In this document: positions 1 through 34,108 of the stretch, one piece after another | Layout of the letters: each line of letters starts with the position of its first letter | Numbering within the stretch: the first letter of the stretch is position 1 | DNA from: an uncultured Lachnospiraceae bacterium | GTDB lineage: Bacteria > Bacillota > Clostridia > Lachnospirales > Lachnospiraceae | Direction: 5' to 3' | Length of the DNA stretch: 34,108 nucleotides | Assembly: GCA_947623805.1 (NCBI GenBank) | Contig: CANQHZ010000036.1 | Coordinates: forward strand, 1-34,108 | Position numbers and translations under genes: made by a program | Notes under the pieces: generated by a model | Database searches by the model: none | Told to the model about the DNA's origin: nothing | Seen by the model: only the letters and a program-made list of their open reading frames with translations

Positions 1-115
1 AATCAATAGAAAATCTCAGTATTATCAAGGATTTAAGAAGATTACTTTTCATAATCTACCACTTTCCATAACCGACACCGCCCTTGCGTATGATAAATCC
101 GATTATTTTTGCCAT
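1..115 (-). pseudogene. ParA-like gene start, broken after 19 codons
   Basis: On the minus strand an ATG at 115-113 follows a good ribosome binding site (GGAGG, about 9 nt upstream). It opens a short frame beginning MAKIIGFIIRKGGVG, which resembles the N-terminus and deviant Walker A (KGGVGK[ST]) of ParA/MinD-type ATPases. The frame reads YGKW and stops where the conserved GKT/S should be, so the P-loop is incomplete. A TTGACA box lies upstream on the same strand around 176-171. This may be a truncated plasmid or mobile-element partition gene, but the match is only about 15 residues and could be chance. The gene body is absent from the window. Confidence 0.35.
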
Positions 116-236
116 TGGTCTCAGCCTCCATGTGGTTGGTTTAAAAGTAATGTAATAATAAAAAGACGGGTTGTGTCAAGACATGATGACAATTTACTCA
201 TACTAAATAAAGCCAGGGTGAATAAGGAATATATAA

Positions 237-264
237 TTGACATTGTCATACAATATAGTATAAT
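237..264 (+). promoter_or_regulatory. Promoter of the antitoxin-toxin operon with overlapping palindrome
   Basis: TTGACA at 237-242 and TATAAT at 259-264 are separated by 16 bp, 34 bp before the antitoxin start. The -35 box overlaps the palindrome TGACATTGTCA (238-248). A palindrome over the promoter is what an autoregulated ribbon-helix-helix antitoxin operon would be expected to have; binding is inferred, not shown. Confidence 0.7.
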
Positions 265-297
265 TGAATTACAAACTAATCAAAGGAGATGATTGAT

Positions 298-591
298 ATG
301 GCAACTACATTAGTACAGGTTAGAGTAGATGATGAATTAAAAAATCAGGCAAATGCCGTGTATGACGCATTGGGAATTGATTTATCTACAGCAGTGCGAA
401 TGTTCTTGAAAAGATCGGTCATGGTTAATGGCGTTCCTTTTGATATGACTTTGCCAAAGAGTGGCTATAAGGCTGAAAGAGCAGCAAGGGCTCTTTGGGA
501 GTTAAGTAACGCTGCTATGGAAAATGGAACTTCAGAAATGACTTTGGAAGAAATAAATGCTGAAATAGAGGCGGTAAGAGAAACAAAATAG
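298..591 (+). CDS. RelB/DinJ-family antitoxin
   Basis: This 97-residue protein has the RelB/DinJ ribbon-helix-helix pattern. A short N-terminal beta strand (TLVQVRVDDELK) is followed by two helices containing ALGIDLSTAVRMFLKRSV and the VPFDM segment typical of the family. Such antitoxins dimerise, bind their own promoter and neutralise the toxin through the C-terminal half. The start at 298 is preferred over an in-frame ATG at 289, because AAAGGAG (282-288) abuts 289 but sits 9 nt before 298. The toxin gene starts 11 nt after the stop. RelB/DinJ proteins are best known with RelE/YafQ toxins; here the partner is a PIN-domain protein. Confidence 0.88.
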   Translation: MATTLVQVRVDDELKNQANAVYDALGIDLSTAVRMFLKRSVMVNGVPFDMTLPKSGYKAERAARALWELSNAAMENGTSEMTLEEINAEIEAVRETK

Positions 592-602
592 GAGGCGGCG
601 CA

Positions 603-1043
603 ATGCATTATTATGCAGTAATAGACACAAATGTATTGGTTTCCGCTATGTTAAAGGTTCAGTCTGTTCCGGGGCAGATTGCAAACGCGGCTCTTTTAGG
701 TGATTTGATTCCTTTACTATGCGATGAAATAGTGAAAGAGTATAGGGAAGTGTTAGCGCGCCCTAAATTTAAGTTTGACCAAATAATGGTGGAGACTCTT
801 ATTGATGGCATAATTAGCAGAGGTATTTTTGTAGATGCGGTTCCAGTAGAAGAAATAATTTCTGACATTAAAGATATTATTTTCTATGAGGTGGTCATGG
901 AAGGACGGAAAGAACATGATAACGCATATCTTGTGACAGGGAATATAAAACATTTCCCCATAAAATCTTATGTTGTTACTTCTGAATGGGGAGTGGTCTT
1001 TAAATCTTTTTCTACTTTCCGACAGCCAATCCACAGAAGATAG
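603..1043 (+). CDS. PIN-domain toxin (COG1569-like), atypical C-terminus
   Basis: This is a putative PIN-domain ribonuclease of the toxin-antitoxin type. The N-terminus has the IDTNVLVSA strand with catalytic D8. The acidic residue E46 lies in DEIVKEY, and further acidic positions lie around D88/D91 and D106 in HDNAYLVTGN. The segment EVVMEGRKEHDNAYLVTGNIKHFP is characteristic of COG1569 proteins. AGGAGG just upstream and 11-nt spacing from the antitoxin show co-transcription. The family signature continues to YVVT (about residue 126). The last 20 residues (SEWGVVFKSF...) do not look like the usual family ending (PREML...), so the 3' end may have been replaced by a DNA junction near 980. The catalytic core is complete, so activity is still possible. 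Confidence 0.85.
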   Translation: MHYYAVIDTNVLVSAMLKVQSVPGQIANAALLGDLIPLLCDEIVKEYREVLARPKFKFDQIMVETLIDGIISRGIFVDAVPVEEIISDIKDIIFYEVVMEGRKEHDNAYLVTGNIKHFPIKSYVVTSEWGVVFKSFSTFRQPIHRR

Positions 1044-1190
1044 CCTGCGGCAATTGATATATCAATGCTGTTGTGGTGTATATTGTATTCAGCATATGTG
1101 GTGTTCATTTTACAACCGTCCTCTTATCCGTAATATTTTTGAAAGCATTTCAATCAGTCCTTTCTGCCATGTCCATAATATGTTATAATT
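968..1190 (-). other. Two short coupled open frames on the minus strand, possible gene remnants
   Basis: A 46-codon frame starts at ATG 1108 and ends at 968, overlapping the odd 3' end of the PIN gene. Immediately upstream another open frame ends ...EMLSKILRIRGRL with its stop one base before that ATG, an arrangement like translationally coupled operon genes. I recognise neither product. They may be remnants of a neighbouring element or chance frames. Confidence 0.2.
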
Positions 1191-1504
1191 AGTTACAGGT
1201 TTTTCTTTTTCTTGTTTTTGCTCTTATATGAAAGTTTATAGCGTAAGGGAAAAAGATATAACACAAGGGAAAGTTTAAGGGCAAGCTCATTTGTTATTAA
1301 ATGATAAGAAATAGGTCTTAGCAGAATTTCCAATTTATCTACGCTTGGGTTAGTTCATGCAGACAAAACTTTCGTCAGGAAACGTGATGACATATCTTTT
1401 ATAAAAAATGAACGGAAACAACACGGGGTCTAAAGTACCCGTCACAGCAAGGCAGGAAAAATATTGAGTGCAGCATTAAAAATTATATGGAGGAATAAAG
1501 ACTT
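1044..1504. other. Intergenic interval before the arabinofuranosidase gene
   Basis: No confident gene is seen in these 460 bp. A 16-codon frame beginning MKVYSVREKD starts near 1228. A 41-codon open stretch without a start lies around 1310-1430. Neither resembles a family I can name. The ribosome binding site of the next gene (GGAGG, about 1490) lies at the right end. No clear consensus promoter or strong terminator was seen. Confidence 0.5.
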
Positions 1505-3826
1505 ATGAAATCAATCACAATATATCAGGATAAAACTTATAAAAAACTTGGGGATTTGTTTGGGTTATTTTTTGAGGATATAAATCATGCGGCAGACGGT
1601 GGTCTATATGCAGAAATGGTTCAGAACCGTTCATTTGAATTTTGCGAAATTGATTGTAAGGAATACAATGCTTTGACTGCATGGAATAAGTCAGTCAATA
1701 CTGACTGGGAGATTAAGACAACAGAACCGTTAAATCATGAAAATAATCACTATTTACATATCAGAGTCCAGCAGGGCAGTTATATTTATAACACAGGCTT
1801 TAATACGGGAATGTTTCTGGAAGCAGGCAAAAAATATGATTTCAGCGTATGGGCAAAAGTTTATTCTGATTCGACGGGGAAAGCTCAAAAGGTAATGCGT
1901 GTTGCTGTGAAAGATGAAAACGGCAGTATTGTTGCTGAGAATATATTGTCTTTATGCGGGGATAAGTGGCAGAAGTATGAGTTTGTTTTGGAAGCAGTAA
2001 GTACAACATCTTGTGGTAATCTATATCTTCTTTTTGATGAAGAAGGTATTTATGAGTTAGATATGGTTTCTTTGTTTCCGCAGGATACTTTTAAAGGAAG
2101 AAAAGGGGGTCTTCGCAAAGATATTGCAGAGGCATTACAGGAAATGCACCCTAAATTTATGCGTTTTCCAGGAGGATGCCTGATTCATGATGGTTCTTTA
2201 GACAAGTATTCCAGAAACTCTATGTATCGTTGGGACAGGACTATTGGAAAAATTGAAGAACGTCCAAGCTGGAGAAATAATTGGGGATACAACCAGACTT
2301 TAGGATTGGGTTATTATGAATATTTTCTGTTTTGTGAGGATATCGGCGCAAAAGCGCTTCCGGTAGTTCCGGGTGGATTTAACCCACATAAAGGTGAAGG
2401 GGCGGAATTGGAAGACATAGACGAATGGGTGCAGGAAACATTGAATCTTATTGAATTCGCCAATGGAGATACGAATACGAGAATGGGTGCAGTACGTGCG
2501 GAAATGGGACATCCTGAGAGTTTTGAGCTTGAATATATAGGCGTGGGCAATGAAGAGGTTGGGGATGGCTTTTTTGAGAGATATCCATATTTCCATAATG
2601 CTATTCGAAAGAAATATCCTGAAATTAAAATTATCAATACTGCGGGGCCTTTTGCGATGGGAGAAAGCTATGATGCGGGTTGGAACAGCGCGAAAAAGTA
2701 TGGGTCGGATTTTGTAGATGAACACTACTATTCTGCGCCCGAATGGTTTCTTGCAAACATGCATCATTATGAGGATTATGATGAAAATGGTCCCAAGGTA
2801 TTTTTGGGAGAATATGCATCATGGGGCAATACTTTTTATAATGCCATTGTGGAAGCGGCTTATATGACTCATTTGGAACGCTCAAAAGCGGTGGCGCTGG
2901 CCTGCTATGCCCCTATGCTTTGTAATGTAGATTATGTGAACTGGAAACCGGATATGCTATGGTTTAATAACCATACAGTTTTGAAGACGCCTAATTATTA
3001 TGTGCAAAAGATGTTTATGCTGGCGCAGGGAACGGATGAGGTCGCTTTTAATACAGAGGAGCTTAATGAAGTTATTCGGCTTACAAATAAAGATAACCTG
3101 TCAGGACAATTTTCTATTATTGGAAATGATATAGAAGGTAAAATCTGGAATATGACTGTGAAAGACCACGATACAGGCAGGCTTAAGTCAATCAGCAATT
3201 TAGAAATTGATTTGAAAAATAAAGAAAATGTACTGGCAGATATATGCAGCAGTCATTATACAATTGAGTTTTCATTTAAGAGAAATGCGGGGAACAGAGG
3301 ACTTAAAATAATATTTGGCAAAAGCGAAAACAGTATGGTGCAGTGGGAATTTGGCGGTTGGGATAACTGGGACTGTAACATTACATCTATTGTAAATGGC
3401 AGATGTTCTACCATTTCACATAGAATATTTCATGTGGAAGATATAGAATATCGCTTAAAATTAGAAGTTGATGGATGCCATATCCGTACATGGATAAATG
3501 GCATACAGTGGAATGATACTGTAAACAGGATGCCGGAATTGGAAGAACTGTATATTGCCGCAAGTGTGGATAAGCAGAAGGAAAAGACATATTTGAAAGC
3601 GGTAAATCTGACAGGGGAGGATAAGACCGTTAAGGTAAGGCTTATAGGTGGAATAAAAAATAGGGCAGTGATTACATCATTTACAGCGGACAGCCTAGCT
3701 GCTGAGAATACCTTTGAAAAGCCCGACAGAGTAACGCCTAGGGAATTTGGAAAGGAAATTGCAGATAATCAGTTAATATATACTTTTCCAGCACATTCGG
3801 TGACTGTGATGGAATACAAGGATTAG
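1505..3826 (+). CDS. GH51 alpha-L-arabinofuranosidase with extra C-terminal beta-sandwich
   Basis: This probable exo-acting enzyme removes terminal alpha-L-arabinofuranosyl residues from arabinan, arabinoxylan or arabinogalactan oligosaccharides. The N-terminus carries the GH51 signature GLFFEDINHAADGGLYAEM (residues about 20-38). A CBM4/9-like jelly-roll follows at roughly 60-195. The TIM barrel holds RFPGG (about 220), the acid/base Glu in VGNEE (E350) and the nucleophile Glu in FLGEY (E436). No signal peptide is seen, so it acts in the cytoplasm after import. At 773 residues it is longer than minimal GH51 enzymes (about 500). Residues about 560-700 look like an inserted lectin-like beta-sandwich (QWEFGGWDNW, RTWINGIQWN), and the last strands complete the usual GH51 beta domain. 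GGAGG precedes the start. Confidence 0.93.
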   Translation: MKSITIYQDKTYKKLGDLFGLFFEDINHAADGGLYAEMVQNRSFEFCEIDCKEYNALTAWNKSVNTDWEIKTTEPLNHENNHYLHIRVQQGSYIYNTGFNTGMFLEAGKKYDFSVWAKVYSDSTGKAQKVMRVAVKDENGSIVAENILSLCGDKWQKYEFVLEAVSTTSCGNLYLLFDEEGIYELDMVSLFPQDTFKGRKGGLRKDIAEALQEMHPKFMRFPGGCLIHDGSLDKYSRNSMYRWDRTIGKIEERPSWRNNWGYNQTLGLGYYEYFLFCEDIGAKALPVVPGGFNPHKGEGAELEDIDEWVQETLNLIEFANGDTNTRMGAVRAEMGHPESFELEYIGVGNEEVGDGFFERYPYFHNAIRKKYPEIKIINTAGPFAMGESYDAGWNSAKKYGSDFVDEHYYSAPEWFLANMHHYEDYDENGPKVFLGEYASWGNTFYNAIVEAAYMTHLERSKAVALACYAPMLCNVDYVNWKPDMLWFNNHTVLKTPNYYVQKMFMLAQGTDEVAFNTEELNEVIRLTNKDNLSGQFSIIGNDIEGKIWNMTVKDHDTGRLKSISNLEIDLKNKENVLADICSSHYTIEFSFKRNAGNRGLKIIFGKSENSMVQWEFGGWDNWDCNITSIVNGRCSTISHRIFHVEDIEYRLKLEVDGCHIRTWINGIQWNDTVNRMPELEELYIAASVDKQKEKTYLKAVNLTGEDKTVKVRLIGGIKNRAVITSFTADSLAAENTFEKPDRVTPREFGKEIADNQLIYTFPAHSVTVMEYKD

Positions 3827-3901
3827 ATTTATTTTTTATATCTTTAATAACAATAGTAGATAGTATTAATTGGAATATAAATAAAAATAGGAGCATTAAA
3901 A

Positions 3902-4303
3902 ATGGAACAATTAATTTTTGAAATTAAGATTATAGTAACGGATACAGCAGAGGTAAAAGGTGCAGGCGGAACGGCAGGCATGGTATTGTTTAAAGGTGAG
4001 GTAAATTCCCGGTTATTTGTCGGGAAAGTGCTGCCCGGTGCGGTTGATACTCAAATTAAATATTGCGGTAAGTCAAAAACATTATCGGCAAGATATATGC
4101 TTGAAGGGACTGACGCTCAAGGATGTAAGTGCAGGATTTTTATTGAAAATAACGGTACAGAGCAGAATGGATTAATTGTTACAGCACCTCGCCTGATTAC
4201 AGACAGCCCCCTTTTGAAAAGGCTGGAAACAGCCGATTTAAAGGGAACTGTATTTAACAGGGATGGGGAATTGATTGTCCGTATAGTTGAGATGGTACCT
4301 TAA
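3902..4303 (+). CDS. DUF3237 family protein
   Basis: This 133-residue protein matches the DUF3237 pattern: an N-terminal strand (LIFEIKIIV), GGTAGMVLFKGEV, the VGKVLPGAVDTQ segment, LSARYMLEGTDAQG and a C-terminal TAPRLITDSPLLKRL...VVRIVEM-type strand pair. DUF3237 proteins are small predicted beta-barrels of unknown biochemical function, often next to hydrolase or transport genes. There is no signal peptide. It lies 75 nt after the arabinofuranosidase gene on the same strand, behind a GGAG ribosome binding site, and ends 14 nt from the convergent regulator gene. A relic of the 5' end of a second copy lies at about 11517-11573, which suggests the family belongs to this kind of sugar locus. 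Confidence 0.75.
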   Translation: MEQLIFEIKIIVTDTAEVKGAGGTAGMVLFKGEVNSRLFVGKVLPGAVDTQIKYCGKSKTLSARYMLEGTDAQGCKCRIFIENNGTEQNGLIVTAPRLITDSPLLKRLETADLKGTVFNRDGELIVRIVEMVP

Positions 4304-4317
4304 AGCAATTTATGAAC

Positions 4318-5487
4318 CTATAAGGGAAAAAATTTTGTTAAATCATTTTCTATGCATTGATATTTGATAATCATACAGGAAAGCAGCATTAAAAAGTGGT
4401 CTTTTTCAGTAAAAGGCTTATGATTTAAGAATTCTTCTATTTTATTGAGCTTATTGAGAACAGTATTGCGGTGCATATAAAGCATTTTTGACGCTGATGA
4501 CAGATTTTGGCCACAGCTTAGGTAGGCAAATAATACATCCAGGAGATTGCCTTTATTTTCTAAATCGTAATAATATAATCTGACTACATCAGGATGGGCT
4601 AAATAAACTATATTTTTAGTATTATATATCTCAGTAAATTTTTGCGAACACAAATGTATCACGTAATAAGGGTTAAACTGATGATATGTGTAAATTTTTT
4701 TAATATACGGTTTGAGCTTTAAACTTTTGCCAAGCTGTACTGATGCTGATGCAGTCAGGTAAAGCGTACGGAACTGTTCGGGAAGCTGGCATGCATAACT
4801 GATGCCGGCGCTTAATTGATATTGTTCTAAAAGCAATGAAAATTCATCGTATGGCAAATCTAAATCCACAGAAGTATCCTTAGATTGGGAGAACAATATT
4901 ATCCATTCGCTGTTATAGAAAAACAAGTTGGTTTCCTTAAAAAAATTTTTCAGGACAATGTCAATTTCACGCATTTGTAATGAATCAAGTTCTGAAAGGT
5001 CATATGTTATTACTATGCATGCAATGTGCGCATGCATTTGATAGGGAAACTGCTGCATATATTCAATCACTGTTTCCCTGCTGTCCAGACTGCCGTCCAT
5101 AATTGAATGCCAAAAGTCATGATAAAGCTTATATTGCTGTGTATCAGACAGGGCAGTCCTGCTGACTAGCAGGTTTGTAAGCTTGTTTAAAACAGTCTTA
5201 ACTGATGAATTAATAACGAAAAGATTATATATACGATTCTTGGGAGCTTCAAAGGCATAATGCTCACCGTCTGTGCAGATTAGATAAGAACATGTTGAAT
5301 AAACCAGATGCATTTCGCACAACATTTTCCATTCTGATAAAGTGCCGGCAAACACTGTCCCCTTGACTGGCGATTTTGGGGGAGGGCATAAAAAATTTAT
5401 CCCCCTTTCAATATGGCATTCTTCTACTGGGGTGTCGGAAAGCAAAATAATATCTTTTAAACAATCTTTTATATAGTCTGTTTTCAT
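4318..5487 (-). CDS. PucR/CdaR-type helix-turn-helix transcriptional regulator
   Basis: This 389-residue regulator is transcribed divergently from the sugar importer. The C-terminal 75 residues form the PucR-type helix-turn-helix: LLDVLFAYLSCGQNLSSASK, then MLYMHRNTVLNKLNKIEE, with the RNTV/L-x-x-KL-x-KI core typical of that domain. The N-terminal 300 residues include LLSDTPVEECHI (about 35-46) and a GGDEF-like middle region, as in CdaR/PucR proteins that sense small carboxylates, sugars or nucleobases. No membrane segment is seen. Its position 288 nt from the importer operon suggests that it controls that operon through the repeated TACAACAAATAT-like sites at 5590-5687. The inducer is unknown, with an oligosaccharide or uronate most likely. 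A broken paralogue start lies at 18425-18510. Confidence 0.82.
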   Translation of the reverse strand: MKTDYIKDCLKDIILLSDTPVEECHIERGINFLCPPPKSPVKGTVFAGTLSEWKMLCEMHLVYSTCSYLICTDGEHYAFEAPKNRIYNLFVINSSVKTVLNKLTNLLVSRTALSDTQQYKLYHDFWHSIMDGSLDSRETVIEYMQQFPYQMHAHIACIVITYDLSELDSLQMREIDIVLKNFFKETNLFFYNSEWIILFSQSKDTSVDLDLPYDEFSLLLEQYQLSAGISYACQLPEQFRTLYLTASASVQLGKSLKLKPYIKKIYTYHQFNPYYVIHLCSQKFTEIYNTKNIVYLAHPDVVRLYYYDLENKGNLLDVLFAYLSCGQNLSSASKMLYMHRNTVLNKLNKIEEFLNHKPFTEKDHFLMLLSCMIIKYQCIENDLTKFFPL

Positions 5488-5589
5488 ATTTTTATAATCT
5501 GCCTTTCATAGTCTGTTATGCTTTTTCTATTATTTCCTGTTTTTGTCCCAAACTATTTCCCATGGAGCATTAAGATACCTGTTAAATAA

Positions 5590-5711
5590 TACAACAAATA
5601 TTTATGTTTTACAACAAAAATATGCATTAAGCACAAAAAATGTGCGCCTGTCACAGGAATTGCGCTAAAAGACGGATATTTGTTGTACATCACAAAAAGC
5701 TGAATTATAAT
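5590..5711 (+). promoter_or_regulatory. Importer promoter with three operator-like repeats
   Basis: TTGTAC (5683-5688), a 17-bp spacer and TATAAT (5706-5711) form a good sigma-A promoter 64 bp before the first permease gene. TACAACAAATAT at 5590-5601 and its exact reverse complement ATATTTGTTGTA at 5676-5687 are a 12-bp inverted pair. A near copy, TACAACAAAAATAT, lies at 5610-5623. The right arm overlaps the -35 box, so a protein bound there would directly affect RNA polymerase. The divergent PucR-type regulator is the obvious candidate. The promoter is read directly from sequence; the regulator assignment is inference. Confidence 0.72.
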
Positions 5712-5775
5712 TCGATTATAAAGTACAGGATAAACTTATGGGAAGCAAAAAAACTAAGAAAGAGAGGGAGAGCCT

Positions 5776-6720
5776 ATGAAGGCAAAACAAAAAAAAAACA
5801 TACCTAAGAGGTCGTTCATTAAGGACGTGAAAAAAAACCGCACGCTTCTTTTGATGCTGCTGGTGCCTGTTTCCATGACAATCCTTTTTTGCTACATACC
5901 AATGCCGGGGGTTATAATTGCTTTTAAAAAGTACAATTATATGGACGGCATTTTCGGAAGTCCTTGGGTCGGATTGGAAAATTTCCAGTATCTGCTTATT
6001 TCCAAAAAGCTGTGGCAGCTTACCAGAAACACACTGCTTTACAACATTGTATTTATCTTTTTTGGGACAGTTACGGAAGTTGCATTTGCCATAATATTAA
6101 ATGAGATGATGCATTTAAAATTCAAAAAAATAGCGCAGTCATTCATGTTTTTGCCTCATTTCATATCGTGGGTTGTAGTGGCAACAATCATGTTAAACAT
6201 CTTTGGCGATCATGGCGTGTTAAATCAGATAATGAATTCACTTGGACTTGAAAATTACAACATATATGCGTATGAAAATGCTAAGTCGTGGCCTATTGTT
6301 ATGGTTGCTTTAAAGATATGGAAATCGACTGGTTACGGCAGCGTAGTATATCTTGCGGCAATAGTCGGGATTAATCCGGAAATTAATGAGGCTGCCAAAA
6401 TAGATGGGGCAAATATCTGGCAGAGAATATGGAACATTACAATTCCATGTTTAAAGCCTACAATTATCATAATGACGCTGCTTGCGGTAGGCGGTATTTT
6501 CAGGGGCGATTTTGGAATGTTTTATCAGCTGGTAAAGGGACAGCACTTATTGGAAACATCTGATGTGCTTGACACATACATATATCGTGTTATGATGTCC
6601 AGCTCCAATATGGGCTGGTCCGCTGCGGCAGGATTATATCAGTCTGTATTGTGCTTTATTACCATTAATACTGTCAACTTTATAGTTAAAAAAGTTGACC
6701 CCGATTATTCTTTGTATTAG
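5776..6720 (+). CDS. CUT1 sugar ABC transporter permease, LplB/YteP type
   Basis: This is the first membrane subunit of a carbohydrate importer. It has 314 residues and about six membrane spans, the first at roughly 23-42. The cytoplasmic EAA loop that docks the ATPase is clear at about 205-228 (EAAKIDGANIWQRIWNITIP). MPGVIIAFKKYN near residue 43 and the C-terminal end VKKVDPDYSLY are typical of the LplB/YteP branch, which usually carries pectin- or hemicellulose-derived oligosaccharides, often with unsaturated uronates. AGGGAG precedes the start. The second permease starts 15 nt downstream and the binding protein follows. No ATP-binding subunit lies in the window, so a shared MsmK/UgpC-type ATPase is presumably encoded elsewhere. 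Confidence 0.92.
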   Translation: MKAKQKKNIPKRSFIKDVKKNRTLLLMLLVPVSMTILFCYIPMPGVIIAFKKYNYMDGIFGSPWVGLENFQYLLISKKLWQLTRNTLLYNIVFIFFGTVTEVAFAIILNEMMHLKFKKIAQSFMFLPHFISWVVVATIMLNIFGDHGVLNQIMNSLGLENYNIYAYENAKSWPIVMVALKIWKSTGYGSVVYLAAIVGINPEINEAAKIDGANIWQRIWNITIPCLKPTIIIMTLLAVGGIFRGDFGMFYQLVKGQHLLETSDVLDTYIYRVMMSSSNMGWSAAAGLYQSVLCFITINTVNFIVKKVDPDYSLY

Positions 6721-6735
6721 AAAGGGGCGGAAATC

Positions 6736-7650
6736 ATGAACAATAAAAAAGCCGGCTCAAAAATTAAAAGCTCATGGGACACAAAGCTGTTTAACATTAT
6801 AGGATATACTTTGGTTGCCTTTTTTTCACTGTCATGCATTATTCCGTTTTATTTGGTGCTTACAGGTTCTTTTACTGATGAAAAATGGATTTTGACTAAG
6901 GGCTACAGCTTTTGGCTGACAAGGGAGAGTTTTTCCTTGGAAGGATATAAGACGGTATTCAGAACCCCTCAGACGATTTTGTCCGCGTATGGCGTAACAG
7001 TGTTTGTGACAGTGGTAGGTACGGTGCTTGCCATTCTGCTTGTGACAATGACTGGTTATGTGCTTTCAAGGCAGGATTTTCCATGGAAAAACGGTTTTTC
7101 ATTTTTCTTCTTTTTTACGACATTGTTTAGCGGCGGATTAGTGCCTTGGTATCTGTTGTGTACGCAATATCTGCATTTTAAAAATCATTTATTTGCACTC
7201 ATCATTCCGGGAGCCTTCTCTGTCTGGAATATGATTGTTGCAAAGAGCTTTATGAAAGGGATTCCTAATGAGCTGGTGGAATCGGCAAAAATAGACGGAG
7301 CAGGAGATTTCCTCATTTATTACCGCATTATGATGCCTCTTTCAAAGCCAATGATTGCTACATTATCATTATTTACGGCTTTAGGGTACTGGAATGACTG
7401 GTATAATTGCATGCTGTTCATAAGTGATGACAGATTATATAATCTGCAGTACACTCTGCAGAATCTGCTGAAAAGTGCGGAATTTATAACAAAGATTGCT
7501 TATGAGCAGGGGCGTTCAGTGGCATCTGTTCCTTCCGAGAGCATGAAGCTTGCAATGACTGTTGTTGCGATTGGACCGATTATTATGCTCTATCCGTTTC
7601 TACAGAAATATTTTGTCAAGGGCATGACAATTGGATCAGTAAAGGGTTGA
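6736..7650 (+). CDS. CUT1 sugar ABC transporter permease, LplC/YtcP type
   Basis: This is the second membrane subunit of the importer (304 residues, about six spans, first span near 21-43). The ATPase-docking loop is ESAKIDGAGDFLIYYRIMMP at about 182-201. The segment IIPFYLVLTGSFT near residue 35 and the C-terminus QKYFVKGMTIGSVKG are hallmarks of the LplC/YesQ/YtcP group. It is co-transcribed with the first permease (15-nt gap, GGGGCGG-like ribosome binding site) and with the downstream binding protein. A relic carrying nearly the same last 15 residues lies at 13473-13532, evidence that a second such permease once belonged to this locus. Confidence 0.93.
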   Translation: MNNKKAGSKIKSSWDTKLFNIIGYTLVAFFSLSCIIPFYLVLTGSFTDEKWILTKGYSFWLTRESFSLEGYKTVFRTPQTILSAYGVTVFVTVVGTVLAILLVTMTGYVLSRQDFPWKNGFSFFFFFTTLFSGGLVPWYLLCTQYLHFKNHLFALIIPGAFSVWNMIVAKSFMKGIPNELVESAKIDGAGDFLIYYRIMMPLSKPMIATLSLFTALGYWNDWYNCMLFISDDRLYNLQYTLQNLLKSAEFITKIAYEQGRSVASVPSESMKLAMTVVAIGPIIMLYPFLQKYFVKGMTIGSVKG

Positions 7651-7687
7651 CCTTAAAAGTAAAAAAATATAAATTAGGAGGATTAAA

Positions 7688-9301
7688 ATGAGAAAGAAAA
7701 ATTTGAAAAAGTTGATGGCATTAGGCTTGTCGCTTGTTATGGCGGTGGGAGTGACGGCATGCGGGGGAAGTAAAGAAACCAATCAGGATTCAGGTACTGC
7801 TGCTGACGTGAGTGCAGAGAGCGAAGGTGCGGGTATTTCAGAGGATAGTCCATATGCGGATAAGGGCTTTGATTTATCCAAACATGAAAATGTCGTCATG
7901 TATGCAATTGGAGAAAGACCTACGGATATGGACAAGGTTATGCAGGTCGTAAATGAAGAGTATCTTGAACCATGGCTTAATACTACCTTGGATGTGCAGT
8001 TTTTAAGTTGGGGCGAGATGGGAGACAAATATTCGCTTCTTTTAACTCCCGGGGGAGATCAGGTTGACTTGATATATACTTCATCATGGTGCAATTACTC
8101 ATCTGAGGTTGCCAACGGGGGCTTTAAGGAGCTGACAAAGGAATTTTTGGAGCAGTATATGCCGTACAGCTACCCTCAGCAGGCTCCAATCAGCTGGGAT
8201 CAGGTTTCAATAGCAGGAAAAATGTATGCGATTCCCAAAAACAACGCCTCTTTTAACAATTATAATGTTCTTGTAATACGCACTGACCTATTGGAAAAGT
8301 ATGGGATTAATGAAAAACTTGACAGTTGGGATTCTATGAAGTCTGCGCTGATACAGCTGTCTGAGCATGCTAAAGAGGAAGGCATATATGCAAACGGACA
8401 AAGAGGAACCGGTGAATTTTCAGATCATCTATGGTGGCAGAAAATTGAGGCTGAGCCTTTGGCGAGTGGATTTGCCTTTATGTATTATACACATGGCAAG
8501 GAAGATTTGCCGGACTGGGATACCGATGTGTTTTACAAGTATACAAGTCAGGACACGCTTGCAATGTATAAGGAAATGGCTGAGATGGCAAAAGCCGGAG
8601 TGTGGTCGCCGGACAGACTTAACGATACTACGGACGCGGTAGATAATTTCAAGAGCGGCAAGACCGCGAGCCTTATATGGAATGCTTCGGCGCCGACTGC
8701 AGGACAGGATATGGAGGCAAGCGGCATCGGCACATATGAGGTTTATGATGTTACGCCCAACGCTAAGGCAATGCGCGGAAGTTATGCGGATGATACAGTT
8801 GCAATTACGGCAAAGAGTACAATTCCTGAAAGAGCGGCGCTGGTGCTTGACTGTCTTAAAGGCTTTCCGGAGGTAAATAATCTGGTCGTAGGCGGAATTG
8901 AGGGCGTGCATTATACTTTGACGGAGGACGGCTATAGACAGGACGGTCCTGACTCAGAAAATTATAACTGGGGTGTCTGGGCATGGGGGATTACGGGTAA
9001 AGACAGTCCGACTGCTTATAATCCTGACCCGAGGGCAAATAAATTTGCTGAAATCTGTGATGCTAAAGAATATGCTCCGATAGTATCAACATTTACATTT
9101 GACAAGACAAATGTGGAGGCAGAGCTTGCCGTTATAGACAGCATTGTAGGAGAATACGAACAAAATTTCAACCTGGGCTTGTTTGGGGATGATACAGAAG
9201 CAAAGTTTAACGAGATGGTTGAGCGTTTAAACGAAGCAGGGCTTGATAAAATTATGAATGAATGCAAGACACAATATGAGGCGTTTTGCGCAGACAAATA
9301 A
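7688..9301 (+). CDS. Extracellular sugar-binding lipoprotein of the importer (LplA-like)
   Basis: This 537-residue solute-binding protein has a lipoprotein signal: a basic N-terminus, a hydrophobic stretch and the lipobox VTAC with C25 as the lipidated residue. A Ser/Glu/Ala-rich linker follows to about residue 55. The body is a type I cluster D-like binding fold (ENVVMYAIGERPTDMDKVMQ..., LLLTPGGDQVDLIYTS). The C-terminal region (FTFDKTNVEAELAVIDSIV, then EMVERLNEAGLDKIMNE) matches the DUF3502-type tail of LplA-like proteins. It would capture oligosaccharides at the outer face of the membrane and deliver them to the two permeases encoded just upstream. AGGAGG precedes the start. The ligand cannot be read from sequence. 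Confidence 0.92.
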   Translation: MRKKNLKKLMALGLSLVMAVGVTACGGSKETNQDSGTAADVSAESEGAGISEDSPYADKGFDLSKHENVVMYAIGERPTDMDKVMQVVNEEYLEPWLNTTLDVQFLSWGEMGDKYSLLLTPGGDQVDLIYTSSWCNYSSEVANGGFKELTKEFLEQYMPYSYPQQAPISWDQVSIAGKMYAIPKNNASFNNYNVLVIRTDLLEKYGINEKLDSWDSMKSALIQLSEHAKEEGIYANGQRGTGEFSDHLWWQKIEAEPLASGFAFMYYTHGKEDLPDWDTDVFYKYTSQDTLAMYKEMAEMAKAGVWSPDRLNDTTDAVDNFKSGKTASLIWNASAPTAGQDMEASGIGTYEVYDVTPNAKAMRGSYADDTVAITAKSTIPERAALVLDCLKGFPEVNNLVVGGIEGVHYTLTEDGYRQDGPDSENYNWGVWAWGITGKDSPTAYNPDPRANKFAEICDAKEYAPIVSTFTFDKTNVEAELAVIDSIVGEYEQNFNLGLFGDDTEAKFNEMVERLNEAGLDKIMNECKTQYEAFCADK

Positions 9302-9334
9302 TATAGCCGGTAAAAAATAAATACACATGGCAAA

Positions 9335-9369
9335 AGAAGGACAGTTGATATGTTGTCGGCTGTCCTTCT
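9335..9369 (+). terminator. Hairpin between binding protein and chemoreceptor genes
   Basis: AGAAGGACAG (9335-9344) and CTGTCCTTCT (9360-9369) form a perfect 10-bp stem with a 15-nt loop, 33 nt after the binding-protein stop. No run of T follows, so it may attenuate or process the transcript, protecting the upstream importer mRNA, rather than fully terminate it. Confidence 0.5.
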
Positions 9370-9443
9370 ATAGCAATATGGGAATCTAATACTTTCGCCG
9401 GAAGCTTGCACTATTCAATATTGTTGTACGGAGGGAAATAAAC

Positions 9444-11489
9444 ATGAAACAGAAAAAAAGTAAAATAAGTGTCAAAGTATCTCTTTACATAGCTGTCATA
9501 CAGATAGCTGTTATGTTATGCCTATTTCTGTTTATCAGTCTTTCTGTATCTGAAAATATGAAGCAGACAGCAATCAATACTATGCAGACTATATCTACTG
9601 ACAGGGCAAGGCTTATAGAGGATTATATACGATCATCGGAAGAATTCCTTACTGCATACAGCAGGGCGGGGGAAATAGCAAATTTGCTGAATGCCCCTGA
9701 TGATAAAAAAGCTATAGATGAAGCGCAGAAGTTTACGGAAACCTTCAGTGCTGACAAAGAATTTCTTGAAGGGATTTACGTGTGTGAGTGGAATACCCAT
9801 GTTATGGCACATACAAATCCTTCCGTTCCTGGCTTGATTATGAGAAAGGACGATTCGTTAAAGACTCTTCAAGACTCTCTGCTTTCTTCGGATGGTGTAT
9901 ATAATGCAGGCATTATCATTTCGCCAGCCAGTCAAAAACAGGTTATATCAATGTACAGGGCATGCTATGACCAAGCCGGTAAACCGATAGGTTTTGTAGG
10001 GGGAGCCATATTTACGGCGGGAATGTTCGGGGAAATCAACGAACTTCCCATGAATGGTCTGGAAAACAGTAATTTTTATCTTGTCAATATCTCGACAGGC
10101 GAATATATATATAATAAAATAGAGGAAAAGGTAGCCACAGTTGCGGAAGAAGACTATGTACTCGATATCATAAATGAATTAAAAAAAGACCCCGGCAGAC
10201 AAAGCGGCTATATTGAATATGAATCCGAGGGCAGGGAATATCTGTCTTCTTATTACCATATGGCAGATAAAGGCTGGGTATTCATTATGGAAGATTCAGA
10301 AGAAGAAATTTTTGCATCTTCTCAAAAGATGAATATACTCTTGTCCATATTCTGCATTATAGCTACAGTAGGCATAACTCTGTTGTCATTTATACTTCTG
10401 ATGATATTTTTAAAGCCTTTAACCAAAATAAACAAATCCATAAACAGGCTTGGCAATGCTGATATATCTGATAATGATGAATTGACGAGGTATGCAGGAA
10501 GAACTGATGAGATTGGGCAAATCAGCAGGTCTGTAAAACATCTGCAGAGCTATCTGAAGGATATTGTGTCCGGCATAACAGAAAATGCCTTGGAACTGGA
10601 TAATAGCAATCAAGAATTTTCGGATCACTTTAAAGAAATATATAATGCTGTTTCCGATATAAACAGCGCGGTAGAAGAAATAGCCATAGGAGCAACGAAT
10701 CAGGCGAAGGATACTTTGGAAGCGGAACAGAAAGTTAAAGCTATTGCCGACGAGGCTTGTCATAATTCTGACAATGTTGGCAGCCTTGAATCAGCAATTT
10801 CAACAACCTCTGCATTATTTGAGGATATGACAAAAATATTGAGCGATTTGATGGATATTTCCGAAAAAACAGTAAAGAGCATTATTGAAGTAGCCGCCCA
10901 AATACAGGCGACAAACAAGTCAAGCGAAAAAATAAAAGAAGCCGTAAACATCATTAAAAATATAACTAGCCAGACTAATTTACTGTCCTTAAACGCTTCT
11001 ATAGAGGCTGCCAGAGCTGGGGAAGCCGGTAAAGGCTTTGCTGTAGTTGCAGATGAAATCAGAAAATTGGCAGACGGAAGCGCACAGAGTGCGGGAGACA
11101 TTGAAGCGCTTGTAGATGAGCTTGTAAATAATTCGGATGCGAGCATCGCGGAAACTGTCAAACTAAATGGTATTCTTGAAAAGCAAAAAGAGGAACTGCG
11201 GTTGACCCGGGAAGGGTTTGAAAATTTGAAAAAAGAGGTTGGCTTTGTCGAAAATGCCAGCAAACGCATAAATATCGGCAACGAAAAAATAACAGAAGAT
11301 CAGAATGCTTTAAGCAGCATTGTAGAAAATCTTTCCGCGATATCAGAAGAAAATGCTGCAAGCTGTGAAGAAACCAGCGCTACGATGGAATCTGTTTCTA
11401 CCGATATCAATATGTGCAGTCAAAGGGTTTTGGCTTTGGCAAAGCTTTCCGAAAACCTGAAATCTCAGGTGGCGCATTTTAAACTGTAA
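9444..11489 (+). CDS. Methyl-accepting chemotaxis protein with Cache-type sensor
   Basis: This transmembrane chemoreceptor has 681 residues. The first membrane span is about residues 12-34. An extracytoplasmic sensor of about 260 residues follows, consistent with a double Cache domain ([32 protein letters not shown]). The second span is about 296-321, followed by a HAMP linker and a long coiled-coil signalling domain. The conserved hairpin tip is at about 508-533 ([20 protein letters not shown]) and binds CheA/CheW. GGAGG precedes the start. Its place between the sugar importer and the hydrolases suggests a role in chemotaxis toward the same carbohydrates, perhaps via the binding protein; this is inference. 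A motif resembling the importer operator (ATATTGTTGTAC, 9418-9429) lies just upstream. Confidence 0.92.
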
Positions 11490-11516
11490 AATATTAGGAA
11501 ACTGAAAATGTAACAT

Positions 11517-11573
11517 ATGATTTTTGAAATTAAGGTCATAATTACAGGCGTGATAAAGGTAAAGGTGCAATGA
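11517..11573 (+). pseudogene. Relic of the 5' end of a second DUF3237 gene
   Basis: The frame from ATG 11517 reads MIFEIKVIITG and then VIKVKVQ before a stop. This matches the start of the intact DUF3237 protein at 3902 (LIFEIKIIVTD...AEVKGAG). The nucleotides also align: ATTTTTGAAATTAAG is identical in both, and AAAGGTGCA recurs with a one-base shift. Only about 55 bp remain. The relic ends exactly where the following hydrolase gene begins and supplies its ribosome-binding region. Confidence 0.7.
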
Positions 11574-12319
11574 TAAGAAATATGAAAGAGATAACAATAG
11601 AACATCATAAAAGAAGAGTTGCGGGTAAAGCGTATCTGCCATTGGGTGAACATTATCCTATATTAATACTTAGCCATGGATTTAATGGATCTGGCGATGA
11701 TTTTAGTGCGCAGGCGCAAACTTTGGCGGAAAATGGTATAGGCGCAGTGACATATGATTTTTGTGGAGGGTCGCTGCGTTCAAAAAGCGATTTAAAAACT
11801 GATGAAATGACAGTTTTTACGGAAATGGAAGATTTAAACGCTGTGCTTGATGCGGTAATATCCTGGGCAGGCATAGATAAAGAGCGTATTTTCGTATTTG
11901 GAGGAAGCATGGGAGGACTGGTAACATCGCTTGTGGCTGAGGAACGTGCCGATGATATAAGAGGTATGGCACTGCTTTTCCCGGCACTGTGCGTAGCTGA
12001 TGACTGGAACAGGCGGTTTCCGAATATTGAGGATATACCCGAAAGAGAAGAGCTTTGGAGTGTTCCGCTTGGACGAACTTTTTTTGAGACATTACATGGA
12101 TTTTCAGTTTTTGAGAGGATAGGAAACTATCCGGGAAAAGTCCTTCTTATGCATGGTGATAAGGATCTGGTAGTACCTGTTGAGTACAGTAAACGGGCAA
12201 ATGCAATTTACAATAATTCGCGCCTGGAAATTTTTCATGGTGAAGGCCATGGATTTACTTCTGATGGTAATGACAAAGTTACGAAACTGTTGATGGAGTT
12301 TATTAATGTGGAAAATTAA
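11570..12319 (+). CDS. Alpha/beta hydrolase, putative esterase
   Basis: This 249-residue alpha/beta-hydrolase has no signal peptide. The oxyanion-hole motif is SHGFNGSGDD (about 35-44). The nucleophile elbow is GGSMGG with S113, the acid is D199 in HGDKDLVVP, and the base is H227 in GEGHGFT, so the triad is complete. The family includes acetyl- and feruloyl-type esterases and acyl-peptidase-like serine hydrolases. In this neighbourhood removal of acetyl or feruloyl groups from imported oligosaccharides is the most natural role, but the substrate is inferred. It ends 16 nt before the DUF2264 gene. The start is uncertain: the first ATG follows only a weak AAAGGTG, and another ATG lies at 11582. 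The upstream DNA is a DUF3237 relic, so the gene appears to have been joined here secondarily. Confidence 0.82.
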   Translation: MIRNMKEITIEHHKRRVAGKAYLPLGEHYPILILSHGFNGSGDDFSAQAQTLAENGIGAVTYDFCGGSLRSKSDLKTDEMTVFTEMEDLNAVLDAVISWAGIDKERIFVFGGSMGGLVTSLVAEERADDIRGMALLFPALCVADDWNRRFPNIEDIPEREELWSVPLGRTFFETLHGFSVFERIGNYPGKVLLMHGDKDLVVPVEYSKRANAIYNNSRLEIFHGEGHGFTSDGNDKVTKLLMEFINVEN

Positions 12320-12335
12320 TTAGGAGACAAAGTAT

Positions 12336-13466
12336 ATGTATATTAGGAAGGAATGGTTGGATGCGCTTTTAAAGATTGTCAGTCCGGTTATGGATGCGCT
12401 TGAGAGTGGGGAACTTAAAAAGAAAATGCCGCTTTCTTTCCATAATGAACGGGCTGAATTTGCACCATTAGAAGCATTTGGCAGAAGCATGTTAGGACTT
12501 GCGCCGTGGCTGGGAGTAGATAGTGGGGACTTAGAGGCAGATGAACAGATGCTGCAGAAAAAATACAGGGACAAGGCTGTGCGCTGTATAGCTATGGCAA
12601 CAAATCCGGATTCTCCTGATTTTATGGTTTTTGATAGTGGCGGACAGCCATTGGTGGATGCTGCCTTCCTTGCCCACGCAATCGTGCGTGCCCCGAATTT
12701 GCTGTCAGAGGTGCCTGATGTGCGCCACAGTTTGGTAGAAGCACTGAAAAGTTCGCGCAGGATACCGGCTTTTAATTGTAATTGGATATTATTTTCTGCA
12801 ATGGTAGAGGCAGGACTTTATACATTGGGTGAATCCTATGATATAATGCGTGTGCTATATGCGCTTAGAATATTTCAGGAGTGGTACAAAGGAGATGGGG
12901 TTTATGGGGACGGGAAAATGTTCCACTGTGATTATTACAATAGTTTTGTTATACAGCCTATGTATGTGGATTTAGTAAAAGTATTTTCAAAAGAAAGTAA
13001 TGAAATTAAGGCGATGTCATCTGATGTAATTGCCCATGCGTCACGTTATGCATCCATACTTGAGCGGATGATTGGACCAGAAGGAACTTATCCTGTCGTT
13101 GGGCGCTCTATATGTTATCGCTTTGGAGCATTTCAAATGCTTGCGCAAGCTGCCCTGCAGCACCACCTTGAAACAGGTGTTTCTCCGGCTTCTGTACGGT
13201 GTGGTCTTACTGCTGTGATTAGACGAGTAATGGGTGCTTCGGATATGTTTGATGATGGAGGATGGCTTTTGCCGGGAGTGTATGGGTATCAGCCTGAACT
13301 TGCGGAAGAATATATTAATATAGGCAGTCTGTATTTGTGCAGTGCAGTATTCCTTCCGCTGGGACTTTCTCCAGCAGATCCTTTTTGGTCGGAGCCTGAT
13401 GAAAGCTGGTCGGGAAAAAAGGTATGGTCAGGAGGACATATTCAGATCGATCATGCAAAAGACTGA
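12336..13466 (+). CDS. DUF2264 family protein, probable glycoside hydrolase
   Basis: This 376-residue protein matches DUF2264: MPLSFHNERAEFAPLEAFGR near residue 30, a middle HCDYYNSFVIQPMY segment, RMIGPEGTYPVVGRSICYRFGAFQ near 240-265, and a C-terminal GGWLLPGVYGYQPELAEEYINIG region. The fold is predicted to be an alpha/alpha barrel like those of GH88/GH105. As far as I recall, CAZy places related proteins among uronate-acting glycosidases (GH154), so glucuronidase-like activity is likely but not certain. No signal peptide is present, so it is cytoplasmic. TTAGGAG precedes the start, 16 nt after the esterase stop. The GH88 gene follows after a short permease relic. Confidence 0.8.
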   Translation: MYIRKEWLDALLKIVSPVMDALESGELKKKMPLSFHNERAEFAPLEAFGRSMLGLAPWLGVDSGDLEADEQMLQKKYRDKAVRCIAMATNPDSPDFMVFDSGGQPLVDAAFLAHAIVRAPNLLSEVPDVRHSLVEALKSSRRIPAFNCNWILFSAMVEAGLYTLGESYDIMRVLYALRIFQEWYKGDGVYGDGKMFHCDYYNSFVIQPMYVDLVKVFSKESNEIKAMSSDVIAHASRYASILERMIGPEGTYPVVGRSICYRFGAFQMLAQAALQHHLETGVSPASVRCGLTAVIRRVMGASDMFDDGGWLLPGVYGYQPELAEEYINIGSLYLCSAVFLPLGLSPADPFWSEPDESWSGKKVWSGGHIQIDHAKD

Positions 13467-13472
13467 TATATG

Positions 13473-13532
13473 ATGGATATCGTCCAGAAATATTTTGTGA
13501 AAGGTGTAATGATTGGTTCGGTAAAAGGTTAA
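13473..13532 (+). pseudogene. Relic of the 3' end of an LplC-type permease gene
   Basis: A 19-codon frame ends QKYFVKGVMIGSVKG then TAA. The intact permease at 6736-7650 ends QKYFVKGMTIGSVKG then TGA, so 13 of the last 15 residues agree. Just upstream, the relic lies directly after the DUF2264 stop. The GH88 ribosome binding site AAAGGAG begins at its stop codon. This is all that remains of a paralogous permease gene that probably once preceded GH88. Confidence 0.8.
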
Positions 13533-13543
13533 AGGAGAAAAAT

Positions 13544-14683
13544 ATGCAGCTGAGTAGAGATGAAATGACATGGGTACAAGAAACTTTGGAGAAAGTAAAG
13601 CATAAGCTTGAAAAAGTGAGTAAAAGATCAAAGGACAAGATTCCCTATACCGCGGTTGGCGGAGTTCATGACGATAAATCAGGAGATGGAATCGGATGGT
13701 GGACTAACGGTTTTTGGGGCGGTATGATGTGGCAGATGTATATGCTTACGAAAGAGGAGTCATACAAGGAAATTGCTATGGAAAATGAACGAAAACTGGA
13801 TGTCTGTCTAATGGATTACGATAAGCTTGACCACGACAATGGGTTTAAATGGCTGCCTACAGCAGTTGCTTGTTACCGTATAACAAAAGATACCGCATCC
13901 AGAAACAGAGGGCTCCTTGCGGCAGGTAATCTGGCAGGGCGTTATAACAGCGTGGGAAAATTTATACGGGCATGGAACGACTGGCCTGGCAGTGACGAGG
14001 ATCATAGAGGCTGGGCTATTATTGACTGTATGATGAATTTGCCCCTGTTGTATTGGGCAAGTGAAGAAACCGGCGATCCAAGATTTGGGCAGATAGCGGC
14101 AAATCATGCGTATACTACTATGCAGAACTTTATCAGAGAAGATTATTCTGTCTGTCATATTGTGGAGTTTGACCCAGTTGGTGGCAAGATGGTAAGAAGT
14201 TATGGTGGTCAGGGATATGGAGAAGGATCGTCATGGACTAGGGGGCAGGGGTGGGCCTTATATGGTTTTACATTAAGCTACATACATACAAAAAATGTCA
14301 TTTTCCTTAAAACTGCCGAAAAGATTGCGGGTTATTTTATGGACAATATTCCAAAAAATGGTCTGATTCCGGTGGATTTTCGGCAACCTGCCAATCTCTT
14401 CATAGAGGATTCTTCTGCTGCTGCTATTGCGTCATGCGGACTGATAGAACTGGCAAGGCAAAAAGGTGGGGAAGATGGAAGACTTTATCTTGATGCTGCA
14501 CTCAAGCTGCTTCCTGCGCTTGCGGCAAATAGTATAAGTTGGGATGAGAGGGAAGACCATCTGTTGACAAAATGTACGGCTGCTTATCATGATGAAATGC
14601 ATGAGTTTCCTATTATTTATGGCGATTATTATTTCCTTGAAGCACTTATGAAGCTCACCGGGGATGAATTGTTTATCTGGTAA
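13544..14683 (+). CDS. GH88 unsaturated glucuronyl hydrolase
   Basis: This 379-residue enzyme would hydrate and release the unsaturated uronic acid at the non-reducing end of oligosaccharides produced by polysaccharide lyases. The motifs follow the GH88 alpha/alpha barrel: GWWTNGFWGGMMW (about 51-63), LDHDNGF with D98, IIDCMMNLPLLYWA with D161 (the expected catalytic Asp), and GEGSSWTRGQGWALYG (about 226-241). The start at 13544 is chosen because AAAGGAG sits 7 nt upstream; the longer in-frame version overlaps the permease relic and the DUF2264 gene. There is no signal peptide. With the importer it implies that the cell takes up lyase products of pectin or a glucuronate-containing side chain. 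Confidence 0.93.
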   Translation: MQLSRDEMTWVQETLEKVKHKLEKVSKRSKDKIPYTAVGGVHDDKSGDGIGWWTNGFWGGMMWQMYMLTKEESYKEIAMENERKLDVCLMDYDKLDHDNGFKWLPTAVACYRITKDTASRNRGLLAAGNLAGRYNSVGKFIRAWNDWPGSDEDHRGWAIIDCMMNLPLLYWASEETGDPRFGQIAANHAYTTMQNFIREDYSVCHIVEFDPVGGKMVRSYGGQGYGEGSSWTRGQGWALYGFTLSYIHTKNVIFLKTAEKIAGYFMDNIPKNGLIPVDFRQPANLFIEDSSAAAIASCGLIELARQKGGEDGRLYLDAALKLLPALAANSISWDEREDHLLTKCTAAYHDEMHEFPIIYGDYYFLEALMKLTGDELFIW

Positions 14684-14745
14684 CATCTTAATAGACTTCA
14701 AAAACGAGAGCTTGCTCTTTCGGTGTAATGATTGGAGATATTGCA

Positions 14746-16500
14746 ATGGGAAAATTTGAGATTAGGGATAACTTTTATTTGGATGGACATCCGTTTAAGC
14801 TTATATCGGGGAGCATACATTATTTCAGGGTAGTGCCCGAATACTGGCGTGACCGTCTTGAAAAGCTCAAGGCAATGGGCGCAAACACTGTGGAAACATA
14901 CATTCCATGGAATGCTCATGAGCCGAAAAAAGGGCAGTTTAATTTTGAAGGTGGGCTTGACCTCGTGCGCTTTATAAAAACTGCGCAGGAGCTGGGGCTT
15001 TATGTCATACTCCGCCCTTCCCCGTATATTTGCGCGGAATGGGAGTTTGGAGGGCTTCCGGCATGGCTGCTCTGCGAGGACAATATGAGGCTCCGCGCAT
15101 GCCATGAACCTTTTTTGGAGCATGTCAGGGCTTATTATGATGTGCTTTTTCCGATAATCACTCCGCTGCAGATTACAAGGGGTGGTCCCGTAATACTTAT
15201 GCAGGTTGAAAACGAATACGGATATTACGGCGATGACGGGCGTTATATGGAAACAATGCGTGATATTATGCTTGAAAGAGGAGTGGAAGTGCCGCTTATT
15301 ACCTCGGACGGTCCTTTTGAGGAATCGCTCTCGTGCGGGACGGTTGCGGGAGCGCATCCGACCGGCAATTTCGGCTCGCGCACCAGGGAGCGTTTTAAGG
15401 TACTTGAGCCATATGCAAAAGGCGGTCCGCTTATGTGCGCTGAATTTTGGGTAGGCTGGTTTGACCACTGGGGAAACGGCGGGCATATGACGGGCGATTT
15501 GGAGCAGAGCACGAAGGATTTGGACGATATGCTTGACTTGGGACATGTCAACATATACATGTTTGAGGGCGGTACCAATTTTGGATTTATGAACGGCTCA
15601 AACTATTATGATGAGCTCACCCCGGATGTGACTTCGTATGACTATGATGCCGTTTTGACGGAAGCAGGCGACTTTACAAAAAAATATGAAAACTATAAGA
15701 AGGTTATTTCAAAATATGCTGATATTCCAAGCGTTGAATTTTCGACTAAAATTGTCAAAAAGTCATACGGAAGGCATGAAGTGAAGGATAAAGTCGGTTT
15801 GTTTGAGACGCTCGGGAGCATCTCGTCTCCGATTGAAAGCACTTTCCCAATCTGTATGGAAAAATGCGGTCAGAGCTACGGATATATTTTGTACCGCTCA
15901 AGGCTTGAAAGAGAGAAAAATATTGAAAAAATCAGATTGTGGGGCGCAAATGACAGGGCTAACATTTTCGTGAATAATTCCCGGATTGCGACACTCTATG
16001 ATAAGGAGCTTACCGCTGAATGTGAAGTGGCATCGGGGACAGCAGAAAAGGTACAAGGCGCATCGATAGACATTCTCATGGAAAATATGGGACGCGTAAA
16101 TTTTGGGCCTATGATGGAGAGCCAGCGAAAGGGCATAGCGGGCTGCGTGCAGATAAACGGACATATACACTACGATTGGACAATGTATCCGCTTGAGCTT
16201 GATAATGTCGATAAAATTGATTTCTCAAAAGGATATACGGAAGGGCTTCCGGCGTTTTACCGTTTTGAACCGGAGGTTCGCGAATTGGGAGATACTTTTC
16301 TTGAGCTTTCAGGGTGGGGGAAAGGCTGTGTATTTTTGAACGGCTTTAATCTCGGACGGTACTGGGAGATAGGTCCCCAAAAACGCCTTTATATTCCCGC
16401 TCCGCTTTTAAGGAAAGGCATGAATGAGATAATCGTGTTTGAAACGGAAGGTAAGGCTGGTGGAATGATTGAATTAAAGGATGAACCTGATATAGGCTGA
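14746..16500 (+). CDS. GH35 beta-galactosidase
   Basis: This 584-residue cytoplasmic beta-galactosidase belongs to GH35. The N-terminal barrel has LISGSIHYFRVVPEYWRDRL (about 19-38) and VETYIPWNAHEP (about 49-60). The active-site region contains PSPYICAEWEFGGLPAWLL, the acid/base Glu in VENEYG (E157) and the nucleophile Glu in CAEFWVGWFDHWG (E233). The C-terminal beta domains end with the usual GFNLGRYWEIGPQKRLYIPAPLL. The start at 14746 has GGAG 8 nt upstream and is preferred over the in-frame ATG at 14728. It would remove terminal beta-galactose from galactan or arabinogalactan oligosaccharides. By eye the gene is richer in G and C (many GCG, CGC and CGG codons) than those upstream, as is the MATE gene next to it, so it may have a different origin. 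Confidence 0.95.
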   Translation: MGKFEIRDNFYLDGHPFKLISGSIHYFRVVPEYWRDRLEKLKAMGANTVETYIPWNAHEPKKGQFNFEGGLDLVRFIKTAQELGLYVILRPSPYICAEWEFGGLPAWLLCEDNMRLRACHEPFLEHVRAYYDVLFPIITPLQITRGGPVILMQVENEYGYYGDDGRYMETMRDIMLERGVEVPLITSDGPFEESLSCGTVAGAHPTGNFGSRTRERFKVLEPYAKGGPLMCAEFWVGWFDHWGNGGHMTGDLEQSTKDLDDMLDLGHVNIYMFEGGTNFGFMNGSNYYDELTPDVTSYDYDAVLTEAGDFTKKYENYKKVISKYADIPSVEFSTKIVKKSYGRHEVKDKVGLFETLGSISSPIESTFPICMEKCGQSYGYILYRSRLEREKNIEKIRLWGANDRANIFVNNSRIATLYDKELTAECEVASGTAEKVQGASIDILMENMGRVNFGPMMESQRKGIAGCVQINGHIHYDWTMYPLELDNVDKIDFSKGYTEGLPAFYRFEPEVRELGDTFLELSGWGKGCVFLNGFNLGRYWEIGPQKRLYIPAPLLRKGMNEIIVFETEGKAGGMIELKDEPDIG

Positions 16501-16649
16501 AAATGTCATTACAATTAATATTTATGCAGCTTTCGGCGTTTATTAAATCAGTATTGACGGCAAAAGTGAATTGGCGTAGCTTTACAATTATATTTAAATC
16601 AAATTGAGAAATTTGTATGCAGCAATATAATGATAAGAAGCTTATTATG

Positions 16650-18020
16650 TCATAGCGCATCATCATTCTCGAGTTTTTTATAGACAGAGAAATACATAGT
16701 CATAAAGCAGGCTATTCCTCCTATGGCGTTCGATATCGGCTCTGCGATAAAAACACCGTTTACGCCAAGCCCGGCTCTTGGCAAAATCAGGGTAAGCGGC
16801 ACGACGATGAACGCTTTTCGTAAAAGCGAGAAAAATATCGCGTGCTTTGAATATCCGAGCGCCGTAAACGACGACTGCCCAGTAAACTGAAAGGCCATAA
16901 AGAAAAAGCCGAAAAAATACAATCCGAGCGCTTTTGCGCCTGTTTCAATAAGTGCTGAATCCTCCATAAATATAGATATCAAAAATACAGGCTCCTTTAC
17001 CACAAAAAGCCATGCGGCAAGGGTATATGCAACACCAAGTATAGCGGTAAAGCGTATCCCCTGCCTGACGCGCCCGTATTTTCGAGCGCCGTAATTATAG
17101 CCGATTACAGGCTGGGCCGCGTTTGAAAGGCCGCTTACAGGGAGCGACAGTATATCGCGCACTGAATTTATAACAGTCATTATTCCGACATACAAATCCC
17201 CGCCAAATGTTTTGAGCGTTGCGTTGCACACCACCTGGACAAGACAGTTTGTACCCTGCATAATGAAGCCGGCAAGACCCAAGGCAGTAATCTCTTTTGT
17301 AAGCGATGGGTTTATTCTGATATATTTTCTTCTTATCTTCAGCAGCACTTTTTTCCCCGTAAGAAACCGTAATACCCATACGGCGGAAACCATCTGGCTC
17401 AGTACGGTGGCAAGCGCCGCGCCTCCTACGCCCATATTCAGTGCGTATATAAAAATCGGGTCAAGCACCAAATTCAGTAAGGCACCGATAACGGTAGTCA
17501 TCATGCCTGTCCGCGGAAATCCCTGAGCATTTATAAATCCATTCAGGCCCGTCGACAGCATGACAAACGGCGTACCAAAGAGATATATTTTCAAATAAGC
17601 GTCCGCATAAGCATACGAGTCGTCGCTTGCCCCGAAGACATAAAGCACAGGTCTTCTGAAAATATAGCATATGACAAACATAACTGCGGAGCAGGCAAGC
17701 AGCAGCGTAAAAGTATTCCCGAGTATATCCTCCGCGCGCTTTTCCGCCTTCGCACCCCTTGCTATGGCAAAAAGAGGTGCACCGCCCATTCCGAACAGAT
17801 TTGTAAACGCCGCGATAATCGTGGTAAGAGGGAACGCAAGCCCGATGCCTGTCAGCGCAAGGCTGCTTGCCCCGGGCAGATGCCCTATGTACACCCTGTC
17901 AACCACATTGTATAGGAGCTGTACAAGCTGGGCCAGTATAAGCGGCACCGCCTGCACCATGATGCTTTTCCATACGCTTCCCTTTGAAAAATCATTTGTA
18001 TTGCTGCCTGATAATGCCAT
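16650..18020 (-). CDS. MATE family efflux transporter
   Basis: This multidrug and toxin extrusion-type exporter has 456 residues and twelve predicted membrane spans in two related halves. Family features include VPLILAQLVQLLYNVVDRVYIG at the first helix, GIGLAFPLTTIIAAFTNLFGMGGAPL, and in the second half the loop LSNAAQPVIGYNYGARKYGRV. It would exchange a cation (Na+ or H+) for an organic substrate; the substrate cannot be predicted. The ATG at 18020 is taken as start; an in-frame GTG at 18029 would add three residues, and neither has a strong ribosome binding site. It stands alone, convergent with the GH35 gene and about 150 bp from it. Confidence 0.93.
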   Translation of the reverse strand: MALSGSNTNDFSKGSVWKSIMVQAVPLILAQLVQLLYNVVDRVYIGHLPGASSLALTGIGLAFPLTTIIAAFTNLFGMGGAPLFAIARGAKAEKRAEDILGNTFTLLLACSAVMFVICYIFRRPVLYVFGASDDSYAYADAYLKIYLFGTPFVMLSTGLNGFINAQGFPRTGMMTTVIGALLNLVLDPIFIYALNMGVGGAALATVLSQMVSAVWVLRFLTGKKVLLKIRRKYIRINPSLTKEITALGLAGFIMQGTNCLVQVVCNATLKTFGGDLYVGIMTVINSVRDILSLPVSGLSNAAQPVIGYNYGARKYGRVRQGIRFTAILGVAYTLAAWLFVVKEPVFLISIFMEDSALIETGAKALGLYFFGFFFMAFQFTGQSSFTALGYSKHAIFFSLLRKAFIVVPLTLILPRAGLGVNGVFIAEPISNAIGGIACFMTMYFSVYKKLENDDAL

Positions 18021-18528
18021 GTTAATCACCGTCTGATTATTATATTTACGTCTAAAAGGCAGTTATGCAGTGCTTGCCTTATAGCCTTACAATAATTTTA
18101 TCAGTATTTGTGACCGCAGGCAATAGCGAGATTTTTCTGTCTATCAGACCGCCTGCGGCGATACAGATATAATGGCGCATGTTTTTGAGAGATTGTATAA
18201 AGAATGATTGTAATGTTTTGGGCAGTATTCAATAGATATACCGATTTTCCTAAATGGACCTGCATATGCGATTCGCTTACAATGAAAACATTATTAAATA
18301 TAGCTGCGGAAGCTGCGCCTAATACAGAATTATTTAATGGTATTTGGATGGCAAATATGGAACTTAGCGTATTGTTTGCTTTTGCGTGCTTTTCATTTAA
18401 AATGATTTTCAAATGATGTGCGGGAGGCGAGAATCTCGTATGGGTAACATCATCCGCGGGGGTGTCCGATAAAAAAGTCACATCTTCTTATCCTTATAGT
18501 CGGAAGTCATCTTTTGCGGTTTTGACCG
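18021..18528. other. Gene-poor interval with regulator relic and hairpin
   Basis: Besides the PucR-type relic at 18425-18510, the stretch contains an inverted repeat, CCGCAGGC at 18114-18121 and GCCTGCGG at 18151-18158 (29-nt loop). It also holds a 70-codon plus-strand frame at 18204-18416 with a hydrophobic C-terminus but no convincing ribosome binding site. On the minus strand a frame continuous with the relic runs down to 18101. None of these looks like an intact gene. Confidence 0.5.
18425..18510 (-). pseudogene. Relic of the 5' end of a PucR-type regulator gene
   Basis: From ATG 18510 the minus strand reads MTSDYKDKK. After a one-base frame change it continues DVTFLSDTPADDVTH, followed by a Pro-rich segment. 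The intact regulator at 4318-5487 starts MKTDYIKDCLKDIILLSDTPVEECHI. The order and spacing of the shared residues (TDY/SDY, KD, LSDTP) argue for common ancestry. The frame is shifted and the rest of the gene is not recognisable, so this is a decayed remnant. Confidence 0.5.
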
Positions 18529-20205
18529 CTATATTTTTGCTGCAGAAAGCGTAGAGGTTTTCCATAATTTAACCCTGTCAGTATTCAGCATGTCAGAATA
18601 TAATCCCTTTAGGTTTTCAACATATTTTAAGCTGAATATATCGTCATCGTAGCATATATACAGCAGCATATTTTTTATTGCGGGCGCTCCCAGCTTTAAA
18701 TAGTTCTCTATGCGTATGCGTGCAGAGTAGTCATCTGAAATATGTTCAAAGCAGAATAAAATTTCCCTGCCGTTTATTTCGGTCTGGCAGCAATTGGCAA
18801 GCGGGAAGCTGCCGCCGCGGTATTTAAAAAAGCGCATGTTATCATATTCGCAGCTTGAGGAAGCGACTTCTTCCGTACCCGCGAATCTGGATAAGTCAGG
18901 GCTGTTTTTCCTGTATTCACATACAGCCTTTAAATGGGATTTTTCAGGGCTGCGGCTAAGGCAGGGGTAGCATCGGAAAAAATCAGTCCCGTCGCAGTCG
19001 TTGTCTGACGCGGTGAGTTTTAGTCCTTTAAGTATGAGTCCGCTGATGTTTGAAGTTTCAGCCCATTTGAAGATTTTCTCCCTGCGCTGCAGGTATGCGT
19101 CGTCGTGCCTGTCCATATCTATCCCCGGCTGTCTGCATGATATATGTGGCAGGCGGTTAGGAGAGAGGAAGCGTCGCACATCCTTTGTGTCAGGCAGCAT
19201 TTCGTACATATTCTTAAAGTATGATATCATATTTTCAAATGTCCTGCTGCAGAAGCTGAAATTTTCAATAAAGCTTTCCCCGCAGCGTATAACGGCATCA
19301 GGGCAGTAGCTTATCAGTTGCTCATGCTCGGGATTTTCCAGAAAATAGGAGGCGGTGCAGACTATTGTGTCCAGCATGTTCCTGTATTGCTCAAGGGTAT
19401 ATTTCCCAGGCAGGGGATAAGCAGAAGCAGCGGCATCAGTGGTCAGCCCGCTGTATTTTCCAACGGTAAAGTGCAGGCATGTTCTATTTAAGGCTGTTTC
19501 ATCAGAAAATGCGAGCGCGTAGTAGCGGTTAAGCTTGTCAATAATTGTGCCCTGCTGTTCGGTGCCCATGTCATTTTCAAAAAACATGTTTATGGGAACA
19601 GGGCGGCTGCATATAAGGTGCGCGTCCGCCTTAAAATGGTTACGGTTCTGGCTGAATGAGGAAGTCAAAAGCCTGCCGTTTGCATTTACGGGCGTATTCA
19701 GGCAGAATGAGTCAATGCTGCAGCGGATGCCGAAAGCTATGTGCAGAAATATCAGGCTTATGTTAGCCGAATGGATTGAGTGGTTATCATTTTTGTGTAT
19801 TAAAAAGTGTTTCAGCAGGCATATGTATTCTCTTGGAATCTTTTCATTGCTTTCGTGGAAGGCGGCAAGCTCCTGAATGCCTTTGGAAGTAATGCTGTAA
19901 AGGTTTGTTCCTTTTACCGATTCACGGCTTATGTTTCCTGTCTTTAGCTGGTATGATATAAAATCGTTTAGTATTTTGGTGTTCAGGGTGCGCGGTGTTC
20001 TGTCAGGGCGTCGGGCGCAGAGCATATTGTAGGAGAGCTGCAGCAAAAGCCCCGTTATCTCGCGGGTGGTGCAGCCCCATATTATAAGGTGCTGGTAGAG
20101 TATGTATTTTATGCCCTTATAAGGGATTTCTATGTCTCCCGTCAGCATTCGGTTAAATATATTGATTGAGTAGGTCATGCTTTCATTCATAATTTTCTTC
20201 TCCAT
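18529..20205 (-). CDS. Large unrecognised protein with N-terminal winged-helix-like region
   Basis: I do not recognise this 558-residue protein with confidence. Residues about 30-115 look like a winged helix: helices around LIIWGCTTREITGLLLQLSY, then a basic segment (CARRPDRTPRTLNTKI), then a wing-like GTNLYSITSKGIQEL. The C-terminal part includes GREILFCFEHISDDYSARIRIENYLKLG, roughly what is seen in replication-relaxation or nuclease-like proteins of mobile elements (weak inference). Cys residues are scattered without a clean zinc motif. It is the second gene of a two-gene operon, 38 nt after the 751-residue gene. The start at 20205 is uncertain: an ATG at 20190 has GGAG 9 nt upstream. There is no signal peptide or membrane span. 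Confidence 0.7.
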   Translation of the reverse strand: MEKKIMNESMTYSINIFNRMLTGDIEIPYKGIKYILYQHLIIWGCTTREITGLLLQLSYNMLCARRPDRTPRTLNTKILNDFISYQLKTGNISRESVKGTNLYSITSKGIQELAAFHESNEKIPREYICLLKHFLIHKNDNHSIHSANISLIFLHIAFGIRCSIDSFCLNTPVNANGRLLTSSFSQNRNHFKADAHLICSRPVPINMFFENDMGTEQQGTIIDKLNRYYALAFSDETALNRTCLHFTVGKYSGLTTDAAASAYPLPGKYTLEQYRNMLDTIVCTASYFLENPEHEQLISYCPDAVIRCGESFIENFSFCSRTFENMISYFKNMYEMLPDTKDVRRFLSPNRLPHISCRQPGIDMDRHDDAYLQRREKIFKWAETSNISGLILKGLKLTASDNDCDGTDFFRCYPCLSRSPEKSHLKAVCEYRKNSPDLSRFAGTEEVASSSCEYDNMRFFKYRGGSFPLANCCQTEINGREILFCFEHISDDYSARIRIENYLKLGAPAIKNMLLYICYDDDIFSLKYVENLKGLYSDMLNTDRVKLWKTSTLSAAKI

Positions 20206-20243
20206 TTCTTTTCCATTTCTTTAGCTGTTTTTTATTGTTTGCA

Positions 20244-22499
20244 TTATGCTGTTGGCATTAGGTCTGATATTTTTATAGGAATGTCGCCTGGTTTTTCTAT
20301 GCGCGTGCATTTATAATATATGCGCCTGTCCTTTAGCTCGTATTTCCTGGCGAGGGATACGCAGGGCCATTGCAGCAACTCATATGTCTTATTGCTTGTT
20401 TCCAATGAAAAGAGGATAAGGCAGTTTCGGGTAAGCCTTAATATGTATGTCTTGCCGAGGGTAAAGGCGTCTTTTTCCGCAAGCGCGCGTATGAGCCCGT
20501 TGTAGAAGCTTTCGCATACGTCAGGGGCTGCCGTGGCAGAATATGCGTAAAAAGTTCCCGCCAGTTTTGGGCATATTGTATCGAAACACTGGGTTTCATA
20601 TTGAAAAAGGCTTTTGCGTTTATACGGAACGGTTATGCCGCTGAATATTTCGCTGCATTGGGAAGAATATCCCATGCTCATTGAAACAGCCGTGGACTGT
20701 TCAAGCTCATCAAGCCATCCGTCCAGGGACAGCTTTGCTTTTGACTGTGTGAAAATGGTTTCATAGTATTTCATGGCTGACGGATAAAAGTCATCGGGAC
20801 AGTCAAATTCACGCTCAAGCAGTGCGGACATCAGGGCTTTGAAGCTGGTCGGAAGCCTGCCCGATATGCCTGAAAGCCTGTATATGTCCTTTAAATCATA
20901 TATCCTGCCGCCGTATATGCCGTAAGACTTTAACAAAGCATATACTTCCATGGCGTTAATTGATATGAATAAAGGATTTTTCCGTATAATGGTTTTCATC
21001 GATTTGACGGCGGCAGGGGAGGAGAGACTGAAAAACCATAGGTGTTTTCCGTGTATGCATATCAGGATGCCTTTTTGTCCTTTTATGGCTGCAGTTTCTG
21101 CCGCTATATGGCAGGAGGCATTTATGTCCGAAACATAAGGATAAGCCTCATATGTCTGTTCTTTTGTGCAGTAGGGAAGCAGCATATCGGATTTTCCTGC
21201 TATTTTTATCTGTGAAAGGGCATCCGCATCCAAGGAATAATTCTCAGGGTAATATGAGGCAGGATCATCATAGTATATATGCTGTGTTCCTTTAGCATTG
21301 TCGTTTTTTTTCGGAATGCTGTCGTGGATTGTGGGCGACAGCAGTGGGGCAGTGGGTGGCGCTGGCTGTTGAGCGTGGCTCTCGTTCTGTTTTATGCAGG
21401 TCTTTTTCTCTTTATTATCTGTAATTTCTTTATTATTTTTTTTAGAATTATTCTTATCAGTGTGTGCTCTGCCTGTCTGCCTGGCGCTCTTTTCTATAAT
21501 ATTGACGCTCTTATCTGTTACAGGTTTATCGTTTGTGGATGTATTTATGGCTGTATCGGGAATAACTGTATCCTGGGTGTTATCAAATCCGAAATAGCTG
21601 TCAAGACTTATACATGGAACTTGTGGTTTTGTTTCTTCATATATTTCATTCCGTTCATTTTTAACTTCATCATTATCATTAATCTCTTTCAGGGCGCTGT
21701 GTATTGCTTCTTCGTATGGGTATGAGTATTCTGGGCAGAGGGTACTCCATATTTCGGCCAGGGTATTTTCGGTAATTGCGCCTGTGTCAATGCGGCTTAT
21801 GTGCAGGAGCTCATTATGAAGCCTTTCCCTTACCTTGTCGGCAGATGACGAAAGCTTCAGCTCTTTTATTAGCACGGTGTCAATTTTAATCTTTATAGAG
21901 CTTAAGGTGTCCTCTATGTTTTCAAAGTTAAGGAGGGCGCTGTTGGCTGCGAGGTATCTGAGTATGAATGCATTGAGCTTCACTTGAATTACGCATGGCT
22001 CGTCAGATGGCTCACACTGTACGGCTAATGAGGAACGCATTATTTCCTCATACTGTTTTGGGCTTTTGCCTGAGAGTGAAAGCCTTGCTTCTGGCGGTAC
22101 GTTTCCAGTATGGAGAATGTATGCAAGCAGGGTGTCCTCGCTGTCTTTTCGCATGTTGCAGTAGGTCTTGGAATATCTGCATTCTGTGCATAAGGCTTTA
22201 GGTACGCTCACTGCGCCGAAGGCGTTTATCCGTGTGATGTCAAAACATCCTATGGGGTGTACCCGTTTTCCCTGCGGTTTGATTAGCTTTTTTTTCATTT
22301 CCCCGATTTCATCAGATGAATATTTACTTGGGCATAGCCCTTCGTTGTGGCAGTAGGATATGAAGCGGTCCTCCTGTTTGGCATCCAGTCCGAATACAGC
22401 CTGGTGTAGGACAAATAATTTTTCATATTCCGCATCGGTAAGCTTCTTGTCTGACAGGTATTTTATGCAGGGTGTGATAAGGTCATGGTACTGTTGCAT
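20244..22499 (-). CDS. Large unrecognised protein with Cys cluster and exonuclease-like C-terminal region
   Basis: This 751-residue protein starts behind AAAGGAG. The N-terminal 120 residues hold several Cys positions, including C-x2-C-x6-C in CTECRYSKTYC plus upstream CHNEGLC and GCF, which could bind zinc or an iron-sulfur cluster. Residues about 300-400 are a hydrophilic, Lys/Asn/Asp-rich linker, so the protein is bipartite. The C-terminal part includes KGILICIHGKHLWFF, ISINAMEVYALLKSYGI, YDLKDIYRLSGI and SFKALMSALLE. This order of strands and helices recalls a DNA-polymerase-I-type 3'-5' exonuclease fold (DEDD), but the usual acidic residues are not evident. A role in DNA or RNA transactions with the downstream 558-residue partner is plausible. 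No family name can be given. Confidence 0.72.
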   Translation of the reverse strand: MQQYHDLITPCIKYLSDKKLTDAEYEKLFVLHQAVFGLDAKQEDRFISYCHNEGLCPSKYSSDEIGEMKKKLIKPQGKRVHPIGCFDITRINAFGAVSVPKALCTECRYSKTYCNMRKDSEDTLLAYILHTGNVPPEARLSLSGKSPKQYEEIMRSSLAVQCEPSDEPCVIQVKLNAFILRYLAANSALLNFENIEDTLSSIKIKIDTVLIKELKLSSSADKVRERLHNELLHISRIDTGAITENTLAEIWSTLCPEYSYPYEEAIHSALKEINDNDEVKNERNEIYEETKPQVPCISLDSYFGFDNTQDTVIPDTAINTSTNDKPVTDKSVNIIEKSARQTGRAHTDKNNSKKNNKEITDNKEKKTCIKQNESHAQQPAPPTAPLLSPTIHDSIPKKNDNAKGTQHIYYDDPASYYPENYSLDADALSQIKIAGKSDMLLPYCTKEQTYEAYPYVSDINASCHIAAETAAIKGQKGILICIHGKHLWFFSLSSPAAVKSMKTIIRKNPLFISINAMEVYALLKSYGIYGGRIYDLKDIYRLSGISGRLPTSFKALMSALLEREFDCPDDFYPSAMKYYETIFTQSKAKLSLDGWLDELEQSTAVSMSMGYSSQCSEIFSGITVPYKRKSLFQYETQCFDTICPKLAGTFYAYSATAAPDVCESFYNGLIRALAEKDAFTLGKTYILRLTRNCLILFSLETSNKTYELLQWPCVSLARKYELKDRRIYYKCTRIEKPGDIPIKISDLMPTA

Positions 22500-23036
22500 G
22501 GAAAATTTCTCCTTTAATTATTTTGGGTTTATGAAATGACAAAGATGGGGGTTAAGTCAAGAAAAATCGGACTGAAACGGGATTATTTCCAGACAGGCAA
22601 TTTGTGGCATAATGGTCATAATATATTGCAGAAATGGTTTAAAGTTTTTGATGCAGGTATGGGATTGATTTTGTCTCAAATATTTTATGGTTAAAAATCA
22701 AAATTAAAATGGAAAGAATATTAAAAATACACAGATGGAGGATAAGGAATAGGTAAGATAATCAAATCAGTTACTAGTACAATGCTGATAAATTTTTAAG
22801 CGTCGTTTATTTATAGAATATTATGTATTCTTGTAAAGTCTGAAAACCGTTGTAAAATATGGCTATATTGGGAAAAAATGCTTTTCGTCCAGGACGGAAT
22901 GCGTTTTTTTCGCTAAAAAATTTTTTTATATGAAATTTGCTGCAAAAAGTATAATCAAAAGATAAAAAATATTGAGTTATGATTGTTTTTTGTTTTAATA
23001 TGCTTCCTGCAAATAACAATAAGAAGGAGTGTATTA
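22500..23036. other. Divergent intergenic interval of about 540 bp
   Basis: The interval separates the minus-strand 751-residue gene from the plus-strand membrane protein gene. It is very AT-rich. It holds ribosome binding sites at both ends (AAAGGAG for the minus gene, AAGGAG at 23024-23029 for the plus gene), a terminator-like hairpin at 22880-22910 and no convincing gene. Confidence 0.6.
22880..22910. terminator. Bidirectional terminator-like hairpin in a divergent interval
   Basis: GCTTTTCGT (22880-22888) pairs with ACGGAATGC (22894-22902), with one mismatch and one G-T pair, around a 5-nt CCAGG loop. Seven T follow on the plus strand (22904-22910). On the other side a run of six A (22873-22878) gives the T run for the minus strand. 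It lies between divergent genes, so it may end a small leader RNA or attenuate the downstream gene. Confidence 0.65.
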
Positions 23037-23807
23037 ATGAAAATGAAAGAAAACAAGATTACAGGTTTAATATGCCGAATTGCAGTAACAGCTTTGGCAT
23101 CAGTATTTATTGCAGGCAGCAATGTCCGCGTTAATGTTGCATTGGCGGCAGAGGATGGTCATAAAAATGCGGTTAGCCAAATGATAAGCAGCAGGGCAGT
23201 TGATTTAAAGGTCAGTATGGTAGAGGATGAGCCAATAGAAGCTGAAACGACTAAAGCAGAAGAAATAGAAACAGAGCCGGAAACCGAAACGGAATGTGTG
23301 GCAGAGAGTGAGGAGGTTGAAACACAGCCATCGCTTGTTGAAGAAACGGATTTATTGTCAGTTCAGCCAAAGCCAAGGGTAATTAAGGTGTTTGAAAATC
23401 TGACAAGGGAACAGATGATAATGTTTATCTCACTTGGGTTTATAGCGGGTGTTCTTGCAGGAGGGCTTATGATTGGGTTTATTCAGCCTTTTATTGCCTA
23501 CAGGCGCAGCACGAGGTTTTTTGTAAAAGGGATGCTCACTGGAAAGGCAAGGGGAATGAGCGTAAACATAAGCGCTCCGATAGGCAGTGAAAATGTCATG
23601 CGCGACAGGGATGGAAATTTCAGTTTTAAACGACTGTTAGTCAATAATCCCTATGAAATTACGGTTACTGACCATGACAATGTGGTAAGGGCAAGGATAC
23701 AGGCAATCATGAGAAATAAGGAATCGTATTGCGAAGTCCTGGAAACAGATGGGATAAATGTTAAGGCTGTTACCATAAAGAACGGCGTGCATATGGATAT
23801 TTATTGA
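23037..23807 (+). CDS. Membrane protein with acidic extracytoplasmic segment
   Basis: I do not recognise this 256-residue protein. The start at 23037 has AAGGAG 7 nt upstream; in-frame codons further upstream lack one. Residues about 10-38 form a signal-peptide-like stretch ending near ALAAEDG. A Glu/Thr-rich segment follows (about 58-110, with EIETEPETETE and EEVETQPS). A strong membrane span lies at about 128-152 (MFISLGFIAGVLAGGLMIGF), followed by a basic flank (YRRSTRFFVKG) and a C-terminal domain of about 90 residues. If the first hydrophobic stretch is cleaved, the acidic part is outside and the C-terminal domain is cytoplasmic. A 54-bp palindrome lies 12 nt after the stop. The neighbourhood suggests a mobile-element envelope protein. 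Confidence 0.7.
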   Translation: MKMKENKITGLICRIAVTALASVFIAGSNVRVNVALAAEDGHKNAVSQMISSRAVDLKVSMVEDEPIEAETTKAEEIETEPETETECVAESEEVETQPSLVEETDLLSVQPKPRVIKVFENLTREQMIMFISLGFIAGVLAGGLMIGFIQPFIAYRRSTRFFVKGMLTGKARGMSVNISAPIGSENVMRDRDGNFSFKRLLVNNPYEITVTDHDNVVRARIQAIMRNKESYCEVLETDGINVKAVTIKNGVHMDIY

Positions 23808-23819
23808 TGATATATTTTA

Positions 23820-23873
23820 GAGGGCAAAAATGAAAAAATTACGCCGGGCGTAAAAATTTCATTTTTGCCCTCT
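23820..23873. repeat. 54-bp palindromic repeat, copy 1
   Basis: The element begins GAGGGCAAAAATGAAA and ends with its exact reverse complement, TTTCATTTTTGCCCTC. The inner palindrome is ACGCCGGGCGT, so almost the whole unit can fold into one long hairpin. It lies 12 nt after the membrane protein stop and is identical base for base to 25439-25492. It could serve as a terminator in either direction or be a small mobile palindromic repeat. Confidence 0.92.
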
Positions 23874-23893
23874 AAGTTTTAGGAGATTTATTG

Positions 23894-24004
23894 TTATGTC
23901 CAGTCCTCTATCGTTAAATCAGCTACGCGGTTAAATTCCCTTGTGTTGTTTGCTACAAGAATAAGCCCCTTTGATTTGGCATGCCTTGTTATTAATGTGT
24001 CCAT
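23894..24004 (-). pseudogene. Remnant of a vapC-type PIN toxin gene (3' end)
   Basis: The minus-strand frame, 36 codons ending at 23894, reads MDTLITRHAKSKGLILVANN and then TREFNRVADLTIEDW before the stop. This is the C-terminal third of VapC toxins, where LVTNNTREFxRVxGLxLEDW is the classic ending containing the last conserved Asn/Thr-Arg-Glu motif. The codon before PMD is TGA where the family has Gly (GGA), so the frame is cut exactly at the conserved G-P-x-D motif. The N-terminal catalytic part and any vapB are missing. Confidence 0.75.
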
Positions 24005-24322
24005 TGGTCATATCGACGTTCCTCTCTAAAATTGTAATGGGTGAGAGGAACAGGGACAGTGCAATACGATTCCTGCCTGTCGCCATGCATTAGTTCGACA
24101 TGGGAAATGACCAAGAGCTCGATGCACAGTGAGGCAAGGTTCACTATAAATATACTTGCAAACAAAAAGGCAGCATATTTCTATGTAATCGCTTATACGA
24201 ATATGTGATGCGTTGGATTGACTGTGTTCTGTAGGACTTGTGGAAGCAGACAAAAGCAGAGGAATAATTTGGCATACTTCACGTATTTTAAAGTATGGAA
24301 CAGTGTGAACACTTTACGGTTC

Positions 24323-24351
24323 TTGAATTTGCAACGAAAAAATGGTATAAT
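24323..24351 (+). promoter_or_regulatory. Promoter of the Rpn-family gene
   Basis: TTGAAT (24323-24328), a 17-bp spacer and TATAAT (24346-24351) lie 30 bp before the start codon. A small palindrome, AGTGTGAACACT (24302-24313), sits just upstream of the -35 box. Confidence 0.65.
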
Positions 24352-24380
24352 AAAATCACAAGAAGAGAGGATTAATATAT

Positions 24381-25297
24381 ATGGCAAATATATACGACGG
24401 GGCATTTCGTACAATTTTAAATGACTGCCGGAAGCTAATTATCCCAGTAATTAATGAGACTTTCGGGGAAACATATACAGGTGAAGAAGAAATATTTTTT
24501 TTCCTAATGAGCATTTTATAGACCAGCAGGACAAAGCAGACAAAGAACGCATTACGGATACAAATTTTACAGTTTTTGGAAAGACACCAAAGAAATATCA
24601 TATTGAATGTGAAAGTAGCTTACCAGATGGGAGAATTACTATAAGGCTTTTTGAGTATGATGCACAGATAGCTCTTGATGAGGGTGAAGTTACAGAGGAA
24701 ACTTTGACAGTGACATTCCCCAATACGGCAGTTTTGTATCTTCGGACTTACAAAAAGACACCGAACAAAATGAAATATGTCATCATCACGCCAGGAGGAA
24801 CGGTGCAGTATGATGTGCCGATTATGAAAGTACAGAAGTATTCGCTTGATGATATTTTTGAAAAACGTCTGCTGATACTGATACCGTTTTATATTTTCTC
24901 ACATGAAAACAGTTTTCCGGAGTATAATGGTAATGAGCAGAAATTGGCGCAATTAAAGGCAGAATATCACGAAATTTTAGAAAGGCTTGACAAACTGGAA
25001 CGGTATGGAGAGATTGGGGCGTTTGATAAGCGGACAATTATAGAGCTTTCTGGAGATGTGATTAAAGAGATTGCACAAAAATATAAGAATGTACAGGAAG
25101 GTATAGGTGATATGATGAGCGGAGCATTAATTGAAACGGAAGCAAGAAAGATTTTGAATCAGGGCATCAGCGAAACAAAAAGGAACGCAGCGCTTAATAT
25201 GCTGAAAAGAGGAAAATTAACAGTCCAAGAAATAGCAGAGGATTTAGGTCTAAGTGTTGCGGAAGTGGAGCTGCTTGCAGGACTTCAGTCAGTGTAA
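24381..25297 (+). pseudogene. Rpn-family nuclease gene, frameshifted in a T8 run
   Basis: The two parts together would encode about 305 residues of the Rpn/YhgA-like PD-(D/E)XK family (recombination-promoting nuclease, long annotated as putative transposase). The start at 24381 follows AGAGAGG and reads MANIYDGAFRTILNDCRKLI. The catalytic-type segment is KYHIECESS, and the C-terminal EIAEDLGLSVAEVELL helix pair is typical. The first frame ends at a TAG at 24516-24518. The second continues PNEHFIDQQDKADKERI. The change falls in a run of eight T (24495-24502); nine T would restore one frame (EIFFFPNEHF). It is thus a recent pseudogene, a phase-variable gene or a slippage-rescued gene. Identical palindromes flank it. 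Confidence 0.85.
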
Positions 25298-25438
25298 AAT
25301 GATAGTGTTAGAATATATAATATAACAGCATTTTGATTATCCTTATAATTGCGTTAGTATAAAAGCCTGCATATAGTAGCAAAAACAAAGAATTATAGGG
25401 GAAAGTTAAAAGTTATTTAAAAAATATAATATAATTTT

Positions 25439-25492
25439 GAGGGCAAAAATGAAAAAATTACGCCGGGCGTAAAAATTTCATTTTTGCCCTCT
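25439..25492. repeat. 54-bp palindromic repeat, copy 2
   Basis: This copy is identical to 23820-23873. It lies 141 bp after the Rpn-family stop and is followed by ATTTTTTT, so on the plus strand it would be an effective rho-independent terminator. Confidence 0.92.
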
Positions 25493-25665
25493 ATTTTTTT
25501 AAGTCAGCAGAAGCAGTTGAAATGCAAATACAGCACAGTAAGTTTTTGAGGATTTGTGCGACGGCTTTATGAAAAGATAAGAGATGAAATTTTGAGACAC
25601 ATTTAACTATTCGCAAAAGGCTGGTTTAACGAATACATCAATATATCTGAAATGAAATATCTAAA

Positions 25666-25715
25666 AGTTACAGAATAAGGATAAAAAGTAACAGATTAGG
25701 ACAAATTAGGATAAA
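25666..25715 (+). repeat. Short direct repeats upstream of the HD-domain gene
   Basis: AGTTACAGAATAAGGATAAA (25666-25685) is followed one base later by AGTAACAGATTAGGACAAA (25687-25705) and TTAGGATAAA (25706-25715). Such phased, related motifs about 20 bp apart can be binding sites for a regulator of the gene at 25869. No protein can be assigned. Confidence 0.45.
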
Positions 25716-25868
25716 TAATTGTATTTTTTGCTTAATTATGTTATATTCAAATTTAATGTGTAAATTTGGGTTATTTCAATACGGTTAATATTTTTTTAAT
25801 CGGTTTGGCGCTGGAAAACTGAAAAAACACAAAATGCAAGTTATATAAAAGCAAAAAGGACTGACAAA

Positions 25869-26570
25869 ATGAGAGGATTTATTAAAATTTTTGAGCCCTA
25901 TAATATGGTTATAGATGCACTTAACGATAGCTTATGGGTTGCAGATGCGATAAATATGGAAAAAAGCAACAATGAGGATTTGTATACGCACAGCATTAAT
26001 GTGGCTGTATATACTGCTTATATATTGTATTTTGGCGACAGTTCGCTGAAAGAATCCTGCAATAATGATACTAAATCTGTTATTTTAGGCGCTCTGCTGC
26101 ATGATATTGGTTATATTGCCGCAAAGAGCATTCCAAGCCGCAGGGAATCTTTCAATATGACTGAGACTGAAAAAATATGTTTTGAAAATCATATATCATT
26201 GGGGCTTAACTATGCACGGGAGTTTACGGACAACAAAATAATCAGAAACATAATCAAAATGCACCATGAGAATCTGAATGGTACAGGATTTCCCAAGAAG
26301 CTGGAGGCGCCTGATATTCCCAAATATGTGAGGGTTGTTTCCATTGCAAATGCGTTTGAAAACTATGTGGCGCGGCTTCCTGAAGAAGATATTTCGGCGG
26401 ATCTGATAATCCCAAAGCTTAGGCAGTCTATAGATAATGACGAATTGAACCATCGTTTTGACCTTACTCTTATCACGACATTATTCGATAATATGTCAAA
26501 TTATATAGAAACAATTTCGCCTTTATGCAGGTCTATCTACAAGAGCTGTGATAAGCTTATGAACCCATAA
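25869..26570 (+). CDS. Divergent HD-GYP-like protein
   Basis: This 233-residue cytoplasmic protein has the HD-GYP arrangement. H41 lies in THSINVAVYTA, the HD pair H78-D79 in LLHDIGY, H108 in FENHISLG, and the HH pair 132-133 in MHHENLNGTGFP, where GTGFP stands for the usual GxGYP. HD-GYP enzymes degrade cyclic-di-GMP with a two- or three-metal centre. Two usual features differ here: HDIGK is HDIGY, losing the lysine that contacts phosphate, and the aDxyDAL motif reads IANAFENY, with both Asp replaced by Asn. The protein may therefore have another substrate, or be a binding protein. There is no receiver domain. AAGGA precedes the start. It is convergent with the recombinase gene. Confidence 0.78.
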   Translation: MRGFIKIFEPYNMVIDALNDSLWVADAINMEKSNNEDLYTHSINVAVYTAYILYFGDSSLKESCNNDTKSVILGALLHDIGYIAAKSIPSRRESFNMTETEKICFENHISLGLNYAREFTDNKIIRNIIKMHHENLNGTGFPKKLEAPDIPKYVRVVSIANAFENYVARLPEEDISADLIIPKLRQSIDNDELNHRFDLTLITTLFDNMSNYIETISPLCRSIYKSCDKLMNP

Positions 26571-26681
26571 TGTCAAAGTGCTATAATAGAGGTTAAAGGG
26601 AAAACTTTCTCTGTGCGGTTCAGGAAACTGATTTACCCAAAGATTGAATAAAGCCTGTAAAAATGAGGACAAAAATAATAT

Positions 26682-27611
26682 CTACAAAATCTTAATATTG
26701 GAAAACTTCCCCATGTCCTTCACAAGATGTAAAGGAACTTTTTCGTACCTTGAAAGCCATTTTCCCTGTATTCCAAGATAATCCGCGACATCCTGTGGGC
26801 TTGCGCCATTGCTTAATAATATCCGTATTCCCATATTTCTGATTGACAGGAAGGTCAGATTGCTGCTAAGATTATTTTCTTCCGCAGTCTTTTTCAGAGC
26901 GTGTTCAAGGCTCCGTACAGCATATTGGCTTCGGCGCTTGGAGATTAGAAGATATTCATAGTCAATGCTTGTGCTGCTATGAAGCTGCTTAATCATAGGT
27001 CTGATATCTTCCGGCACTGTTAAATATCGCGGATATTCCCCTAATTCATTGGAAGATGCAAGCCTGATGTACATTTTTTCATTGTCATATACAATCTGCT
27101 TTTTCTTTAAATCGGAAATTTCACTTACAGTAAGGCACATTTTAAAGGCAAGGCATACTGCGGTTTTGAGGCTAAGTGTAGGGCAAAATGACAACAGGGA
27201 GTCAATACTTTCGAGGCTGGGAAAATCCTCATCATAATACTCAAGCTTGTCAGGAATTTTTACAGTGACATAACTGAAAGGGTTGCCATGACTGCAGCAT
27301 GGAAAATCCGCATTAATTTCACTGGTTTTGGACAGGGTGAAGAGATGCTCATAAAACGCTTTCAGCAGAGCAATCATGCTTTTGACATATATCGGCTTAT
27401 AGGTACCGTTATTTATGTCGCTGATGCAGGAAGCGTAAAATATCTGAGCATCATTGTATGTTATATGGAAGATGCCCTTGCCGCTGCGTTCGGATAGTTT
27501 TTTCAAAGAGGTAATGGTATTTTTCTTTCTCTGTGGCGCTGCTCTATAACCTGACATAAGCCTGTTAAAGTCTTCATCGTCAATTTTCATATTGATGCTG
27601 TATTCTGGCAA
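26682..27611 (-). CDS. Degenerate tyrosine-recombinase-like protein
   Basis: This protein is similar to phage-integrase/Xer recombinases. An N-terminal SAM-like core-binding region (about 10-95) is followed by a catalytic-like domain. Numbered from the longest in-frame version (start 27692), FKMCLTVSEISDLKK corresponds to TGLRISELxxL, but the first catalytic Arg is Thr (188). LSIRNMGIR corresponds to HxLRHxFAT, with the His lost and Arg285 kept. LGIQG replaces LGHxS, and Tyr316 in SRYEKV is kept. So two or three of six active-site residues are missing. A TTG at 27611 is the likely start, because AGGAGG (27625-27620) lies 8 nt upstream, giving 309 residues; the next ATG lacks such a site. It may be an inactive relative, a DNA-binding regulator or a divergent enzyme acting on the inverted sites just upstream. 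Confidence 0.75.
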   Translation of the reverse strand: MPEYSINMKIDDEDFNRLMSGYRAAPQRKKNTITSLKKLSERSGKGIFHITYNDAQIFYASCISDINNGTYKPIYVKSMIALLKAFYEHLFTLSKTSEINADFPCCSHGNPFSYVTVKIPDKLEYYDEDFPSLESIDSLLSFCPTLSLKTAVCLAFKMCLTVSEISDLKKKQIVYDNEKMYIRLASSNELGEYPRYLTVPEDIRPMIKQLHSSTSIDYEYLLISKRRSQYAVRSLEHALKKTAEENNLSSNLTFLSIRNMGIRILLSNGASPQDVADYLGIQGKWLSRYEKVPLHLVKDMGKFSNIKIL

Positions 27612-27662
27612 TAAAATCGCCTCCTCATTTGCTAATAAATGTATTTGTAAATATTTTAACAC

Positions 27663-27692
27663 AAATTGCGTAACATGTACAGAGCTACGCAA
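27663..27692 (+). repeat. Inverted 30-bp site, left copy
   Basis: It reads AAATTGCGTAACATGTA, then the variable CAGAGC, then TACGCAA. The outer 17 bp and inner 7 bp are identical to the right copy in opposite orientation. Each site is itself an imperfect palindrome (TTGCGTA, 13 bp, TACGCAA), the form expected for a tyrosine recombinase core site or a dimeric operator. Upstream TTAACA (27656-27661) is 16 bp from the TACAGA hexamer. Confidence 0.85.
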
Positions 27693-27833
27693 TTAATTCT
27701 CTCCACTCTCATTTTTTGAATAGTTTCAGGTAATGTTTAGTAAAAATTGGTAGATTCTGATTATAAAATTTTTGTATGGTGGGGGGGTGTTTTATTGGAT
27801 TTTTGATTTGTATGGAAGGGGGAGAGTTTGTTT

Positions 27834-27863
27834 TTGCGTAATATTATACATGTTACGCAATTT
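27834..27863 (-). repeat. Inverted 30-bp site, right copy
   Basis: Read on the minus strand it is AAATTGCGTAACATGTA, then TAATAT, then TACGCAA: 25 of 30 positions match the left copy at 27663-27692. The variable part completes a TATAAT box here, which the left copy lacks. Confidence 0.85.
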
Positions 27864-27870
27864 ATACCAA
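27843..27870 (-). promoter_or_regulatory. Minus-strand promoter embedded in the right inverted site
   Basis: On the minus strand TTGGTA (27870-27865), a 16-bp spacer and TATAAT (27848-27843) point toward the recombinase-like gene 230 bp away. The -10 box lies inside the site, half in the conserved part and half in the variable part. Confidence 0.6.
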
Positions 27871-28233
27871 TAAGTTCTTTTAATATATTGCCATAGCAGA
27901 TGAAAAGTATTCTAATCATAAGAACTTCTCCTTTTGAAAGGTCGTGATATACCCCATTTTGCATTGATTTATCGGGTTTTCCAACACTCAAATCATTTCC
28001 ATGTATAGTAGTCAAATCACAGTCAAAAAGGGATGTTCAGACTACTCCTTTATTTGTCCCAAGAGTGTTCATCATTTAACGATGAACCTATTCATTCCTA
28101 CCCATGAAAGTATAGCATAGAACCGCTTGATTTTCCATTAGAAAAGGAATGGACTATTCCATCCCCATCAAAAATATTTATTTAGATTTCTCTTGAAATA
28201 ATAAGGAAGTCGCAGAATAATTCAAACCATATT

Positions 28234-28388
28234 CTATTTTTTTTCAATCACATAAAATAGTTTGTTTCCCACTGATATTGAAGAATACCTGTTCTTTATA
28301 GCCAATAAAGTATAATCTATTCTATCATAATATCCTGTGCTACCACCTTTAGCAATATTAATTAATAGACTTTCTGACCAAACTTCTC
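28234..28388 (-). pseudogene. Possible 3' remnant of an unidentified gene
   Basis: A minus-strand frame of 50 codons without a start reads EVWSESLLINIAKGG, then STGYYDRIDYTLLAIKNRY, and ends NKLFYVIEKK before the stop. The composition looks like real protein, and in-frame stops lie immediately upstream. I cannot name a family; it may be a truncated gene left by rearrangement. Confidence 0.3.
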
Positions 28389-28502
28389 AACTTTTTTCGT
28401 AAATCATTGAATACTATGTTGGGAAAAGCAAATTCCCTTCTAAAATTCTAGAAATCGATATGTATTTTAATGACTGTTGCATAGCACTGCCTATTCTCAT
28501 CA

Positions 28503-29396
28503 CTAATCAGAATCTATTTTTTTATCAACAAACCTATATTTCTTTTTCACTAATGCCTCTGGATTGTCTCTCTGTTCTCCTTTTTTATATGGACGAACTG
28601 GTATTACCCTACCATCCGGCAATGTTCTCTCATGTCCTCGCACTGTCCAAGCAGGCATATGAAAATGCCGATTCGAGTTCGATTCATCATATTTTATTCT
28701 ATTTCCATCTTCATCAACAGGAATAACTTTCTTAACCAACACAATATGATTTCCATCTCTATATTCATCAGAACTATCTGCTACCGATTCTCGCTGTTTT
28801 ACCACTTGAATCTCCTCCGGTCTAGTATTCATTTCAAATTGAACACCCGTCCAAAAATTTCCTAACCAATATGACAACATTGCTATATCATCAAAAGTAA
28901 AGAAATCTAACGCAATCTCTGAAATACAAATAGGCTGTATGTATGGTCCTTCATCCTCACTGATTTCAACAACAGCGGTCTCCATCTCCATACCAGTATC
29001 TTTATCAACTAGACATACAGAGAAAGCACAATAAACCGATTTCTCGATATTCTTAAAAGTAGCATATAAAGCATACGCTTCAGATTCTTCTCTTCTCTTA
29101 CTTACATTATTAAGCAATACTCCTATTTGAGTATCGGAGGATATATTTCCAAATATCTCTAGTCCAAATTCCTTTAATGCAATATTTTGTGAAAAAAAAT
29201 CTACACCTCTACCAATATATGATATCTTATCTGCCCCATTGTCTGTAAGGTCAAAAAAGTCCACAGGATTAGTAAAATCAACGGATTTATTATCAATGAT
29301 TATATTAGAGAAGTTCACATCTTCTTTTATACATTTGCTCCAGTACCATTCTATACCTTTTGATTTTGAAGGCAATTTATTAGATCTAAAATTCAA
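28503..29396 (-). CDS. Unrecognised protein with conserved basic C-terminal motif
   Basis: This 297-residue protein starts behind GGAGG. The first 200 residues are mixed alpha/beta, without signal peptide or membrane spans, and I cannot assign them. After a hydrophilic linker (about 205-245) comes a C-terminal motif: HMPAWTVRGHERTLPDGR followed by VIPVRPYKKGEQR. Proteins of phages and integrative elements in Firmicutes often end with a similar W-x-V-x-x-H-x-R-x-x-x-x-G-(K/R)-x-(V/I)-x-V-x-P pattern, which is probably a nucleic-acid or substrate-binding tail; that comparison is from memory. It is the leftmost of the minus-strand genes on the right side of the window, 73 nt downstream of the next. 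Confidence 0.65.
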   Translation of the reverse strand: MNFRSNKLPSKSKGIEWYWSKCIKEDVNFSNIIIDNKSVDFTNPVDFFDLTDNGADKISYIGRGVDFFSQNIALKEFGLEIFGNISSDTQIGVLLNNVSKRREESEAYALYATFKNIEKSVYCAFSVCLVDKDTGMEMETAVVEISEDEGPYIQPICISEIALDFFTFDDIAMLSYWLGNFWTGVQFEMNTRPEEIQVVKQRESVADSSDEYRDGNHIVLVKKVIPVDEDGNRIKYDESNSNRHFHMPAWTVRGHERTLPDGRVIPVRPYKKGEQRDNPEALVKKKYRFVDKKIDSD

Positions 29397-29469
29397 TTTT
29401 TAGCACCCTCCATTCCAGAATATCTCTCTTTTGATTATACAACTTATTATTTATTTTTCCCACTACTTT

Positions 29470-29805
29470 TCAGACAAAAATAGACCGATCAGATTGCTCC
29501 TGTCGGCTACAATTCTTTTGCCTCATATTTTTCCTTTTCTTGCGCCCGTTCATCTGAAATTCATCATGTGACATGATTCTGGATACTGCCGTCGCAAGAT
29601 CACGAGCTGTCCCCTGCGCATGATATGCATCAACAGCATTATGCTTATGGTATATTGCGAAATGTCGGAATGTAGGATATTCCCTTTCAAGCAGGTGCCA
29701 ATAATGACCTGTGTTTTTGGACTTCAAAGTGATTGCAAAAGCTCCTGCCTGTAGCACATCAAAATAATTTCCTTTCAATTCTTTTAACTCTTTTTTCGTT
29801 ATCAT
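29470..29805 (-). CDS. Small unrecognised protein
   Basis: This 111-residue protein begins MITKKELKELKGN. The ATG at 29805 is preferred because GGGAGA lies 5-10 nt upstream; an ATG 12 codons earlier lacks a site. The sequence contains VLQAGAFAITLKSKNTGHYW and FRHFAIYHKHNAVDAYHAQG, and a C-terminus rich in Lys, Arg and Gln (MNGRKKRKNMRQK). It has several His and aromatic residues but no recognisable catalytic motif, signal peptide or membrane span. The basic tail suggests nucleic-acid contact. It lies in the mobile-element-like block, between the 297-residue gene and the membrane protein genes, on the same strand. Confidence 0.6.
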   Translation of the reverse strand: MITKKELKELKGNYFDVLQAGAFAITLKSKNTGHYWHLLEREYPTFRHFAIYHKHNAVDAYHAQGTARDLATAVSRIMSHDEFQMNGRKKRKNMRQKNCSRQEQSDRSIFV

Positions 29806-29927
29806 AAATGTCTCCCATATAAAAATGCGAATTAAAAACACTCTGAGTCAGGCAGTACCAGCTTTCTAAAGATTTAACGATTGCCTATTTATTGTCAAAA
29901 ATAGCAATACATTTTTATGTGCAATAT

Positions 29928-30725
29928 TTAATCTATGCTATATCTATCTTCACCATATACTTCCTTAATAAGTTCATCTTCTGTATATGATTTAATGTTA
30001 GAATTGTCTTTAAAATTATTCTCATATTCATCAAGCAGAATGTTGCCTGTATTATCCTGGCATTCCTCATTTTCAGTCTTCCTAGAATGTTCATCACTCA
30101 TACGAAAGCCGACTAAAGAATAGTATTCATCCAACAAACCGATATGAAAAGGCACCATTGTAAGGCTCCCATCACTTTCTTTAAACACTGTAAATCCCAG
30201 CTTTACTGCATCTTCATAATTATATACAGGTTCTGTAATCCCTTTTTTTAGTTTTAACCCATATACAACCGCTGTATAATGGCTGTTTCTTTTATTCACC
30301 TGATAAACATATACGATGTCACATCCCAGCATTCTTACGCGCATCTCTTCAAGATAAGAGGTAAATAGCCCATAATCATCATCCATTGGAACATATCCGA
30401 ATTTTTCAATTTCATCAAGAGCCAGCTCAGAGATAAACCTGTCGTATTTTCCCTCGAGCATTTCATTTACAAGCCCATCTATATAATCTGCTATTGCATC
30501 GGCTGAATCTGCCTTTTCAGTTACCTCAACCAGCATCCTGTTCCCACTGTCTTCCGATAATGTCTGTTTTGATGAAATATCTTCATATATTGATGCTTTG
30601 CTGCCGCCATTATGGGCATTTACTGATTTAAACATAATAACCACCACCACTATCGCTGCCGCCGCCATTGCCATTATTATGGCAGCTTTGGCATACGTCT
30701 TACTGATTTTATTTTCCCTACGCAT
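29928..30725 (-). CDS. Unrecognised single-span membrane protein
   Basis: This 265-residue protein has a basic N-terminus (MRRENKISKTYAK), one membrane span at about 14-36 (AAIIMAMAAAAIVVVVIMF) and an extracytoplasmic domain. The start at 30725 has GGGGAGG 6 nt upstream; the longer frame from 30749 would overlap the preceding gene. The outer domain (LALDEIEKFGYVPMDDDYGL, VYQVNKRNSHYTAVVYGL) could be an NTF2-like fold like those of Gram-positive conjugation proteins, but this is only a guess. It is the third gene of a block of membrane-anchored extracytoplasmic proteins, 14 nt after the degenerate NlpC/P60-like gene, and probably part of a transfer apparatus. Confidence 0.65.
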   Translation of the reverse strand: MRRENKISKTYAKAAIIMAMAAAAIVVVVIMFKSVNAHNGGSKASIYEDISSKQTLSEDSGNRMLVEVTEKADSADAIADYIDGLVNEMLEGKYDRFISELALDEIEKFGYVPMDDDYGLFTSYLEEMRVRMLGCDIVYVYQVNKRNSHYTAVVYGLKLKKGITEPVYNYEDAVKLGFTVFKESDGSLTMVPFHIGLLDEYYSLVGFRMSDEHSRKTENEECQDNTGNILLDEYENNFKDNSNIKSYTEDELIKEVYGEDRYSID

Positions 30726-30739
30726 ATCTGTCCTCCCCA

Positions 30740-31528
30740 TCAATCCCATACGCTTATCGGCGAACGGTAAAATCTTGTAAAAGCTGCAGGCTCATTTCCC
30801 CTATAATAACTGTCATATTCATTTTTGTTGTAACAGACCTTGCTGCATCCATTTGGGAACTTTTCATTTCCTGTATTAACGCAATGCGAAAAAAGCTTAT
30901 GCCCGTTCTTCTGGCCTATGCACACGGCATAGTCCTTTATGCCTCTGCCGTTGTCACAGACGGCAATGTCTCCCGTCATAAGCTCCTGGGATGATATTTC
31001 CAAGCAGTATTTGTCAATGCTTCCCAAATCATAAAGCTCTTTCGGAACATATGAGAAAGTGTACATATAAAGCATCTGCACATAAGCTTCATTTCCTATG
31101 CCGTATACACTTACCAACGATGCTGGACAGTATTGGCTGGGTTCTATTATTCCTCCCCACTCATATCCCCCTTCCTTATATATCATTCCATTGTTGTATT
31201 TGAACGCCATGCGGCATAAAAGCATTGCATACGATTCGCCATCCCTGCGCTCCGTTGATATTATATTTGTAATATCTGGCTCATTTTCCCAGCCGTAATC
31301 GCCGCTGTTTTCCATGCTTATGGCAGAATCCGCTGCCTGACCGTATTCTTCCGCCTCTGATTTGAGCCCGTAAGATGTTTCTGTTTTACTGTCATCTCTT
31401 TGTTTCTTTTCGTCTTCAAATTTCTTTATCTCTGCACCGCTTACTTTGACCGTCAATGCCATAACCGCTACAATTGTCGCTGCTGCGGCAAAAATTGAAC
31501 ATATCATTAACAAATAACGTCTTCCCAT
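30740..31528 (-). CDS. Membrane-anchored NlpC/P60-like protein lacking catalytic residues
   Basis: This 262-residue protein has one N-terminal span (about 5-27: LLMICSIFAAAATIVAVMAL) and an extracytoplasmic domain. The C-terminal half follows the NlpC/P60 layout. CPASLVSVYG sits where active enzymes have DCSGLV. Next comes SSQELMTGDIAVCDNGRG, where they have LKxGDIIFF. KDYAVCIG then replaces SHVGIYVG, so the catalytic His becomes Tyr. It is probably an inactive partner of the hydrolase encoded immediately upstream. The start at 31528 (weak AGGA upstream) is preferred; in-frame ATGs at 31546 and 31573 would make the gene nearly abut or overlap its neighbour. The domain call is from order of motifs and spacing only. 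Confidence 0.6.
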   Translation of the reverse strand: MGRRYLLMICSIFAAAATIVAVMALTVKVSGAEIKKFEDEKKQRDDSKTETSYGLKSEAEEYGQAADSAISMENSGDYGWENEPDITNIISTERRDGESYAMLLCRMAFKYNNGMIYKEGGYEWGGIIEPSQYCPASLVSVYGIGNEAYVQMLYMYTFSYVPKELYDLGSIDKYCLEISSQELMTGDIAVCDNGRGIKDYAVCIGQKNGHKLFSHCVNTGNEKFPNGCSKVCYNKNEYDSYYRGNEPAAFTRFYRSPISVWD

Positions 31529-31554
31529 GCCAATTAGTCCTAACATGTCCGAGG

Positions 31555-33420
31555 TCAGTATGGACGCGCGCACACCACTATGCGATTTTTCCAGTAATCT
31601 GTTAAATCCCCGAACAAAACCCCTTTCTTAGAATTTCTTGCGTCTACAAATTTTCCGTCGCCAACATATATGCCTACATGAGATACATTCCTTACGGATT
31701 TTGATTTTCCTTCGCCCGCAAAAAATATAATATCGCCCTGCTTTAAATTGGATACCGATACGCTTTTATTTTTTCTGACATATCCTGCCGCGTAGCAGGA
31801 TGCGCGTGATGTGCTGCCCGAATTGCCCCATGGCGGTTCAATCGCACACATATTCAGGCACCATAATACAAGACCTGAGCAGTCAAAGGTATCCGGTCCT
31901 GCGGTTCCCCATACATAAGAGCATCCGACTTTGGACATAGCGTAACGCGAAATTGTACCGCCAATATCGTCGTTATATTCAATATCGCCGTCAGGCATTA
32001 TTCCCGCATCGTCCTCGGCCTCTATTTTTGATTTTATGCCGCTGAAAAAATCTTCGTTTGGAATGTATACATCCTTGCCATGCTCAGTCACAGACACAAC
32101 GGTTCCGTTATTTACAATGTACGCGTCATATTTAAGCGCGACCCTTTCTCCTCCTGGAAGCTGCTCTACCATATCCATAAGCCAGTTAAAATCATACCTG
32201 TCAGGATTGTCAAAGCATTCCCCAACGCCTTCAAAAAAGGTCTGCACGCCTATCGCCACATTCATCTGCCCTACACAGTATGCAGTCATCGTGCTGTCCC
32301 TGCCGTTGACCAGCTCTGTTGCACTTACATCCGGATTACCGTCTATGTCCTTGTCTATGGGATAATAAGTGTACAAAAAACCATTGCATCCTCTCATAAT
32401 CAATGATTTTGGCTCAAACCATATGTATCTTCCCGACTCAGTGTCAGGGTCACCCACACAATGGTATATAAACGGCAGTTCCTGGCTCTGTTCATATGTA
32501 TACTTGCTTTTCAGTTTGCTTGCCACGTCAAAGCCGTATCTATAATCGACAATAAAAAAATCCAGTATTTCATCTATCTCATCATTCGTGATTTTTCTTA
32601 CCTCCGTTTCAACCTTGTTTTTACATATAGGACAGTAGCTTTCTTGAAGTATGTCCCCGCAGTACGGGCAGTAGCCGTTTTCAATTCTCCTGCTGTCATT
32701 TTCAAGGTCTTCGGAATCATTGCTGTCGCAGACGGGACAATCCCCTTCACCATCAAGTCCCCGCCCGCAGTCAATACAGAATGCCACGACTCCATTGTCG
32801 TCTGATGCGTCACTTGATTCATACCATATGTGGTTTCCTGATGACGCCTTCATGACAAGCAGCGAATAGACAACCTGCCAGTCTATGGTATACAGCTTTT
32901 CTATTTCGGCAGAATCATAAGAATATACTATTTCCGTATCATAATCCGAATACTCTACCCAGTCATATTTGTCAACATAAATAGTGGTTTTATTTCCCTG
33001 TGAATCGGTAACAGTTTCCGGTACATCCTCCTCGACAAGCTCATACAGCGAATACTCATGCAGCGCCGTAACAGCCGTTGACCTGCTGCGTGCAAGTGAT
33101 GCACCGCTTATCTGACGCTCATTGAATTTTTTGATCTTTTTGAGCATCCTTTTCATCTGGCGCTGTGTAACAGCACAGTTCTGGAAATAGTATTCAAACG
33201 AAGCGTCCGATTTGCAGACTGCTATAATATCATCTATTGTTGCATTGTCATAGTCAATCTCAATGACATTATCCCCGATGCTGCTCATAATGCCGTCTTT
33301 CAGTGACATTATCCCCATAAATCCTCCAGCCGCCATCATAAGAAGAAGAACCAGGGGAAGCAGCGGCAGCATGATAAATATAACAGCCTTTGCTATGTTT
33401 TTCTTTATGTCCTTTCTCAT
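31555..33420 (-). CDS. Membrane-anchored NlpC/P60 peptidoglycan hydrolase with double zinc ribbon
   Basis: This 621-residue protein has one N-terminal span (about 11-36) and an outside-facing body. Residues 215-266 contain two CxxC...CxxC units (C215, C218, C228, C231; then C251, C254, C263, C266), a double zinc ribbon. The C-terminal domain (about 485-621) is NlpC/P60: YVWGTAGPDTFDCSGLVLWC with nucleophile C514, LKQGDIIFFAGEG, and H581 in VSHVGIYVGDGKFVDA. Such enzymes cut stem peptides (gamma-D-Glu-diamino acid bonds) and open the wall for conjugation machinery. It resembles the CD1108-type mobile-element proteins of Tn1549-like elements (from memory). GGAGAGG precedes the start. Two further membrane-anchored genes follow in the same operon. 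Confidence 0.85.
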   Translation of the reverse strand: MRKDIKKNIAKAVIFIMLPLLPLVLLLMMAAGGFMGIMSLKDGIMSSIGDNVIEIDYDNATIDDIIAVCKSDASFEYYFQNCAVTQRQMKRMLKKIKKFNERQISGASLARSRSTAVTALHEYSLYELVEEDVPETVTDSQGNKTTIYVDKYDWVEYSDYDTEIVYSYDSAEIEKLYTIDWQVVYSLLVMKASSGNHIWYESSDASDDNGVVAFCIDCGRGLDGEGDCPVCDSNDSEDLENDSRRIENGYCPYCGDILQESYCPICKNKVETEVRKITNDEIDEILDFFIVDYRYGFDVASKLKSKYTYEQSQELPFIYHCVGDPDTESGRYIWFEPKSLIMRGCNGFLYTYYPIDKDIDGNPDVSATELVNGRDSTMTAYCVGQMNVAIGVQTFFEGVGECFDNPDRYDFNWLMDMVEQLPGGERVALKYDAYIVNNGTVVSVTEHGKDVYIPNEDFFSGIKSKIEAEDDAGIMPDGDIEYNDDIGGTISRYAMSKVGCSYVWGTAGPDTFDCSGLVLWCLNMCAIEPPWGNSGSTSRASCYAAGYVRKNKSVSVSNLKQGDIIFFAGEGKSKSVRNVSHVGIYVGDGKFVDARNSKKGVLFGDLTDYWKNRIVVCARPY

Positions 33421-33510
33421 TTAACCTCTCCATGTTCATATTTTTATTTTTTATAAAAGTAAATTTCAAATGCAGAGGTTATGTCAACATCCAATCTTTA
33501 GGTTATTAAA

Positions 33511-33537
33511 ATATTAAAACTGCCTGCACTTAGGCAG
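33511..33537 (-). terminator. Rho-independent terminator of the right-edge gene
   Basis: On the minus strand CTGCCT and AGGCAG (33537-33520) form a 6-bp GC-rich stem around a 6-nt loop, followed by TTTTAATATTTT. It lies 17 bp after the stop of the right-edge gene and separates it from the NlpC/P60 gene, which should therefore have its own promoter. Confidence 0.75.
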
Positions 33538-33553
33538 ACAGCTTTAATAATGG

Positions 33554-34108
33554 TTATATGTCACATTTATCCAGCATCAGGTCAATCAATGGAATGGCGA
33601 AAAATAAAGCAAGGTTCAAATCCCTGTAATCTTTTTTTACGGAAAAATAGAGTAGACCTTCGCAGTTATAACATGGATGAAGCCAGTTACAATATGAAAA
33701 TACATACTCACCGTCATATTGCAGCGCATTACAGGATGATAGTCTGTCACCGATAATGATATCGTTCATCCATTTTGCGACTTCAGATATCCTTCGTTCG
33801 CATTCCGACATACACTCAGGCTTTTTTTTCATCACCTTGGTCAGATTTCTGTTGTAGACGGTGTTAATCTCCAGAGTTTCAGGAAAAACATCATCACATG
33901 CCATATTCATGACATCCTCCTGAATATTAACTATATTCTCTTCGACCATTATAAAATCTTTTTGACTAACAATGCTTTTAAAAGTATCTTTTATACGCTT
34001 ATCCGTTTCTTTTAATCCCCCTCTATCTGACGAAAAAACGGTTTCGCAGATTTCATCTGTAAAATCTTTACTTTTGTAACTGCTACTTTCATGGACATAA
34101 CCGTATTC
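33554..34108 (-). CDS. Partial unrecognised protein, open at the right edge
   Basis: The minus-strand frame is open from the window edge to the stop at 33554, giving at least 185 codons. An ATG at 33949 lies inside it but has no clear ribosome binding site, so the true start is probably beyond 34108. The visible part is acidic, with several Cys (KPECMSECERR, then SSCNALQY, SYCNWLHPCYNCEGLLYF) that might form a metal site. It ends in a hydrophobic LNLALFFAIPLIDLMLDKCDI. I do not recognise the family. It precedes the NlpC/P60 operon in the direction of transcription but is separated from it by a terminator. Confidence 0.6.
   Translation of the reverse strand, partial: EYGYVHESSSYKSKDFTDEICETVFSSDRGGLKETDKRIKDTFKSIVSQKDFIMVEENIVNIQEDVMNMACDDVFPETLEINTVYNRNLTKVMKKKPECMSECERRISEVAKWMNDIIIGDRLSSCNALQYDGEYVFSYCNWLHPCYNCEGLLYFSVKKDYRDLNLALFFAIPLIDLMLDKCDI

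Follow-up and report, generated by a model that had tools for sequence, protein, structure and literature searches.

A tyrosine-recombinase-like gene and its facing inverted sites in an uncultured Lachnospiraceae bacterium: possible binding sites of a protein that most likely no longer cleaves DNA

Does a pair of inverted sites beside a tyrosine-recombinase-like gene mark an invertible promoter? The question is raised by a stretch of 34,108 nucleotides from an uncultured Lachnospiraceae bacterium (contig CANQHZ010000036.1; hereafter the window), in which two 30-bp sites stand in front of such a gene. The left, near site (27663-27692, plus strand) reads TTGCGTAACATGT-ACAGAGC-TACGCAA, and the right, far site (27834-27863) forms the minus-strand dyad TTGCGTAACATGT-ATAATAT-TACGCAA. 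The two are inverted, identical at 25 of 30 positions and separated by a gap of 141 bp; the TACGCAA of both points inward, and the inner halves differ (CAGAGC on the left, TAATAT on the right). The coordinates given in an initial annotation of this DNA all hold. Every site is also a dyad by itself, TTGCGTA-13-TACGCAA. When the 701-bp region was resampled 300 times with a Markov model, no inverted 30-mer pair matched at 25 of 30 positions, 24/30 being the highest value, and the arm pattern TWRCGTAAYATGT has exactly two copies in the 3.96-Mb genome of this bacterium, both at the site pair. A search of the window beyond the pair found no further copy of ATTGCGTAACATGTA at three or fewer mismatches, and on this ground a cassette array was rejected.

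The initial annotation proposed that the neighbouring recombinase flips positions 27680-27846 and so switches the direction of a promoter, an explanation that we now regard as very unlikely. In its favour are the inverted sites 141 bp apart, the adjoining recombinase-like gene, a shared ACATGTA at which a swap of the inner halves would complete a TATAAT on the left, and a size resembling that of the 174-bp Cdi2 switch of C. difficile, as given in passages of PMC9286219. The promoter-like boxes on which it was built are indeed present, namely TTAACA (27656-27661) with TACAGA 16 bp on, and TTGGTA-16-TATAAT on the minus strand (27870-27843), which faces the gene and straddles the far site, its -10 lying within the overlap. 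A second minus-strand match, absent from that annotation, is TGTACA-17-TAAAAT with a TG before the -10 (27653-27681); it likewise faces the gene, and its -35 is overlapped by the near site. Both gene-facing matches in our consensus scan are therefore covered in part by a site, and both are matches to consensus only, which count as weak evidence because five in 501 bp compare with 2.9 +/- 1.9 expected. None of the five lies wholly within the segment between the sites, which argues against a promoter carried by that segment. Rightward of the pair, moreover, there is no obvious plus-strand gene: all plus-strand ORFs of at least 60 aa there measure 114 aa or less and overlap a longer or similarly placed minus-strand ORF, and a left promoter created by flipping would thus have no obvious target.

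The gene itself also argues against inversion. It occupies 26682-27611 on the minus strand, with a TTG start and an AGGAGG at 27620-27625, and encodes a protein of 309 aa that matches the phage-integrase family PF00589 (E 1.5e-12). When 21 family rows (the window protein and 20 relatives) are aligned with a canonical recombinase of genome G021 as control, Arg I is missing from each of the 20 rows spanning its position (15 have T, 4 S and 1 Q), His II and His III are each absent from 21/21 rows, and Arg II, kept in 21/21, is the only member of the active-recombinase set (Arg I, His, Arg II, His, Tyr) found in every row. An Arg-Tyr pair stands in 20 of the 21 rows, its tyrosine two columns ahead of the nucleophile of the control, a shift that depends on the aligner; the remaining row (L079) has Phe. 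Loss of Arg I alone proves little, because CTnDOT-type integrases place their catalytic arginine elsewhere, according to parts of PMC8138268. However, both histidines are lost besides, which makes ordinary recombination unlikely, and the alignment suggests that the window protein most likely no longer cleaves DNA. Active cousins may have been overlooked, because the family was gathered with profiles of such sequences. No relative of solved structure was recovered by sequence at the thresholds used, and the predicted structure was of little help (mean pLDDT 46, from a two-row alignment). With dN/dS values of 0.13 (window against L013) and 0.085 (G426 against G021), obtained with an in-house script, the gene is under purifying selection and not decaying.

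L013, a MAG of uncultured Lachnospiraceae, and three genomes of the window's genus (G016, G021 and G426) carry close homologues (61-95% identity); two further genomes, G002 and G015, hold broken copies. Among 392 sampled genomes of the order, none outside the genus has a close homologue at E <= 1e-30, the own genome being the sole match. The wider family, at about 20-27% identity, takes in G017, which the genus profile search had missed, 12 further genomes of the 392 (E <= 1e-15; 13 with the own genome), and plasmids of Roseburia and E. eligens. Counterparts of the far site are present in L013, G021, G426, G016 and G028; among the upstream regions of close homologues, a counterpart of the near site is present in L013 only, and its absence from G021, G426 and G016 speaks against the proposed switch.

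A comparison of related assemblies, suggested in the initial annotation as a way to find the inverted segment, covers one case for the short segment: the sole relative with both sites, L013, carries the segment in the same orientation as the window (score 44.5 forward, -17.0 inverted, up to 18.0 in 200 shuffles), and every site retains its own inner half. DNA shared between the more distant pair of modules in G021 and G426 is likewise uninverted, and free inversion would yield two such outcomes 1 time in 4, which makes the evidence from orientation thin. The dyad centres, the expected place of symmetric strand exchange, vary more than any other part of the site, and they differ between partners (TGTATA and TGTACA in the window, TGTGTT and TGTTTA in G021). 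The lost residues, the unlike centres, the absence of a whole promoter-like match from the segment and the want of an obvious plus-strand gene to the right weigh more heavily against a switch than orientation does. Of the proposed switch, the link to the recombinase-like gene is supported and the inversion is not.

When relatives are compared, the sites turn out to belong to a larger module, an asymmetric 27-bp site with the consensus TTRCGTAAYATGT-N7-TACGCAA and, on its inner side, a C-rich, G-poor box. Nine sites were compared (two each from the window, L013, G021 and G426, and one from G028): positions 1, 4-8 and 10-13 are identical in 9/9, the centre and inner half are variable, and eight of the nine retain the inner arm's TAC in an ungapped register. 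Between the window and L013 the sites are kept at 25/27 and 26/27 positions although the spacer has diverged and differs in length (141 and 159 bp). In the window a G-free box with a C content of 0.45 lies 7-28 nt inward of the far site (27806-27827, minus strand), and a weaker one, with C 0.32 and one G, lies 7-28 nt inward of the near site (27699-27720, plus strand). All eight sites other than that of G028 have a box with C of at least 0.32 and no more than one G per 22-nt window, against a background of 1.7% of 6198 windows with C >= 0.30 and G <= 1; the weakest boxes are the near-site ones, with L013_near and G426_1 at 0.32-0.36. The box is absent at the G028 site and at the distant L077 site, both of which were tested.

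Between the window's sites the gene strand also lacks G, and the plus strand accordingly C, over a run of 79 nt (27758-27836). G-free runs of 48-76 nt follow the five sites measured (the far sites of the window and L013, both sites of G021 and the first of G426), compared with a 99th percentile of 44 nt in a background taken from the window itself, tract included; at the G028 site the run is 16 nt. In another subfamily, four members (L074, L075, L076 and E. eligens) show the converse, stretches of 55-77 nt without C ahead of the gene, with the caveat that an unrelated 50-nt C-free run also occurs in G426 and G016.

To what extent does the module follow the gene? A sequence-only profile of the nine modules was run on the genus (38 genomes), and 128 candidates per genome were scored. 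Modules of at least 28 bits were found in 5 of the 38 genomes at ten places (two each in G000, G021 and G426, three in G016 and a solo one in G028), seven of the ten being training sequences and two of the other three near-copies of those in G426. The next best match scored 19.1 bits; at E <= 1 some match occurs in 34/38 genomes, those below 28 bits being treated as noise. The genomes with two or more modules are exactly the four whose close homologue is intact; the two with broken copies have none. The four carriers represent three lineages, because G016 shares about 99% identity with G426 there, and the third G016 module may be foreign, since contig G016:C77 resembles a second allele of the same locus and the genome is estimated to be 7% contaminated. 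This co-occurrence in the genus supports the tie between site pair and recombinase-like gene on which the initial annotation relied. Extra hits to a looser pattern (G015:C4, G028:C37 and G027) were dismissed as chance, lying within apparent coding sequence and having no C-rich box, as was a G020 match to the spacer that looks coding and has no adjacent recombinase.

The arrangement of the modules differs among relatives. In the window and L013 both precede the gene, their centres 168 and 186 bp apart; at 10.5 bp per helical turn this amounts to 16.0 and 17.7 turns, which argues against a fixed loop phase. G021, G426 and G016 have one module that begins some 185-210 bp ahead of the start codon; a second is found at a distance of 12.5, 12.4 and 24.4 kb, respectively, from the first, past argH (as judged by eye). 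No recombinase gene was found beside the second modules of these three genomes, nor any hidden recombinase remnant at those of G021 and G426 at E <= 1.

Boundaries recur at the outer edge of the site. The window and L013 cease to be similar where the far site ends on its outer side (27861). In G426 a 1.85-kb stretch with a zinc-ribbon gene, missing from G016:C77, stands between the shared flank and the site and ends about 6 bp or less from the outer edge, and G028 has the outer flank and the site in common but only about 10 bp of the inside. The two modules face inward in 5/5 genomes (window, L013, G021, G426 and G016), which because of shared descent amounts to about two independent cases, a 1 in 16 outcome by chance. 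Since variable DNA abuts the outer edge and two copies face each other, recombination at the site, past or present, is the main rival explanation: the modules would be core sites recombined by this protein through unusual catalysis, or by an active partner, with the outer edge as a cargo junction. The tyrosine kept in 20/21 rows fits such a role. Overall we consider it rather unlikely, as three catalytic positions are lost family-wide, the tyrosine is displaced in the alignment from that of the control and replaced by Phe in L079, the dyad centres of partners are unlike, and the far end of the G426 cargo has no second site. In addition, the right flank of the window bears the scar of another element, a phosphatase gene fragment, that could alone explain the boundary there.

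That fragment (27884-27919, minus strand), about 20 bp beyond the far site, comprises the first 12 codons of a low-molecular-weight phosphotyrosine phosphatase gene, after which the sequence is unrelated; in BLAST, intact genes of the genus match it at their starts (13 of 31 subjects). A second truncated start of this kind lies upstream of an intact gene in L048, and the 5' end of the gene may be an integration hot spot. Elsewhere, G016:C23 carries at about 22.1-34.2 kb (L098, L026) a 12.1-kb insert between its modules that is missing in the near-identical G426; its two ends have 28 bp in common, and by eye its ORFs resemble a serine recombinase, a sigma factor and a primase. L013 has, in the flank outside the far site, a gene for an 845-aa SMEK-domain protein (PF21941; L013:1459-3996) that matches PADLOC models for Argonaute-associated proteins. 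Zinc-ribbon matches lie outward of the far site in both the window (31555-33420, minus strand) and G426 (L024:5748-7412), that of the window scoring under the curated cut-off, and one protein also has an NlpC/P60 domain. Further away in the window (18529-22499, minus strand), a 558-aa protein with a weak Replic_Relax match adjoins a 751-aa protein with no Pfam match at E 0.01, a gene pair that is perhaps part of a mobile element.

The strand asymmetry of the tract raises another alternative, an origin of transfer served by a tyrosine-recombinase-like relaxase of the TcpM/MobK type, which would nick at the dyad and for which the asymmetric tract would be part of oriT. TcpM is reported to need only its tyrosine. 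Its oriT is located upstream of its own gene, as described in sections of PMC6137059, and distant relatives of the window protein (24-27%) are encoded by large plasmids of Lachnospiraceae, one of these relatives being immediately preceded by an HTH gene. Nevertheless, the relaxases described in the relevant portion of PMC8152469 retain the catalytic pentad, which together with its tyrosine is incomplete here; a Pfam scan of 18 window ORFs, on what is an incomplete contig, detected no secretion or coupling gene, the nearest hint being the weak Replic_Relax match at 18529-20205; and three plasmids bearing relatives were typed as non-mobilizable. We judge this origin-of-transfer role highly improbable.

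The explanation that we tentatively favour, and to which we give close to an even chance, is that the pair forms dedicated binding sites for the adjoining, probably non-cleaving recombinase-like protein, which would limit its own expression and perhaps bridge the pair. A dimer of the protein would bind each dyad, the bound dimer would hinder the promoters that overlap the dyads and so limit its own synthesis, and bridging of the two facing sites may form a loop. Dimer binding sites had been named as the alternative in the initial annotation, and they fit better than inversion does. We favour a self-limiting binder of core-site-like dyads because the sites overlap gene-facing promoter matches and because a conserved dyad covers the -10 in relatives: in five family members from two other genera (L080 and L082-L085), a 28-bp dyad of other sequence lies over the -10 of a promoter recognised by eye, and it is 96% identical among them compared with 24% and 43% for its flanks (10 pairs). 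The dyad of L082-L084 is TGTTATAGTAT-GAATAA-TACTAATAACA, with variants in L080 and L085. The presence of the module in the same genomes as the intact gene, the catalytic loss, the purifying selection and the retention of both sites between the window and L013 across a diverged spacer are also consistent with binding sites.

Other observations fit the binding-site explanation poorly. The site does not reach the likely promoter (by eye) in G021 and G426, where the second module is also kilobases off, a plain operator leaves the C-rich box and the long G-free run unexplained, and neither the lack of a fixed loop phase nor the variable DNA at the outer edge of the site would be expected of it. In a generic dyad scan 5/18 upstream regions beat all 15 resamplings; for the winners G426, G016 and L080 the best dyad is not the site, and L013's own site did no better than 8/15 resamplings. 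A broader proposal, which is speculative and which we consider rather unlikely, is that domesticated tyrosine recombinases, catalytically dead but maintained by purifying selection, bridge facing pairs of asymmetric core sites, each with a strand-asymmetric accessory box, across 0.17-24 kb, a synapse retained with no strand exchange as a device for gene control or looping.

Searches elsewhere yielded no other source for the pair. A phage origin was rejected, there being no exact match in viral contigs and no relative of the protein there or in phages; so was a plasmid origin, positions 27560-27900 having no plasmid match. An RNA element was likewise set aside, since no Rfam family reached its gathering score in the window and two sub-threshold matches within 27000-28500 were judged to be chance. 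In the open-licence literature, among the matches listed, we recognised no inactive tyrosine recombinase acting as a regulator with its own paired sites. If our explanation is true, gut Lachnospiraceae carry some annotated site-specific integrase genes whose products are not recombinases, and inverted-repeat searches for phase-variable promoters need an active-site check of the neighbouring enzyme. A recombinase that has paired sites and lacks the chemistry would, moreover, allow synapsis to be studied apart from cutting.

How does the locus compare with known systems? It resembles the invertible promoters of gut Firmicutes, such as the Cdi switches of C. difficile, in having, near a gene, short inverted repeats some 150-200 bp from each other (in passages of PMC9286219), and differs from them in that no inversion was seen, no promoter-like match lies wholly inside and the enzyme is degenerate; of the inverton features tested, geometry alone is shared. 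As in the relaxases TcpM, MobK and MpsA, a recombinase-like protein stands beside its own cis site (extracts of PMC8152469, PMC6137059 and PMC6414798), but those proteins keep the pentad, according to the same portion of PMC8152469, and the scanned ORFs of the window include no transfer genes. The first catalytic arginine is missing at its usual place as in CTnDOT-type integrases, again going by parts of PMC8138268, and unlike those integrases the present family also lacks both histidines. Compared with Xer/dif-type tyrosine recombinases, finally, the family is without Arg I, His II and His III, and the inner half and centre of its site vary; yet it belongs by profile to the same fold family (PF00589), and it has, like them, inverted arms around a short centre in a site beside the gene.
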